From NCBI RefSeq assembly GCF_005503625.1, contig NZ_SCMX01000008.1, positions 62,001 through 126,000 on the forward strand: a DNA stretch of 64,000 bases, given 5' to 3'. Numbering within the stretch: the stretch's first letter is position 1; each line of letters opens with the position of its first letter. The notes under the pieces are model-generated. The model searched no databases. It worked only from the letters and a program-made list of their open reading frames with translations, and had not been told where the DNA came from. Source of the stretch: Cupriavidus sp. 2SB (GTDB lineage Bacteria > Pseudomonadota > Gammaproteobacteria > Burkholderiales > Burkholderiaceae). Of this stretch, positions 1 to 64,000 are shown piece after piece. Both the position numbers and the translations under genes were made by a program.

Positions 1-408
1 CGCGTGCCGCGGGCTTTCGCACAGCCTCTGCCCGTGCCGGCATCATGGCCCGTCGTCGAGGTCGTGGCGAGCTATGCGCAGCCGGGCAGGGTGATGGTCG
101 ACGCGCTTGTCTCGGCCGGGGTGACAGGGATCGTAGTGGCCGCTGCTGGCAATGGATCGATCCACGAGACGTTGGCCGGGGCGTTGGCCGACGCGGCGGC
201 TTGTGGTGTCGCCGTCGTGCGCAGCTCGCGGACCGGCGCGGGTCATGTGACGATGCCGGGCAAGCCTGTGCCGGCTGTCGGTCTCTTCGTATCGGCCGGA
301 GACCTGAATCCTTACAAGGCGCGCGTGTTGTTGGCGGTGGTGCTGGCGAACGATCCCGGGCTCGCGGGTGACGCTGTGCGCCTGCAGGCGACGTTTGCGG
401 CGCATTGA
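1..408 (+). CDS. L-asparaginase, C-terminal part (partial)
   Basis: The reading frame is open from the first base, so the gene begins upstream of the window. What remains is about the last 135 residues of a type I/II L-asparaginase, which hydrolyses L-asparagine to aspartate and ammonia. The visible segments VVASYAQPGRVMVDALV, AAAGNGSIHETL and VVRSSRTGAGHV match the C-terminal domain of this family, which completes the active site from a neighbouring subunit. The N-terminal catalytic threonines lie outside the window. It is followed by the rpsF promoter. A second, unrelated Ntn-type asparaginase (iaaA) lies at 57.4 kb. I cannot tell whether this copy is periplasmic or cytoplasmic. Confidence 0.8.
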   Translation, partial: RVPRAFAQPLPVPASWPVVEVVASYAQPGRVMVDALVSAGVTGIVVAAAGNGSIHETLAGALADAAACGVAVVRSSRTGAGHVTMPGKPVPAVGLFVSAGDLNPYKARVLLAVVLANDPGLAGDAVRLQATFAAH

Positions 409-427
409 TCGGGGCAGAGGCCCAATC

Positions 428-457
428 TTGCGGGGTCCGGCCATTCCGTACTATACT
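428..457 (+). promoter_or_regulatory. Probable sigma-70 promoter of the rpsF operon
   Basis: TTGCGG (428-433) and TATACT (452-457) are separated by 18 bases in the 114-base gap between the asparaginase stop and rpsF. This predicts a start near 464 and a leader of about 59 bases. No other hexamer pair in the gap is as good. Assigned by eye. Confidence 0.55.
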
Positions 458-479
458 CGCGGGCTACTCAACCTTGCCG

Positions 480-501
480 CACCGGACTTGACGCCCGGGT
501 G
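480..501 (+). promoter_or_regulatory. Leader hairpin before rpsF, possible S6:S18 autoregulatory site
   Basis: CACC and GG (480-485) can pair with CC and GGTG (495-501), with one bulged G, closing a 9-base loop. The hairpin ends 10 bases before the AAAGGAG ribosome-binding site (511-517). Many bacteria carry an S6:S18-binding hairpin with an exposed CCG in the rpsF leader, and a CCG is present here at 495-497. Position and motif fit, but a covariance model was not run. Confidence 0.35.
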
Positions 502-522
502 GCTCATCCAAAAGGAGCGTCA

Positions 523-900
523 ATGCGTCACTACGAAATCGTATTTATCGTCCATCCGGACCAAAGCGAACAAGTGCCTGCGATGATCGAGCGCTACAAG
601 CAGCTCGTTACGTCGCAAAACGGCCAGATCCATCGCGTGGAAGACTGGGGCCGCCGTCAGATGGCCTACATGATCCAGAAGCTGGCCAAGGCTCACTACG
701 TTTGCCTGAACATCGAGTGCGGCAAGGAAACGCTGGCTGAACTGGAACACGCGTTCAAGTTCAACGACGCCGTGCTGCGTCACCTGATCGTCCAGACCAA
801 GAAGGCTGAGACTGCACCTTCGCCGATGATGAAGGAAGTTCAGCGCGAAGAAGCCCGCAAGGCTGCGCAAACGACCACGGAAGGCCAAGCCGCCGCCTGA
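523..900 (+). CDS. rpsF: 30S ribosomal protein S6
   Basis: This 125-residue protein begins [19 protein letters not shown] and carries the S6 segment RHLIVQTKK near residues 87-95. S6 binds 16S rRNA as a heterodimer with S18, encoded just downstream. The ATG at 523 was chosen because AAAGGAG lies 5 bases upstream and because S6 proteins start at this residue; an open frame from 499 has no such support. The C-terminal tail is rich in Glu, Ala and Lys, as is usual in the family. It is the first gene of rpsF-priB-rpsR-rplI, and only 20 bases separate it from priB. Identification is secure. Confidence 0.97.
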
Positions 901-920
901 GTGCGGACGGCAGTGTCGCG

Positions 921-1220
921 GTGAACCAGCTCCGGCTGACCGCAACGCTCGCGGAGCGCGATACGCTGCGCTATACGCCGGCAGGCGTCCCGGTCGTCAA
1001 CTGCATCCTGCAGCATGGCGGCGAGGTCGTCGAGGCGGAAACGCCCCGGCAGGTGGAATTCGCAGTGGTGGCGATGGGCATTGGTGCCATCGCCCAGCAA
1101 CTGCTCAGATTGCCGCTCGAAGCGGTAATCGATTGCGAAGGATTCCTGGCGCGCAAGCACCGCAACAGCAAGACACTGGTCTTTCACATCACTCGATGTA
1201 AAGCATACGAAAAGGATTGA
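921..1220 (+). CDS. priB: Primosomal replication protein N, PriB
   Basis: PriB is a small single-stranded-DNA-binding OB-fold protein that works with PriA to reload the DnaB helicase at stalled forks. The 99-residue product starts at a GTG and reads V(M)NQLRLTATLAERDTLRY, with the PAGVPVVNCILQHGG strand typical of the family and the ending FHITRCKAYEKD. Its place between rpsF and rpsR is the conserved location of priB in proteobacteria. The helicase it serves, dnaB, lies 0.9 kb downstream. The GTG is the only start that gives the family length. Confidence 0.93.
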   Translation: MNQLRLTATLAERDTLRYTPAGVPVVNCILQHGGEVVEAETPRQVEFAVVAMGIGAIAQQLLRLPLEAVIDCEGFLARKHRNSKTLVFHITRCKAYEKD

Positions 1221-1223
1221 ATC

Positions 1224-1502
1224 ATGGCATTCGTCAAACGTGACAACAAGAACAAGAAGCGCTTCCAGCAACAGAACCCGCTGTTCAAGCGCAAGCGCTT
1301 CTGCCGCTTCACCGTGGCTGGCGTCGAACAGATCGACTACAAGGATCTGGACACGCTGAAGGACTTCGTCGGCGACAACGGCAAGATCACGCCGGCCCGC
1401 CTGACCGGTACCAAGGCTCACTATCAACGTCAGCTCGACACGGCTATCAAGCGCGCCCGCTTCCTGGCGCTGGTTCCGTACACCGACCTGCACAAGAACT
1501 GA
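1224..1502 (+). CDS. rpsR: 30S ribosomal protein S18
   Basis: S18 is a small-subunit protein that pairs with S6 on the platform of the 30S particle. The 92-residue product has the basic N-terminus [20 protein letters not shown], then the conserved core [10 protein letters not shown] and [18 protein letters not shown]. It starts three bases after the priB stop, so the two are cotranscribed and probably translationally coupled. S18 is the substrate of the N-terminal acetyltransferase RimI, encoded at 46.7 kb in this window. At 92 residues it is slightly longer than the roughly 75 of E. coli, because of the N-terminal extension common in Burkholderiaceae. Confidence 0.97.
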
Positions 1503-1532
1503 TAGTCCCGGGACCGCAAGGAGAAATACACG

Positions 1533-1985
1533 ATGCAAATCATTCTGCTGGAAAAAGTCATCAACCTGGGCAACCTGGGTGACATCGTTCGTGTGAAGGA
1601 CGGTTACGCACGTAACTTCCTGATCCCGACCAAGCGCGCTCGCCGTGCAACGCAAACGGCCATCGCCGAATTCGAAGTGAAGCGCGCCGAGCTGGAAAAG
1701 GCCGCCGCCGAGAAGCTGGCAGCCGCACAAGCCGAAGGCCAGAAGCTGGACGGCCTGACCGTTCAGATCACCCAGAAGTCGGGTGTGGACGGCCGTCTGT
1801 TCGGTTCCGTGACCAACGCCGACATCGCTGAAGCGCTGGAAGGCCAAGGCTTCAAGCTGGAGAAGTCGCAGGTCCGCCTGCCGAACGGCCCGCTGAAGCT
1901 GGTGGGCGACTACACCGTTGGCGTGGCACTGCACACCGACGTGCTGGTCGACATCAACGTGTCCGTCCTGGGCGAACACGTCTAA
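1533..1985 (+). CDS. rplI: 50S ribosomal protein L9
   Basis: L9 binds 23S rRNA and projects from the large subunit, where it helps hold reading frame. The 150-residue product shows the two-domain layout of the family: an N-terminal domain ([29 protein letters not shown]), a long charged helix around residues 40-75, and a C-terminal domain with [21 protein letters not shown]. An AAGGAG site lies upstream of the ATG. It is the last gene of the ribosomal operon and is followed by a strong terminator. Confidence 0.97.
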
Positions 1986-2035
1986 GTCGTACCTGGCAAA
2001 CGATGCGCCGGCCTGGCCGGTGCGTCCGATGCACG

Positions 2036-2067
2036 AAAAGGCAGGGGCCAGCGCTCCTGCCTTTTTT
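2036..2067 (+). terminator. Rho-independent terminator of the rpsF-priB-rpsR-rplI operon
   Basis: GGCAGG (2040-2045) pairs with CCTGCC (2056-2061), followed by six T (2062-2067). It ends the ribosomal operon and separates it from dnaB. Confidence 0.85.
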
Positions 2068-2102
2068 GTTTGCGGCCCGGCTTCGTGCCTGGCTCCCGCC
2101 GC

Positions 2103-2116
2103 TATAATTGCCCCCC
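2103..2116 (+). promoter_or_regulatory. dnaB promoter with almost no 5' leader
   Basis: A perfect TATAAT (2103-2108) lies 8 bases before the dnaB ATG (2117). The predicted transcription start is about 2115, so the mRNA would begin 0-3 bases before the start codon. The bases before the ATG are CCCCCC, with no Shine-Dalgarno sequence. The -35 region is weak. See findings. Confidence 0.5.
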
Positions 2117-3508
2117 ATGAACGCGCCCGCCGCAGATCCCCAACTAGACAGTCTCAAGGTTCCTCCGCACTCGATCGAGGCCGAACAATCGGTACTCGGT
2201 GGCCTGTTGCTGGACAATGCCGCCTGGGACCGTATTGCCGATTTTCTCTCCGAAGCCGATTTCTACCGCTTCGATCACCGCCTCATCTTCCAGAGCATCG
2301 CCCGCCTGATTTCCGCCACCAAGCCGGCGGACGTGATCACGGTGTTCGAGATGCTCCAGGTGTCTGGCAAGGCCGAGGAAGTGGGTGGGCTGGCCTACCT
2401 GAACTCGCTGGCCCAGAACACGCCGAGCGCCGCCAATATCCGCCGCTACGCCGAAATCGTGCGCGAGCGGTCGGTGCTGCGCAAGCTGGTCACCGTGGCC
2501 GACGACATTGCGTCTGCGGCCTTCGCGCCCAAGGGGCGCGAGGTGCGCGAGCTGCTCGACGAGGCTGAATCGAAAGTCTTTGCGATTGCGGAAGAGGGGT
2601 CGCGTGGCCAGAAGGGGTTCCAGGAAATCCAGCCGCTGCTGACGCAGGTGGTGGAGCGTATCGACGAGTTGTACCATCGCGACAGCTCCACGGATGTGAC
2701 CGGCGTGCCCACGGGCTTCATCGACCTCGACCGCATGACCAGCGGTATGCAGGCCGGTGACCTGATCATCGTGGCAGGTCGTCCGTCGATGGGTAAGACC
2801 GCGTTCTCGCTGAACATCGGCGAGCATGTGGCCGTGGAACAAGGCCTGCCCGTCGCGGTGTTCTCGATGGAAATGGCGGGTGTGCAACTGGCCATGCGTA
2901 TGCTCGGCTCGGTCGGGCGCCTGGACCAGCACCGCCTGCGTACCGGTCGTCTGCTCGACGAGGACTGGCCGCGTCTGACGCACTCGATCCAGCGCATGAA
3001 CGATGCGCAACTGTTCATCGACGAGACGCCGGCGCTGAATCCTATGGAACTGCGGGCGCGCTCGCGACGCCTGGCGCGCCAGTGCGGGCAGCTAGGCCTG
3101 ATCATCATCGACTACCTGCAGCTGATGTCAGGTTCCGGCGGCGGGGAGAACCGCGCGACCGAGATCTCCGAGATTTCGCGGTCGTTGAAGGGCTTGGCGA
3201 AGGAACTCAACTGTCCGGTGATCGCCCTGTCGCAGCTGAACCGAAGCCTGGAACAACGGCCGAACAAGCGCCCGGTGATGTCCGACCTGCGTGAATCGGG
3301 CGCCATCGAACAGGATGCCGACGTGATCCTGTTCATTTACCGCGACGAAGTCTATAACGCCGACTCGCAGGACAAGGGAACGGCCGAAATCATCATCGGC
3401 AAGCAGCGTAACGGCCCGATTGGTACCGTTCGCCTCACATTCCTGGGCCAGTTCACCAAGTTCGACAACTTCAGTGGCGGTCCGGCGTTCTTCGATAACG
3501 ACAACTGA
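2117..3508 (+). CDS. dnaB: Replicative DNA helicase DnaB
   Basis: DnaB is the hexameric 5'-3' helicase that unwinds DNA at the replication fork. The 463-residue product has the N-terminal helical domain (HSIEAEQSVLGGLLLD, residues about 18-33) and the RecA-type C-terminal domain with Walker A GRPSMGKT (about 221-228), the Walker B segment LGLIIIDYLQLM, and the late motifs SDLRESGAIEQDADVI and IGKQRNGPIG. No intein is present. ATG 2117 was preferred to an in-frame TTG at 2108, because that TTG overlaps the -10 element. The gene follows the priB-containing ribosomal operon, as in related genomes. Confidence 0.97.
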   Translation: MNAPAADPQLDSLKVPPHSIEAEQSVLGGLLLDNAAWDRIADFLSEADFYRFDHRLIFQSIARLISATKPADVITVFEMLQVSGKAEEVGGLAYLNSLAQNTPSAANIRRYAEIVRERSVLRKLVTVADDIASAAFAPKGREVRELLDEAESKVFAIAEEGSRGQKGFQEIQPLLTQVVERIDELYHRDSSTDVTGVPTGFIDLDRMTSGMQAGDLIIVAGRPSMGKTAFSLNIGEHVAVEQGLPVAVFSMEMAGVQLAMRMLGSVGRLDQHRLRTGRLLDEDWPRLTHSIQRMNDAQLFIDETPALNPMELRARSRRLARQCGQLGLIIIDYLQLMSGSGGGENRATEISEISRSLKGLAKELNCPVIALSQLNRSLEQRPNKRPVMSDLRESGAIEQDADVILFIYRDEVYNADSQDKGTAEIIIGKQRNGPIGTVRLTFLGQFTKFDNFSGGPAFFDNDN

Positions 3509-3584
3509 GCGACACCTGAGCGATATTCACCGTAGGGGTTACACCTACATGCGGTGCAACCCTGTAAAATATTGCGCTTTGATG

Positions 3585-3607
3585 ACAGCCGCCCACGAGG
3601 CGGCTGT
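3585..3607 (+). promoter_or_regulatory. Strong hairpin upstream of the DUF47-pit operon
   Basis: ACAGCCGCC (3585-3593) pairs perfectly with GGCGGCTGT (3599-3607) around a 5-base loop. There is no T run, so simple intrinsic termination of dnaB is doubtful. A TAAAAT box (3565-3570) just upstream could be a -10 element, which would place the hairpin in the leader of the DUF47 gene. Its function is not determined. Confidence 0.4.
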
Positions 3608-3677
3608 TGTGCGATTGCTCCGCTCCCATTTGCCACACAACCGAGCGCTGCCGTGAGGCGCGCCACAAGGACATTTC

Positions 3678-4304
3678 ATGTTCGGTCGATTCATGCCCAC
3701 GGAGGGCAAGTTCTTCGAATACTTCAACCAGCATGCCGACTGTGCGGTGACCGCCGCGCACGAGCTGGAAGCGCTGGTCAACGACCTGCCCAACGCCGAA
3801 GCCCATGCCCGCCGCGTGCAAGCCACGGAGAAAAAGGCTGACCGCGTCACGCACGACACGATCGACCTGCTGCACAAGACCTTCATCACGCCGCTGGACC
3901 GCGACGAGATCCACAAGCTCATCACGACCATGGACGACATCCTGGACCTGATGGAAGACGTGGCGGAAACGATCTCGCTTTACGACGTGACCCACCTGAC
4001 CGATGAAGCGCGCCACCTGGCCCGGATCTGCGTGCAGTGCTGCGACCAGGTCAAGATCGCGGTGGCCCTGCTCGAAGACATGGGCAATGCCAGCACCATC
4101 CTGAAGACGGCCCAGCAGATCGACCAGCTCGAATCGGAAGCGGACCGTGTGATGCGCGCTGCGATGTCGAAGCTGTTCCGCGAGGAAACCGACGTCAAGC
4201 GCCTGATCAAGCTGAAGGCGATCTACGAACAGCTCGAGTCGATTACCGACAAGTGCGAGGACGTGGCGAACATCATCGAAGGCATCGTCCTGGAAAACGC
4301 CTGA
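3678..4304 (+). CDS. DUF47 (PhoU-like) protein, partner of Pit phosphate transporter
   Basis: This 208-residue cytoplasmic, all-helical protein begins MFGRFMPTEGKFFEYFNQHA and carries the DUF47/TIGR00153 features EKKADRVTHDTIDLLHKTF and TPLDRDEIHKLITTMDDILDLMED, followed by a second acidic helix pair. The fold is related to PhoU and binds metal clusters. Genes of this family almost always precede pit-type transporters and are thought to modulate them. Here the pit gene starts 13 bases after the stop, so the pair form one transcription unit. The biochemical role of the family is not firmly established. Confidence 0.88.
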   Translation: MFGRFMPTEGKFFEYFNQHADCAVTAAHELEALVNDLPNAEAHARRVQATEKKADRVTHDTIDLLHKTFITPLDRDEIHKLITTMDDILDLMEDVAETISLYDVTHLTDEARHLARICVQCCDQVKIAVALLEDMGNASTILKTAQQIDQLESEADRVMRAAMSKLFREETDVKRLIKLKAIYEQLESITDKCEDVANIIEGIVLENA

Positions 4305-4317
4305 GAACCGCACCGGC

Positions 4318-5325
4318 ATGCAAACTATACAAATGAGCTTGTGGGTGATCGGCCTGCTGGTCGCGCTCGCGTTGCTGTTCGATTTCATGAACGGCTTCCA
4401 CGACGCGGCCAACTCGATTGCCACGGTGGTTTCCACGGGTGTGCTCAAGCCGCACCACGCAGTGGCCATGGCGGCCATGTGCAATGTGGTGGCGATCTTC
4501 ATCTTCCATCTGAAGGTAGCGGCGACAGTCGGCACCGGGACGATCGATGTGGCGATCGTCGATCACTACGTGATATTCGGGGCGCTGGTCGGTGCCATCG
4601 CGTGGAACGTCATCACCTGGTTCTACGGCATTCCTTCGTCGTCGTCGCACGCGCTGATCGGTGGCCTGGTGGGCGCCGCGGTGGCCAAGGCCGGCACCGG
4701 AGCGCTGGTGGGCAATGGGCTGCTGAAGATCGTGGCCTTCATCCTGATCTCGCCGCTGCTGGGGTTCCTGCTCGGCTCGATCATGATGGTGATCGTGAGC
4801 TGGACGTTCTTCCGCACGCCGCCGTCACGCGTGGACCGCTGGTTCCGCCGCCTGCAACTGGTGTCGGCATCGCTCTACAGCCTGGGTCACGGTGGCAATG
4901 ACGCGCAGAAGACCATCGGCATCATCTGGATGCTGCTGATTGCGAGCGGCCACGTGGCCTCTGGCGGCGAGCCGCCGATGTGGGTGATCGTGAGCTGCTA
5001 CGTGGCCATCGGCCTCGGTACGCTGTTTGGCGGCTGGCGAATTGTCCGGACCATGGGCCAGAAGATTACCAAGCTCAAGCCGGTGGGTGGTTTCTGTGCG
5101 GAGACGGGGGGTGCGCTGACGCTGTTCATCGCCTCGGCACTGGGCGTGCCAGTGTCGACCACGCACACCATTACCGGCGCCATCGTTGGCGTGGGTTCGG
5201 CGCAGAAGATGTCGGCCGTGCGCTGGGGTGTGGCAGGCAACATCGTCTGGGCCTGGGTACTGACCATTCCGGCATCGGCATTCATGTCGGCGATTGCCTG
5301 GTGGATAGGCAAGCAGATCCTGTGA
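4318..5325 (+). CDS. pit: Inorganic phosphate transporter, PiT family
   Basis: This 335-residue inner-membrane protein has about ten hydrophobic segments and both signature repeats of the PiT family: GFHDAANSIATVVSTG near residue 26 and GHGGNDAQKTIGI near residue 193. These proteins import phosphate, usually as a neutral metal-phosphate, using the proton gradient. It is paired with the DUF47 gene upstream. The start is not certain: ATG 4318 has a weak GAG upstream, and ATG 4333 (MSLWVIG) is an alternative that would shorten the protein by five residues. At 335 residues it is of the short bacterial type, without the large central loop of E. coli PitA. Confidence 0.93.
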   Translation: MQTIQMSLWVIGLLVALALLFDFMNGFHDAANSIATVVSTGVLKPHHAVAMAAMCNVVAIFIFHLKVAATVGTGTIDVAIVDHYVIFGALVGAIAWNVITWFYGIPSSSSHALIGGLVGAAVAKAGTGALVGNGLLKIVAFILISPLLGFLLGSIMMVIVSWTFFRTPPSRVDRWFRRLQLVSASLYSLGHGGNDAQKTIGIIWMLLIASGHVASGGEPPMWVIVSCYVAIGLGTLFGGWRIVRTMGQKITKLKPVGGFCAETGGALTLFIASALGVPVSTTHTITGAIVGVGSAQKMSAVRWGVAGNIVWAWVLTIPASAFMSAIAWWIGKQIL

Positions 5326-5345
5326 GATCGGCGGGATCGATCCGA

Positions 5346-5377
5346 TAAAAAAGCCAGGCTTCGCGCCTGGCTTTTTT
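5346..5377. terminator. Bidirectional terminator between pit and the NlpC gene
   Basis: AGCCAGGC (5352-5359) pairs with GCCTGGCT (5365-5372), flanked by A6 on the left and T6 on the right. The two genes converge here, and the structure can stop transcription from either side. Confidence 0.88.
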
Positions 5378-5379
5378 AC

Positions 5380-6042
5380 TTACTGGCGGGCAAAGGCCGC
5401 GATGGGGTCGTCGTCTTCCGGTGGAGGTGCAGTCGGGGTGACGGGGGCGGCTGGGATCGGCGTGGGCGTCATCGGCAGATTGCTCACAGCCACCACGCGA
5501 CGCGCGCCGTTGTATCGCGAAGCCCAGTATGACTTGCCCATGTCTTCGAGCCGCACCGTGCCGCCGGTAGCGGGTGCGTGGACGAAGCGGTTCTGGCCAA
5601 CGTAGATGCCAACATGCGAGTTCGCGCGCCCCGTCGTGTTGAAGAACACGAGGTCGCCCGACGCCACCTGACTGCGATCCAGCGATGTGCCGCGCTGGCC
5701 CATCTGATCTGTGGTGCGGGGAAGGTTGACGTTGGCGGCGCGCGACACGACATAACGGACCAGGCCGCTGCAATCGAATCCTGAATCGGGGGTGTTGCCG
5801 CCGTAGCGATAAGGCGTGCCGACCAGCGACATCGCCTGGATCGATATTTCCTCGAGTCCGGCGCTGGGGTCGATCATCGGCTTGCCTGGGGTGCGGGGCA
5901 GGGATGATGTCTGGCGTGCCGGCGGGCCACCTGCGCAGGCGGCCAGCAACAAGGCGCTGGCGCACAGCGCGCTCAGCGCAGCGCGTGATCGTGAAAACGC
6001 GTGTGCATGTGGAGCGGGTGGTGAGAGCGGGCGGGGCGGCAT
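5380..6042 (-). CDS. NlpC/P60 family cell-wall peptidase, lipoprotein
   Basis: This 220-residue protein has a signal sequence ending in the lipobox LLAAC (Cys36), so it should be an outer-membrane or periplasmic lipoprotein. The NlpC/P60 domain follows from about residue 65, with the catalytic Cys91 in GFDCSGLV, His143 in NSHVGIYVG and a third polar residue, His155, in FVHAPATGG. Such enzymes cleave peptide stems of peptidoglycan, usually the gamma-D-Glu-diaminopimelate bond. The C-terminal tail is Pro-rich and probably disordered. The AGGA upstream lies close to the ATG, but no better start exists. Confidence 0.88.
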   Translation of the reverse strand: MPPRPLSPPAPHAHAFSRSRAALSALCASALLLAACAGGPPARQTSSLPRTPGKPMIDPSAGLEEISIQAMSLVGTPYRYGGNTPDSGFDCSGLVRYVVSRAANVNLPRTTDQMGQRGTSLDRSQVASGDLVFFNTTGRANSHVGIYVGQNRFVHAPATGGTVRLEDMGKSYWASRYNGARRVVAVSNLPMTPTPIPAAPVTPTAPPPEDDDPIAAFARQ

Positions 6043-6117
6043 CCTTCCTGTCGATCGAAAAGCCGGACCAGCCTCGATGCGACGTGGAGAGCGAATTGCG
6101 CGACTACCTGCGTCGAT

Positions 6118-6681
6118 TTACCAACGCAGTTGCGCGTTGCGCGTGCCGGTGCTCACCTTGATAGTCTTGGGCTGGCCCTTGTAACGGGCCTCGATATTGT
6201 AGCTGCCTTCTGGCGCACGTATGAGGCAGCGCGGCCCGCCCGCCCGGAATTCGGCAACGGTTTGGCCGTCGCGTGTCAGTTTTACGTCAACATCGGCGAT
6301 GAACTCGCTGTTGGCGCCCTGCGAGAACAGGATTCCGATATTGAAGTTCTTTTCTTTCTCGGCCAGTTTGGCGCGCTGGTCTTCCGCAATACCGCCGCAG
6401 ACATAGCTAACCGGACCCATCGTGCGGATCACCATTTCTTCCGCCACGGCGGGCGTGTTTGCCGCCGCGGGTGCCGGAGCCGCACTCGCTGCACTGGCGG
6501 CACCCGGCACACTCGCCGGGCCTTCCGCCGCCTTGGCCGGTTGCAGGGCGGCGGCGAGCAGGACGGTGGCGCCCACCAGCGTGGCCACCGCAATACGCCG
6601 GCGCCGCGTGTTGCTGGCGCGGCGGGAAAACAGCGTCCTGTTACTCGACAGGTATCTGCTGAATGATTGTTGTCGGATCAT
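6118..6681 (-). CDS. Exported protein of unknown function
   Basis: I do not recognise this family with certainty. ATG 6681 was chosen because GGGAGG lies 5 bases upstream; it gives 187 residues. The long basic N-terminus (SNTRRRR) and hydrophobic stretch VATLVGATVLLAAAL end in a likely cleavage site AKA-A, so the protein should be exported. An Ala/Pro linker follows, then a domain of about 100 residues with two cysteines (SYVCGG and PRCLIR). The latter half (IRAPEGSYNIEARYKGQPK) resembles a carboxypeptidase-regulatory-like beta fold. It lies between two minus-strand genes, with 75 bases to the NlpC gene. Confidence 0.7.
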   Translation of the reverse strand: MIRQQSFSRYLSSNRTLFSRRASNTRRRRIAVATLVGATVLLAAALQPAKAAEGPASVPGAASAASAAPAPAAANTPAVAEEMVIRTMGPVSYVCGGIAEDQRAKLAEKEKNFNIGILFSQGANSEFIADVDVKLTRDGQTVAEFRAGGPRCLIRAPEGSYNIEARYKGQPKTIKVSTGTRNAQLRW

Positions 6682-6858
6682 CGACGCCTCCCATATCGAC
6701 ATGGACACACCGGCCATCATAGCCGGGCCGTGCAGCGCCGGCTGTCAGTCGGAGACCGACGCGGCCGGAGGCGCCACACTATGCGAAATGAACATCGGCC
6801 GGCCATGGAACATGGGCCGACCGATGGGTTTGCCAGTCGAATTGTGTTCCGATGAACG

Positions 6859-8556
6859 CTACAGCACGTCCGCGGCGTGGTCTGCCAGGCGCGAGCGTTC
6901 GCCGCGCGCCAGCGTCACGTGGCCGCTGTGGCTCCATCCCTTGAAACGGTCTACCACGTAGGTCAGGCCCGACGAACCTTCGGTCAGGTAGGGCGTGTCG
7001 ATCTGGGCGATATTGCCCAGGCAGACGATCTTGGTGCCCGGACCCGCCCGTGTGACCAGCGTCTTCATCTGCTTCGGCGTCAGGTTCTGCGCCTCGTCGA
7101 TGATGACGAACTTGTTCACGAAGGTACGGCCGCGCATGAAGTTCATGCTCTTGACCTTGATGCGCGAGCGGATCAGTTCCTGCGTGGCCGCGCGACCCCA
7201 TTCGCCGGCGCTGTCGTCGCTTTTCTGCAGGACTTCGAGGTTGTCGTCGAACGCGCCCATCCAGGGCTGCATCTTCTCTTCCTCGGTGCCCGGCAGGAAA
7301 CCGATGTCCTCACCTACGGGCACGGTGGCACGCGTGACGATAATCTCGTTGTAGATCTTCTGGTCGAGCACCTGCTCCAGCCCCGATGCCAGTGCCAGCA
7401 GCGTCTTGCCTGTTCCGGCCTGGCCCAGCAGCGTCACGAAATCGACATCGGGGCTCATCAGCAGGTTCAGTGCGAAGTTCTGCTCGCGGTTGCGGGCGAC
7501 CACGCTCCACACGTTGTTCTTGTTGTGGGTGTAGTCCTTCAGCGTTTGAAGCAGGGCGGTCTTGCCGTTGATCTCCTTGACCTGCGCGTAGAGCGGCAGG
7601 CTGCCGTCCATCGGCTCGAGGTAGACGAACTGGTTGACCAGGAACGACGGTACCAGCGGGCCGGTCAGGCGATAGAACATCGTGCCGGACTTCGGGTCCT
7701 GCCAGCTTTCCACGCCCTTGCCGTGCTTGGCCCAAAAGTCGTTGGGCAACTGCATCACGCCCGAGTACAGCAGGTCCTTGTCTTCCAGGACCTGGTCGTT
7801 GAAGTAGTCCTCGGCCGGCAGGCCCAGGGCACGCGCCTTGATGCGCATGTTGATGTCTTTCGACACCAGCACGACCTGGCGCTCCGGGAACTGCTGCTGC
7901 AACGCGCTGACCACGCCCAGGATCTGGTTGTCCGCCTTGCCTTGCGGCAGCCCCTCGGGCAACTTGATCTCGTTGAGCCGCGTCTGGAAGAACAGCTTGC
8001 CTGCGGCGTCGCGATTGCCAAGGCCGGCCAGCGGCAGACCCTCGTCGAGCACACCATCGGTGCCGCCCACAAGTTGGTCGAGCGTGCGGCTGACCATCCG
8101 CGCGTTACGCGCGACTTCGCTCATGCCCTTCTTGTGATTGTCGAGCTCTTCGAGCGTCATCATCGGCAGATAGACGTCATGCTCTTCAAAGCGGAACAGC
8201 GAACTCGGGTCGTGCATCAGCACGTTGGTGTCGAGCACGAACAGCTTGCTCGGGCCGGTATCCTTGCGTGCACGGCGTGTAGGACCGGCAGCCGGCTTGA
8301 CCAGGCTGACCGCTGGTGCGGACGGCGCGGTGGTGGCCGGCGCCGGTGCTTCGGCCTTTTTGGCGCGGGTTGTGCTGCCGGCGCGTGCGCGTGTGGCGGG
8401 TGCCTGGGAGTCGCCGGTCTCGAGCAGAGCCACACGCTCGAGGGCCGGCACAGGTTTCTTACCCTGCGCTGCTTTGGCCTTGGGTAGTGTGACCGGGGCG
8501 AATTCGCTCGGGTCCAGCAGTTGGGCAGGCTTGGCGGGCATGGTAGGCAGCGGCAT
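6859..8556 (-). CDS. PIN-PhoH family ATPase/ribonuclease
   Basis: This 565-residue cytoplasmic protein combines an N-terminal PIN nuclease domain (FVLDTNVLMHDPSSLFRF, then MTLEELDNHKKG, about residues 105-240) with a C-terminal PhoH ATPase domain (Walker A GQAGTGKTLLAL, Walker B KFVIIDEAQNLT, and CLGNIAQIDTPYL). Family members are described as RNA helicase-nucleases linked to RNA processing; this is the long YlaK-type form, not the short PhoH of the phosphate regulon. The first 100 residues are Ala/Pro-rich and look disordered. AAGGA lies 9 bases before the ATG. No Pho box is evident upstream. Confidence 0.9.
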   Translation of the reverse strand: MPLPTMPAKPAQLLDPSEFAPVTLPKAKAAQGKKPVPALERVALLETGDSQAPATRARAGSTTRAKKAEAPAPATTAPSAPAVSLVKPAAGPTRRARKDTGPSKLFVLDTNVLMHDPSSLFRFEEHDVYLPMMTLEELDNHKKGMSEVARNARMVSRTLDQLVGGTDGVLDEGLPLAGLGNRDAAGKLFFQTRLNEIKLPEGLPQGKADNQILGVVSALQQQFPERQVVLVSKDINMRIKARALGLPAEDYFNDQVLEDKDLLYSGVMQLPNDFWAKHGKGVESWQDPKSGTMFYRLTGPLVPSFLVNQFVYLEPMDGSLPLYAQVKEINGKTALLQTLKDYTHNKNNVWSVVARNREQNFALNLLMSPDVDFVTLLGQAGTGKTLLALASGLEQVLDQKIYNEIIVTRATVPVGEDIGFLPGTEEEKMQPWMGAFDDNLEVLQKSDDSAGEWGRAATQELIRSRIKVKSMNFMRGRTFVNKFVIIDEAQNLTPKQMKTLVTRAGPGTKIVCLGNIAQIDTPYLTEGSSGLTYVVDRFKGWSHSGHVTLARGERSRLADHAADVL

Positions 8557-8947
8557 GCTTGGCGTTCCTTTCAGGGGGCTAACGGGGGCGAGAAAAAGCT
8601 TGCGTACGACCAGCGAACGGCAGGAAGCCGGGAAACCGTGAGGTGAGTAGGTTGAGGAAGGGTGAGCGTGAAAGCGATGGATCGTGCATGAAGACGGGCA
8701 AACAAAAAGCCGCCAGGCCTGAAGAACAGGTGTGGCGGCTTCTTTCGCGGACCCACGACACGGCAGGTCCGCTACCAGCCCTGGGACTCAACCTGATGGG
8801 CCGGTACGATTCAACAGTGTGGCAACTGGGATCTGAACGCATTGCGTCCAAATCTACCCGAACGTTTTCCGTTTGGCAATCGGACTGAGGGGCGTAGCGG
8901 GCACGCAACTGGATTGGCGGTTCAGCGGTTCCACTGTCACGCCGGCC
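8557..8947. other. 391-bp gap between phoH-type gene and bcp
   Basis: Both flanking genes read on the minus strand. The gap holds the phoH-type promoter region and the terminator of bcp at 8704-8745. I see no further gene, tRNA or repeat in it. Confidence 0.6.
8704..8745 (-). terminator. Terminator downstream of bcp
   Basis: On the minus strand AGCCGCCA (8740-8733) pairs with TGGCGGCT (8715-8708) and is followed by TTTTTG. It lies about 200 bases after the bcp stop and before the phoH-type gene. Confidence 0.65.
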
Positions 8948-9409
8948 TCACAATCCCTTGACGATCTCCAGTACCTCGTCCACGTGGTTCGGCACCTTGA
9001 TGCCACGCAGTTCGTGACGCAGCACGCCCTTGGCGTCGAGGATGAAGGTGCTGCGCTCGATGCCGCGCACTTCCTTGCCATACATCTTTTTCATCTTGAT
9101 GACGTCGAAGATATTGCAGATGGCCTCGTCGCCGTCGGAAATCAGTTCGAAGGGGAGTTCGAGCTTGGTCTTGAAATTCTCATGCGACTTCAGGCTGTCG
9201 CGCGAGATGCCGAACACCGCCACGCCAGCCGCCTCGAATGCCTCGTGCTGGTCGCGGAAGTTCATGGCCTCGGTGGTGCAGCCCGGCGTATTGTCCTTCG
9301 GGTAGAAGTACAGGACCACGGACTTGCCGCGCTGGTCGGCCAGCCGGAAGTCCCCGCCGGTAGCGGGAGCCTGGAAGTCGGGAACGGCCTTGTTGAGACT
9401 GACGGTCAT
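8948..9409 (-). CDS. bcp: Thioredoxin-dependent peroxiredoxin, Bcp/PrxQ family
   Basis: The 153-residue cytoplasmic enzyme reduces hydroperoxides through Cys44 in DNTPGCTTEAMNF. ATG 9409 was chosen over upstream starts because AGGAGAG lies 8 bases before it and because family members begin at this point (MTVSLNKAVPDF). Typical Bcp/PrxQ proteins have a resolving cysteine five residues after the peroxidatic one; here that position is Met49, so this is a one-cysteine form. The rest of the thioredoxin fold is intact (VVLYFYPKD, FGISRDS, ERSTFILD). It is apparently a single-gene unit with its own terminator. Confidence 0.93.
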   Translation of the reverse strand: MTVSLNKAVPDFQAPATGGDFRLADQRGKSVVLYFYPKDNTPGCTTEAMNFRDQHEAFEAAGVAVFGISRDSLKSHENFKTKLELPFELISDGDEAICNIFDVIKMKKMYGKEVRGIERSTFILDAKGVLRHELRGIKVPNHVDEVLEIVKGL

Positions 9410-9605
9410 GCTGGTGGCTCTCCTGGAGGGCGTGTGCGTCATCGGTGTCGGCAGCACCCCGGTCTTGCGCCGGGATTGCGCCATTGGCGGGTGCAGATTG
9501 GGGCAGTCAGCCAGACTTCAAGCGTGGCGCGGGCGTAACCTGTAACCACCGGTCTTCAATCCGCGAGACGGCGTGGCCGTCAAGCATGGATAGTGGACCG
9601 CGCGA

Positions 9606-9995
9606 TCACCCCTGCGGCGCGGCATCCTCCACCAGCAGGATGGCGGCCACGCGGCGACCCTCGGCCATCAGGATATTGTAGGTACGGCACGCCGCCTGCA
9701 AGTCCATCGCGTCCACGCCGATATGCCGGCGTGCCAGCGCGGCCGTCAGGCGGGGATGCGGGAAGCGCAGCTTCTGGCCAGTGCCGAGGAGTACCACTTC
9801 TGGCATTTTTTCGAGCAGGGCCTCGAAGTGCGCGGGTTCGAGATCCTCGAACCGCGCAACGGGCCAGGGTTCGACATCACCCTGGGGCAGCACAAGGACC
9901 GACTGCTCATGCCGCACGGCGTTGATTTCGACATAGCCGGGACCGTAGCTGGTCACGGTATTGAGGTTCTGGGGGGAATCTGCGTGGAGTTTCAA
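9606..9995 (-). CDS. Mth938-domain (DUF498) protein
   Basis: The 129-residue protein has the Mth938/DUF498 pattern: YGPGYVEINAVRHEQSVLVLP at residues 17-37, then EVVLLGTGQKLRFP, GVDAMDLQAACRTYNIL and EGRRVAAILL. The eukaryotic relative NDUFAF3 is a complex I assembly factor, while bacterial members have no settled role. It begins at a TTG with GAGG 8 bases upstream, and no ATG fits the family start. It lies upstream of and divergent from alaA. Confidence 0.82.
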   Translation of the reverse strand: MKLHADSPQNLNTVTSYGPGYVEINAVRHEQSVLVLPQGDVEPWPVARFEDLEPAHFEALLEKMPEVVLLGTGQKLRFPHPRLTAALARRHIGVDAMDLQAACRTYNILMAEGRRVAAILLVEDAAPQG

Positions 9996-10302
9996 GACGG
10001 GGGCCTCGTGCCGCGCGCTGCATCCGGGAGGCCTGAGGCTCGCCGGAAGCGCCAGGGAATGGAGGGCGCGGCGGGTTCGTGGCAGGATCGTGCGCGCAGT
10101 GGTCCGGAAGGTACGCTGCGATGCAAGAATCCATGCCGAAGTCTGTCATAATCCGATATCTTATAGCTTTTGCCTCCCGGTCTGCCACGCTCGCCACGCC
10201 ATACGGCGATACGCGCCGCCAGACACCCAGGACAATCCAGAAGATTCCCAATACCGCTGCCTCCGGGACGGGCAGCTTGCCCTGACCTCAGCCAACTCCG
10301 CC
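9996..10302. other. 307-bp divergent region between DUF498 gene and alaA
   Basis: The region must hold promoters in both directions. On the plus strand CATAAT (10147-10152) is a fair -10 candidate for alaA, followed by an AT-rich stretch to about 10170 that stands out from the GC-rich surroundings. I find no hairpin terminator, small gene or RNA gene here. Confidence 0.45.
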
Positions 10303-11532
10303 GTGAAACCCATCCAGAAATCGAACAAGCTCCAGAACGTTTGCTATGACATCCGCGGCCCGGTGCTGGAAAAGGCCCGGCAGATGGAGGAAGAGGGCCA
10401 CAAGATCATCAAGCTGAACATCGGCAACCTGGCCGTGTTCGGTTTCGATGCGCCGGAGGAAATCCAGCAGGACATGATGCGCAACCTGCCCAATTCGGCG
10501 GGTTATTCGGATTCGAAAGGCATTTTCGCCGCGCGCAAGGCGATCATGCACTACACCCAGGAAAAGCAGATCCAGGGCGTGGGGCTGGAAGACATCTATG
10601 TGGGCAACGGCGCGTCCGAGTTGATCGTCATGGCGATGAACGCGCTGCTGAACAGTGGCGACGAGATGCTGGTGCCGGCGCCCGACTATCCGCTGTGGAC
10701 CGCTGCGGTCAGCCTGTCCGGCGGCACGCCCGTCCACTACATGTGCGACGAGGGCAACGGCTGGATGCCGGACCTCGACGACATCCGCCGCAAGATCACC
10801 CCGAACACGCGCGGCATCGTCATCATCAACCCGAACAACCCGACCGGGGCGCTGTATTCGGACGAGTTGCTGAAGGAAATCGTCGTCATCGCGCGCGAGC
10901 ATGGCCTGATCATTTTCGCCGACGAGATCTACGACAAGGTGCTGTACGACGGCGTGACGCATACGTCGATCGGGTCGCTCTCGACCGATGTGCTGACGGT
11001 CACGTTCAACGGGCTGTCCAAGAACTATCGCTCGTGCGGCTACCGCGCCGGCTGGATGGTGGTGTCGGGCGACAAGCGCCCCGCGCAGGACTATATCGAG
11101 GGCCTGAACATGCTCTCGTCGATGCGCCTGTGCGCCAATGTGCCGGGCCAATGGGCGATCCAGACCGCGCTGGGCGGCTACCAGAGCATCAACGATCTCG
11201 TGGGCGACGGTGGGCGGCTGCGCCGCCAGCGCGACCTGGCTTACGAACTTATTACCAAGATTCCCGGCATTACCTGCGTCAAGCCGAAGGCGGCGCTGTA
11301 TTTGTTTCCGAAGCTCGACCTGTCGATGTACCCGATCCAGGACGACCAGGAGTTCATCTACGAATTGTTGCAGGAGTCGAAAGTGCTGCTGGTGCAAGGC
11401 ACCGGCTTCAACTGGGGCGCGCCGGACCACTTCCGGATCGTGTTCCTGCCCCACGAGGAAGACCTGCGCGAGGCGATCAACCGCGTGGCGCGCTTCCTTG
11501 AGAACTATCGCAAACGTCACGGCACGCTGTAA
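10303..11532 (+). CDS. alaA: Alanine-synthesising glutamate-pyruvate aminotransferase
   Basis: AlaA is a pyridoxal-phosphate enzyme that makes L-alanine from pyruvate with glutamate as donor. The 409-residue product aligns closely with E. coli AlaA from its start (KPIQKSNKLQNVCYDIRGPV). The cofactor lysine is Lys240 in TFNGLSKNYR, the same number as in E. coli, and IINPNNPTGALYS and FADEIYDKVLYDG are present. The start is GTG 10303, chosen by homology, without a strong ribosome-binding site. One local change is NLAVFGFDAPEE where E. coli has NPAPFGFDAPDE. It precedes hom and thrC by 51 bases, so amino acid genes are clustered. Confidence 0.93.
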   Translation: MKPIQKSNKLQNVCYDIRGPVLEKARQMEEEGHKIIKLNIGNLAVFGFDAPEEIQQDMMRNLPNSAGYSDSKGIFAARKAIMHYTQEKQIQGVGLEDIYVGNGASELIVMAMNALLNSGDEMLVPAPDYPLWTAAVSLSGGTPVHYMCDEGNGWMPDLDDIRRKITPNTRGIVIINPNNPTGALYSDELLKEIVVIAREHGLIIFADEIYDKVLYDGVTHTSIGSLSTDVLTVTFNGLSKNYRSCGYRAGWMVVSGDKRPAQDYIEGLNMLSSMRLCANVPGQWAIQTALGGYQSINDLVGDGGRLRRQRDLAYELITKIPGITCVKPKAALYLFPKLDLSMYPIQDDQEFIYELLQESKVLLVQGTGFNWGAPDHFRIVFLPHEEDLREAINRVARFLENYRKRHGTL

Positions 11533-11583
11533 CGCCGGGGCGTCCCCCATTTTTCGTATCAAGCAACCCAGAGTCAGACGTCC

Positions 11584-12894
11584 ATGAATCCCATCAAAGT
11601 CGGCCTTCTCGGCATCGGTACCGTCGGTAGCGGCACGTTCAACGTGCTCCAGCGCAATCAGGAGGAAATTCGTCGCCGCGCAGGCCGCGGCATCGAGATT
11701 GCGGTGGTGGCCGACCTCAACACCGAGCGCGCCCGCGAACTGACCGGTGGCTCGGTGGATGTAGTCAGCGACGCCAACGAAGTGGTGACGCGCCCCGACA
11801 TCGACATCGTGGTGGAACTGATCGGCGGCTACGGCATCGCGCGCGAACTGGTGCTGAAGGCCATCGAGAACGGCAAGCATGTGGTCACCGCCAACAAGGC
11901 GCTGCTGGCCGTGCATGGCAACGAGATTTTCGAAGCTGCGCGCCGCAAGGGCGTGATCGTGGCGTTCGAAGCCGCCGTGGCTGGTGGCATCCCCATCATC
12001 AAGGCGCTGCGCGAGGGCCTGACCGCGAACCGCATCCAGTGGATCGCCGGCATCATCAACGGCACGACGAACTTCATCCTGTCCGAAATGCGCGACAAGG
12101 GCCTGGATTTCGACACCGTGCTCAAGGAAGCGCAGCAACTGGGTTATGCCGAAGCGGACCCTACCTTCGACATCGAAGGTATCGACGCCGCGCACAAGGT
12201 CACGCTGATGAGCGCCATTGCCTTCGGCATGCCGGTGCAGTTCGATCGCGCCCACGTGGAGGGCATCACCAAGCTCTCCGCTGTCGATATCAAGTACGCC
12301 GAGGAGCTGGGCTACCGCATCAAGCTGCTGGGCATCACGCGCCGCCGTGAGGAAGGCGTGGAACTGCGCGTGCATCCGACGCTGGTGCCGGCGTCGCGCC
12401 TGATCGCCAATGTGGAAGGTGCGATGAACGCGGTGCTGGTGCAGGGCGACGCCGTGGGCGCCACGCTGTACTACGGCAAGGGCGCGGGCGCCGAGCCGAC
12501 CGCCTCGGCCGTGATTGCCGACCTGGTGGACGTGACGCGCCTGCACACGGCCGATCCCAACCATCGTGTGCCGCACCTGGCGTTCCAGCCGGACGAGCTG
12601 TCGAGCGTGCCGGTGCTGCCCATCGAGGAAGTCACCAGCTCGTACTACATGCGCATGCGCGTGGCGGATCAGACCGGCGTGCTGGCCGAGATCACCCGCA
12701 TCCTGGCCGAAGGCGGCATCAGCATCGACGCGATGCTGCAGAAGGAATCGCGTGAGGGCGAGCCGCAGACCGACATCATCATCCTGACGCACCTGACGCG
12801 CGAAAAGCAGATCAATGCCGCCATCCGCAGCATCGAAAGCCTGCAGACGGTGCTGTCGCCGGTGACGCGTCTGCGCATGGAAGAACTGAATTAA
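11584..12894 (+). CDS. hom: Homoserine dehydrogenase
   Basis: This enzyme reduces aspartate semialdehyde to homoserine, the branch point to threonine and methionine. The 436-residue monofunctional form has the NAD(P)-binding site GLLGIGTVGSGTFNVL at residues 6-21, the catalytic region IINGTTNFILSEM and EADPTFDIEGIDAAHK, and a C-terminal ACT domain (MRVADQTGVLAEITRILAE, about residues 358-376) that usually senses threonine. No fused aspartokinase is present. thrC starts 9 bases after the stop, so hom and thrC are one operon; thrB is not beside them. Confidence 0.96.
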   Translation: MNPIKVGLLGIGTVGSGTFNVLQRNQEEIRRRAGRGIEIAVVADLNTERARELTGGSVDVVSDANEVVTRPDIDIVVELIGGYGIARELVLKAIENGKHVVTANKALLAVHGNEIFEAARRKGVIVAFEAAVAGGIPIIKALREGLTANRIQWIAGIINGTTNFILSEMRDKGLDFDTVLKEAQQLGYAEADPTFDIEGIDAAHKVTLMSAIAFGMPVQFDRAHVEGITKLSAVDIKYAEELGYRIKLLGITRRREEGVELRVHPTLVPASRLIANVEGAMNAVLVQGDAVGATLYYGKGAGAEPTASAVIADLVDVTRLHTADPNHRVPHLAFQPDELSSVPVLPIEEVTSSYYMRMRVADQTGVLAEITRILAEGGISIDAMLQKESREGEPQTDIIILTHLTREKQINAAIRSIESLQTVLSPVTRLRMEELN

Positions 12895-12903
12895 AGAATC
12901 GCG

Positions 12904-14355
12904 ATGAACTATCAGTCGACGCGCGGCCATGACATGCCGCAATCGTTCTCGGAAATCCTGCTCGGCGGTCTGGCGCCGGACGGCGGCCTCTACCTGCCGA
13001 AGCAGTATCCGCAAATTACCGCTGACGAACTGGAAGCGTGGCGCAAGCTGCCGTACGCCGACCTGGCGTACGAAGTGCTGTCGCGCTTCTGTGACGACAT
13101 CCCGTCCGAGGATCTGCGTGCGCTGACGCGCAAGACCTATCGGGCCGAGGTGTACTGCAACGCGCGCCCGGGCGACAACACGGCGGATATCACGCCGCTG
13201 CGCACGCTGGGCGTGGAAGGAGAGGGCGGGACGAAGCTGCAACTGCTGGGCCTGTCCAACGGTCCGACACTCGCGTTCAAGGACATGGCGATGCAGTTGC
13301 TCGGCAACCTGTTCGAGTACGCACTGAAGCGTGCCGGACTGAAGCTGAACATCCTGGGTGCCACGTCGGGTGACACCGGCAGCGCCGCCGAGTACGCGAT
13401 GCGCGGCAAGGAAGGTATCCGCGTGTTCATGCTGAGCCCGCATCGCAAGATGAGTGCGTTCCAGACTGCGCAGATGTTCAGCCTGCAGGACCCGAATATC
13501 TTCAATATCGCGATCGAAGGCGTGTTCGACGACGCGCAGGACATCGTCAAGGCGGTGTCGAACGATCACGCATACAAGGCCCGCCAGCGCATTGGCACCG
13601 TGAACTCGATCAACTGGGCCCGTGTGGTGGCGCAGGTGGTCTATTACTTCAAGGGCTGGCTGCTGGCGACCGATGGCCCCGGCCAGAAGGTGTCGTTCTG
13701 CGTGCCGTCGGGCAACTTCGGCAACGTCTGCGCAGGACACATCGCGCGCATGATGGGTCTGCCGATCGACAAGCTGGTGGTGGCCACGAACGAAAACGAC
13801 GTGCTGGACGAGTTCTTCCGCACGGGCACCTATCGCGTGCGGACCTCGGCGCAGACGTACCACACGTCGAGCCCGAGCATGGATATCTCGAAGGCGTCGA
13901 ACTTCGAGCGCTTCGTGTTCGACCTGCTGGGCCAGGATGGCGACAAGCTGGCCGCGATGTTCCGCGACGTGGATACGAAGGGTGGGTTCGATCTGGCCGG
14001 CACGCCGGAATTCGACCGCATCCGCCAGTTCGGCTTTGTCTCGGGCCGCAGCACGCACGAAGATCGCCTGGCGACCATCCGCGATGTGAAGGCGCGCTAC
14101 GGCGTGACCATCGACACCCACACTGCCGATGGCGTGAAGGTGGCGCGCGAGCATCTGTCGCCGGGTGTGCCGATGGTGGTGCTGGAGACGGCGCTGCCGG
14201 CCAAGTTTGCGGACACGATTCGCGAGGCACTGGGACATGAGCCCGAGCGGCCCGCTGCATTCGACGGTATCGAGACGCTGCCGCAGCGCTTCGAGGTCAT
14301 GCCCGCCGATGCCGAGAAGGTCAAGGCGTACATCGCCGCGCACACCGGCCTGTAA
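12904..14355 (+). CDS. thrC: Threonine synthase
   Basis: ThrC converts O-phosphohomoserine to threonine with pyridoxal phosphate. The 483-residue product begins MNYQSTRGHD and contains the cofactor lysine Lys126 in GPTLAFKDMAMQ, plus LGATSGDTGSAAEYAM and the glycine-rich phosphate site VPSGNFGNVCAG. The length fits the long class of threonine synthases found in proteobacteria. It lies directly after hom. A clear rho-independent terminator is not seen immediately after the stop; the next hairpin is at 14432-14457. Confidence 0.96.
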   Translation: MNYQSTRGHDMPQSFSEILLGGLAPDGGLYLPKQYPQITADELEAWRKLPYADLAYEVLSRFCDDIPSEDLRALTRKTYRAEVYCNARPGDNTADITPLRTLGVEGEGGTKLQLLGLSNGPTLAFKDMAMQLLGNLFEYALKRAGLKLNILGATSGDTGSAAEYAMRGKEGIRVFMLSPHRKMSAFQTAQMFSLQDPNIFNIAIEGVFDDAQDIVKAVSNDHAYKARQRIGTVNSINWARVVAQVVYYFKGWLLATDGPGQKVSFCVPSGNFGNVCAGHIARMMGLPIDKLVVATNENDVLDEFFRTGTYRVRTSAQTYHTSSPSMDISKASNFERFVFDLLGQDGDKLAAMFRDVDTKGGFDLAGTPEFDRIRQFGFVSGRSTHEDRLATIRDVKARYGVTIDTHTADGVKVAREHLSPGVPMVVLETALPAKFADTIREALGHEPERPAAFDGIETLPQRFEVMPADAEKVKAYIAAHTGL

Positions 14356-14399
14356 TCTGCAGTATCAGCACGCGTAAAGCCGGCTCGGCGCCAACTCGC

Positions 14400-14463
14400 T
14401 ACAATCGGGTTTGCCGGGCCCCGCTGCCACGGCCCCCGAGCGTTCCGCGCCGGGGGCTGTTTC
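14400..14463 (+). promoter_or_regulatory. Promoter-like box followed by terminator-like hairpin before moeA
   Basis: TACAAT (14400-14405) could be a -10 element. GCCCCCG (14432-14438) then pairs with CGGGGGC (14451-14457), followed by a T-rich stretch. If the box is real, the hairpin sits in the moeA leader. If not, it simply ends the thrC transcript. See findings. Confidence 0.4.
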
Positions 14464-14495
14464 GTTTGCGGGACCAACCAGACCCCCACGATTCC

Positions 14496-15740
14496 ATGAC
14501 ACAACCCGCGGCACGTCCTCCGATGCTGACCATGGCCCAGGCGCTCGACGCCTTGATGGCCGGCGCCCGTCCCATCACCGATATCGAATCCATCCCTACG
14601 CTCGACGCCAATGGCCGCGTGCTGGCCGCGCCGGTCACGAGCGGGCTGCGCGTGCCGCCGGCCGATAACACGTCGATGGATGGTTACGCCATGCGCGCTG
14701 CCGACGTGCCAGCCGCAGGCACGCGCCTGCCGGTCTCGCAGCGCATTCCCGCCGGCCATGTCGGCAGCGAACTGGCAGCGGGGACCGCCGCACGCATCTT
14801 CACGGGTGGGTTGATTCCGCCCGGCGCCGATGCCGTGGTCATGCAGGAGCAGTGTGAGGCCGATGGCGATGCCGTCATCGTCAATCACGTGCCGGCATCG
14901 GGCGAATGGATTCGCCGCGCCGGCGAGGATATTGAAGCGGGTAGCGTGATCCTGCCGACCGGCGCGCGGTTGTCGCCGCAGGCGCTCGGGCTGGCCGCTT
15001 CGGTGGGACAGGCCCGGCTTGACGTGATTCGCCGCGTGCGTGTGGCCGTGTTCTTTACCGGCGACGAACTGGCGATGCCCGGCGAGCCGCTCCGTCCCGG
15101 TGCGATCTACAACTCTAACCGCTTCACGCTGCGTGGTCTGCTGGAGAACCTGGGGTGCGAAGTGTCCGATTTCGGCATCGTGCCCGACACGCTGGCCGCC
15201 ACGCGCGACACGCTGCGCCGTGCCGCCGAGGGCCACGACCTGATCATCACCTCGGGCGGTGTCTCGGTGGGCGAGGAAGACCATATCCGCCCGGCGGTCA
15301 CCGCCGAGGGGCGCCTGGATCTGTGGCAGATCGCCATCAAGCCGGGCAAGCCGCTGGCATTCGGACAGGTGGGCAACGGTAGCAATGGCGACGAAAGACC
15401 GACCTTCTTCATCGGCCTGCCGGGCAACCCCGTGTCGAGCTTTGTGACCTTCCTGCTGTTCGTGCGGCCGTTCCTGCTGCGCCTGCAAGGCGTGGCAGAC
15501 GTGACGCCGCGCCGTCTGGCGTTGCGCGCCGACTTCGACCTGCCGAAGGGCGACCGTCGCAACGAGTTCCTGCGCGCGCGGCTCAACGATGCGGGCGGGC
15601 TGGACCTGTTCCCGAACCAGAGTTCGGGCGTGCTGACCTCGACGGTATGGGGCGACGGATTGATCGACAATCCGCCGAACCAGCCGATTGCGCGCGGCGA
15701 TACCGTGCAGTTCATTCCATTTGCCAGCCTGCTGGCCTGA
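14496..15740 (+). CDS. moeA: Molybdopterin molybdenumtransferase MoeA
   Basis: MoeA inserts molybdate into adenylylated molybdopterin, the last step of molybdenum cofactor synthesis. The 414-residue product has the family segments VPPADNTSMDGYAMRA, FTGGLIPPGADAVVMQE, FFTGDELAMPGEPL, SNRFTLRGLL, ITSGGVSVGEEDHI and FIGLPGNPVSSFVTFLLFVRP. ATG 14496 was chosen, and ATG 14523 (MLTMAQ) is an alternative; neither has a strong ribosome-binding site. It leads a moeA-moaD-moaE cluster, with moaD 15 bases downstream. Confidence 0.94.
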   Translation: MTQPAARPPMLTMAQALDALMAGARPITDIESIPTLDANGRVLAAPVTSGLRVPPADNTSMDGYAMRAADVPAAGTRLPVSQRIPAGHVGSELAAGTAARIFTGGLIPPGADAVVMQEQCEADGDAVIVNHVPASGEWIRRAGEDIEAGSVILPTGARLSPQALGLAASVGQARLDVIRRVRVAVFFTGDELAMPGEPLRPGAIYNSNRFTLRGLLENLGCEVSDFGIVPDTLAATRDTLRRAAEGHDLIITSGGVSVGEEDHIRPAVTAEGRLDLWQIAIKPGKPLAFGQVGNGSNGDERPTFFIGLPGNPVSSFVTFLLFVRPFLLRLQGVADVTPRRLALRADFDLPKGDRRNEFLRARLNDAGGLDLFPNQSSGVLTSTVWGDGLIDNPPNQPIARGDTVQFIPFASLLA

Positions 15741-15755
15741 GTCTTTTCCGATCCG

Positions 15756-16013
15756 ATGCAACTCGAACTTCGATACTTCGCCAGCGTGCGGGAACAGGTG
15801 GGGCAGGGCGCCGAACGTGCCGAGGTGCCTGCCGGTGTGGCAACCGTGGGAGAACTGCGGGCCTGGCTGCGCACCCGTGGCGGTGCATGGGCCGAGGCGC
15901 TGGCCGAAGGGCGGGCGCTGCGGATGGCTGTGGACCACACGGTGGCCCGCGCCGATACCCCGCTGGCCGAAGGCTGCGAGGTGGCGTTTTTCCCGCCCGT
16001 GACCGGAGGCTGA
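15756..16013 (+). CDS. moaD: Molybdopterin synthase sulfur carrier subunit MoaD
   Basis: This 85-residue ubiquitin-fold protein ends in the required Gly-Gly (FFPPVTGG), whose C-terminus is adenylylated and then thiocarboxylated to deliver sulfur to precursor Z. The N-terminus MQLELRYFASVREQVG is typical. It forms a heterotetramer with MoaE, encoded one base downstream, so the subunits are made together. Confidence 0.94.
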   Translation: MQLELRYFASVREQVGQGAERAEVPAGVATVGELRAWLRTRGGAWAEALAEGRALRMAVDHTVARADTPLAEGCEVAFFPPVTGG

Positions 16014-16014
16014 C

Positions 16015-16500
16015 ATGACGGTGCGCGTGCAGCATGAGGATTTCGATCTTGGCGTGGAAGTGGCTGCCCTGCGCGCAGGCAATCCCGGCGTAGGAGCAGT
16101 AGCGAGCTTTATCGGCACCGTGCGCGACGTGAGTGATGGCGCCCGGGTCAGCACGATGGAGCTTGAGCACTATCCGGGCATGACGGAAAAGGCGCTGGCG
16201 CAGATCGAGACCGCCGCGCGGGAGCGCTGGCCGCTTTTGGGCGTGACGATCATCCATCGGGTGGGGTTGCTGCAGCCGCTGGACCAGATCGTGCTGGTCG
16301 CCGTGGCCTCGGCCCATCGTGGAGCATCGTTCCAGGCGTGCGAATTCATCATGGATTACCTGAAATCGGAAGCGCCGTTCTGGAAGAAGGAAGAGACTCC
16401 CCATGGTGCGCGCTGGGTAGATGCCCGCGTGTCCGACGATGCGGCGCTGGCGCGGTGGGGCATTGCCTCGCTGAATGCCGATCCGGACGCCGCACAGTAA
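16015..16500 (+). CDS. moaE: Molybdopterin synthase catalytic subunit MoaE
   Basis: MoaE transfers two sulfur atoms from MoaD to precursor Z to make molybdopterin. The 161-residue product contains VASFIGTVRDVSDG, LEHYPGMTEKAL, IIHRVGLLQPLDQIVLVAVASAHR and the catalytic lysine region FIMDYLKSEAPFWKKEE. GGAGG lies 5 bases before the ATG, within the end of moaD. The C-terminal tail beyond the catalytic region is a little longer than in E. coli. Confidence 0.95.
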   Translation: MTVRVQHEDFDLGVEVAALRAGNPGVGAVASFIGTVRDVSDGARVSTMELEHYPGMTEKALAQIETAARERWPLLGVTIIHRVGLLQPLDQIVLVAVASAHRGASFQACEFIMDYLKSEAPFWKKEETPHGARWVDARVSDDAALARWGIASLNADPDAAQ

Positions 16501-16537
16501 TTTCCTTCCAAACCGTAACGCAAACGAAAAGAACAAT

Positions 16538-16921
16538 ATGGGTCCGCTTGGCTTTGCAGCAGTGGGCGTGGGCGCCGCCGTGGGTGCCTGGCTGCGCTGG
16601 GGGTTTTCTGTCATGTGGAATGCGGCGAACCCGGCGCTTCCGTACGGTACGCTGGCGTCGAACCTGATCGGCGGCTACCTGATCGGATTGGCGGTGGCGT
16701 TCTTCCAGAGCCATCCGGACCTGCCGCCGGAGTGGCGTCTGCTCGCTATCACCGGTTTCCTGGGTGGGCTGACCACGTTCTCCACGTTTTCGAGCGAAGT
16801 GCTGAATAACCTGGTGTCCGGTGACTATCGCTGGGCGCTGGCGCATCTTGTCCTGCATCTCGGCGGTTCGGTGCTGCTGACTGCCGTCGGCATCTGGTCG
16901 TACCGGACGTTGTTCGCCTGA
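16538..16921 (+). CDS. crcB: Fluoride channel CrcB/Fluc
   Basis: This 127-residue inner-membrane protein has four hydrophobic segments and the family motifs GAWLRW, YGTLASNLIGGYLIGL and GFLGGLTTFSTFSSEV. Fluc proteins form dual-topology dimers that expel fluoride. ATG 16538 gives the usual length. The gap from moaE is 37 bases, too small for a fluoride riboswitch, so it is probably read through from the moa genes. Confidence 0.94.
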   Translation: MGPLGFAAVGVGAAVGAWLRWGFSVMWNAANPALPYGTLASNLIGGYLIGLAVAFFQSHPDLPPEWRLLAITGFLGGLTTFSTFSSEVLNNLVSGDYRWALAHLVLHLGGSVLLTAVGIWSYRTLFA

Positions 16922-17212
16922 CGCCTTCCTAGCGCGGGCTCGCGTTCGGAGACATAGGTAACACTCCCGATCCCGCCGCCTCCCTTCGGGTGCTGTTTAG
17001 CGCCTATGATGTCCTGACGAACCGGCCTTGCTGCACTGCAAGCGCCGGTTGTACTGCTTCCCCCAGCTGCGCGCGCTAGCCGGCCCGCCGCGGCATCCCC
17101 ACAATCCGGCCCCTTGCTGTTGCTGTCTCGATTCAAGGTGCCCGGCCCTCGCGAGCCGGTGCACTGTGGCGTGCTTTCCCATAAGTCCGATCCAGAACGA
17201 GGAGACAATCCC

Positions 17213-19369
17213 ATGCAGCCCAGCCATGCCCGCGCATCCTTCCGTCGCACCGCCCTGTCTGCTGCCGTTACCGCTGCCCTGGCCGCGCTGACGCTGGCGG
17301 CCTGCGGCAGCGACGACGGACCGCCCTCGAACACCGGCACTCCACCCAGTCCGACGCAGAACCCCAACAACCGGCCGAGCTTTGTGGTGGGGACGATCGG
17401 CATCCAGACCTATGACGGCGTCAGCGATGACCTGGCCACTGGCGGGTTGGGCAAGGATGGCATTGGCGGGACGGCGCCGGTCTTCGCGGACCCGAACAAT
17501 CCGACGGCGGCGGAGTTGCGGCGCAATGCCATCTTCACGAACTACCGCGCCATCGTCGATGTCAATCCGGCGGGCGGATACGGCTCGCTCTACGGCCCGA
17601 ACGTGGATGCGCAGGGCAATGTGACCAGCGGGCAAGGCAAGGTGCCGGGTGTCGAATACATCGCTTACTCCGATGACGGCACGGGTCGCCAGAACGTGAC
17701 GCTGATGGCACAAATTCCGGATACGTTCGACCGCAACAATCCCTGCATCATCAGCGCTACGTCTTCAGGGTCGCGCGGCATCTATGGCGGCATCGCGGTA
17801 GGTGAATGGGGCCTGAAACGCGGCTGCGCCGTGGCCTACACGGACAAGGGCACGGGTGCGGCGCCGCACGACCTCGACAGCGACACCGTGCCGCTGATCA
17901 ACGGTACGCGGCAGGGCCGCGCCGGCGCGGGCAAGCTGGCGCAGTTCGCCGCCCAGCCGGGCAGCCAGTCGCTGGCCGATTTCACCGCCGCCTACCCGCA
18001 CCGGCAGGCGTTCAAGCACGCGCATTCGCAGCAGAATCCCGAGGCCAACTGGGGCAAGAACACGCTGCAGGCCATCGAGTTCACGCTGTTCGCCATCAAT
18101 GACAAGTACGGCACGATGGGCTCGGACGGGGTGCGGCAGGCCACGTTCTCGGCCTCCAATGTGCTGGTGATCGCGTCGGCGGTTTCCAACGGCGGCGGCG
18201 CGGCGATTGCGGCGGCGGAACAGGATACGACGGGGCTGATCGACGGGGTGGCGGTGGGCGAGCCGAATGTGGAAATGCCACCCAGCCCGGCCATCGTGGT
18301 GCGACGCGGTGGCGTACAAGTACCGGCCTCGGGCAAGCATTTGTACGACTACACGACGACGGCGAACCTGTTCCAGCTTTGCGCGCGGCAGGATGTCAAC
18401 CTTGTCAACGCCCCGTCGGCTGGCGCGCTGCTGCAAGCCACGAACCGTTGCCAGTCGCTGGCTGACAAGAACCTGGTCACCGGCGCGACGACCGACGACC
18501 AGTCGGCTGCCGCCCGGACGGCGCTACGTAACGCGGGTTGGGAGTCGGAATCGGATGACCTCTATGCGTCGCTGTCGGCACTCGAAGTCGCAAGTTCGAT
18601 TTCGGTCACCTATGCGAACGCCTATGCACGCGCCAGCGTCACTGACCGGCTCTGCAACTACAGCTTTGCGGTGACGGGTTCCGATTTCAAGCCCCTCGCG
18701 ATCCCTGCCGCAACGCTGGCGCAGTTCTTCTCCACCGGCAATGGCGTGCCGCCTAGCGGCATCGTCACGCTGATCAACGATGCCAACCCGTTGCCAACCG
18801 GCCCGATCAAGGATTTCGCGTCGACTTCGCCATCCACGTCCCGCGCGGACGCCAATCTCGACGGCGCCCTGTGCCTGCGCAATGCCCTGACGGGCAACGC
18901 TGCAGTGCAGGCCGGTATTGCCGAGACGTACCGTAACGGCAACCTGCGCGGCAAGCCGACCGTGATCGTGCATGGCCGCAACGATGCGCTGCTGCCGGTG
19001 AATCACACCTCGCGACCTTATCTCGGGTTGAACAAGTCGGTGGAGGGTAGCGCCAGCAAGCTCTCGTATATCGAGGTGACGAACGCGCAGCACTTTGACG
19101 GGTTCATCGATGTGCTGCCCGGCTATGCGGCGCGATACATCCCGCTTCACCTGTACCTGAACCGGGCGCTCGACTCGGTCTACGCCAACCTGCGCAACGG
19201 CACGGCGTTGCCGCCGTCGCAGGTGGTGCGGACCACGGCGCGGGGCGGCAGCAACTCTGCTGCAGTCGGCCCGCAGATTCTCCCCTCCAACGTCCCGCCG
19301 ATGGCCGCCACCCCGGCAGCCGGTGACGTGATCACGGTCAGCGGCGCGACGGTGGATATTCCCAACTAA
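17213..19369 (+). CDS. D-(-)-3-hydroxybutyrate oligomer hydrolase
   Basis: This 718-residue enzyme of the 3HBOH family splits 3-hydroxybutyrate oligomers to monomers and so completes the breakdown of polyhydroxybutyrate. The likely nucleophile is Ser325 in IASAVSNGGGAA. Other family segments are CIISATSSGSRGIYGGIAVGEWGLK, read from 17743 onward, and VIVHGRNDALLPVNH near the C-terminus, which holds the probable acid residue. ATG 17213 follows CGAGGAGA. The N-terminus has a signal sequence with lipobox-like LTLAAC, so the protein may be exported as a lipoprotein. It stands alone between crcB and clpB. Confidence 0.88.
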   Translation: MQPSHARASFRRTALSAAVTAALAALTLAACGSDDGPPSNTGTPPSPTQNPNNRPSFVVGTIGIQTYDGVSDDLATGGLGKDGIGGTAPVFADPNNPTAAELRRNAIFTNYRAIVDVNPAGGYGSLYGPNVDAQGNVTSGQGKVPGVEYIAYSDDGTGRQNVTLMAQIPDTFDRNNPCIISATSSGSRGIYGGIAVGEWGLKRGCAVAYTDKGTGAAPHDLDSDTVPLINGTRQGRAGAGKLAQFAAQPGSQSLADFTAAYPHRQAFKHAHSQQNPEANWGKNTLQAIEFTLFAINDKYGTMGSDGVRQATFSASNVLVIASAVSNGGGAAIAAAEQDTTGLIDGVAVGEPNVEMPPSPAIVVRRGGVQVPASGKHLYDYTTTANLFQLCARQDVNLVNAPSAGALLQATNRCQSLADKNLVTGATTDDQSAAARTALRNAGWESESDDLYASLSALEVASSISVTYANAYARASVTDRLCNYSFAVTGSDFKPLAIPAATLAQFFSTGNGVPPSGIVTLINDANPLPTGPIKDFASTSPSTSRADANLDGALCLRNALTGNAAVQAGIAETYRNGNLRGKPTVIVHGRNDALLPVNHTSRPYLGLNKSVEGSASKLSYIEVTNAQHFDGFIDVLPGYAARYIPLHLYLNRALDSVYANLRNGTALPPSQVVRTTARGGSNSAAVGPQILPSNVPPMAATPAAGDVITVSGATVDIPN

Positions 19370-19415
19370 GCGCTAACCAAACCCCAACTGACTGGCTTTC
19401 TGTCGGCGCCACAGC

Positions 19416-19446
19416 ACAACCTTCCGGTTTTCCGCCGGAAGGTTGT
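19416..19446. terminator. Perfect 12-bp hairpin downstream of the 3HB-oligomer hydrolase gene
   Basis: ACAACCTTCCGG (19416-19427) pairs perfectly with CCGGAAGGTTGT (19435-19446) around a 7-base loop. It lies 46 bases after the stop. No T run follows on either strand, so termination may need Rho or the hairpin may stabilise the mRNA end. Confidence 0.5.
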
Positions 19447-19465
19447 CAAAACTGCAACAGCGCCG

Positions 19466-19493
19466 CTTGAAATGTCAAGGCAAAGCCCTATCT
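19466..19493 (+). promoter_or_regulatory. Heat-shock (sigma-32) promoter of clpB
   Basis: CTTGAAA (19466-19472) and CCCTATCT (19486-19493) are separated by 13 bases. This is close to the sigma-32 consensus CTTGAAA-N11-16-CCCCATNT. The leader to the clpB ATG would be about 100 bases. Confidence 0.8.
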
Positions 19494-19600
19494 TTCCGGA
19501 GTACCGTGTCCGGCAGGGCTTTCGCGCAAGAGCAGCCGTCGAGCTGTAACCTCGCATCCCCGCAACAGGACACACTTTCACTATTGAGAGAGGGCACCTG

Positions 19601-22189
<2,589 letters not shown>

Positions 22190-22191
22190 GG

Positions 22192-22236
22192 CCGCTGAAC
22201 CGCTGAACCGCTGATCGGCCGATCGGCCGATCGGCC
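22192..22236. repeat. Two adjacent 8-bp tandem repeats after clpB
   Basis: CCGCTGAA occurs twice plus a partial third copy (22192-22214), overlapping three full copies of GATCGGCC (22213-22236). The second array is self-complementary. It begins two bases after the clpB stop. Confidence 0.8.
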
Positions 22237-22245
22237 AGTAGCAAG

Positions 22246-22287
22246 GCAAAGCCCCCGCCCGCCATCACGGCAGGCGGGGGCTTTTTC
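22246..22287 (+). terminator. Terminator of clpB
   Basis: AAAGCCCCCGCC (22248-22259) pairs with GGCGGGGGCTTT (22273-22284), and the T run continues to 22286. The flanking A and T tracts make it potentially bidirectional. Confidence 0.85.
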
Positions 22288-22382
22288 GTGGAGGCCCGCA
22301 GATGGAGTGATCGCCATTTGCCTATTACGAGAACGTAGCTATTTGTCGACTTTCCAGCTTTCCGTCCCGGCTTGCCGAGCAA

Positions 22383-22424
22383 TTGATTTGCATCAATTCA
22401 GGAATCGGGGCAAATGGCTACTAT
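22383..22424 (+). promoter_or_regulatory. Predicted FNR/Anr-dependent promoter
   Basis: TTGAT-TTGC-ATCAA (22383-22396) matches all ten positions of the FNR/Anr consensus. TACTAT (22419-22424) places transcription start at about 22431, exactly 41.5 bases from the centre of the box. That is the standard class II activator position. No protein gene begins in the expected range; a short terminated transcript does. See the next entry. Confidence 0.7.
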
Positions 22425-22430
22425 TCACTC

Positions 22431-22528
22431 CGTCATGGAGATGCGGGGGCGCTCTTCATGACTTGTCTACCCGTTTCCGGAATGGAAACTTGGCCCGCAG
22501 CGCTTCTCCGGCGCTGCGGGTTTTTTCT
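22431..22528 (+). ncRNA. Candidate FNR-controlled small RNA
   Basis: The span from the predicted start to the T run is about 97 bases and folds as three separate hairpins. The first pairs GTCATGGAG (22432-22440) with CTTCATGAC (22454-22462), with a G-rich 13-base loop. The second pairs GTTTCC (22473-22478) with GGAAAC (22484-22489). The third is a terminator, CCCGCAGCGC (22494-22503) with GCGCTGCGGG (22511-22520), then TTTTTTCTTT. No credible reading frame with a ribosome-binding site lies inside. The design parallels FnrS-type sRNAs of other bacteria, but I see no sequence match I can name. Expression is unproven. Confidence 0.65.
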
Positions 22529-22623
22529 TTTGGGCGTGTCGCTGACGGCTCTTCCCCCATCCCCTCGCATACCCATATTCCCGCCCGGTCTTATGCACTT
22601 TTCGTGCTTGGATCGATGAAACC

Positions 22624-22637
22624 ATTCGTTCCGTTCA
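22624..22637 (+). promoter_or_regulatory. Candidate CysB-type motif upstream of sbp
   Basis: ATTCGTTCCGTTCA lies 114 bases before the sbp ATG. ATTCGTTCTGTTTA, 12 of 14 identical, occurs at 29671-29684 before cysT, also a sulfate uptake gene. Assignment to CysB is inference from the shared context. Confidence 0.4.
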
Positions 22638-22750
22638 GATAGCCCGGCCGGTAGCCTGTCTTCCTGACAGAAGCCCGACCGTGCCGATTACCGACGCCGC
22701 GCCGGGCCGATATTTTTCACGACATTCGATATCTGACGGGAGCAACTGCA

Positions 22751-23758
22751 ATGATTCGCAAACTGGCTATTGGCCTGGCCGTACTGTCCGCCCTCGGCGC
22801 TGCCCAGACCGCCTTCGCCGCCACCAATCTGCTGAACGTGTCCTATGACCCCACGCGCGAGCTGTACGTGGACGTGAACGCCGCGTTTGCCAAGGCGTAC
22901 AAGGCGCAGGGTGGCGACGCGGTGCAGATTCGCCAGTCGCACGGTGGCTCGGGCAAGCAGGCGCGCTCGGTGATCGATGGGCTGGACGCCGACGTGGTCA
23001 CGCTGGCGCTGGGCTACGACATCGATGCCATTGCCGAGAAGGGCCTGATCAAGCCGGACTGGCAGAAGCGCTTGCCACACAACGCCTCGCCGTACACCTC
23101 GACCATCGTGTTCCTGGTACGCAAGGGCAATCCCAAGGGCATCAAGGACTGGAACGATCTGGTGAAGCCGGGCGTGCAGGTCATCACGCCAAACCCGAAG
23201 ACCTCGGGCGGCGCGCGCTGGAACTACCTGGCTGCGTGGGGCTATGCACTGCGCCAGCCGGGTGGCAATGAAACCAAGGCGAAGGAATTCGTCGGCCAGT
23301 TGCTCAAGAACGTGCCGGTGCTGGATTCGGGCGCACGTGGCGCCACCACGACGTTCGTGGAGCGTGGCCTGGGCGACGTGCTGATCGCCTGGGAAAACGA
23401 AGCCATCCTGGCCATCAAGGAACTGGGTCCGGAGAAGTTCGACATCGTGGCGCCGTCGGTCTCGATCCTGGCCGAGCCGCCGGTGGCTGTGGTCGACAAG
23501 GTCGTCGACAAGAAAGGCACGCGCAAGGCTGCGGAAGCCTACCTGCAGTTCCTGTACACCGACGAAGGCCAGGAAATCGCGGCCAAGAACTACTACCGTC
23601 CGATTTCCGAGAAGGTGGCGGCCAAGTACGCGGCCAACTTCCCGAAGGTGAAGCTGTTCACGATCGACGAAGTGTTCGGTGGCTGGGCCAAGGCCCAGAA
23701 GACCCACTTTGCCGATGGCGGTTCGTTTGACCAGGTCTACCTGCCTGGCAAGCGGTAA
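22751..23758 (+). CDS. sbp: Periplasmic sulfate-binding protein
   Basis: The 335-residue protein has a clear signal peptide ([23 protein letters not shown]) and the sulfate/thiosulfate-binding protein motifs [37 protein letters not shown] and [19 protein letters not shown]. It captures sulfate in the periplasm for the CysTWA transporter. That transporter is encoded 6 kb downstream, beyond the ssu genes. GGGAGC precedes the ATG. A strong hairpin after the stop (23767-23797) separates it from ssuA. Confidence 0.94.
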
Positions 23759-23766
23759 TGCCTGAT

Positions 23767-23797
23767 GCCGGGGCGGCTCGTTGCAGCCCGCCCCGGC
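23767..23797 (+). terminator. GC-rich hairpin between sbp and ssuA
   Basis: GCCGGGGCGG (23767-23776) pairs with CCGCCCCGGC (23788-23797). No T run follows, so it may be an mRNA-end stabiliser or partial attenuator rather than a full terminator. The 269-base gap to ssuA holds no other obvious element. Confidence 0.45.
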
Positions 23798-24027
23798 GCG
23801 CCTGAAAAGGGAGCCTGCGATGTCCGCTGTCCATACTGCCTTAGCCGTCTCAGCTTGCCGCGCTGTAGCCGCTGTACACGCCTTGCCCAGCCGCATCGCC
23901 ATGGGGCGATGTCCCGCCTGAACTGAATTCCAAAGCCTGACGTCTGGCATGCCGCCTGTCGACTCCGACACGCCGGCAGGGCGTCGTGCCGCCATCGCTT
24001 TCGTATTTCCAATTTCAGGAGTCCACC

Positions 24028-25056
24028 ATGTCTGCTTCCGTTTTCCGCCCGATTTCACTACGACGACGCCTGCTGCTCGGCGCCCTCGTCATCGCCACTG
24101 GCCTGGCTTACGGCCTGACCGCCACCACGGCCAGCGCCCAGTCGCAGACCGTGAACCCAAAGCAGTTGCGGATCGGCTATCAAAAGTACGGCACGCTGAC
24201 GCTGCTCAAGGCGCGTGGCACGCTGGAGAAGCGGCTGGCCGGGCAGGGCATCACGGTCAAGTGGACCGAATTCCCGGCGGGGCCGCAGTTGCTGGAAGGG
24301 CTCAATGTCGGCGCCATCGATTTCGGCACCGTGGGCGAAGCCCCGCCGATCTTTGCGCAGGCCGCTGGCGCGCAACTGGCCTATATCGGCAATGAGCCGC
24401 CTGCGCCGACGGCCGAGGCCATCGTCGTGCCCAAAGGTTCGACGCTGAAATCGGTGACGGACCTGAAGGGCAAGCGCGTGGCGCTGAACAAGGGTTCGAA
24501 CGTGCATTACCTGCTGGTGCGCCAGCTGGAGAAGGCCGGCATTGCCTGGAGCGAGATCCAGCCCGTCTATCTGCCGCCTGCCGATGCACGTGCAGCATTC
24601 GAGCGCGGTGCCGTGGATGCCTGGGTGATCTGGGACCCGTTCCTGGCTGCCGCCGAAAAGCAGTTGGGTGCCCGCGTGCTCGCCGATGGCCGCACTGCCG
24701 ATGGCAAGAACGTGGTCAGCAATCACCAGTTCTATCTGGCCTCGCGCCCCTATGCGAACGCCCGGCCTGACGTGGTGTCGGTGATTCTCGACGAACTGTT
24801 CCAGTTGGGCCAATGGGCTGAGAAGAACCCGAAGGATGCCGCTCAGGTGCTGGTCAAGGAAACCGGTCTCGATGCTGGCGTGCTCGATCTGGCCGTCTCG
24901 CGTTTCTCGTATGGCGCGAAGCCGGTCACGCCGGAGGTGCTGGCCGAGCAACAGCGCATCGCCGATGCCTTCGTGGCACTCAAGCTGATTCCCAAGTCGA
25001 TCAAGGTGGCTGAGGCTGCCTGGACTGCCCCCGTCACGGCCCAGGCCCAGCGCTGA
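24028..25056 (+). CDS. ssuA: Aliphatic sulfonate-binding protein SsuA
   Basis: This periplasmic protein delivers alkanesulfonates to the SsuBC importer. ATG 24028 follows CAGGAG and gives 342 residues with a basic, hydrophobic export signal ending around TTASAQ. The mature part has the family segments [45 protein letters not shown] and [16 protein letters not shown]. It opens the ssuADCB run, with each gene preceded by a good ribosome-binding site. Cells use this system when sulfate is scarce. Confidence 0.94.
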
Positions 25057-25081
25057 TTCCATACCGATAAAGAGGCCCGAC

Positions 25082-26245
25082 ATGCAAGTTTTCTGGTTCA
25101 TCCCCACCCATGGCGACAGCCGCTACCTTGGCACATCCGAAGGCGCGCGCGAGGTAGGTTTCGACTATCTGAAGCAGATCGCCGTGGCCGCCGACACGCT
25201 GGGCTACGAAGGTGTGCTGATTCCTACTGGCCGCTCATGCGAAGACCCGTGGGTGGCCGCCTCGGCGCTGGCTGCCGTGACGCAGAAGCTCAAGTTCCTG
25301 GTGGCCGTGCGGCCGGGTTTGATGACGCCAACGCTGGCCGCCCGCATGGCTGCCACGTTCGACCGCATTGCCGGGGGCCGGCTGCTGGTGAACCTGGTGA
25401 CGGGTGGCGATGTGGCCGAACTGGAAGGCGATGGCCTGTTCCTCGATCATGCCGAGCGCTACGAGGCATCGTCCGAATTCATCCGCGTCTGGCGCGACGT
25501 ACTGGCCGCGAGCCATGACAACGGCGAGGTAAGTTTCGAAGGCAAGCACATCACGGTGAAGGGTGCGCGCGTGCTGTACCCGCCGTTGCAGCGTCCGCAT
25601 CCGCCGGTTTATTTCGGCGGATCGTCGGCAGCCGCACACGATCTGGCGGCCGAACAGGTGGAGAAGTACCTTACCTGGGGCGAGCCGCCCGCCGAGGTGG
25701 CAAAGAAGGTGGCCGATGTGCGCGCCCGTGCGGAAAAGCATGGCCGCAAGGTGAGCTTCGGTATCCGCCTGCACGTGATCGTGCGCGAGACCGAGGACGA
25801 AGCCTGGGCCGCTGCCGACAACCTGATCAGCCGCCTGGACGATGCCACCGTTACGCGTGCGCAAGCCGTGTTCGCCAAGATGGATTCCGAAGGGCAGCGC
25901 CGCATGGCCGCGCTGCATGCTGGCGGTGCCAACCGTTCGCGCGAGGCGCTGGAGATCAGCCCCAACCTGTGGGCTGGCGTGGGGCTGGTGCGCGGCGGGG
26001 CGGGTACGGCGTTGGTCGGCGACCCCAAGACTGTTGCGGCGCGGATCGAGGAATACGCAGAACTCGGTATCGATACCTTCATCTTCTCGGGCTATCCGCA
26101 TCTGGAGGAAGCGTACCGGTTCGCCGAACTCGTGTTCCCGCTGCTGCCGCGCCGCGTGCGCGACAAGCTGCCGGGGCAGGTGCTGTCCGGGCCGTTTGGC
26201 GAAGTGATGGCGACGGGCATCGTGCCGCGCGCGTCGCAGAGCTAG
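25082..26245 (+). CDS. ssuD: FMNH2-dependent alkanesulfonate monooxygenase
   Basis: SsuD releases sulfite from alkanesulfonates, giving the aldehyde, with reduced flavin and oxygen. The 387-residue bacterial-luciferase-like TIM barrel begins [34 protein letters not shown] and contains [15 protein letters not shown] and [16 protein letters not shown], all typical of SsuD. AAAGAGG lies before the ATG. No ssuE flavin reductase is in the window, so FMNH2 must come from a reductase encoded elsewhere. Confidence 0.96.
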
Positions 26246-26258
26246 GGGAGGCATCACC

Positions 26259-27083
26259 ATGTCTATTCCCAACACAAGAACGAACGCAAGATCGGACGCA
26301 ACTGCGCGACGCAGCGTGCACGCCATCGGCCAGGCCATCGCGCCGTGGATCGTGCCCGTGCTGCTAATCGTCGGATGGCAGGCCGCCTCGCAACTGGGCT
26401 GGCTGTCGAACCGCGTGCTGCCCGCGCCGTTGGCCGTGGTGGAAGCCGCCTGGGGCCTGGCCGTCTCGGGCGAACTGTGGCGCCATGTCTGGGTCAGCAC
26501 GTGGCGGGCGCTGGTTGGGCTGGCGGTGGGCGGCGGGCTTGGCCTGCTGCTGGGGCTGCTGACCGGCACATTCCGCCCGGTGGCCACACTGCTCGACAGC
26601 ACGCTGCAGATGGTGCGCAACATTCCCACGCTGGCGCTGATTCCGCTGGTGATCCTGTGGTTCGGCATCGACGAGACGGCCAAGCTGTTCCTGGTGGCGC
26701 TGGGCGTGTTCTTCCCGGTGTACCTGAATACGTACCACGGCATCCGCGCGGTGGATCCGGCGCTGGTCGAGATGGCGCGCAGCTATGGGTTGTCTGGCTG
26801 GCGCCTGTATCGCGAGGTGATCCTGCCCGGCGCGCTGCCCAACATCCTGGTGGGCGTGCGGTTTTCGCTGGGGTTGATGTGGGTGATCCTGATCGTGGCC
26901 GAGACGATTTCGGCGCAGTCAGGTATCGGCTACATGACGATGAATGCGCGCGAGTTCCTGCAGACCGATGTGGTGCTGGTAGGCATCCTGCTCTACGCGC
27001 TGCTGGGCAAGCTGGCCGATGTGCTGTCGCGCTCGCTGGAACGGTTCTGGCTGCGGTGGCATCCGGGCTACCAGGCTCACTAA
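26259..27083 (+). CDS. ssuC: Aliphatic sulfonate ABC transporter permease SsuC
   Basis: The 274-residue inner-membrane protein has about six hydrophobic segments and the permease EAA-type motif around EMARSYGLSGWRLYREVILPGALPNILVG, read at about 26766-26850. It forms the channel of the sulfonate importer with SsuB. AGGGGAGG lies upstream of the ATG, and ssuD ends 13 bases before. The N-terminus is hydrophilic and basic, as in other Burkholderiales SsuC. Confidence 0.94.
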   Translation: MSIPNTRTNARSDATARRSVHAIGQAIAPWIVPVLLIVGWQAASQLGWLSNRVLPAPLAVVEAAWGLAVSGELWRHVWVSTWRALVGLAVGGGLGLLLGLLTGTFRPVATLLDSTLQMVRNIPTLALIPLVILWFGIDETAKLFLVALGVFFPVYLNTYHGIRAVDPALVEMARSYGLSGWRLYREVILPGALPNILVGVRFSLGLMWVILIVAETISAQSGIGYMTMNAREFLQTDVVLVGILLYALLGKLADVLSRSLERFWLRWHPGYQAH

Positions 27084-27099
27084 TTACTAGGAGAACCCC

Positions 27100-28017
27100 A
27101 TGCAAACGCTCTATCCGATGGAAGCCGCTGCGGTGGCCTGGATTGACGCAGGGCTGGCGGCCCGTGAGGCGGCTCGCGACGAACAGCGCACGGCGCGCGA
27201 GGCGCAGCGCCATGAAGGGAACGCAGGCGCTGAAGGTGGCATTGCGCTGCACGTGCGGCAGGTGGTCAAGCGTTATGACGGCCGCGAGGTGCTGCACGGC
27301 ATCGACCTCGATGTCACGCCGGGCGAGTTCGTGGCCATCGTCGGCCGGAGCGGCTGCGGCAAGAGCACGCTGCTGCGGCTGGTGGGCGGACTGGAAGCGG
27401 CCGATGACGGCACCATCGCGCTCGATGGACAGTCGGGTCGCACGGAGAAGACCCTGCGCGACAGCATCCGCGTGATGTTCCAGGACGCGCGGCTCCTGCC
27501 GTGGAAGCGCGTGCTGGACAACGCGGCGCTGGGCCTGCCGCGCGAACGGCGCGACGATGCCGCCGCCGTGCTCGAACAGGTGGGTCTGGCGGATCGCGCG
27601 GGAGAATGGCCGGCGCGGCTCTCCGGCGGTCAGCGTCAGCGCGTGGCGCTCGCTCGGGCGCTGGTCCACCATCCGCGCCTGCTGCTACTCGATGAGCCAC
27701 TCGGTGCACTCGACGCGCTGACGCGCATCGACATGCAGGCATTGATCGAATCGCTGTGGCGCCGGCTCGGCTTTACGGCGCTGCTGGTTACACACGATGT
27801 GTCCGAGGCCGTGGCGCTGGCGGACCGCGTGGTCCTGATCGAGGATGGCCGCATTGCACTGGATCAGCGCGTGCCGCTGGACCGACCCCGCCAGCGGGGA
27901 TCGGCGGCGTTCGCGCAACTTGAGGATGCCGTGCTGCGCCGCGTGATGCGCCAGCCGTCGACGCCCAATCAAACGCCCCTGAATCTTCACACGTCGGTGG
28001 TCGCGGAACTCCTATGA
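27100..28017 (+). CDS. ssuB: Aliphatic sulfonate ABC transporter ATPase SsuB
   Basis: This cytoplasmic ATPase powers sulfonate import. The 305-residue product has Walker [10 protein letters not shown] near residue 83, signature [15 protein letters not shown] near 176 and Walker [13 protein letters not shown]. The aligned ATPase core begins only near residue 46; the first 45 residues are Ala/Arg-rich and not part of the usual domain. TAGGAG precedes the ATG. The next gene starts 41 bases after the stop. Confidence 0.94.
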
Positions 28018-28058
28018 TGGTCAATCAGGCGATTCGCGCATCGACATGGACTTGACCC

Positions 28059-28892
28059 ATGACCCTTGCTTCCGCTGCTTCTGCTCTAGCGCCACTCGAA
28101 CGATATCTCGAAACCCTGCCACGCGAGCCGGTGCCTGGCCGCGAGCTTTGGCGCGACGCGCGCGGCCAGGTGCAGGGCCAGTACTTCAACTGCTCGCTGA
28201 CGAGCGCCTTCGAGCCGCTGGCCACGCTGGCCGACCGTCAGGTGGTGGCGCACGAAGGCACCATCCGCACCTATGCCGGCGACGGCGTGGGGCTGGCCGC
28301 GTGGAAGCTGTTCGCGATGGCTGCGGACGATGCCTCGCTGGTGTCGCTCGACCGCCTCTCGCGGCTGGTGCATGCGATGAACTACTTTGCGGCGCACGGT
28401 GAACACCGGCTCGTGCTCAACGTTCACAACCGGCTGCTGGCGGCCGTGGCCGATGACCACGGCGCCGCGTTCCGGCGCGCGCTGGAATCTCTCGGGCTGC
28501 CCGTCGATCGCTTTGTGATCCAGGTGCCGGCGAGCGCCAACGACGATCTGCCGCTGCTGCTGCACGTGGTGGGCAACTATCGCCGCAACGGGTTTGCCGT
28601 GAGCCTGCAGGCATCGGACCCGGCAGAAGCCGGCGCGCTGATGGCGCATGCGTTGCCTGACTGGCTCAAGCTCGACATGCGCCGCACGTGGACCGATCGC
28701 CAGCTCGCGGGCCTGCGTGCCAGTGCCGATGGGGCAGGCGTGACGCTGATCGGTCGGCGGCTCAATGACGACGAGATCGTGGAGCGGCTCCAGAATGCGG
28801 GCATCGCGCTGGGGCAGGGCGAGGCCGTAGCCGGCGGCCCGGTGCAGGCACGACATCTGCATGTGCACGAAGCAGGCAGTTCCAGGACGTAA
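28059..28892 (+). CDS. Degenerate EAL-domain protein
   Basis: The 277-residue protein keeps the outline of an EAL (cyclic-di-GMP phosphodiesterase) domain but has lost catalytic residues. The EAL position reads HEGTIR (Glu66 and Arg70 kept), Asn121 is kept in LNVHNRLL, and Lys204 is kept in WLKLDMR. The ExTE glutamate is replaced (VIQVPASA, Gln155), the DDFG aspartates are Gln-Ala (SLQASD, 184-185), and AEGVE is GRRLND. It should not hydrolyse c-di-GMP; it may bind it or act by protein contact. It lies directly after ssuB and before an alpha/beta hydrolase, inside the sulfur gene block. No sensor or membrane domain is attached. Confidence 0.75.
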   Translation: MTLASAASALAPLERYLETLPREPVPGRELWRDARGQVQGQYFNCSLTSAFEPLATLADRQVVAHEGTIRTYAGDGVGLAAWKLFAMAADDASLVSLDRLSRLVHAMNYFAAHGEHRLVLNVHNRLLAAVADDHGAAFRRALESLGLPVDRFVIQVPASANDDLPLLLHVVGNYRRNGFAVSLQASDPAEAGALMAHALPDWLKLDMRRTWTDRQLAGLRASADGAGVTLIGRRLNDDEIVERLQNAGIALGQGEAVAGGPVQARHLHVHEAGSSRT

Positions 28893-28912
28893 GACGCCAG
28901 GAGGAGGAAAGC

Positions 28913-29647
28913 ATGGGAGCTTCAGCAGGAGCAGGGGAAAGAGCGGAAGAAGGCGGACGGCCACGCGCCAAGCGTGGCGCGCGAGGAGAGACGAAAGCGG
29001 GCAGTGCGGCTACGCGGATCGAAGTGCCACGCGGGTTGCAGATTCTGACCGTGCCGGGGCTGCATGGCAGCGGGCCAGCGCATTGGCAGAGCCGATGGGA
29101 AGCGGCGTATCCCGATTGGCAACGCATCGAACAGCATGACTGGGGCCGGCCAAGCCTGCCGCTCTGGTCCGAGCGAGTCTCCGAAGGTGTGTCGCGTGCG
29201 CTGCGCGTGGCCTCGCGCGGCGCAGTTCTCGTGGCGCACAGTTTTGGATGTCTCGCCACCTTGCGTCAGGCGTCGCTCGATCCTGTCGGCATCGCCGGGG
29301 CTTTGCTGGTCGCGCCTGCCGATCCGGACAAATTCGGCGTCGGCGCCTTGCTCCCGACCTGGAAGCTGCCGTTTCCGACCATTCTCGTCGCCAGCACCAA
29401 CGATCCGTGGATGTCGCAGCGCACCGCGTTTAGCTGGGGCACGCTCTGGGGCAGCGAGCTGATCGACGCCGGGGCGCTGGGTCATATCAATGCCGATTCA
29501 GGACTGGCGGACTGGACAAACGGCCAGGGCTTGCTCGCCACTTTGTTGCAGCGAATCGACTCCGATGGACGAATTTTGGCGTTAGGTGACGGCTCGGATA
29601 CCTGGGAAGCCTCCGTGGAAGTCACCCCGACATCGCCTTATATTTAA
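28913..29647 (+). CDS. RBBP9/YdeN-type alpha/beta serine hydrolase
   Basis: The 244-residue protein has the RBBP9/YdeN pattern: LQILTVPGLHGSGPAHWQSRWE near residues 42-63, nucleophile Ser110 in VAHSFGCLA, Asp164 in STNDPWMS and His191 in GALGHINADSG. That gives an intact Ser-Asp-His triad. Natural substrates of bacterial members are unknown. AGGAGGAGG precedes the ATG. The first 35 residues are Ala/Gly/Arg-rich and not part of the fold. It is 20 bases after the EAL-like gene and is probably the last gene of the ssu unit. Confidence 0.82.
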   Translation: MGASAGAGERAEEGGRPRAKRGARGETKAGSAATRIEVPRGLQILTVPGLHGSGPAHWQSRWEAAYPDWQRIEQHDWGRPSLPLWSERVSEGVSRALRVASRGAVLVAHSFGCLATLRQASLDPVGIAGALLVAPADPDKFGVGALLPTWKLPFPTILVASTNDPWMSQRTAFSWGTLWGSELIDAGALGHINADSGLADWTNGQGLLATLLQRIDSDGRILALGDGSDTWEASVEVTPTSPYI

Positions 29648-29670
29648 AACATCTAAGAAAATTCGGAAAG

Positions 29671-29688
29671 ATTCGTTCTGTTTATAAG
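29671..29688 (+). promoter_or_regulatory. AT-rich candidate promoter/CysB region of cysTWA-cysB
   Basis: The 107-base gap before cysT is much richer in A and T than its surroundings. It contains ATTCGTTCTGTTTA (29671-29684), shared with the sbp upstream region, and TATAAG (29683-29688) as a possible -10. CysB sites are typically AT-rich and poorly conserved, so this is a positional assignment. Confidence 0.4.
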
Positions 29689-29706
29689 GACGCATCTGCA
29701 AAATTT

Positions 29707-29752
29707 GTCTCGTACACCGGCGCCTTATGCGCCGGTTTCATATAGACGAGAC
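29707..29752 (+). promoter_or_regulatory. Two-tier leader hairpin covering the cysT ribosome-binding region
   Basis: ACCGGCGC (29716-29723) pairs with GCGCCGGT (29729-29736), and outside it GTCTCGT (29707-29713) pairs with ACGAGAC (29746-29752). The right outer arm contains the only Shine-Dalgarno-like GAG, 4 bases before the cysT ATG (29755). A folded leader would hide it. Confidence 0.5.
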
Positions 29753-29754
29753 AC

Positions 29755-30693
29755 ATGCCCCCATCGATATCCCTGTCGGATGCGCCGCCGCCCTCGGTGC
29801 AAGACGCGCCCAGGCGGTTGGCTCCGGCCTCCCAGCGGTTCACGGTGCTGCCCGGCTTCGGGTTGTCGCTGGGTTTCACGATTTTCTACCTGACGTTGAT
29901 CGTCCTGATCCCGCTGTCGGCCACGTTCCTCAAGACGTTCACGATGACGTGGGACCAGTTCTGGACAACGGTGTCGAACCCGCGCGTCGTGGCCTCCCTG
30001 GAACTGAGCTTCGGCGCCTCGCTGGTGGCGGCCATCATCAACACGGCCTTTGGCCTGATAGTGGCCTGGGTGCTGGTGCGCTACCGCTTCTTCGGCAAGC
30101 GCTTTATCGATGCATTGGTTGACCTGCCGTTTGCCTTGCCTACGGCCGTGGCCGGTATCGCGCTGACCGCGCTGTTCGCCGGTAACGGCTGGCTGGGCCG
30201 ATACCTCGAACCGCTCGGCATCAAGGTGGCCTTCACCCCGTTGGGCATCGTGGTGGCGCTGACGTTCATCGGCCTGCCGTTTGTGGTGCGCACCGTGCAG
30301 CCCGTGCTGGAAGACGTGGAGCGCGAACTGGAGGAGGCGGCAGCCAGCCTGGGCGCCACGCGTCTGCAGACCTTCTACCGCGTGATCCTGCCAGCCATCC
30401 TGCCCGCGCTGCTCACCGGGTTTGCGCTGTCGTTCGCCCGCGCCACGGGCGAGTACGGCTCGGTGGTCTTCATCTCGGGAAACATGCCGATGGTGTCCGA
30501 GATCGCGCCGCTGATGATTTATTCCAAGCTCGAACAGTATGACTATGCGGGTGCTACCGCCGTGGCCGTGGTGATGCTCGTGATCTCGTTCGTGCTGCTG
30601 CTGTTGATCAACCTGCTGCAGGCGTGGACGCGCCGCCACCAGTCTGGTGCGCGTGCGTCGGCACTGCCCGATGGCAACCCGGAGGTGAACTGA
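29755..30693 (+). CDS. cysT: Sulfate/thiosulfate ABC transporter permease CysT
   Basis: The 312-residue inner-membrane permease has about six to seven hydrophobic segments and the CysT pattern GFGLSLGFTIFYLTLIVLIPLSATF, read at about 29857-29931, then DLPFALPTAVAGIALTALF and the EAA loop EEAAASLGATRLQTFYRVILP. It pairs with CysW as the membrane channel for sulfate. The upstream leader is structured (29707-29752). cysW follows after one base, so cysT-cysW-cysA-cysB are tightly coupled. Confidence 0.95.
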   Translation: MPPSISLSDAPPPSVQDAPRRLAPASQRFTVLPGFGLSLGFTIFYLTLIVLIPLSATFLKTFTMTWDQFWTTVSNPRVVASLELSFGASLVAAIINTAFGLIVAWVLVRYRFFGKRFIDALVDLPFALPTAVAGIALTALFAGNGWLGRYLEPLGIKVAFTPLGIVVALTFIGLPFVVRTVQPVLEDVERELEEAAASLGATRLQTFYRVILPAILPALLTGFALSFARATGEYGSVVFISGNMPMVSEIAPLMIYSKLEQYDYAGATAVAVVMLVISFVLLLLINLLQAWTRRHQSGARASALPDGNPEVN

Positions 30694-30694
30694 C

Positions 30695-31570
30695 ATGGCC
30701 GGCGCAATTTCCCGTCTTGGCGCAAGCAGCCCGGCTGACCTGCGCGAAGCCACTGCCGAGTCGCCCTGGGTGAAGTACACCTTGATCACGATTGCGGTGC
30801 TGTTCCTCGGCCTGTTCCTGTTCATCCCGCTGGCCTCGGTGTTCTACGAAGCGCTGCGCAAGGGCGTGGACACCTATCTGGCCGCACTGGTGGAGCCGGA
30901 CGCGGTCTCCGCCATCCAGCTCACGCTGCTGGTGGCGGCCATCTCGGTGCCGCTGAACATCGTGTTCGGCGTGGCGGCGGCCTGGGCCATCGCCAAGTTT
31001 GAATTCCGTGGCAAGAACCTGCTGATCACGCTGATCGACCTGCCGTTCTCGGTGTCGCCCGTGATCTCGGGTCTGATCTACGTGCTGATGTTTGGCGCGC
31101 AGGGCTGGTTCGGCCCGTGGCTGGAAGCCCACGACATCAAGATCCTGTACGCGGTGCCCGGCATCGTGCTGGCCACGATCTTCGTCACGTTCCCGTTCGT
31201 GGCGCGCGAACTGATTCCGCTGATGCAGTCGCAGGGCAGCGAGGAAGAAGAAGCCGCCATCGTGCTGGGCGCGTCGGGCTGGCAGACCTTCTGGCACGTG
31301 ACGCTGCCCAATATCCGCTGGGGCCTGCTGTACGGCGTGATCCTGTGTAACGCGCGGGCGATGGGCGAGTTTGGCGCGGTGTCGGTGGTCTCGGGCCATA
31401 TCCGCGGCCTGACCAACACGATGCCGCTGCACGTGGAAATTCTCTACAACGAATACAACTTCGCGGCCGCGTTCGCCGTGGCGTCCCTGCTGACGCTGCT
31501 GGCATTGGTCACACTGGGTATCAAGACGCTGGTCGAAATCCGCGCCGGCAAGGAACAGGAGGCACCATGA
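30695..31570 (+). CDS. cysW: Sulfate/thiosulfate ABC transporter permease CysW
   Basis: The 291-residue permease is the second membrane subunit. It shows [23 protein letters not shown], read from about 30822, then [20 protein letters not shown] and the coupling loop [22 protein letters not shown], all typical of CysW. GGAGG precedes the ATG within the end of cysT. The stop overlaps the cysA start as ATGA, a sign of translational coupling. Confidence 0.95.
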
Positions 31571-32670
31571 GCATTCAGGTCCGCAACGTACAGAAGCAGT
31601 TTGGCGACTTCGTGGCGCTCAACGATGTCTCGCTCGATTTCGCCGAAGGTGAACTGACCGCGCTGCTGGGGCCGTCCGGATGCGGCAAGACCACGCTGCT
31701 GCGCATCATCGCCGGCCTGGAACGTGCCGACTCCGGACAGGTGGTGCTGTCCGGGCAGGATGCCTCCACCCAGCACGTGCGTCAGCGCAACGTGGGCTTT
31801 GTGTTCCAGCACTACGCGCTGTTCAAGCACATGACCGTGTTCGAGAACGTGGCGTTCGGCCTGCGCGTGAAACCGCGTAACGAGCGTCCGTCGGAAGCGA
31901 AGATTCAGGAGAAGGTGAAGTCGCTGCTGCAACTGGTGCAACTGGACTGGCTCGGCGACCGCTACCCGGCGCAGTTGTCTGGTGGCCAGCGTCAGCGGAT
32001 TGCACTGGCCCGCGCGCTGGCCGTGGAGCCGCGCGTGCTGCTGCTCGACGAACCGTTCGGCGCGCTTGACGCCAAGGTGCGCAAGGAACTGCGCCGCTGG
32101 CTGCGCCGCCTGCATGACGAACTGCACGTGACCAGCGTGTTCGTCACGCACGACCAGGAAGAGGCGCTGGAAGTGGCGGATCAGGTCGTGTTGATGAACA
32201 AGGGCAGCGTCGAACAGTTCGGCACGCCCGAAGCGGTGTACAACCATCCGGCCACGCCGTTCGTGTTCGGCTTCCTCGGCAACGTGAACCTGTTCCATGG
32301 CCGGCTGGAAGTGGGCGATAGCGGCGGCCTGCTGCACACCGGTGACTCCGTGCTGCCCGTGATTGGCAGCGGCCACGAGACGGCTGGCGATGCGGTGGCC
32401 TATGTGCGGCCGCATGACCTGGATCTCGAACGCTATGCGCCGGGTACTGACGGCATCGCCGTCACGCTGCGCCGCGCGCTGACGCTGGGCCCGGTGGCCC
32501 AGCTCGAACTGGAGCGCGAGGACAATCAGGATGTGATCGAGGTGGCGCTGCCGCTCGAACGCTTCCGCCATCAGGGCTTCCGCGAAGGGGAACTACTGGC
32601 GGTGCGTCCGCGCCAGTTGCGGGTCTTCAACCGTGGGCAGGCAGTACAGGAACAAGGAACGGCGAAATGA
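31567..32670 (+). CDS. cysA: Sulfate/thiosulfate ABC transporter ATPase CysA
   Basis: This 367-residue ATPase drives sulfate import. Walker [10 protein letters not shown] is near residue 36, the signature [14 protein letters not shown] near 138, and Walker [15 protein letters not shown] near 157. The C-terminal 120 residues form the regulatory TOBE-like domain of CysA ([15 protein letters not shown]). CAGGAGG precedes the ATG, which overlaps the cysW stop. The cysA stop overlaps the start of cysB in the same ATGA manner. Confidence 0.96.
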
Positions 32671-33614
32671 ACTTCCAGCAACTGCGATCGATCCGCGAGG
32701 CGGTGCGCCGCCAGTTCAACCTGACCGAAGTCGCCAACGCGCTGTACACGTCGCAGCCGGGTGTGTCGCGCCAGATCCGCGAGCTTGAGGAAGAACTCGG
32801 TGTGGAAATCTTCGAGCGCTATGGCAAGCGTCTGACCGGCCTGACCGAACCCGGCCGCGAGATCGTGCGCATCGTCGAGCGGCTGCTGCTGGAGGCGGAG
32901 AACCTGCGGCAGGCCGGCGACGAGTTCGCTGGCCGACATACCGGCCGGCTGACCGTGGCCACCACCCACACGCAGGCACGCTACGCCTTGCCCAAGGTAG
33001 TGCAGAGCTTCCGCCGCGAGTATCCCCATGTGACGCTGGCGCTGCAGGAGGCGTCGCCCGCGCATATCGTCGAATTGTTGCTGACGGGGCAGGCCGATAT
33101 CGGCATCGCGACCGAGGCCGTGGCGAACGAGGCCGGGCTGACTTCCTTCGAGGCATATAGCTGGCAGCACGTGATTGTGGTGTCGCCGGAGCATCCGCTG
33201 ACGCGCCTGCCCGAACCCACGCTCGAAGACCTCAGCAATTTCCCGATCATCACGTACGATGCCGGCTTCACGGGCCGCCGCAAGATCGATGGCGCCTTTG
33301 CCGAAGCCGGACTGCAGCCCGAGATCGTACTGACCGCCATGGATGCCGATGTGATCAAGACTTACGCCGAGCTGGACCTGGGCGTGGGCATCATCGCGTC
33401 GATGGCCTATGACCAACGCAAGGACGCCGGTCTGGTGAAGATCGAGGCCGGCCATCTGTTCTCGCCCAACACCACCAGTGTTGCGGTGCGGCGGGGCGCC
33501 TACCTGCGCGGCTACGCGCATGCGTTCATCAACATGTTTGCACCGCATCTGTCGCGCGACACGGTGTCCACGGCGCTGGCCGAGGCATCGAACCGGGCGG
33601 TCGTGGAGGCGTGA
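32667..33614 (+). CDS. cysB: LysR-family regulator CysB
   Basis: The 315-residue regulator begins [45 protein letters not shown], a CysB-type winged helix-turn-helix with the basic insertion that sets CysB/Cbl/SsuR apart from other LysR proteins. The ligand domain contains [23 protein letters not shown] and [11 protein letters not shown]. CysB activates sulfur assimilation genes and is inhibited by sulfide or thiosulfate, with acetylserine as inducer in enterics. Here it is the last gene of the transporter operon, so it would be made along with its likely targets. A Cbl/SsuR-like role cannot be excluded. Confidence 0.9.
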
Positions 33615-33882
33615 TCTGTCCGGCGGTCAGGCAAGCGGCGTTGAAACGATCGTTTGTCTGACGAGTCTGCCGGGGGTCATAAGCAGACCCTTCGGTCGCG
33701 GGCCGGGCCCTCTGGCGCCCGTTGCCGCCCCTTCGTCGCACGACTCTTTCCTCGCGTCACGCTCCGGCGTACAGTCCACTCGACGCGGCCCTCTGGTTTA
33801 GCCCGATGCACGGGGCCGCCTGTGCTGCAGTGCATCACAGAATGACACGCGGCTGGCTGGAACCAAGGGAGGGAGAGACCCC

Positions 33883-35040
33883 ATGCGCATGTCGTGCGCG
33901 GTGCCGTCACGGCTCAATATCCTGGCACGAGACCTGCTGTTCGTGCTCTGCATGAACACGGTGATCGCGGTCAGCCTGAATTACGGGTTCCAGACCGGCG
34001 GCTCGCTGGTGCAGAACTTTGTCTATAGCCAGTTGATCGGGCTGGCCATCTGGGTACTCATCGATATTCCGCGCGTGCTGATCTGGTGGAACGACCGGCC
34101 GCGCCGCTGGCCGTTCATGTGCCTGGCCGTGGTGGCCGTGCCGCTGGGCGTGGTGGCCGGAAGCTGGGCCACGCGCGTGGTGCTGAACCTGCCGGTGAAA
34201 GACGCCGCCGCCACGGGCGACATGCTGCGCATGTGCCTGATCGTCGGCATGCTGGCATCGGCGAGCATGATCTATTTCTACTGGTCGCGCGAGAAGCTGG
34301 CCTACCTCGAACGGCAGGCCGCGCTCGACGCCCTGCAGCGCGAGGAAGCCGAGAAACAGCTCGTGCGCGCCCAGTTGATGGCGCTGCAGGCGCAGATCGA
34401 ACCCCACTTCCTGTTCAACTCGCTGGCCAACCTCGACGGTCTGATCGCCACCGATCCGCGCGCAGCACGCCAGTTGCTGCAGCGGCTGATCGGATTCCTG
34501 CGCATGTCGCTGTCACACACCCGTGCCGAGCATTGCACGCTGGCGCAGGAGTTCGAACTGCTGCGCAGCTATCTCGATATCCAGGGCATGCGCTTCGGTG
34601 CGCGGCTCGACTATCGTATCGACCTGCCGCCGGCATTGGCCGATGCCGAGATTCCGCCGATGCTGATCCAGCCGCTGGTGGAGAACGCGGTGACGCATGG
34701 GATCGAGCCCTGCATGCGTGGCGGCAACATCGTGCTGTCCGCCCGTGAAGCCGGGGAGGGCAACCTGGAGGTGGTGATTTCGGACACTGGTGTGGGCTTT
34801 ACGCATAGCCAGGGCAGCAAGGGTGGTTCTGGCCTTGGCCTGACTCATGTGCGCGAACGCCTGGCGCGGATCTTTGGTGCCGCGGCGACCATGCAGATGG
34901 AAGAGAACACGCCGCGCGGCGTGGTGGTGCGGCTGACGCTGCCGCTCACACGCAGCGCAGAGCCGACCATTGCCCCGATGCGCGCCACGCATGCGGGTCG
35001 TGCTGCCGCACCCACCGGTGCGACGCCGGCCACGCCCTGA
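33883..35040 (+). CDS. LytS/AlgZ-type sensor histidine kinase
   Basis: The 385-residue membrane protein has four hydrophobic segments in its first 140 residues, a short coiled coil, then the His_kinase domain (PF06580 type) with the phosphorylated histidine in LQAQIEPHFLFNSLANLDGLI near residue 180. An ATPase domain follows, with LIQPLVENAVTHGIEP, DTGVGF and GSGLGLTHVRERL. No periplasmic sensor domain is visible. Its partner is the LytTR regulator that starts 32 bases after the stop. The tail after the kinase is Ala/Pro-rich. The signal is unknown. Confidence 0.9.
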   Translation: MRMSCAVPSRLNILARDLLFVLCMNTVIAVSLNYGFQTGGSLVQNFVYSQLIGLAIWVLIDIPRVLIWWNDRPRRWPFMCLAVVAVPLGVVAGSWATRVVLNLPVKDAAATGDMLRMCLIVGMLASASMIYFYWSREKLAYLERQAALDALQREEAEKQLVRAQLMALQAQIEPHFLFNSLANLDGLIATDPRAARQLLQRLIGFLRMSLSHTRAEHCTLAQEFELLRSYLDIQGMRFGARLDYRIDLPPALADAEIPPMLIQPLVENAVTHGIEPCMRGGNIVLSAREAGEGNLEVVISDTGVGFTHSQGSKGGSGLGLTHVRERLARIFGAAATMQMEENTPRGVVVRLTLPLTRSAEPTIAPMRATHAGRAAAPTGATPATP

Positions 35041-35072
35041 TCGTCCCCTTCGATTTCGCCCCCTTTTTGTCC

Positions 35073-35894
35073 ATGTCCCCGACCCTGCTGATCGCCGACG
35101 ACGAATTGCTGCTCGCCCGTGTCCTCGAGGCCGAACTGAAAGCCCTGTGGCCTGACGCCACGATCTCCGCCGTGGTGCACGACGGCGTGTCCGCCCTCGA
35201 CGCCGCGCGCGAGCACCAACCCGATGTAGCCTTCCTCGATATCCGCATGCCGGGCATGAGCGGCATGGACGTGGCCCGCGAATTGATCGAGTTCGACCGC
35301 CCGCCGCTGGTGGTCTTCGTCACCGCGTACGACCAGTTTGCGCTCGAAGCATTTGAACGTGCTGCGGTGGACTACGTACTCAAGCCGGTGCAGCACGAGC
35401 GGCTGGAAGCCACGGTGGATCGGCTCAAGGCAAGGCTGGCCGCCAAGGCGGTTGAAGAAGACGAGGAGGCTTCGACCACCGACATCGGCACGATGGTCGA
35501 TGCGGACCGGCTCGCGCAACTGTTACATCGGCTGGAATCGCTGGAGCGTCCCGCTGCGGCACGTGGCCAGTACCTGCGGTTCATCAAGGCGCTGGTGGGG
35601 CAGGAGGTACGCATCATTCCGGTGGACGAAGTGGTCTACCTCGCCGCCACCGACAAGTACGTCAATGTGGTATCCACCAGCGGCGAAGCACTGATCCGCA
35701 CGAGCCTGCGTGAACTCACGCAGCAGCTTGATCCGGACCGCTTCTGGCAGATCCATCGTGGAACGGTGGTGAACATCGATTGCGTGGCGAGCGCGGTGAA
35801 TCAGTCGCTGGGACGGCTGTCGCTGAAACTGCGTGATCGACCGGAATCGCTGCCGGTGGCGCGGCAGTATGCGCATTTGTTCAAGCAGATGTAG
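35073..35894 (+). CDS. LytTR-type response regulator
   Basis: The 273-residue regulator has an N-terminal receiver domain (LLIADDELLLARVLE, phosphorylated Asp in VAFLDIRMPGMSGMD, Lys in DYVLKPVQHERLEA) and a C-terminal LytTR DNA-binding domain (LRFIKALVGQEVRIIPVDEVVYLAATDKYVNV, RTSLRELTQQLDPDRFWQIHRGTVVNI). A charged linker of about 45 residues joins them. ATG 35073 is used; an in-frame TTG two codons upstream is unlikely. It forms a two-component pair with the kinase before it, similar to AlgR/AlgZ. Targets cannot be read from the sequence. Confidence 0.92.
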   Translation: MSPTLLIADDELLLARVLEAELKALWPDATISAVVHDGVSALDAAREHQPDVAFLDIRMPGMSGMDVARELIEFDRPPLVVFVTAYDQFALEAFERAAVDYVLKPVQHERLEATVDRLKARLAAKAVEEDEEASTTDIGTMVDADRLAQLLHRLESLERPAAARGQYLRFIKALVGQEVRIIPVDEVVYLAATDKYVNVVSTSGEALIRTSLRELTQQLDPDRFWQIHRGTVVNIDCVASAVNQSLGRLSLKLRDRPESLPVARQYAHLFKQM

Positions 35895-35920
35895 GGATGT
35901 TTATTTTGCCTCTGGGTGTT

Positions 35921-35947
35921 CTCCCCTCTCCCTCCGGGAGAGGGGAG
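35921..35947. repeat. Single-hairpin copy of the CTCCCCTCTCCC repeat
   Basis: CTCCCCTCTCCC (35921-35932) and GGGAGAGGGGAG (35936-35947) form a perfect 12-bp inverted repeat with a 3-base loop. It is related to the paired elements at 43.3, 54.2 and 61.9 kb. It lies in the 89-base gap before the gamma-glutamylcyclotransferase-like gene. Confidence 0.85.
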
Positions 35948-35983
35948 CTAAAATCCCACCATCCATCCACCCAGGAAGCCTCC

Positions 35984-36406
35984 ATGCCCCGCGTATTCGT
36001 CTACGGCACGCTCCGTGCCGGCGAGGTCAACGATCTGAATCGTGCTGCCGAACGCCACGGCATCGAACCCCCGACCTTGCTCGGTACGGGCAGCGTGGCA
36101 GGGCGGCTCCATGACTTCGGCACCTATCCCGGTCTCGTGCTTGATCCTGTCGCTGGCCCGGTCTTCGGTGACATCTACGACATCCCCGAAACGCTGCTGC
36201 CCGTACTCGACGAAATCGAAGAGGTGTATCCCGGTCAGGCCACGCTGTTCATCCGCGAATCTCGCGTGGTGAAGCTGAACGGCGTCGCCACCGACTGCCT
36301 GCTGTATCCCGTAGCCGAGTCCGCCGTAGCCGGCCTCGCGCGTATCGACAGCGGCGACTGGGTGGCTTACCGACAGGCACGCGACACGTCCGCAGCCGCA
36401 GCCTGA
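35984..36406 (+). CDS. Gamma-glutamylcyclotransferase-like (AIG2/YtfP) protein
   Basis: The 140-residue protein begins MPRVFVYGTLRAGEVNDLNR, the substrate-loop motif of the GGCT fold, and carries the candidate catalytic glutamate in LPVLDEIEEVYPG near residue 81. ATG 35984 follows CAGGAAG and was preferred to an upstream start because the motif must lie at the very N-terminus. Members remove gamma-glutamyl groups as pyroglutamate or act on gamma-glutamylamines; the substrate here is unknown. It stands as a small single gene. Confidence 0.82.
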   Translation: MPRVFVYGTLRAGEVNDLNRAAERHGIEPPTLLGTGSVAGRLHDFGTYPGLVLDPVAGPVFGDIYDIPETLLPVLDEIEEVYPGQATLFIRESRVVKLNGVATDCLLYPVAESAVAGLARIDSGDWVAYRQARDTSAAAA

Positions 36407-36484
36407 AACTTCCTCGTTTCAAACGCCGGTGCACACGTTGCAGCGGCGTTAGCATGGCTCCCGACATTCCTTTCCGTCGAGACC

Positions 36485-37426
36485 ATGGCCTTCATCCCCA
36501 TCCGTTTCCGCATCGATACCGGCACCCTCCGTCTGGAGGCTTCGGCCTGGGGCGATCCCGCGCAGCCGGTGGTCGTGCTGGTCCACGGCTATCCGGACAA
36601 CCGCCATGTCTGGCAGGCTGTGGCGCAGGAGCTGGCCGCGCGCTTTCATGTGATTGCCTATGACGTGCGCGGCGCCGGTGCATCGGATGCACCGCCGAAC
36701 GTCGCCGACTATCGGCTGGAGCGGCTGGCCGACGATTTCATCGCGGTGATCGATGCCGTCTCGCCCAATCGCCCGGTGCATCTGGTCGGGCACGACTGGG
36801 GATCGATCCAGGGCTGGGAGTTCGTGACCGATCCGCGACTGTACGGGCGCATCGCGTCGTTCACCTCATGTTCGGGGCCGAGTCTCGATTACGCGGCGCA
36901 GTCGCTGCGGCAAGGCGGGCGCCGCCAAAAGGGCCAATGGACGGCCACCCTGCGGCAGGCGCTGGCGTCCTGGTACATCGTTTTCTTCCATATTCCGAAG
37001 CTGCCCGAATGGCACTGGCGGCTCTGGCTCGGCCGCCACTGGCCCACGTGGCTACGCATGACCGAAGGGCTCCACACTGCCGCCAACCCCACGCAGACCG
37101 CCGATGGGGTGCAGGGCCTGCGCCTGTATCGCGCCAATTTCCGCGCGCGGCTGCGCGCGCCGAGGGATCGCCGGCCGCATGCGCCGATCCAGGTCATCGT
37201 GCCCACGCGGGACCGTTACGTCAGACCCGCATTGACCGAGGATCTTGGGCGATGGGTCGCGCAACTGTGGCGCCGCCAGATCGACGCCCACCACTGGCTC
37301 CCCCTGGCTCAACCGCAGCGCATGGCGGCCATGGTGGGGGAGTTCGTTGACCATATCGGCGGCGCGCCGGCATCCCCCGCACTGGAGCGCGCCCGCGTGA
37401 CCTCTGAGGCTGCCAAAATTTCATGA
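36485..37426 (+). CDS. Alpha/beta hydrolase, epoxide hydrolase-like
   Basis: The 313-residue protein has the alpha/beta hydrolase core with oxyanion motif HGYPDN near residue 34, AYDVRGAGASDAP, and an aspartate nucleophile (Asp104) in the elbow VGHDWGSIQG, as in epoxide hydrolases and haloalkane dehalogenases. The closest pattern I recall is the hydrolase half of EphD-type proteins, which are often fused to a short-chain dehydrogenase; no such domain follows here. The general base is not certain: HHWLPLAQPQRM near the end is the candidate. The substrate is unknown. Confidence 0.78.
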   Translation: MAFIPIRFRIDTGTLRLEASAWGDPAQPVVVLVHGYPDNRHVWQAVAQELAARFHVIAYDVRGAGASDAPPNVADYRLERLADDFIAVIDAVSPNRPVHLVGHDWGSIQGWEFVTDPRLYGRIASFTSCSGPSLDYAAQSLRQGGRRQKGQWTATLRQALASWYIVFFHIPKLPEWHWRLWLGRHWPTWLRMTEGLHTAANPTQTADGVQGLRLYRANFRARLRAPRDRRPHAPIQVIVPTRDRYVRPALTEDLGRWVAQLWRRQIDAHHWLPLAQPQRMAAMVGEFVDHIGGAPASPALERARVTSEAAKIS

Positions 37427-37517
37427 TGTGGAATGATGTTTTGGTCTGCAGGAATACATGGGTGCGTAGCACAAGCGCCATTTCTCATCATGAAAGAGCG
37501 CTTGCCGCATCGTGAAA
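37419..37517 (+). promoter_or_regulatory. Repeated operator-like half-sites upstream of aceA
   Basis: TTTCATGATG (37419-37428, overlapping the preceding stop codon), its inverse CATCATGAAA (37486-37495), and CATCGTGAAA (37508-37517) form three related sites. The last two are direct repeats spaced 22 bases apart, two helical turns. The regulator is unknown. Confidence 0.4.
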
Positions 37518-37608
37518 TTACATCGGTAAGTCGTTGAATCTACGCAGTTATTTTCCCTGTGCGAAAACGCACGGGAGGCTTGTTGCGACGCGGAAGCCTT
37601 CCCTACAC

Positions 37609-37620
37609 TCTTATATAAGA
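37609..37620 (+). promoter_or_regulatory. 12-bp palindrome overlapping the likely aceA -10 region
   Basis: TCTTATATAAGA is a perfect palindrome 58 bases before the aceA ATG. Its core can serve as a -10 element, so a protein bound here would block transcription. Just upstream, GTGCG-AAAA-CGCAC forms a small hairpin across 37559-37572. Confidence 0.5.
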
Positions 37621-37678
37621 CACATGACCTGAGACGCCGCAAACGATGGCGCCAGGGTCGTCCCCCAGGAGAGTGAAC

Positions 37679-38980
<1,302 letters not shown>

Positions 38981-39076
38981 CGAATTAGGCAGGAAGGCAG
39001 GGAGAGGAAGGGGAAAGCAGGAGAGAGAAGGGTAATTCGGGAAGCGGCGCGCGACCATCGTGCCGCTTGGTTTGGC

Positions 39077-39107
39077 CCCGCGTCGGCAACCCCGACGCGG
39101 GTTTTTT
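39077..39107 (+). terminator. Terminator of aceA
   Basis: CCCGCGTCGG (39077-39086) pairs with CCGACGCGGG (39092-39101), followed by six T. It abuts the long palindrome that begins at 39108. Confidence 0.88.
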
Positions 39108-39231
39108 ACGAGACATCATAAAAACGATGCTGGCGTCGTTGCCGTTGCCGCTGCCGCGCCGTACCGTTTGTACTGTCTGCGGCAGCGGCGCCTAGCCAGC
39201 ACCGCTGCGCTTCGTTTTTCTGATGTCTCGT
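39108..39231. repeat. 124-bp imperfect palindrome between aceA and uspA
   Basis: Outer arms 39108-39127 and 39212-39231 pair at 19 of 20 positions. Inside, TGCTGGC (39128-39134) pairs with GCCAGCA (39195-39201), and GCCGCTGCCGC (39147-39157) pairs perfectly with GCGGCAGCGGC (39179-39189). Most of the segment folds back on itself. No reading frame or target-site duplication is evident. Confidence 0.8.
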
Positions 39232-39242
39232 GAAGCGTGCAG

Positions 39243-39677
39243 TTACCGATAAACAATCACTGGAATATCCGTATGCGTCAGGACTTTCTGGGTCTCGCTG
39301 CCGAGCAGCAGGCCCGATAGCCCGCGCCGGCCGTGCGACGCCATGAAGATCACGTCGCAGCCATGACGCTCCGCCGCGTCGATGATGCCGAGGTAGGGCA
39401 CTGCGAAGGTGCTCATGTCGGCGTCGAAGGGCAGGCCATCGGCCACGGCGGCGCTTTCGATTTCCTTCAGGTAGAGCCGTGCCTGGTTCTCGATGCGTTC
39501 CTTGAACGCTTGCGGGGCCTCGACCACGATCTCGCTGAAGGGCGTATACGGATACTCCTCCAGGCAGACGTAGGCGGTAACGCGTGCGCCAATGGCCTTG
39601 GCCAGTTCCAGGCCACCGTCGATGGCTTTTTTCGACAGTTCCGAACCGTCGGTGGGTAACAGGATGTGCTTGAACAT
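39243..39677 (-). CDS. Universal stress protein, UspA family
   Basis: The 144-residue cytoplasmic protein begins MFKHILLPTDGSELSKKAIDGGLELA and ends with the nucleotide-binding motif ASHGRRGLSGLLLGSETQKVL, which fits (G/A)-x2-G-x9-G-S of the ATP-binding subgroup. GGAGG lies before the ATG. Upstream are a TACAAT -10 and an FNR-like box, which suggests induction when oxygen is low. Such proteins help survival under growth arrest and anoxia, although their biochemical action is unclear. It converges on aceA across the long palindrome. Confidence 0.92.
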   Translation of the reverse strand: MFKHILLPTDGSELSKKAIDGGLELAKAIGARVTAYVCLEEYPYTPFSEIVVEAPQAFKERIENQARLYLKEIESAAVADGLPFDADMSTFAVPYLGIIDAAERHGCDVIFMASHGRRGLSGLLLGSETQKVLTHTDIPVIVYR

Positions 39678-39739
39678 ACCGGACCTCCTTGCGCGAGTGG
39701 ACGGGGAAGCAGGCGATCAGTGCGTGCCTGTGTGATTCG

Positions 39740-39780
39740 ATTGTAGTCAGTGTGCAGTCTGCGTCATTGCCATTTATCAA
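39740..39780 (-). promoter_or_regulatory. uspA promoter with FNR-like box
   Basis: On the minus strand TACAAT (39745-39740) predicts a start at about 39733. TTGAT-AAAT-GGCAA (39780-39767) matches 8 of 10 FNR consensus positions and is centred about 40.5-41.5 bases upstream of that start. The second half-site is imperfect. Confidence 0.5.
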
Positions 39781-39814
39781 GAAAATGCGATTGCGCACGC
39801 ATTTAAAACGTGGT

Positions 39815-40771
39815 TCAGGCAACCACCGCGTGCACTTCGGCGGCGGCACTGGTCGGCGCCTGTTCCGCGCGGCGCCAGTAGGCGGGGTTGCCGTAGGTGT
39901 TCTTGAGATGGTCGATGAACAGACGCACGCGCAGCGGCAGGTGCTTGCGCTGCGGGAAGACGGCGTGGATGCCGATGGGTGGCGCCTGGAATTCGTCGAG
40001 CACGGTCACGAGGTGGCCGCTGACGATTTCCTGGCCAACTTCCCACCAGGAGCGCCACGCCAGACCGTGGCCCTGCAGGCACCAGGCGTGAAGCACGGCG
40101 CCGTCGGTGCATTCCATGGTTCCGCCCACCTTGACGGTGACGGCGCGGCCATCCTGCTGGAAGACCCAGCCGCGCTGCACGTTGGCGCTGGCGCCGAAGG
40201 CCAGGCAGTTGTGGCGCGACAGGTCTTCGGGCAGTTGCGGCGTGCCAGCGCGGGCCAGATATTCGGGCGAGGCCACCACGACGCGGCGGTTCTCGGCCAG
40301 CCGGATGGAGACGAGGCTGGAATCGGGCAGGTCGCCGAGGCGGATGGCGCAGTCGAACCCTTCGTTGACGAGGTCGACCACGCGGTCGGAAAGATCGAGC
40401 GTCAGGGTGACGTCCGGGTGGGATTCGATGAACAGCGGCACCAGCGGCGCCACGTGCTTGCGGCCGAAGCCCGCCGGAGCCGTCACGCGCAGGTGGCCAC
40501 TGGCCTTGACGCCACCGGCCGAGACGCTGGCCTCGGCATTGTGCAGGTCGTTCAGGATGCGTTGGCAGTCTTCGAGGAAGGCCGAGCCTTCGAAGGTGAG
40601 CGTGATCTTGCGGGTGGTGCGGACCAGAAGCTTGACGCCGAGACGCTCTTCGAGCGCGTCGATGCGGCGGCCGATGATCGCTGGTGCCACGCCTTCGGCG
40701 GCAGCGGCGGCAGAGAGGCTGCCACGTGACGCTACCGATACAAAAGTCTCGAGCTGCTTGAAATGATCCAC
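39815..40771 (-). CDS. LysR-family transcriptional regulator
   Basis: The 318-residue protein starts at GTG 40771 (V(M)DHFKQLETFVSVASRGSLSAAAAAEG), with a GAG about 9 bases upstream. It has the LysR helix-turn-helix (AIIGRRIDALEERLGVKLLVRTTRKITLT) and a ligand domain of the CrgA/DhcR-like group (GHLRVTAPAGFGRKHVAPLVPLF). It is transcribed divergently from the haloacid dehalogenase gene 156 bases away, the usual arrangement of a LysR regulator with its target. Since aceB lies just beyond, control of malate synthase is also possible. Confidence 0.88.
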   Translation of the reverse strand: MDHFKQLETFVSVASRGSLSAAAAAEGVAPAIIGRRIDALEERLGVKLLVRTTRKITLTFEGSAFLEDCQRILNDLHNAEASVSAGGVKASGHLRVTAPAGFGRKHVAPLVPLFIESHPDVTLTLDLSDRVVDLVNEGFDCAIRLGDLPDSSLVSIRLAENRRVVVASPEYLARAGTPQLPEDLSRHNCLAFGASANVQRGWVFQQDGRAVTVKVGGTMECTDGAVLHAWCLQGHGLAWRSWWEVGQEIVSGHLVTVLDEFQAPPIGIHAVFPQRKHLPLRVRLFIDHLKNTYGNPAYWRRAEQAPTSAAAEVHAVVA

Positions 40772-40859
40772 GATTGTTAGCTCGCTGATATACGAGTCTT
40801 GATGAGGATGGCCAAGATTAGTAGCGGAAAAGTAAAAGATCAAGTGACCCGGTCCGACT

Positions 40860-40887
40860 TTGCCGCACTGCAGCGTCTCTCTACAAT
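40860..40887 (+). promoter_or_regulatory. Probable promoter of the haloacid dehalogenase gene
   Basis: TTGCCG (40860-40865) and TACAAT (40882-40887) are spaced by 16 bases, predicting a start near 40894, 34 bases before the ATG. It lies in the intergenic region shared with the divergent LysR gene. Confidence 0.5.
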
Positions 40888-40927
40888 GCACTGCATTCAA
40901 ACGTGTACAGGCTGACTCAGTCCTTCG

Positions 40928-41629
40928 ATGAACAAGATTCGCGCAGTCGTTTTCGATGCCTACGGCACGCTGTTCGACGTGTATTCCGTCACGGCGCGCG
41001 CGGAGCAACTGTTCCCGGGCAAGGGCGAGGCCCTGGCGCTGCTTTGGCGCGAACGGCAGATCGACTACACGCGCCTGCGTTCGCTGGCCGCACCGGACGG
41101 GGCGCGTTACAAGCCGTTCTGGGACATCACGATCGACGCGTTGCGCTATGCGGCGGATCGGCTGGGCTTGAAGCTCGACGAGGCCACCGAGGCGCAGATG
41201 CTCAAGGAGTACGCATGCCTCTCGGCATTCCCCGAGAATCTGAGCGTGCTCAAGCGCCTGCGCCGTGCGGAGCTGCCGCTGGGCATCCTGTCCAACGGCA
41301 ATCCGCAGATGCTCGACATCGCGGTCAAGAGCGCAGGTATGCACGGCTTGTTCGACCACGTGCTGTCGGTGGATGCGGTGCGCCAGTACAAGACCGCGCC
41401 GGCAGCGTATGCGCTCGGTCCGCAGGCATTCAACCTGCCGGCCAGCGAGATTTTGTTTGTGTCGTCGAACTGCTGGGACGCATGCGGCGCCACCTGGTTT
41501 GGCTACACCACTTTCTGGATTAACCGTGCCGGACACCCGGCGGAGCGCCTCGACGTGGCGCCCACCGGCACCGGGCACGACATGAACGACCTGCTCGACT
41601 TTGTCACTGCCGCTGGCGTGACGGTCTGA
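40928..41629 (+). CDS. Haloacid dehalogenase, type II (HAD superfamily)
   Basis: The 233-residue protein belongs to the (S)-2-haloacid dehalogenase subfamily: nucleophile Asp10 in VVFDAYGTLFDV, ILSNGNPQML (motif II), the lysine in VRQYKTAP, and SSNCWDACGATWFG (motif III). Known enzymes convert 2-haloacids to 2-hydroxyacids with inverted configuration. Real substrates of genomic copies are often unknown. The following aceB starts 43 bases after the stop, so they may be cotranscribed; a product such as glycolate would feed glyoxylate metabolism, but that link is inference. Confidence 0.88.
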   Translation: MNKIRAVVFDAYGTLFDVYSVTARAEQLFPGKGEALALLWRERQIDYTRLRSLAAPDGARYKPFWDITIDALRYAADRLGLKLDEATEAQMLKEYACLSAFPENLSVLKRLRRAELPLGILSNGNPQMLDIAVKSAGMHGLFDHVLSVDAVRQYKTAPAAYALGPQAFNLPASEILFVSSNCWDACGATWFGYTTFWINRAGHPAERLDVAPTGTGHDMNDLLDFVTAAGVTV

Positions 41630-41672
41630 GCCAGGCCAACCCTCGATCACCATCGCATACAGGAGAAGACTG

Positions 41673-43256
41673 ATGGCTATCACGCTGCCCGCGGGCATGA
41701 AGATTACCGGCGAGATCCTGCCGGCCTACGAAGACATCCTCACGCCGGAAGCCCTGGCCCTGGTGGACAAGCTGCACCGCGCCTTCGAGCCGCGCCGCCA
41801 GGAACTGCTGGCTGCGCGCGTCGAGCGCGCCAAGCGCCTCGATGCCGGCGAAATCCCCGACTTCCTGCCGGAAACGAAGAACATCCGTGAAGGCGACTGG
41901 CAAGTGGCCCCGGTGCCGCCGGCACTGGAATGCCGCCGCGTGGAAATCACGGGTCCGGTCGAAGCCAAGATGGTGATCAACGCCTTCAACTCGGGCGCTG
42001 ACAGCTACATGACCGACTTCGAGGATTCGAACACCCCGAACTGGCACAACCAGATGCAGGGTCAGGTCAACCTGAAGGCTGCCGTGCGCCGCACGCTGAC
42101 GCTGGACAGCAACGGCAAGCACTACAAGCTGAACGACAAGATCGCCACGCTGCAAGTGCGTCCGCGCGGCTGGCACCTGGAAGAGAAGCACGTCACCATC
42201 GACGGCAAGCGCATCTCGGGCGGCATCTTCGACTTCGCGCTGTTCCTGTTCCACAACGCGAAGGAGCAGCTCGCACGCGGCGATGGCCCGTTCTTCTACC
42301 TGCCGAAGATGGAAAGCCATCTGGAAGCCCGCCTCTGGAACGACATCTTCGTGATGGCGCAGAAGGAAGTGGGTCTGCCGCAAGGTACGGTCAAGGCCAC
42401 GGTGCTGATCGAAACGATCCTGGCCGCGTTCGAAATGGAAGAAATCCTGTACGAACTGCGCGACCACAGCGCTGGCCTGAACGCTGGCCGTTGGGACTAC
42501 ATCTTCTCGTGCATCAAGAAGTTCAAGGTGGACAAGAACTTCTGCCTGGCCGACCGCGCCAAGGTGACGATGACCGCGCCGTTCATGCGCTCGTACGCAC
42601 TGCTGCTGCTGAAGACCTGCCACAAGCGCGGTGCACCGGCCATCGGCGGCATGAGCGCGCTGATCCCGATCAAGAACGATCCGGAGAAGAACGCCATCGC
42701 CATGGAAGGCATCATCAGCGACAAGCGTCGCGATGCCACGGACGGCTACGACGGCGGCTGGGTGGCTCACCCGGGCCTGGTGGCACCGGCCATGAAGGAG
42801 TTCGTGGATGTGCTGGGTGACAAGCCCAACCAGTTCGGCAAGCAACGCATGGACGTGGAAGTGAAGGCGGCAGACCTGCTGAACTTCCAGCCCGAAACGC
42901 CGATCACCGAGCACGGCCTGCGCATGAACATCAACGTGGGCATCCATTACCTGGGCGCCTGGCTGGCCGGTAACGGCTGCGTGCCGATCCACAACCTGAT
43001 GGAAGACGCCGCTACCGCAGAGATCTCGCGCTCGCAGGTGTGGCAGTGGATCCGCTCGCCGAAGGGCAAGCTCGAAGATGGCCGCAAGGTCACCGCCGAA
43101 CTGGTGCGCGCGCTGATTCCGGAAGAACTGGCAAAGGTCAAGGAAGTGGCCGGCACCGGCCCCACCTACGACCGCGCCGCCCAGATCTTCGAACAGATGT
43201 CGACGTCGGAAGATTTTGCAGAGTTCCTGACGCTGCCGCTGTACGAAGAGGTCTGA
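41673..43256 (+). CDS. aceB: Malate synthase A
   Basis: AceB condenses glyoxylate with acetyl-CoA to malate, the second step of the glyoxylate shunt. The 527-residue product contains DFEDSNTPNWHNQMQGQVNL, RPRGWHLEEKHV, GPFFYLPKMESHLEARLWNDIF, the catalytic region TVLIETILAAFEMEEILYELRDHSAGLNAGRWDYIFS (spread over about 42400-42510) and GGMSALIPIKNDP, typical of isoform A. CAGGAGAAG precedes the ATG. A paired-hairpin repeat follows the gene and may protect or end its mRNA. Confidence 0.97.
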   Translation: MAITLPAGMKITGEILPAYEDILTPEALALVDKLHRAFEPRRQELLAARVERAKRLDAGEIPDFLPETKNIREGDWQVAPVPPALECRRVEITGPVEAKMVINAFNSGADSYMTDFEDSNTPNWHNQMQGQVNLKAAVRRTLTLDSNGKHYKLNDKIATLQVRPRGWHLEEKHVTIDGKRISGGIFDFALFLFHNAKEQLARGDGPFFYLPKMESHLEARLWNDIFVMAQKEVGLPQGTVKATVLIETILAAFEMEEILYELRDHSAGLNAGRWDYIFSCIKKFKVDKNFCLADRAKVTMTAPFMRSYALLLLKTCHKRGAPAIGGMSALIPIKNDPEKNAIAMEGIISDKRRDATDGYDGGWVAHPGLVAPAMKEFVDVLGDKPNQFGKQRMDVEVKAADLLNFQPETPITEHGLRMNINVGIHYLGAWLAGNGCVPIHNLMEDAATAEISRSQVWQWIRSPKGKLEDGRKVTAELVRALIPEELAKVKEVAGTGPTYDRAAQIFEQMSTSEDFAEFLTLPLYEEV

Positions 43257-43276
43257 TCGACAATCTCTGTCGGTTT

Positions 43277-43405
43277 GCTCCCCTCTCCCGCTTGCGGGAG
43301 AGGGGCAGGGGGTGAGGGCAAGCGGTACAACTTGCGATGTGGTCGGCAAGCAGACCCTCCAGCCCTCTCCTGCAACCCCTCTCCCATTTCATGGGAGAGG
43401 GGAGC
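43277..43405. repeat. Paired-hairpin repeat element, copy A
   Basis: GCTCCCCTCTCCC (43277-43289) at one end and GGGAGAGGGGAGC (43393-43405) at the other form an outer inverted repeat. Each end also forms its own hairpin (CCCCTCTCCCGC-TT-GCGGGAGAGGGG at 43280-43305). The centre shares the tract with CAACTTGC and GCAAGCAGA with copy B at 54.2 kb. It lies just after aceB. Confidence 0.88.
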
Positions 43406-43446
43406 CAGACAGCCCAACCGCCACCACATCCCCCGCTCGAAACCCG

Positions 43447-43452
43447 CATAAT
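43447..43452 (+). promoter_or_regulatory. Possible -10 element of the SRPBCC gene
   Basis: CATAAT lies 24 bases before the GTG start and would give a leader of about 17 bases. No convincing -35 is seen. Confidence 0.3.
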
Positions 43453-43475
43453 ACGGAGAACTACGATTTGGGAGA

Positions 43476-43952
43476 GTGAAGTTGCGTTTCGAGCATCTGG
43501 TTGAGATCAATGACCCCAACAACCCTGGCCTGGAGCCGCTCTCGGCGGATCAACTCTGGCAGGGGCTTGTGCTGCGGGCCGAATCGCCCGAGCTGTTCGT
43601 GCTGGGCCTGGACCGCGCGGAAGTCACCGAGCGGGGCGAAGGCTGGATCGAGCGCGTGCTGCATTTCGGCCAGGCCAATATTCGCGACCGCGTGGTATTC
43701 GAGCCGCGCCGCATGGTGCGTTACGAAACCAAGCCCACCGCCGAACACGCAGGCGGTTCGCTCTCGATGATCATCGAAACCCCGACGCCCGTCGCGTTGC
43801 TGGTGCGCTTCATCTACGAAACGACCATGCCCAATGTGGATGCCATGGGCGACGACCGCTACGCCGAGATCGTGAAGTCTGCCTATCACGAGGCCGACCT
43901 CGACACCGTTCGCAAGATTCGCGAGATTGCCGCCACGGGGCAACTCGGGTGA
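43476..43952 (+). CDS. DUF1857/AtaL-like SRPBCC protein
   Basis: The protein of 156-158 residues has the AtaL-like SRPBCC pattern: LRFEHLVEINDPNNPGLEPLSADQLWQGLVLRAESPELF at the start and SMIIETPTPVALLVRFIYET in the middle. SRPBCC proteins form a deep pocket for lipids or other hydrophobic ligands; no function is set for this family. Two starts are possible: GTG 43476, or TTG 43482, which is better spaced (7 bases) from GGGAG. The next gene overlaps its stop by four bases, so it is coupled to the efflux pump. Confidence 0.75.
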   Translation: MKLRFEHLVEINDPNNPGLEPLSADQLWQGLVLRAESPELFVLGLDRAEVTERGEGWIERVLHFGQANIRDRVVFEPRRMVRYETKPTAEHAGGSLSMIIETPTPVALLVRFIYETTMPNVDAMGDDRYAEIVKSAYHEADLDTVRKIREIAATGQLG

Positions 43953-45496
43953 GCGGCCCATCCACTGCGCCGGCACGTACCGGCAGCGGGGATGCAAACG
44001 GAGGAGGGAGCGGCGGCATGGGTGGTGAATCCGAGCCGCCACGCGGCGGACCCACGCGCGCCGAGCTGCGCGCCCGCTATGGTCCGCGCCTGCGTTGGCT
44101 GATCCTGATGACGTTGATGCTCGGCACGATGTCTTCCATCGTGTCGTCGACCATCGTCAACGTCGCCATTCCCGACCTCAGCCGACATTTCACGCTGGGG
44201 CAGGAGCGCGCCCAGTGGGTGGCCGCCAGCTTCATGATTGCCATGACGCTGTCGATGCTGCTGACGCCGTGGCTGCTGAATCGCTACGGCCTGCGCCGCA
44301 CGTTCATCGGCACGCTGATCCTGCTCGGCGCCGGGGGCCTGATCGGCGGATTCTCTCCGACCTTCGGTGTCATGCTGGCGATGCGCGTGGCCGAGGGCAT
44401 CGCAGCCGGCATTCTTCAGCCGCTGCCCAATATTTTCATCCTGCGCTTCTTCGAGGAACGCGAGCAAGGCAAGGCGCTGTCGCTATTCGGCTTCGGCGTG
44501 GTGCTGGCGCCGGCCATCGGGCCTAGCCTGGGCGGCTTCCTCGTAGAACTGTTCGGCTGGCGCTCGATCTTCTTCGTGGTGGTGCCGCTGACACTGGCCG
44601 GCCTCTGGATGGCGCGGCGTTACATGGCCGTGGACTCGTCGATGATGGGCGAGCGCAAGCCGCTGGACTGGCGAGGGCTGGCGCTGGTCGGCGTGGCGAC
44701 GGTCAGCCTGCTCAACGGCGTGGTGGAACTGCGCAATGACCTGACGGCGGGCCTGATGCTGTCCGGCTTCGGCGTGGTGATGTTGGTCGGCTTCGTGGCG
44801 TGGCAACTGCGCGCACCGGATCCACTGATGAACATGCGGCTCTACAGCTATCGCCAGTTCTCGGCCGGCGCCGTGGTGGCGTTTATCTACGGGGCGGGGC
44901 TGTTCGGCTCGACGTACCTGCTGCCGGTCTACATGCAGACCGCGCTGGCCTATACGCCTTCTGCGGCAGGTCTGGTGCTGATGCCCGCGGGCATTGCGCT
45001 GGCCGTGACCATTGCCATTGCGGGCCGGCTGACCAACCGCATCCTGCCGCATCGGCAGGTCTCGTTCGGACTGGCGCTGCTCGCGGGTTCGTTCCTGCTG
45101 ATGGCGACCGGATCGCTGGCCACGCCTTACGTGCTGCTGGTGCTGTATGCGGTGATTGGGCGAATCGGGCTGGGGTGCATCCTGCCTTCGCTGACACTCG
45201 GGTCGATGCGCGGCGTGGATTTCTCGCTGATTGCGCAGGGATCGAGCTGCATCAACTTCGTGCGGCAACTGGGCGGTGCCATCGGCGTGAGCCTGGCCGG
45301 GGTAGGGCTGCAATGGCGCCTGGGCCACCACGGCGCCGATCTGACGGCCGGCGGCGGTGCGGCCGCCGAAGCGGCCCGTATTCATGCCTTCGACGAGACC
45401 TTCCTGGCGGTAGGACTCGTCATTGCCACGGCGATTCTCGCGGCGTGGCGAATCAGGCCAAAACCCGCGCTGGGTGAGGGCGGGTCGACGGCTTAA
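43949..45496 (+). CDS. DHA2-type MFS efflux transporter
   Basis: The 515-residue inner-membrane protein has about 14 hydrophobic segments and the DHA2 motifs STIVNVAIPDLSRHF, ERAQWVAASFMIAMT, LLNRYGLRRTFIG and VLAPAIGPSLGGFLVE, as in EmrB-type drug pumps. It starts at a GTG that overlaps the previous stop (GTGA), with a hydrophilic Gly-rich leader of about 45 residues before the first membrane segment; a later start is possible. No EmrA-type adaptor or outer-membrane channel gene is adjacent. Substrate unknown. Its stop overlaps the convergent acbP by four bases. Confidence 0.88.
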   Translation: MSGPSTAPARTGSGDANGGGSGGMGGESEPPRGGPTRAELRARYGPRLRWLILMTLMLGTMSSIVSSTIVNVAIPDLSRHFTLGQERAQWVAASFMIAMTLSMLLTPWLLNRYGLRRTFIGTLILLGAGGLIGGFSPTFGVMLAMRVAEGIAAGILQPLPNIFILRFFEEREQGKALSLFGFGVVLAPAIGPSLGGFLVELFGWRSIFFVVVPLTLAGLWMARRYMAVDSSMMGERKPLDWRGLALVGVATVSLLNGVVELRNDLTAGLMLSGFGVVMLVGFVAWQLRAPDPLMNMRLYSYRQFSAGAVVAFIYGAGLFGSTYLLPVYMQTALAYTPSAAGLVLMPAGIALAVTIAIAGRLTNRILPHRQVSFGLALLAGSFLLMATGSLATPYVLLVLYAVIGRIGLGCILPSLTLGSMRGVDFSLIAQGSSCINFVRQLGGAIGVSLAGVGLQWRLGHHGADLTAGGGAAAEAARIHAFDETFLAVGLVIATAILAAWRIRPKPALGEGGSTA

Positions 45497-45762
45497 CTTT
45501 CCTTGCCAGCCAGCAGGTCTCCAACCAGTTCGACGTACTTCTGCCTGGCGTCATCCTGGCTGGTGCCCTTCAGGGCTTCCCACGCCTCGAATTTGTAGCG
45601 GCCAACGAAATCGGTCATGCCCGGCTTGTCGCCGTGCGCATCGCCCTCGGCACCTTGCTTGTACAGCGCGTACAGGCGCAGCAGCGTCATGTTGTTGGGA
45701 CGCTCGGACAGCGTCTTGACGTCGAGTTGGGCCTGGTCGAAACGGGCTTGCAGGTCGCTCAT
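45493..45762 (-). CDS. Acyl-CoA-binding protein
   Basis: The 89-residue protein is a complete ACBP domain: MSDLQARFDQAQLDVKTL, then YALYKQGAEGDAHGDKPGM and KFEAWEALKGTSQDDARQKYVELV. These carry the conserved tyrosine and lysine ligands for the CoA phosphate and the acyl pocket. ACBP buffers long-chain acyl-CoA; it is universal in eukaryotes and patchy in bacteria. It reads opposite to the efflux pump and ends inside the last codons of that gene. It is divergent from tsaB. Confidence 0.93.
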   Translation of the reverse strand: MSDLQARFDQAQLDVKTLSERPNNMTLLRLYALYKQGAEGDAHGDKPGMTDFVGRYKFEAWEALKGTSQDDARQKYVELVGDLLAGKES

Positions 45763-45945
45763 GGGGGTCTCCAGTTAGGGGTATCGATAGCAGTGGCCGA
45801 TGATATCGCCAAGCCGCGCCCGTTTCAGACAAGAAAATAAGAGGGAGGCTTCGGTTCTGAAGGCGGCGATGTGCGGATCGGCGCGGTGGCAAGGATCTCG
45901 CGGAACACGCGCCTGCCTCCCATGCAGCTTCCCCCCGACAGCGAT

Positions 45946-45958
45946 TACAATCGCTGCC
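45946..45958 (+). promoter_or_regulatory. tsaB promoter with almost no leader
   Basis: TACAAT (45946-45951) lies 7 bases before the tsaB ATG (45959), which puts transcription start at the base before the start codon. No Shine-Dalgarno sequence is present in the short interval (CGCTGCC). The -35 is weak. Confidence 0.45.
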
Positions 45959-46726
45959 ATGTCCTGGATCCTTGCTGTAGAGACCTCCACAGAGTGGTGT
46001 TCCGTCGCTCTCGGGCGCGCCGCCGCTGACGGCGCCCTCGAGTGTTTTTCCCGTCATGAGCACACCGGCGCGCGCTCGTCGTCGCGGGTGTTGCCGGCTG
46101 CCGCCGAGGTGCTGGCCGAGGCTGGTATCAAGCTGGCCGACTGTGCCGCGATTGCCTTTGGCGCCGGCCCCGGCTCGTTCACTGGCCTGCGTACCGCTTG
46201 TGGCGTGGCGCAAGGGCTGGCCTTCGGTGCCGAACTGCCCGTGATTCCCGTCAACGTCCTGATGGCGTGTGCCGAAAGTGCGCGTGGCGCCATGCCGATG
46301 CCGGCTGATGTCTCGGTCCTCGTGGCGCTCGATGCGCGCATGGACGAAGCCTATTCGGCGTGTTTCCAGTGGAAGGCGGGCGAATGGTCGATGACGGGTG
46401 CCATGGGTGTGGGCGCGCCGGAAGCTATCGTGCGGCCCGACGGCGAGTTCTGGCTGGCCGGTAACGGTGCGGCCGTGTTCGGCGAGCGGCTTGACGTGGC
46501 CGCGCAGGCCAGCCGCGTGTTGCCCGAGGCCATGCCCGACGCGCGGGCCATGGTAGCCATCGGCCTGCGGGCGCTCGCCCGGGGCGAGACCATCGACGCG
46601 GCCGAGGCCATGCCGATCTACGTGCGCGACAAGGTGGCCCAGACGATCGCCGAGCGCGCGGTCGTGGCTGCCGAGAAAGCCGAAAAGCTCAAGGCCGCCC
46701 AAGCGGCCGGAGGAGGCGCACCATGA
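45959..46726 (+). CDS. tsaB: tRNA threonylcarbamoyladenosine synthesis protein TsaB
   Basis: TsaB is the non-catalytic partner of TsaD in making t6A at position 37 of tRNAs that read ANN codons. The 255-residue product begins MSWILAVETSTEWCSVAL and has the family motif AFGAGPGSFTGLRTACGVAQGLAFG near residues 62-86. It heads a run tsaB-rimI-UDG-DUF1853; rimI overlaps its stop (ATGA). The tsaB-rimI pairing is common in proteobacteria. ATG 45959 was chosen by homology, and no ribosome-binding site is present. Confidence 0.94.
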   Translation: MSWILAVETSTEWCSVALGRAAADGALECFSRHEHTGARSSSRVLPAAAEVLAEAGIKLADCAAIAFGAGPGSFTGLRTACGVAQGLAFGAELPVIPVNVLMACAESARGAMPMPADVSVLVALDARMDEAYSACFQWKAGEWSMTGAMGVGAPEAIVRPDGEFWLAGNGAAVFGERLDVAAQASRVLPEAMPDARAMVAIGLRALARGETIDAAEAMPIYVRDKVAQTIAERAVVAAEKAEKLKAAQAAGGGAP

Positions 46727-47283
46727 GCGCCGCGATGCTGCCCGATCCGGCGGATCGTCCGCTGCAGCCGTCATGGCCGACGATTCCCGCCATGCCGACG
46801 CTTTCTCCCGGCTGGGCGCTGGACCACATGACCGCGCGCGACCTGCAAGCCGTGGCCGAGATCGAACTGCGCGCTTACTCCCATCCGTGGACACGCGGGA
46901 ATTTTGAGAATTCTCTCAAGGCGGGCCACCGCGGGCTGACGCTACGCGACCCTTCGAATACGCTGGTCGGCTACGCGATGCTGATGCCGGTGGTCGACGA
47001 GATGCATCTGCTGAACATCACCGTCGATCCCGCCCGCCAACGCCAGGGCCTGGGCCGGCTGCTGCTGGCCATCGCGCTGGCCACCACGCACGACAGCAAT
47101 CTCCATACGATGCTGCTCGAAGTGCGGCCGTCGAATCTCGGCGCGCTGGCGCTCTACGTGGAAGCCGGTTTCGTCGAGATCGGGCGCCGCAAGGGGTACT
47201 ACCCGGCCACGGCGCTGGGCCGCGAGGATGCACTGGTGCTGCGCCGCATGTGGTCGGAAGGCGCGGAAGGAGAGTCGGCATGA
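46723..47283 (+). CDS. rimI: Ribosomal protein alanine N-acetyltransferase RimI
   Basis: RimI acetylates the N-terminal alanine of ribosomal protein S18 (rpsR, at 1.2 kb here). The 186-residue product has the GNAT acetyl-CoA site [21 protein letters not shown] and the RimI-type end [29 protein letters not shown]. The first 30 residues are an extension with little similarity to E. coli RimI; GGAGGAGG before 46723 supports the long start. It overlaps both tsaB and the following glycosylase gene by four bases. Confidence 0.92.
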
Positions 47284-48194
47284 CGCGCCGCGCGCTGTTC
47301 CTCGAAGCGCTGGGCATCCCTGTGGAATGGGTGCCACGCAATGCCGTGTCCGCAACGGAAGCCGACAGCGAGACCGTTGTCGAAGCCGATGTGGTGCTGC
47401 CTGAGCTGCCACCCCAAGTGATTGTCCGCGAGACCGTGGCGGTAATGGCAGCCGCCGATCTCGCGCGCGATGCCGTCCTCGATGCCCCAATCGATACCGC
47501 CCCGGAACCCGCCGACCTCGCCGAAACCATCGAGGCGTTCGATGCCCCCGGCGAAGCAGCGCCGCGTCCGGTACGACAACCTTCCGCCGACCCGCAAGCC
47601 CAGACCGATCGAGAAGCCGCCATCGCCGCGATGGACTGGCCCGCGCTGGCCGAGAGCGTGGCCAACTGCACGGCCTGCGGGCTGTGCAACACGCGCACCA
47701 ACACCGTGTTTGGCGTGGGGGACCAGCAGGCCGAGTGGATGTTCGTTGGCGAGGCGCCTGGCGAGAACGAGGATCTGCAGGGCGAGCCGTTCGTCGGCCA
47801 GGCGGGCAAGCTGCTCGACAACATGCTCGGCGCGCTGGGACTGGCGCGCGACCGCAACGTCTACATCGCCAACGTGCTCAAGTGCCGGCCGCCCGGCAAC
47901 CGCAATCCCGAGCCGGACGAGGTGGCCCTCTGCGAGCCGCACCTGAAGCGCCAGATCGCGTTGCTCAAGCCGAAGGTGATCGTCGTGCTGGGACGCTTTG
48001 CCGCGCAGACTTTGCTGCGGTCGGATACGCCGATCGGCAAGCTGCGAAACACCGTCTACGCCTATGAAGGCATCCCGGTCGTGGTGACCTATCACCCGGC
48101 CTATCTGCTACGCACATTGACCGACAAGGCTCGCGCCTGGGAGGACCTGTGCCTGGCCCGCGAGGTACACCATCGTGCGGGAGCTCAAGCCTGA
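47280..48194 (+). CDS. Family 4/5-type uracil-DNA glycosylase with iron-sulfur cluster
   Basis: The 304-residue enzyme removes uracil from DNA. The glycosylase domain starts near residue 118. Cluster ligands are Cys130 and Cys133 (NCTACGLC) plus Cys202 and Cys218, the 16-residue spacing known from thermophile family 4 enzymes. Motif A is GEAPGENED, and the C-terminal motif is YHPAYLLR. The first 115 residues, Ala/Pro/Glu-rich, form an extension of the kind seen in Burkholderiales homologues and may contact other proteins. The ATG overlaps the rimI stop, and DUF1853 overlaps its end by 20 bases. Confidence 0.92.
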
Positions 48195-49260
48195 TCTCGT
48201 GCAACCGGGCACGCCGGGCGGCACCGTGCCGACCGGTGCCGATGCACGCGTGCCGCTCTGGCGCACCGCCCCGTCGCAGCGTACGCGAGACCTGGCGTGG
48301 TGTACGTTATCGCCGCCGCTGTTGTCGGCGCTACCTGATGAATACCATCGCGAAGTTGCCCGGCTGGCGCAGTGGCCGGCTGGAGCTCGCGCAGCCTGGC
48401 AGGCATGGCTCGGTTATGCCGATCCCGGTACGCTCCCCGAGACCATCGCAGAACTGAGCGGGCACCCTGACCCCACGGGCAGCCGCAGCCTCCGGCTGGG
48501 CCGGCATGCCGAGCGGTTGCTGCATTTCGCGCTTCAGCACGCACCGGGCATGACGCTGATGTCGGCCAATGTGCCGATCCGCCGTGCCAACGGGCATGGC
48601 ATCCAGACCCTTGGCGAACTCGACCTGATCTGGCGGGACCCTGCACAGGACCAGGTCGTGCATTGGGAGATGGCAGCCAAGTTCTACCTGATGGTCGATG
48701 GCGTGGCGGACCGTCGCGCGTTCGTGGGGCCGAACTTGGTAGACCGTCTGGGCGACAAACTCGATCACATCGTGCGGCGTCAGTTGCCGCTGGGCCGGAC
48801 AACCGAGGCCGAGGCGCTGGTCGGTGCTCCCGTGAACCGTAGCGAAATCTATCTGCTGGGCTGGCTGTTCTATCGCGACGGGGTGCTGCCGCCGGGACTC
48901 GCATCGCTCGGAATTGCGCCCGATCATCTGCATGGCTGGTGGTCCACGCTCGATGCCTGGTATGCGCGCGCCGCCGCGCAGGATCATGGCACCACCCGCT
49001 GGTGCCGCCTGCCGCGCGTGGACTGGCTGTGTGGGGCACGTGTGAGCGAGGCTGGCACCGAGGACGCCGCCACGTTGCGCGACACGCTGGCGCGGCGCTT
49101 TGCCGATCCGGAGCAGGTGTGGCGCCGCGAGGCGCCAGTGATGATCTGCGAACTGGAACCGGCGGTGAACGAGCCTGGCGTCTGGGTGGAGCGGTCGCGC
49201 GGATTTGTCGTGCCGCCAGATTGGGAGGCGAGGGCGGCGCTGCGAGCCACCCGTCCATAG
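48175..49260 (+). CDS. DUF1853 protein, PD-(D/E)XK nuclease-like
   Basis: The 361-residue protein carries the DUF1853 segment GELDLIWRDPAQDQVVHWEMAAKFYL near residues 148-173. That segment holds an Asp, a following Glu and a Lys arranged as in PD-(D/E)XK nucleases. No activity has been established for the family as far as I know. GTG 48175 is the start, with GAGG upstream, inside the end of the uracil glycosylase gene. The tight coupling to a base-excision enzyme hints at a role in DNA repair. A bidirectional terminator follows at once. Confidence 0.82.
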   Translation: MRELKPDLVQPGTPGGTVPTGADARVPLWRTAPSQRTRDLAWCTLSPPLLSALPDEYHREVARLAQWPAGARAAWQAWLGYADPGTLPETIAELSGHPDPTGSRSLRLGRHAERLLHFALQHAPGMTLMSANVPIRRANGHGIQTLGELDLIWRDPAQDQVVHWEMAAKFYLMVDGVADRRAFVGPNLVDRLGDKLDHIVRRQLPLGRTTEAEALVGAPVNRSEIYLLGWLFYRDGVLPPGLASLGIAPDHLHGWWSTLDAWYARAAAQDHGTTRWCRLPRVDWLCGARVSEAGTEDAATLRDTLARRFADPEQVWRREAPVMICELEPAVNEPGVWVERSRGFVVPPDWEARAALRATRP

Positions 49261-49298
49261 AAAAAGCCGCCTGGGCAGATGCTGCAGGCGGCTTTTTT
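49261..49298. terminator. Bidirectional terminator between the DUF1853 gene and lplT
   Basis: AGCCGCCTG (49265-49273) pairs with CAGGCGGCT (49285-49293), with A5 before and T7 after. It serves the two converging genes. Confidence 0.88.
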
Positions 49299-49324
49299 GT
49301 TGCTGACCAACGCAAGCGGCGTGG

Positions 49325-50644
49325 TCAGTGATGCTTGTCTTCGCCGATCATCGCCAGCGAGTTGTAGACCTTCACGTTGTGCTTGTGCAGGCGCATCACC
49401 AGCGCCATGGTCGCGCAGATGAACAACCCCAGCGCCACGATGACGAAGCCGATCGGCACATTGAGCTTGATCAACAGTGCGTACAGGCACAGCATCAGCA
49501 GCACCGACACGTTCTCATTGAAATTCTGTACGGCAATCGAATGGCCGGCGGACAGCAGCACGTGTCCGCGGTGTTGCAGCAGCGCGTTCATCGGCACCAC
49601 GAAGTAGCCCGACATGGCACCCACGATGGCCAGGAATACGTAGGCGATGGCCATGTGTAGCGGCATCGCCATGCCCAGCACGTCAAGCGTGACGGCCGGC
49701 ATGGTGTCCTTGGTATAGAACGCCATCAGCATGACGGTGGCGCCCATGGCCACCCCGAACGGCAGTACTGACAGCGAGCGGCGCAGCGGAATGCGTGCGG
49801 CAGCCGCGATGGCACCCACGGCCACACCCACGGCCACCACGGCCTGCAGCAGTGCGCCCTGCGAGAGATTCAGGCCCAGCGACTTCTCGGCCCACTTGAG
49901 CACGATGAACTGCAGCGTGGCGCCCACGCCCCAGAACAGCGTGGTCACGGCCAGCGAGATCTGGCCCAGCTTGTCGCGCCACAAGGCGATAAAGCAGTCG
50001 CCGAACTCGGCAATCAGCTTGATGGGGTTCTTTTCCTGCTGGGGATAGCGGGCGCCGGTGTCCGGAATGAAGAAGTTGAAGACCGCCGCGATCAGATAGA
50101 AGAACATGATCACCACCATCGCCGCTTCGGCGGGGGTGGTGATGCCGGTGTCGATGAAGGGGAGGTCCCAGCTCAGCAGGATAGACGACAGGTGGACCGA
50201 GATCAGCGCGCCGCCCACGACGGTGCCGAGAATGATCGAGCCGACCGTGAGGCCCTCGATCCAGCCGTTGGCCATCACGAGTTTTTCGGGGGGGAGCAGT
50301 TCGGTGAGGATGCCGTACTTGGCGGGTGAGTATGCCGCCGCGCCGAATCCGACGATGCCATAGGCCAGCAGCGGATGCAGTCCGAACATCATGATGGCGC
50401 AGCCGACGATCTTGATCGAGTTGGTGATCAGCATCACCTTGCCCTTGGGCATCGAATCGGCAAAGGCGCCCACGAATGCAGCCAGCACCACATAGGACAA
50501 CACGAAGAACAGCTTGAGCAGCGGGGTCATCCACTGCGGGGAATGCAACTCGGTGAGAAGGGCAATGGCTGCGATGAGCAAGGCATTGTCGGCCAGCGAC
50601 GAGAAAAACTGCGCGGCCATGATTGTGTAGAAACCCTTCTTCAT
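49325..50644 (-). CDS. lplT: Lysophospholipid transporter LplT
   Basis: LplT is an MFS flippase that brings lysophospholipids from the outer to the inner leaflet of the inner membrane for reacylation. The 439-residue product starts [30 protein letters not shown] and has about 12 hydrophobic segments, with [20 protein letters not shown] and [22 protein letters not shown] 50644 matches the family start; a longer frame from ATG 50806 would add 54 residues of no known domain. The acyltransferase Aas is not adjacent. Confidence 0.93.
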
Positions 50645-51099
50645 ACCTTGAACTTTGTCTCCATCGCGGATATCCGTGTGGACGGGCAAAAGCGCGCCGG
50701 CCGGCAGCGCCACAGCTTGCAGGGAACCTGTCGCGCCGGCCTTGTCAAACTGGGTCGGCGGCTTGGTCCGCACGCGTCGTGCAGCTTGCCTCACAGTCAT
50801 TGACATATTGCATCTCTTTCAAAACATGGCCGGAGCGTCCGGCTTTATATCACGAAACAACGACATTTCAGCACATTGCGGGACGCGTATTGGACAGTAC
50901 ATCCACGGATGGTTTCCCCGACGCGAGGTTCCCGATGTGTTCAAATATCGCCTGCGCTACGTGGCCACGGCTGCGCGGTCCTGCACCTCCGGAGCGTCCG
51001 GAATGCCTGCCGCTGCACGGTGCCAGCCTCAGTAACGCCCCATTCCGCCAGGATGCCGACCGGGTTTCCCCGATCGGCGGCCGGCAAAGTGCTACATCC
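50645..51099. other. 455-bp divergent region between lplT and alr
   Basis: The region holds promoters for both genes. The main structure is a 13-bp sequence, CCGGAGCGTCCGG, itself an inverted repeat, present at 50830-50842 and 50989-51001 (159 bases apart). The first copy is next to an AT-rich stretch that includes TTTATAT. In-frame extensions of both flanking genes run into the gap but carry no recognisable domain. No RNA gene is seen. Confidence 0.5.
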
Positions 51100-52215
51100 A
51101 TGCCAAGACCCATTCACGCCGTCATCCACCAGCCAGCGCTGGCCAACAACCTCGAAGTGGTGCGCCGCCATGCGCCCAACTCCCGCGTATGGGCCGTGGT
51201 CAAGGCCAATGCCTACGGGCACGGCATCCGCCGCGCCTTCGCGGGCCTGAAAGGCACCGACGGCTTCGGCCTGCTCGACCTCAACGAAGCCGTTTTGCTG
51301 CGCGAACTCGGCTGGCAGGGACCCATCCTGCTTCTGGAGGGATTCTTCCAGCCGCAAGATGTTCCCCTGATCGAGCAATACCGCCTGACCACTGCCGTGC
51401 ATTGCGAGGAACAATTGCGGATGCTGGAGCAGGCCCGGCCCAAGGGGCCGCTGGCCATCCAACTCAAGCTGAACACCGGGATGAACCGCCTTGGCTTCCG
51501 GCCGGCGCAGTACCGTGCCGCCTGGGAGCGGGCGCGGACAATGTCTTTTTTGGGAAGTATCGATCACATGACGCATTTCTCGGACGCGGACAGCCCGCGC
51601 GGGATTGCGCACCAGATCGAAGCATTCGAGGCCGCCACGGCCAACCTGCCGGGCGAGGCGTCGCTGTCCAACTCTGCAGCGGTGCTGTGGCACCCATCGG
51701 CGCACCGCAACTGGGTGCGCCCTGGCGTGATCCTGTATGGCGCGTCGCCAACCGGTCTGTCGGCCGATATCGCCGAGACGGGTTTGCAGCCGGCCATGTC
51801 GCTGCATAGCGAACTGATCGGCATCCAGGATTTGCAGCCCGGCGATACGGTTGGCTACGGTTCGATGTTCACGGCGGACCGCGCGATGCGGATTGGCGTG
51901 GTGGCCTGTGGCTATGCCGATGGCTATCCGCGCCACGCGTCCGGCTGGGGCGAGCGACGTGCGCCAGTGCTGGTAGATGGTGTGCGCACGGAACTTGTGG
52001 GCCGGGTGTCGATGGACATGATCTGCGTGGACCTCACGCCTTGCCCCAAGGCAAAGGTCGGCGCGCCGGTCACGCTCTGGGGCCACGGCCTGCCGATCGA
52101 CGATGTGGCCGCCGCTGCGGGCACCGTCGGGTACGAACTCATGTGCGCACTCGCGCTGCGGGTGCCGACCACGGTGGCCATGCTGACCACCGCCGATCCT
52201 GTCAGCCACGGCTGA
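51100..52215 (+). CDS. alr: Alanine racemase
   Basis: The 371-residue pyridoxal-phosphate enzyme makes D-alanine for peptidoglycan. The cofactor lysine is Lys35 in [11 protein letters not shown], the second base is the tyrosine in [12 protein letters not shown], and the segments [12 protein letters not shown] and [13 protein letters not shown] are typical. ATG 51100 was chosen because the lysine motif must lie near residue 35. It stands upstream of radA with a gap of 38 bases. It opens a plus-strand run that includes radA and dsbB. Confidence 0.95.
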
Positions 52216-52253
52216 TCCCGTACCGTCCCGCCTCCTTTCGTATCGATTTGCAG

Positions 52254-53621
52254 ATGGCAAAAGCGAAGACCGTTTATAGCTGTACCGAGTGCGGCGGCAC
52301 CACGCCGCGCTGGGCGGGCCAGTGCCCGCAGTGCAATGCGTGGAACACGCTCGTGGAGAGCGTGGCCGAGACAGGTTCCTCGACCGCGCGGCGTTTCCAG
52401 CCGCTGGCAGCATCGGCCGTGGTGCGCAAGCTCAGCGAGATCGAGGCAGCAGATGTGCCGCGTTTCTCATCGGGAATCGACGAGTTCGACCGCGTGCTCG
52501 GGGGCGGATTGGTCTCCGGCGGGGTGGTGCTGATCGGCGGTGATCCCGGCATTGGGAAGTCCACGCTGTTGCTGCAGGCGCTGGCCAACCTGTCGGCCAG
52601 CAAGCGCGTGCTGTATGTGAGCGGCGAGGAATCGGGCGCCCAGATCGCCTTGCGGGCGCAGCGGCTGGGCGTGGAAGCGGCGTCGCTGGGCCTGCTGGCC
52701 GAGATCCAGCTGGAGAAGATCCAGGCGGCGCTCGATGCCGACAAGCCTGATGTGGCCGTGATCGACTCCATCCAGACGCTGTACTCGGAGGCGCTGACCT
52801 CGGCGCCGGGCTCGGTGGCCCAGGTGCGCGAATGCGCGGCGCAACTGACGCGCATCGCCAAGAGCACGGGCATCACGATCATCCTCGTGGGGCACGTGAC
52901 CAAGGAGGGCAGCCTGGCCGGCCCCCGCGTGCTGGAGCACATCGTCGATACGGTGTTGTACTTCGAGGGCGATACCCATTCGTCGCACCGGCTGATCCGT
53001 GCCTTCAAGAACCGGTTCGGCGCAGTCAACGAACTTGGCGTGTTTGCGATGACCGAGCGCGGACTGCGCGGCATCAGCAACCCGTCGGCGCTATTTTTGT
53101 CGCAGCATGAAGAGCAGGTGGCCGGCTCCTGCGTGCTGGTGACGCAGGAGGGTACGCGACCCTTGCTGGTGGAGGTGCAGGCGTTAGTGGATACGGCCAA
53201 CGTGCCCAATCCGCGCCGGCTGGCCGTGGGCCTGGAGCAGAACCGGCTGGCGATGCTGCTGGCCGTGCTGCACCGTCACGCGGGCGTGGCGTGCTTCGAC
53301 CAGGACGTATTCCTGAACGCGGTGGGCGGGGTCAAGATCACCGAGCCGGCAGCCGACCTGGCCGTGCTGCTGTCGATCCATTCGTCGATGCGCAACAAGC
53401 CACTGCCGCGCGGGCTGGTGGTGTTTGGCGAAGTGGGTCTGGCGGGTGAGATCCGGCCCAGCCCACGCGGTCAGGAGCGTCTCAAGGAAGCGGCGAAGCT
53501 GGGCTTTACGATGGCCGTGATTCCGAAAGCCAATGCCCCGAAGCAGCCGATCGAGGGGATCGAGGTGATCGCGGTGGACCGGCTGGAGCAGGCCATCGAC
53601 CGGGTGCGGCATTTTGACTGA
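52254..53621 (+). CDS. radA: DNA repair protein RadA
   Basis: RadA is a RecA-like helicase that promotes branch migration during recombination. The 455-residue product has the N-terminal zinc finger (Cys10, Cys13, Cys24, Cys27 in CTECGGTTPRWAGQCPQC), Walker A GGDPGIGKST near residue 96, the RadA-specific KNRFGAVNE motif and a C-terminal Lon-like domain (GGVKITEPAADLAVLLSIHSS). The start ATG 52254 gives the zinc finger at its usual place. It follows alr closely and may be cotranscribed. Confidence 0.96.
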   Translation: MAKAKTVYSCTECGGTTPRWAGQCPQCNAWNTLVESVAETGSSTARRFQPLAASAVVRKLSEIEAADVPRFSSGIDEFDRVLGGGLVSGGVVLIGGDPGIGKSTLLLQALANLSASKRVLYVSGEESGAQIALRAQRLGVEAASLGLLAEIQLEKIQAALDADKPDVAVIDSIQTLYSEALTSAPGSVAQVRECAAQLTRIAKSTGITIILVGHVTKEGSLAGPRVLEHIVDTVLYFEGDTHSSHRLIRAFKNRFGAVNELGVFAMTERGLRGISNPSALFLSQHEEQVAGSCVLVTQEGTRPLLVEVQALVDTANVPNPRRLAVGLEQNRLAMLLAVLHRHAGVACFDQDVFLNAVGGVKITEPAADLAVLLSIHSSMRNKPLPRGLVVFGEVGLAGEIRPSPRGQERLKEAAKLGFTMAVIPKANAPKQPIEGIEVIAVDRLEQAIDRVRHFD

Positions 53622-53700
53622 GTCTGTTTGCGCAGGGGTCAGGATCACCCGTTGAAAAATGGGTAATAATGCGCCTCGACGCCATTCCTGCTGCTAACTC

Positions 53701-54189
53701 ATGCAAGCCAACTCCAGAGCTTATTTCCTGCTGATTGCCATCCTTTCCTTCGCGATGGTCGGCGCCGCACTCTATCTGCAGCATGTCGAGGGCTACCAGC
53801 CGTGCCCGCTCTGCGTCATGCAGCGTTTTGCTTTCGTAGGCATCGGCATCTTCTCGCTGCTGGCTGCTATCGCACAGAACATCCGCACGCTGTGGCAGGG
53901 GCTGGGCATGCTGTCCGGCGTGGCTGGCATCGCCGTGGCGGGATATCACGTGTCGCTGCTGCTGAATCCCAAGGCTTCGTGTGGCATCGACCCGCTGGAG
54001 AACTGGGTCAACCAACTGCCAACAGCCCGTCTGTTGCCGCAACTGTTCTACTCGGACGGCCTGTGCACCGCGCCGCTGCCCCCGCTGCTGGGTCTGTCGA
54101 TCCCGGCGTGGTCATTGATCTGGCTGGTGATTCTGACGCTGACGCTGGCGGTGGGGTTGATTCGGCGGGAGAAGCATTATCGTTACTAA
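53701..54189 (+). CDS. dsbB: Disulfide bond formation protein DsbB
   Basis: DsbB reoxidises periplasmic DsbA and passes electrons to quinone. The 162-residue inner-membrane protein has four hydrophobic segments and both cysteine pairs: Cys35-Cys38 (PCPLCVMQRFAF) in the first periplasmic loop and Cys94-Cys122 in the second (KASCGIDPLENW, SDGLCTAPLPP). It lies 79 bases after radA and before a paired-hairpin repeat. All functional residues are present. Confidence 0.96.
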   Translation: MQANSRAYFLLIAILSFAMVGAALYLQHVEGYQPCPLCVMQRFAFVGIGIFSLLAAIAQNIRTLWQGLGMLSGVAGIAVAGYHVSLLLNPKASCGIDPLENWVNQLPTARLLPQLFYSDGLCTAPLPPLLGLSIPAWSLIWLVILTLTLAVGLIRREKHYRY

Positions 54190-54203
54190 ACTGCCACGGG
54201 TTT

Positions 54204-54326
54204 GCTCCCCTCTCCCTCTGGGAGAGGGGCGGGGGTGAGGGCAAGCGGTGCAACTTGCAACGAGGTCAGCAAGCAGAACCTCCGGCCCTCACCCCCAACC
54301 CCTCTCCCGCAGGCGGGAGAGGGGAG
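54204..54326. repeat. Paired-hairpin repeat element, copy B
   Basis: GCTCCCCTCTCCC (54204-54216) and GGGAGAGGGGAGC (54314-54326) bound the element, and each end forms its own hairpin. The central tract is closely similar to copy A at 43.3 kb and includes the same CAACTTGC and GCAAGCAGA words. It lies between the converging dsbB and yheS genes. Confidence 0.88.
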
Positions 54327-54346
54327 CCAGAACAGATTGAGCTGAT

Positions 54347-56278
54347 CTAAGCAATCTGCTCAATCTGCTCCTGCAACTCCAGCCACCGCTCTTCAAGCTG
54401 ATCCAGTTCGCCGGTCACCTCGCCCTGGCGTTTCAGCATCTCCATCAGCTTCGACTTGTTGGCCTCTTCATAGCTTGAAGAATCGGCCATGAACGCATCG
54501 ATCACGGCCTTGTCGGCCTGCAGCGTCGACATGCGTTTCTCCACCTTTTCCAGTTCCTTGGTCAGCGGCTTGCGCAGGATCGACAGGCGTTGGCGTTCGT
54601 CGGCTTCGGCGCGACGCTGGTCCTTGCGATTGACGCTCGGCGTGCCATCGGTCGATTCCGACGCATGGCTGGCCACGGCGGCGTTGCGCTTGGCGGCGGC
54701 CTGTTGCAGCAGCCAGTCGCGGTAGTCGTCGAGGTCGCCGTCGAACGGACGGATCGTGCCGTCCGCCACCAGCATGAACTGGTCGGACGTGGCGCGCAGC
54801 AGGTGGCGATCGTGCGAGACCAGGATCAGCGTGCCTTCGAACTGGGCCAGTGCCATGGTCAGCGCTTCGCGGGTGTCGAGGTCCAGGTGGTTGGTCGGCT
54901 CGTCGAGCAACAGCAGATTGGGCTTTTGCCAGACGATCAGCGACAGGGCCAGTCGCGCCTTCTCGCCGCCCGAGAACGGTTCGATGGGCGACGTTGCCAT
55001 GTCGCCCCGGAAGTTGAAGCTGCCGAGGAAGTCGCGCAGTTCCTGCTCGCGGACGTCGGGCGCCAGGCGGGCCAGATGCTGCAGCGGGGAATCATGGTCA
55101 CGGAGGGTTTCGAGCTGATGCTGGGCGAAGTAGCCGATGACCAGGCCCTTGCCCAGCCGTACGGTGCCGTTCATCGGCGGCTGGGTGCCGGCCAGCGTCT
55201 TGACCAGTGTGGACTTGCCCTGGCCGTTGGCGCCGAGCAGGCCAATGCGCTGCCCGTTCTGGATCGACATCGCCAGCTTGTGCAAGATGGTGACGGGCGG
55301 CTCGGCCTCGGCGTAGCCGCAGTCCACACCTTCGAGCACCATCATCGGGTTCGGCGCCGAATCGGGCTCGCGGAACTCGAAGGCGAAGCCAGCGGCCACA
55401 TGCACCGGCGCCAGGCGCTCCATCTTCTCCAAAGCCTTGACGCGGCTCTGCGCCTGCCGGGCCTTGGTGGCCTTGGCCTTGAAGCGCGTGATGAAAGACT
55501 CCAGATGCGCGATTTCCTTCTGCTGGCGCGAGTAGGCCGATTGCTGCTGGGCCATCTGCTGCAGCCGCATCGTCTCGAATTGCGTGTAATTGCCGCCGTA
55601 GCGCTTCAACTGCTGGTTCTCGATGTGCACCGTCACGGTGCAGATGGCATCGAGAAACTCGCGATCGTGCGAAATCATGACGAGCGTGCCCTGATAGCGT
55701 GCAAGCCAGTCTTCCAACCAGACGATGGCGTCGAGGTCCAGGTGGTTTGTCGGTTCGTCGAGCAGGAGCAGGTCCGAGGGGCACATCAGCGCCTGGGCCA
55801 GGTTCAGGCGCATGCGCCAGCCGCCGGAGAACGAGGCCACTGGCTGCGAGACCTGCGGCAGCGTGAAACCCAGCCCCAGCAACAGCGCCTCGGCTCGCGC
55901 AGCGGCGGTGTAGCCATCGGCATCGGCATAGGCCGCATGGGCTTCGCCTTCCGCCGATCCGTCGCCGCTGGCCTGCGCGGCGGCAATCTTCGCTTCGATA
56001 TCGCGCAGGCGCGTGTCGCCATCGATCACGTACTCCACCGCAGTGCGTCCCACGGCAGGCGTTTCCTGCGCGACGTGGGCAATCCGCCATTGGGCCGGCA
56101 CGAAGAGATCGCCGCCATCCGGGTGCAACTCGCCGCGCAGCATGGCGAACAGCGTGGATTTACCGCTGCCATTGGCGCCAACAAGGCCCACGCGCTCCCC
56201 GGGGTTGAGCGTGACGGTGGTGTGGTCGAACAGCACCTTGGTGCCGCGCTGGAGGACAAGCTGGTCGATTCGTATCAC
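54347..56278 (-). CDS. yheS: ABC-F family ATPase, YheS type
   Basis: ABC-F proteins bind the ribosome and relieve stalled translation. The 643-residue product has two ATPase domains (GANGSGKST near residue 38, GANGQGKST near 345; signatures FSGGWRMRLNLAQAL and FSGGEKARLALSLIV; LLLLDEPTNHLDLD twice) joined by the interdomain linker AKATKARQAQSRVKALEKMERLAPVHVA, and a C-terminal coiled coil. The whole length aligns with E. coli YheS. GTG 56278 (MIRIDQLVLQRG) was preferred to ATG 56317, because that ATG lies inside the TACAAT -10 element. Confidence 0.94.
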   Translation of the reverse strand: MIRIDQLVLQRGTKVLFDHTTVTLNPGERVGLVGANGSGKSTLFAMLRGELHPDGGDLFVPAQWRIAHVAQETPAVGRTAVEYVIDGDTRLRDIEAKIAAAQASGDGSAEGEAHAAYADADGYTAAARAEALLLGLGFTLPQVSQPVASFSGGWRMRLNLAQALMCPSDLLLLDEPTNHLDLDAIVWLEDWLARYQGTLVMISHDREFLDAICTVTVHIENQQLKRYGGNYTQFETMRLQQMAQQQSAYSRQQKEIAHLESFITRFKAKATKARQAQSRVKALEKMERLAPVHVAAGFAFEFREPDSAPNPMMVLEGVDCGYAEAEPPVTILHKLAMSIQNGQRIGLLGANGQGKSTLVKTLAGTQPPMNGTVRLGKGLVIGYFAQHQLETLRDHDSPLQHLARLAPDVREQELRDFLGSFNFRGDMATSPIEPFSGGEKARLALSLIVWQKPNLLLLDEPTNHLDLDTREALTMALAQFEGTLILVSHDRHLLRATSDQFMLVADGTIRPFDGDLDDYRDWLLQQAAAKRNAAVASHASESTDGTPSVNRKDQRRAEADERQRLSILRKPLTKELEKVEKRMSTLQADKAVIDAFMADSSSYEEANKSKLMEMLKRQGEVTGELDQLEERWLELQEQIEQIA

Positions 56279-56315
56279 GGAGGGAAGCGGAAACGGGTTC
56301 TTTTGGCAGGCCGGC

Positions 56316-56321
56316 ATTGTA
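56316..56321 (-). promoter_or_regulatory. -10 element of yheS
   Basis: On the minus strand TACAAT (56321-56316) predicts a start near 56309 and a leader of about 30 bases to GTG 56278. The -35 is weak. Confidence 0.4.
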
Positions 56322-56436
56322 GCGCGCCATGGGTTGCGGCTCTCCGAGGCTTACCGGGAGCTTTCATGTTTGCTGCCATGTATTGAGGGATTTCCCCTAA
56401 TCCTGCACTTTCGTTCTGCCGGGCACAGCATTTGCG

Positions 56437-56452
56437 TGTAAATTTATTTACA
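56437..56452. promoter_or_regulatory. RpiR/HexR-type operator palindrome
   Basis: TGTAAAT-TT-ATTTACA is a perfect 7-bp inverted repeat in a GC-rich setting. It resembles the TGTAAT...ATTACA sites of HexR and other RpiR-family repressors, and it lies 71 bases before an RpiR-family gene, which suggests autoregulation. Confidence 0.65.
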
Positions 56453-56523
56453 TAGATCGACGCACCGGGAAAGTGCCTTTTCATTGTGGCTCCCGGTTCA
56501 TACAGAAAACCCTCGCTCAAGAC

Positions 56524-57426
56524 ATGTCCGACGGCCAGACGATTTCCGAACGCATTGCCCGCGCCATGCCCACACTGACGCCTGCACATCAGCGCATGGC
56601 GAACTACGTGCTGGACAACCTGTTCCGCGCCGCGACGATGCGTATCGACGAGTTCGCCACGGCCGTGGATGTCTCGGTGGCCACCGCCAACCGTTTCGCC
56701 AAGGCATTGGGCTTCGACGGCTATCCGCAGTTCCGCGCCGAGTTGGTGCGCGGTTTCGAAGCCACGCTGGCCCCGGTGGAGCGGCTGCGCGACGAACTGG
56801 CGCGTCCGACCACGGTGGGCGAGGTTTTCGCCGCTGCGCTGGAAGACGGCGCGCGCAACCTCGAACAGACACGCCGCAACCTCGACGCCGATGCCGTCGA
56901 GCGTGCCTGCGATGCGATCCTTGGCGCCCAGCGTGTCTACGTGATGGGCTTCGGCGCCAGTGGCTTCCTGTCCGGGCTGATGCAGCACGGGCTGGAAATG
57001 CACTGCCGCATGGTCACGTCGGTCTCCACCGTCGGTGGCGCCTCGCATGCGGCGCGGCAGTTGTTCAAGCTGACGCCCGAAGACCTGGTCATCGTGGTGG
57101 CGTTTCCGCGCTACGTGACCGACACGATGCTGCTGGCGCAGCGCGTCAAGGCACACGGCGGCCGGCTGCTGGCGCTGACCGATGGCCCGACATCGCCGCT
57201 GGCGCCGCTGGCCGATATCGCGCTCTACGCCAATGCCGGCAATCGCCTTTCCGCCAACTCCGACGCCACCGTGCTGGCGCTGATCGAGGCGCTGTGTGGC
57301 GCCGTGGCCTACCGTTCCGCGCGCTCCGTGAAGGCGGCGGCCGAGATGACCGAATTCCTGCTGCCGTGGCTGTACGGCGCGCCCGGTGCGCGCGATGGCC
57401 GCACTGCATCGAAAACCCAAGACTGA
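56524..57426 (+). CDS. MurR/RpiR-family transcriptional regulator
   Basis: The 300-residue regulator has an N-terminal helix-turn-helix of the RpiR type (TISERIARAMPTLTPAHQRMANYVLDNL, then DVSVATANRFAKALGFDGYPQFRAEL) and a C-terminal SIS domain (VYVMGFGASGFLSGLMQHGLEM, LVIVVAFPRYVTDTM) that binds phosphosugars in characterised members. ATG 56524 was chosen for family fit. iaaA follows 13 bases after the stop, so the regulator is the first gene of the iaaA-gsiABCD operon. Its ligand may differ from sugars, since the operon handles peptides. Confidence 0.9.
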   Translation: MSDGQTISERIARAMPTLTPAHQRMANYVLDNLFRAATMRIDEFATAVDVSVATANRFAKALGFDGYPQFRAELVRGFEATLAPVERLRDELARPTTVGEVFAAALEDGARNLEQTRRNLDADAVERACDAILGAQRVYVMGFGASGFLSGLMQHGLEMHCRMVTSVSTVGGASHAARQLFKLTPEDLVIVVAFPRYVTDTMLLAQRVKAHGGRLLALTDGPTSPLAPLADIALYANAGNRLSANSDATVLALIEALCGAVAYRSARSVKAAAEMTEFLLPWLYGAPGARDGRTASKTQD

Positions 57427-57439
57427 AGTAGAAGGACCT

Positions 57440-58411
57440 ATGTCTCAAGCTGTTATTGCCATCCACGGCGGCGCCGGCACGATTACCCGTGCGGCCATGG
57501 ACCCCCAGCGCGAACGCGAGTACACCGCGGCGCTGGAGCAGGTATTGCTGGCCGGCCAGCGCGTGCTGGCCGATGGCGGCAGTGCGCTCGACGCCGTGAC
57601 CGAAGCCGTGCGGCTGCTCGAAGAGTGCCCGCTGTTCAATGCCGGCCGTGGCGCTGTGCTGACGCACGCCGGCACCTACGAACTCGATGCCTCGGTCATG
57701 GATGGCGCCACGCTGAACGCGGGTGCCGTGGCCTGCGTCAAGCGCCTGCGCAACCCGGTGCTGGCGGCGCGCGCGGTGCTGGAGCACAGCGAACACGTGT
57801 TGTTCGCGGCCGAAGGTGCCGAGGCGTTTGCCGAAGCGCAAGGCCTGGAACTCGTCTCGCCGGAATACTTCTTTACGCAGGCACGGCATGACCAGTGGCT
57901 GCGCGCCCGCGAAACCGCCGGCATGGCGCTGCTCGATCATGACGCGGCAACGCTGGCTGCGAAGGCGGCCCAGGCAGCTGATCCGCTCGACGCGGACAAG
58001 AAATTCGGTACGGTCGGTGCAGTGGCGTGCGATGCCAACGGCAACGTGGCGGCGGCTACCTCGACGGGCGGCGTGACCAACAAGCAGGTGGGCCGAGTGG
58101 GCGACACGCCGCTGCTGGGCGCTGGCTGCTATGCCGACGATTTCGCGGCGGTCTCCTGCACGGGCACCGGCGAGATGTTCATTCGTACTTCGGCGGCGTT
58201 CGATGTGTCGGCGCAGATGCGCTACGCGGGGCTGTCGCTGGAGGAATCGGCGCGGCGCGTGGTCATGGAAAAGCTGCCGGCCATTCAGGGCCGTGGCGGC
58301 CTGATCGCGGTGGATCGCGCGGGCAACGTTACGCTGCCTTTCAACACCGAAGGCATGTACCGCGGCGTGGCCCGCGTGGGTGAACCGGTCAACGTCTGGA
58401 TTTACGGCTGA
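57440..58411 (+). CDS. iaaA: Isoaspartyl peptidase / L-asparaginase
   Basis: IaaA hydrolyses beta-aspartyl peptides and asparagine. It is an Ntn hydrolase that cleaves itself into two subunits. The 323-residue precursor has the self-cleavage and nucleophile site KFGTVGAVA with Thr191, plus the N-terminal AIHGGAGTI and [10 protein letters not shown] segments and the substrate loop [19 protein letters not shown] lies a few bases before ATG 57440. The gene order iaaA-gsiA-gsiB-gsiC-gsiD is the same as in E. coli, which supports a role in peptide and glutathione use. Confidence 0.95.
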
Positions 58412-58412
58412 T

Positions 58413-60305
<1,893 letters not shown>

Positions 60306-60339
60306 TTTGCAGTCCCTGAATTTCCCTAGAGGAGAAGAG

Positions 60340-61890
60340 ATGTCGAAGGTTTCTTTCCGGCTGATGGCCGGTGCTGCCGCAGTGGGCGCGATGGGCATGA
60401 TGGCCGCCGCGCCGGCCTTTGCCGCCAAGGATGCGGTGATGGCCGTGTATTCCACGTTCACCACGCTGGACCCGTACGATGCCAACGACACGCTGTCGCA
60501 GGCCGCTACCAAATCGTTCTACCAGGGCCTGTTCGGTTTCGACAAGGACCTGAAGCTCATCAACGTGCTGGCCGAAAGCTATGACGTGAGCAAGGACGGC
60601 CTGGTTTACACGTTCAAGCTCAAGAAGAACGTGAAGTTCCATGACGGCACCACGTTCGATGCCACCGCGGTCAAGGCCAACTTCGATCGCGTGACCGATC
60701 CGGCCAACAAGCTCAAGCGCTACACGCTGTTCAACCGCGTGGCCAAGACCGAAGTGGTGGATCAGTACACCGCTCGCGTGACGCTCAAGGAGCCGTTCTC
60801 GCCGTTCATCAACGTGCTGGCTCACCCGTCGGCGGTGATGATCAGCCCGACCGCGCTGAAGAAGTACGGCAAGGACATCGCCTTCAACCCGGTGGGTACG
60901 GGCCCGTTCGAGTTCGTCGAATGGAAGCAGACCGATTACCTGAAGGGCAAGAAATTCGCAGGCTACTGGAAGACCGGCTATCCGAAGATCGACACGATCA
61001 CCTGGAAGCCCGTGGTGGACAACAACACGCGTTCGGCCGTGATGCAGACCGGCGAGGCTGACTTCGCGTTCAGCATCCCGTTCGAACAGGCTGCCGTGCT
61101 CAAGGCCAGCCCGAAGGTGGACCTGATCGACTCGCCGTCGATCATCCAGCGCTACCTGTCGTTCAACACCCAGGTCAAGCCGTTCAACGACCCGAAGGTG
61201 CGCCAGGCCATCAACTACGCGATCAACAAGGACGCGCTGGTCAAGGTGGCGTTCGCCGGCCATGCGATCCCGGCCGAGGGCGTGGTGCCCAAGGGCGTGG
61301 ACTATGCCGAAAAGCTGGGCCCGTGGCCGTACAACCCGGCCAAGGCGCGCGAGCTGCTGAAGGAAGCCGGCTACCCGAACGGTTTCGAGACCACGCTGTG
61401 GTCGGCCTATAACCACACCACCGCGCAGAAGGTGATCCAGTTCGTGCAGCAGCAACTGCAGCAGGTTGGCATCAAGGCTCAGGTGCAGGCACTGGAAGCC
61501 GGCCAGCGCGTGGAGCGCGTGGAATCGGTGCAGAAGCCGGAAGACGCTGGCGTGCGCATGTACTACGTGGGCTGGTCGTCGTCGACCGGTGAATCGGACT
61601 GGGCGCTGCGTCCGCTGCTGGCCTCGGAATCGATGCCGCCCAAGCTGCTGAACACCGCGTACTACAAGAACGACCAGGTCGACGCCGACATCGCCGGCGC
61701 CCTGCGCACGACTGACCGCGCCGAGAAGTCGAAGCTGTACAAGGACGCGCAGGAACGCATCTGGAAGGACGCACCGTGGGCCTTCCTGGTGACCGAGAAA
61801 ATCGTCTACGCACGCTCGAAGCGCCTGACCGGTGCCTTCGTGATGCCTGACGGCTCGTTCAACTTCGACGAGATCGATATCAAGCAGTAA
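60340..61890 (+). CDS. gsiB: Glutathione-binding protein GsiB
   Basis: The 516-residue periplasmic solute-binding protein of the SBP_bac_5 (oligopeptide) family has a signal peptide ending APAFA and the family motifs [40 protein letters not shown] and [15 protein letters not shown]. It captures glutathione or related peptides for GsiCD. GAGGAGAAG lies before ATG 60340. A paired-hairpin repeat sits in the 320-base gap between it and gsiC, which could set the high ratio of binding protein to permease. Confidence 0.94.
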
Positions 61891-62210
61891 GGAGTGGGTG
61901 GTTTTCTCCCGCTGTTGATTTTCTCCCCTCTCCCTCTGGGAGAGGGGCGGGGGTGAGGGCAGGCGGTGGTTGCGCGATATGCGTGATCGGTAGCGAAAGG
62001 CTTGCCCTCACCCCCAACCCCTCTCCCGCTCGCGGGAGAGGGGAGTAGTAAAGCGGTAGCAGTTTGCCGTTGCAGTAATAAGAGAAGTGGTAGCAGTACC
62101 CATAACAAGCTGTTGCTGTAAAGCGGTAAGCCGCGAGGCCGCCTGCCTGTGTATTGCGGGGTGAAAGGGCGGGCGGCCGCCGGCCTCAAATTTCTGTTTT
62201 CTGGTGTCAG
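61891..62210. other. 320-bp gap between gsiB and gsiC
   Basis: The gap holds the paired-hairpin element (61923-62046), then about 165 bases with short imperfect repeats of AAAGCGGTA and GGTAGCAGT (62050-62135). No reading frame, terminator T run or promoter stands out, so gsiC is probably read through from upstream. Confidence 0.5.
61923..62046. repeat. Paired-hairpin repeat element, copy C
   Basis: CTCCCCTCTCCC near 61923 and GGGAGAGGGGAG near the right end form the outer arms, each with its own hairpin. The end segments match copies A and B closely, but the central 45 bases differ. It lies inside the gsi operon, between gsiB and gsiC. Confidence 0.85.
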
Positions 62211-63131
62211 ATGCTGAATTATTTCCTCAAACGTTTCCTGGGCGTGATACCCACCATGCTGATCGTGGCGGTGTTGGTATTCCTGTTCGTCCACCTCTTG
62301 CCTGGCGATCCCGCACGGCTGGCTGCCGGCCCCGAGGCCGACCAGGCCACTGTGGAACTCGTCCGCAAGGATCTTGGACTCGACAAGCCCATGCACGAGC
62401 AGTTCGTGCATTTCTTCACGAATGCGTTGCGGGGGGAGTTCGGCACGTCGCTGCGCAGCAAGCGCCCCGTCTCCGAGGAGATCGGCGAACGCTTCCTGCC
62501 CACGCTTTACCTGACGCTGGCCTCGATGGTGTGGGCTGTCATCTTCGGCATGATCATCGGCATCACGTCGGCGGTGTGGCGTAACAAATGGCCGGACCGG
62601 TTGGGCATGACGCTGGCCGTCTCCGGTATCTCGTTCCCTGCCTTCGCGCTCGGCATGCTGCTGATGGAAGTGTTCTCGGTGCAACTGGGCTGGCTGCCGT
62701 CGATTGGCGCCGATACCTGGAAGCACTACATTCTGCCGTCGCTGACGCTGGGCGCCGCCGTGGCCGCCGTGATGGCGCGTTTCACGCGGGCTTCGTTCAT
62801 CGAAGTGCTGCAGGAAGATTTTGTGCGCACCGCCCGTGCCAAGGGCGTGCGTGAAACCGTAGTGGTGGCCAAGCACACGCTGCGCAACGCCATGATTCCC
62901 GTGGTGACGATGATGGGCCTGCAGTTCGGCTTCCTGCTGGGCGGCTCGATCCTCGTGGAGAAGGTGTTCAACTGGCCGGGCCTGGGACGCCTGCTCGTGG
63001 ACGCCGTGGAGATGCGCGACTATCCGGTCATCCAGGCCGAGGTCCTGCTGTTCTCGCTCGAATTCATCCTGATCAACCTGGTGGTGGACATGCTCTACAC
63101 CGTGATCAACCCCACCATCCGCTACAAGTAA
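62211..63131 (+). CDS. gsiC: Glutathione ABC transporter permease GsiC
   Basis: The 306-residue inner-membrane permease has about six hydrophobic segments and the DppB/OppB pattern: [37 protein letters not shown] at the start, split here over 62211-62322, and the coupling loop [30 protein letters not shown]. It forms the membrane channel with GsiD. ATG 62211 was chosen by family start; the ribosome-binding site is weak. gsiD begins 10 bases after the stop. Confidence 0.94.
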
Positions 63132-63141
63132 GGAGGCTGAC

Positions 63142-64000
63142 ATGACCGAGCTTTCCACGTCCGCCGCCGCACCGGTTTCCGCACCGGAAGCCGTACGTAC
63201 CCCCTGGACCGAGTTCTGGCGCAAGTTCCGCCGCCAGCATCTGGCGCTGGGCGCGGGCGCCTTTGTACTGTTGCTGGTAGTGATTGCCGTGCTGGCACCG
63301 TACATTGCGCCGTTCGATCCCGAGAACTACTTCGACTACGATGCGCTGAACGCGGGCCCATCGATGGCGCACTGGATGGGTGTCGATTCGCTGGGCCGCG
63401 ACATTTTCAGCCGCATCCTGGCAGGCACGCGCATCTCCCTGGCGGCCGGCTTCTTTTCCGTCATCATCGGCGCGATCATCGGCACGGTGCTCGGCCTGAT
63501 GGCCGGCTACTACGAAGGCTGGTGGGATCGCATCGTCACGCGAATCTGCGACGTGCTGTTCGCTTTCCCCGGCATCCTGCTGGCGATTGCCATCGTGGCC
63601 ATCCTGGGCAACGGCATGGTCAACGTGATCTTTGCCGTGGCGGTGTTCAGCGTGCCGGCGTTTGCGCGGCTCGTGCGCGGCAACACGCTGGTGCTCAAGC
63701 GCCTGACCTACGTGGAAGCTGCGCGCAGTATCGGCGCCTCGGACTTCACGATCCTGACGCGACATATCCTGCCCGGTACGGTCTCGTCGATCGTCGTGTA
63801 CTTCTCGATGCGGATCGGTACGTCGATCATCACTGCCGCTGGCTTGTCGTTCCTCGGTCTCGGCGCGCAACCGCCTACGCCCGAATGGGGCGCGATGCTC
63901 AACGAAGCCCGTGCCGACATGGTCACCGCACCGCACGTTGCGATCTTCCCGAGCTTGGCCATCTTCCTGACCGTGCTCGCGTTCAACCTGCTTGGCGACG
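63142..64000 (+). CDS. gsiD: Glutathione ABC transporter permease GsiD (partial)
   Basis: The frame from ATG 63142, preceded by AAGGAGG, stays open to the end of the window, so only the first 286 residues are visible. The product has the DppC/OppC pattern: a cytoplasmic N-terminus ([17 protein letters not shown]), a first membrane segment, [24 protein letters not shown], and the coupling loop [24 protein letters not shown]. Only a short C-terminal piece should lie beyond the edge, given a usual length of about 300. Confidence 0.93.

Follow-up and report, generated by a model that had tools for sequence, protein, structure and literature searches.

Introduction

The E. coli RNA FnrS is a small RNA (sRNA) activated by FNR. 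More generally, the sequence TTGAT-N4-ATCAA centred at position -41.5 represents a class II FNR activation site. Members of the genus Cupriavidus (H16, metallidurans and the Mimosa symbionts) are models of how bacteria use hydrogen, denitrify, make plastic (PHA) and break down pollutants. Other described sRNAs also offer points of comparison. In Pseudomonas, PhrS is listed as an ANR-regulated sRNA of 213 nt (PMC6321483). The Rfam family RF02278, named "Betaproteobacteria toxic small RNA", includes bdhR1/ncS27 and Bordetella S17, and its members are predicted to block the ribosome-binding sites (RBSs) of transport and catabolism genes (PMC5688073, PMC11722255). Finally, NmsR/RcoF of Neisseria (RF02877) are sibling RNAs acting on metabolic mRNAs (PMC5688073).

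Here we describe a predicted sRNA gene found in a window of Cupriavidus DNA (the whole 64-kb stretch that was analysed), which covers bases 62001-126000 of contig 163 in a genome of 7 Mb. Judging from comparisons among related sequences, it is part of a real, new and genus-specific family of FNR-box sRNAs, although the functional kind is already known. Our literature search returned no description of this RNA, nor of any oxygen-responsive sRNA in Cupriavidus; the RNA may be listed in the supplement of a tagRNA-seq study of C. metallidurans, the main account of which gives 35 putative sRNAs under copper stress (PMC7563307).

A predicted small RNA with an FNR-type promoter

The candidate gene is located on the plus strand between clpB (19601-22189) and the sulfate-binding protein gene sbp (22751-23758), both in the same orientation. 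Its promoter is composed of an FNR/Anr-type box, TTGATTTGCATCAA (22383-22396), which is the sole TTGAT-N4-ATCAA sequence in the 64-kb window, and a -10 element, TACTAT (22419-22424). The start site inferred from these elements is at 22431, which places the centre of the box at -41.5, the class II position. The only other TTGA-N6-TCAA sequence of the window (49461-49474) falls within a long minus-strand open frame and is probably due to chance.

The predicted RNA is about 100 nt long (22431-22530), with a minimum free energy (MFE) of -51.5 kcal/mol and a z-score of -5.87; none of 200 shuffled sequences folded as well. Hairpin 1 (22432-22462) contains 13 bp, a bulged U and an invariant GCG-GGGG-CGC apex with a GGGG loop. 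It is followed by a linker, UUGUCUACCC (22463-22472), which is unpaired in the MFE structure, and by hairpin 2 (22473-22489), a 6-bp GUUUCC/GGAAAC stem with a variable loop. The RNA ends with an intrinsic terminator (22492-22530) whose 13-bp stem, including nine GC pairs, spans 22492-22522 in the MFE structure and leads into the U tail, TTTTCTTTTG. The positions of the box and the -10 element, their spacing and the three hairpins with a terminator had all been proposed in a first-pass annotation of the window, and our analysis bears them out. The same annotation held that both neighbours have their own signals; clpB is followed by a terminator-like hairpin at about 22245-22285, and sbp starts at 22751.

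Comparison with described small RNAs

No named RNA family had been recognized at this locus, and the Rfam search likewise produced no match anywhere in the window. With low thresholds, the matches did not exceed 24 bits and were all well under the gathering scores of their families. The likeness to FnrS is one of general organization: an FNR-type promoter, a short RNA and a proposed shut-off of aerobic metabolism at low oxygen. The Cupriavidus RNA, however, belongs to another lineage, has a hairpin at the 5' end where FnrS has a free seed, and is accompanied by several sister genes; the FnrS family of Rfam gave no sequence or covariance match among those listed up to E = 5. PhrS shares control of the Anr/FNR class but is 213 nt long against about 100 nt here, and it had no Rfam match in the window. 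The layout of hairpin, pyrimidine-rich linker, hairpin and terminator is that of NmsR/RcoF, from which the Cupriavidus RNA differs in sequence and promoter (NmsR covariance score of 17.7 bits relative to a gathering score of 52).

The linker is also reminiscent of RF02278, in which a CU-rich seed, likewise unpaired, adjoins hairpin 2 and the terminator. The linker, UUGUCUaCC, resembles the seed UGUCUCC of RF02278/bdhR1/S17 with one extra base; this proposed seed, UUGUCUACCC, looks related to the CU-rich seed of that family, and its complement is conserved at nicT-like gene starts. The differences are the additional 5' hairpin and the FNR-box promoter, and the covariance score of 17.0 bits is below the gathering score of 50. 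By the tests made, the predicted RNA is outside each of these families, yet its expected way of working is that of FnrS, PhrS or NmsR. Separately, the host genome presents five matches to RF02278 (toxic small RNA/bdhR1 type), two of them above the gathering score (G000:C174:120421, C4:17761, C93:56947, C83:52039 and C52:950).

Conservation across Cupriavidus

Using blastn, we identified the gene itself in the host genome and an orthologue in 58 of 59 further genomes sampled from the genus; the sole genome without one is 54% complete. In most species the orthologue is found 3' of clpB and 0.3-0.5 kb 5' of sbp. Across 59 unique promoters of these orthologues, which we call type A, conservation reaches 95-100% at the positions of TTGA and TCAA and 97-100% for the TAnnAT pattern of the -10 element, whereas most other columns between and around these elements are conserved at 30-80%. 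The FNR-type box was present in all 81 type A and type B promoters with enough upstream sequence (type B is described below). The half-sites are kept while the centre of the box drifts, a pattern expected of selection for binding.

The structure of the RNA presents the same signal. Hairpin 1 was found in 34 distinct versions, in which 93.4% of cells were paired and five pairs had changed on both sides; the rows of this alignment were gathered by requiring GCGGGGGCG, so that the invariance of the apex within it arises by construction. The covariation score of hairpin 1 was reached by none of 500 shuffles, and slid controls were all far lower. A second alignment (A1) was built from blastn matches then filtered only on the apex TGCGGGGGCG, and apex invariance is to be read with like caution there; no blastn match that spanned hairpin 1 and contained the box was without the apex. 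In the orthologues, the pairs of the terminator stem are likewise kept through two-sided changes, and the linker UUGUCUACCC is constant in nearly all type A copies. The box, the -10 element and the stems are all conserved together in relatives, and this comparison strongly supports the earlier proposal of a small RNA transcribed from a class II promoter of the FNR/Anr type.

Sister RNAs and limits of the family

One point of the initial proposal changes here: as far as sequence comparison can tell, the sRNA at 22431-22530 does not stand alone and is one member of a multi-copy, Cupriavidus-specific family. The host genome carries a type B copy on the minus strand (G000:C20:8759-8853), whose hairpin 1 and box are as in type A and whose linker and hairpin 2 differ. 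A covariance model raised the number of copies to as many as five per genome and added types C, D and E. All types tested are predicted to fold as hairpin, linker, hairpin and terminator (z-scores of -4.5 to -8.2), and a TTGA- or TTAA-N6-TCAA-like box was found about 48 nt 5' of the RNA in every sister copy inspected. The sister genes share the invariant 5' hairpin, the promoter layout and the distance of the box, and have different middle regions. In nine type D loci, the boxes resemble TTTAATCC-N-GTCAA and are combined with a CTAGAAT -10 element, which is closer to a Dnr/NnrR-type site.

Several copies are carried by plasmids. Plasmid pHG1 of C. necator H16 carries a type-A-like copy with the box TTGACTTTGGTCAA, flanked by phaP2 and hmpA and close to napEDA. 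Further copies with an altered seed were found on C. taiwanensis plasmids (near hypDE) and on pSym of C. necator UYPR2.512. Five copies of this plasmid type retain the box and hairpin 1, but their linker is changed, in most cases to UUGUCAACUC, as though they had acquired other targets; at least two of the five are on named plasmids (pSym and C. taiwanensis plasmid I). Types B, D and E had no match in PLSDB.

Pattern and covariance scans covered 300 genomes from the family, 399 from the order (representing 158 genera) and, more widely, 84,980 species, and they identified no credible member outside Cupriavidus. The records named Ralstonia sp. 25mfcol4.1 and Burkholderiaceae bacterium 16 carry family members, and we take them to be Cupriavidus. 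Eight covariance matches outside the genus were rejected as tRNA/terminator or unrelated hairpins without the box or the G-loop. Matches to the FNR box plus GCGGGGGCG in other genera of the order were judged to be due to chance, as were five non-Cupriavidus matches from a scan of genome contigs.

Candidate targets and proposed mechanism

The first-pass annotation suggested the G-rich loop (22441-22453) as the site of pairing with targets. In our reading the seed is most probably the linker UUGUCUACCC; the loop is invariant in all sister RNAs, which differ elsewhere, and so looks like a shared module. We searched 21 genomes for the complement of the linker 5' of an ATG and found a recurrent site, GGGTAGACAA-N2-3-AGGAG-N4-ATG. 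The exact 10-nt complement, GGGTAGACAA, is located 5' of the upstream ORF of a nicT-like transporter gene in 28 of 28 close orthologues, one of which was checked for the complement only as GGTAGACAA, by position. This site lies anywhere from about 166 to 246 nt 5' of the main ATG. In addition, GGTAGAC overlaps the RBS of the main nicT-like gene in 27 of the 28, one species having three tandem copies; in the exception, GGTGGACAA, pairing is kept through G-U. The upstream ORF of these 28 orthologues is short (about 15-20 codons, MSYQYQ...LPG or MTYxYx...) with a strong SD of its own, and it may encode a leader peptide.

The nicT-like gene encodes an MFS transporter whose nearest NCBIfam families are cation and aromatic-acid transporters, with scores below their cut-offs. 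Molybdenum-hydroxylase/cytochrome c genes lie 5' of it, and maleate isomerase (E 7e-111 to PDB 4fq7) is encoded divergently nearby; from this setting we infer a cluster of the nicotinate-catabolism type. The start of the maleate isomerase gene carries GGGTAGAC or, at one locus (L365), GGTAGACAA. In the host's own clade, the same 9-mer occurs at the RBS of a CMD-family gene (the host genome and one other, G053), of an AMP-dependent acyl-CoA ligase gene (three species) and of an aromatic-acid symporter-like MFS gene (one species). The host genome is without the nicT-like site, and its best candidate is the CMD-family gene with a 9-bp match.

Credible gene starts were found at 7 of 21 own-clade sites combining seed complement and ATG relative to 2 of 29 for a permuted control (Fisher p 0.02), these being small numbers classified by eye against one control motif. 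Across the genome as a whole, there is no enrichment of the seed complement (14 matches vs 81 for the reversed pattern), and the energies of the candidate duplexes (-13.6 to -22.8) are mostly inside the background, whose 5th percentile is -16.5. The common beta-proteobacterial RBS GGAGACAA resembles GGTAGACAA without an inserted T, so that drift of RBSs could mimic targets. A 15-nt perfect complement in the host genome (G000:C139:14007-14021) was set aside as it lies within an MFS-like coding frame. Allowing one mismatch to a 12-base seed complement did not reveal any convincing RBS in the host genome save a weak one 5' of a DUF2892-like gene.

We consider it probable that the RNA at 22431-22530 is an FNR-induced, trans-acting sRNA, the founding type A, whose seed blocks translation of genes for uptake and oxygen-dependent catabolism. 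Comparative evidence argues for the existence of the gene and its promoter, and the regulation by oxygen and the targets are what we infer. At low oxygen, an FNR-type regulator would bind at -41.5 and activate transcription, as suggested by the conservation of the promoter. The 5' hairpin with its invariant G-rich tip would act as the shared module, with which a protein or a second RNA may make contact. The 10-nt single-stranded seed would pair, presumably assisted by Hfq, with GGGUAGACAA-type RBSs, and translation would be blocked. The genes repressed would be those by which aromatic or carboxylic substrates are taken up and degraded in an oxygen-dependent manner: the nicT-like transporter and maleate isomerase genes of the nicotinate-type cluster and, in other species, the aromatic-acid symporter-like MFS, acyl-CoA ligase and CMD-family genes.

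Alternative explanations

It is conceivable, albeit unlikely, that the RNA is an FNR-controlled sRNA whose working part is the G-rich hairpin, which would bind a protein, RF02278-type CU-rich sRNAs or C-rich mRNAs, the seed matches at RBSs being coincidental. The hairpin is the only part common to all sister RNAs, GGGGG is able to pair with CCUCC, of the RF02278 members encoded in the genome at least two exceed the gathering score and contain CU-rich stretches, and the lack of genome-wide enrichment of the seed complement would be expected. On the other hand, the near-constancy of the linker in type A orthologues and its exact complement in 28 of 28 nicT-like leaders speak against this reading, and the GGGG loop is closed by a 3-bp GC cap that leaves just four free bases. 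The identity of the activator can also be questioned. Another member of the CRP/FNR family, such as an NO-responsive regulator of the Dnr/NnrR type, might use the box; the TTTAATCC-N-GTCAA boxes of some sister genes have this flavour and the pHG1 copy adjoins hmpA and nap. We regard this as improbable: the type A box is TTGAT/C-N4-A/GTCAA, and the genome encodes two [4Fe-4S]-type FNR proteins that combine a C-x2-C-x5-C cysteine motif with a matching recognition helix, LETVSR (ETVSR), the two features not being found together in any other family member whose frame was read. One of these two proteins was scanned and scored 216.4 bits to NCBIfam Fnr, just under the cut-off of 228.

The remaining alternatives dispense with a free sRNA. 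In most species the RNA precedes sbp and is read in the same direction, which would fit a cis-acting leader or attenuator of that gene. This is very unlikely given that a strong and conserved terminator lies about 230 nt ahead of the start of sbp and that copies are found elsewhere without sbp (on pHG1, on the symbiotic plasmid, at the type B-E loci and in the basilensis clade). It is hardly credible that the AUG at 22458, within hairpin 1, starts a gene for a small protein or leader peptide and that the G-rich tract serves as its RBS. The spacing from the tract to the AUG is kept in most copies, but the reading phase from the AUG to hairpin 2 changes from one orthologue to another, each of the three phases being represented (39/19/4), the ORFs range from 3 to 57 codons and some copies have lost the AUG; this agrees with the first-pass view that there is no credible coding frame. 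We retain the FNR-induced, trans-acting sRNA as our preferred reading.

Implications

The family is genus-wide, has no Rfam entry, follows a clear promoter logic and leads to concrete predictions, including for pHG1 of strain H16. If the nicotinate and aromatic targets are true, the sRNA would constitute a post-transcriptional link from oxygen sensing to the shut-down of oxygenase-dependent catabolism. A more speculative possibility, toward which we remain somewhat sceptical, is that the siblings form an oxygen regulon. They would share an FNR-type promoter and an invariant G-tipped 5' hairpin as a common module recognized by a protein or by CU-rich sRNAs, each sibling would have its own seed, and copies would move on megaplasmids into denitrification and symbiosis islands. 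The sister sRNA gene of pHG1 (222720-222820 of the record) is unannotated and is located in a denitrification island.
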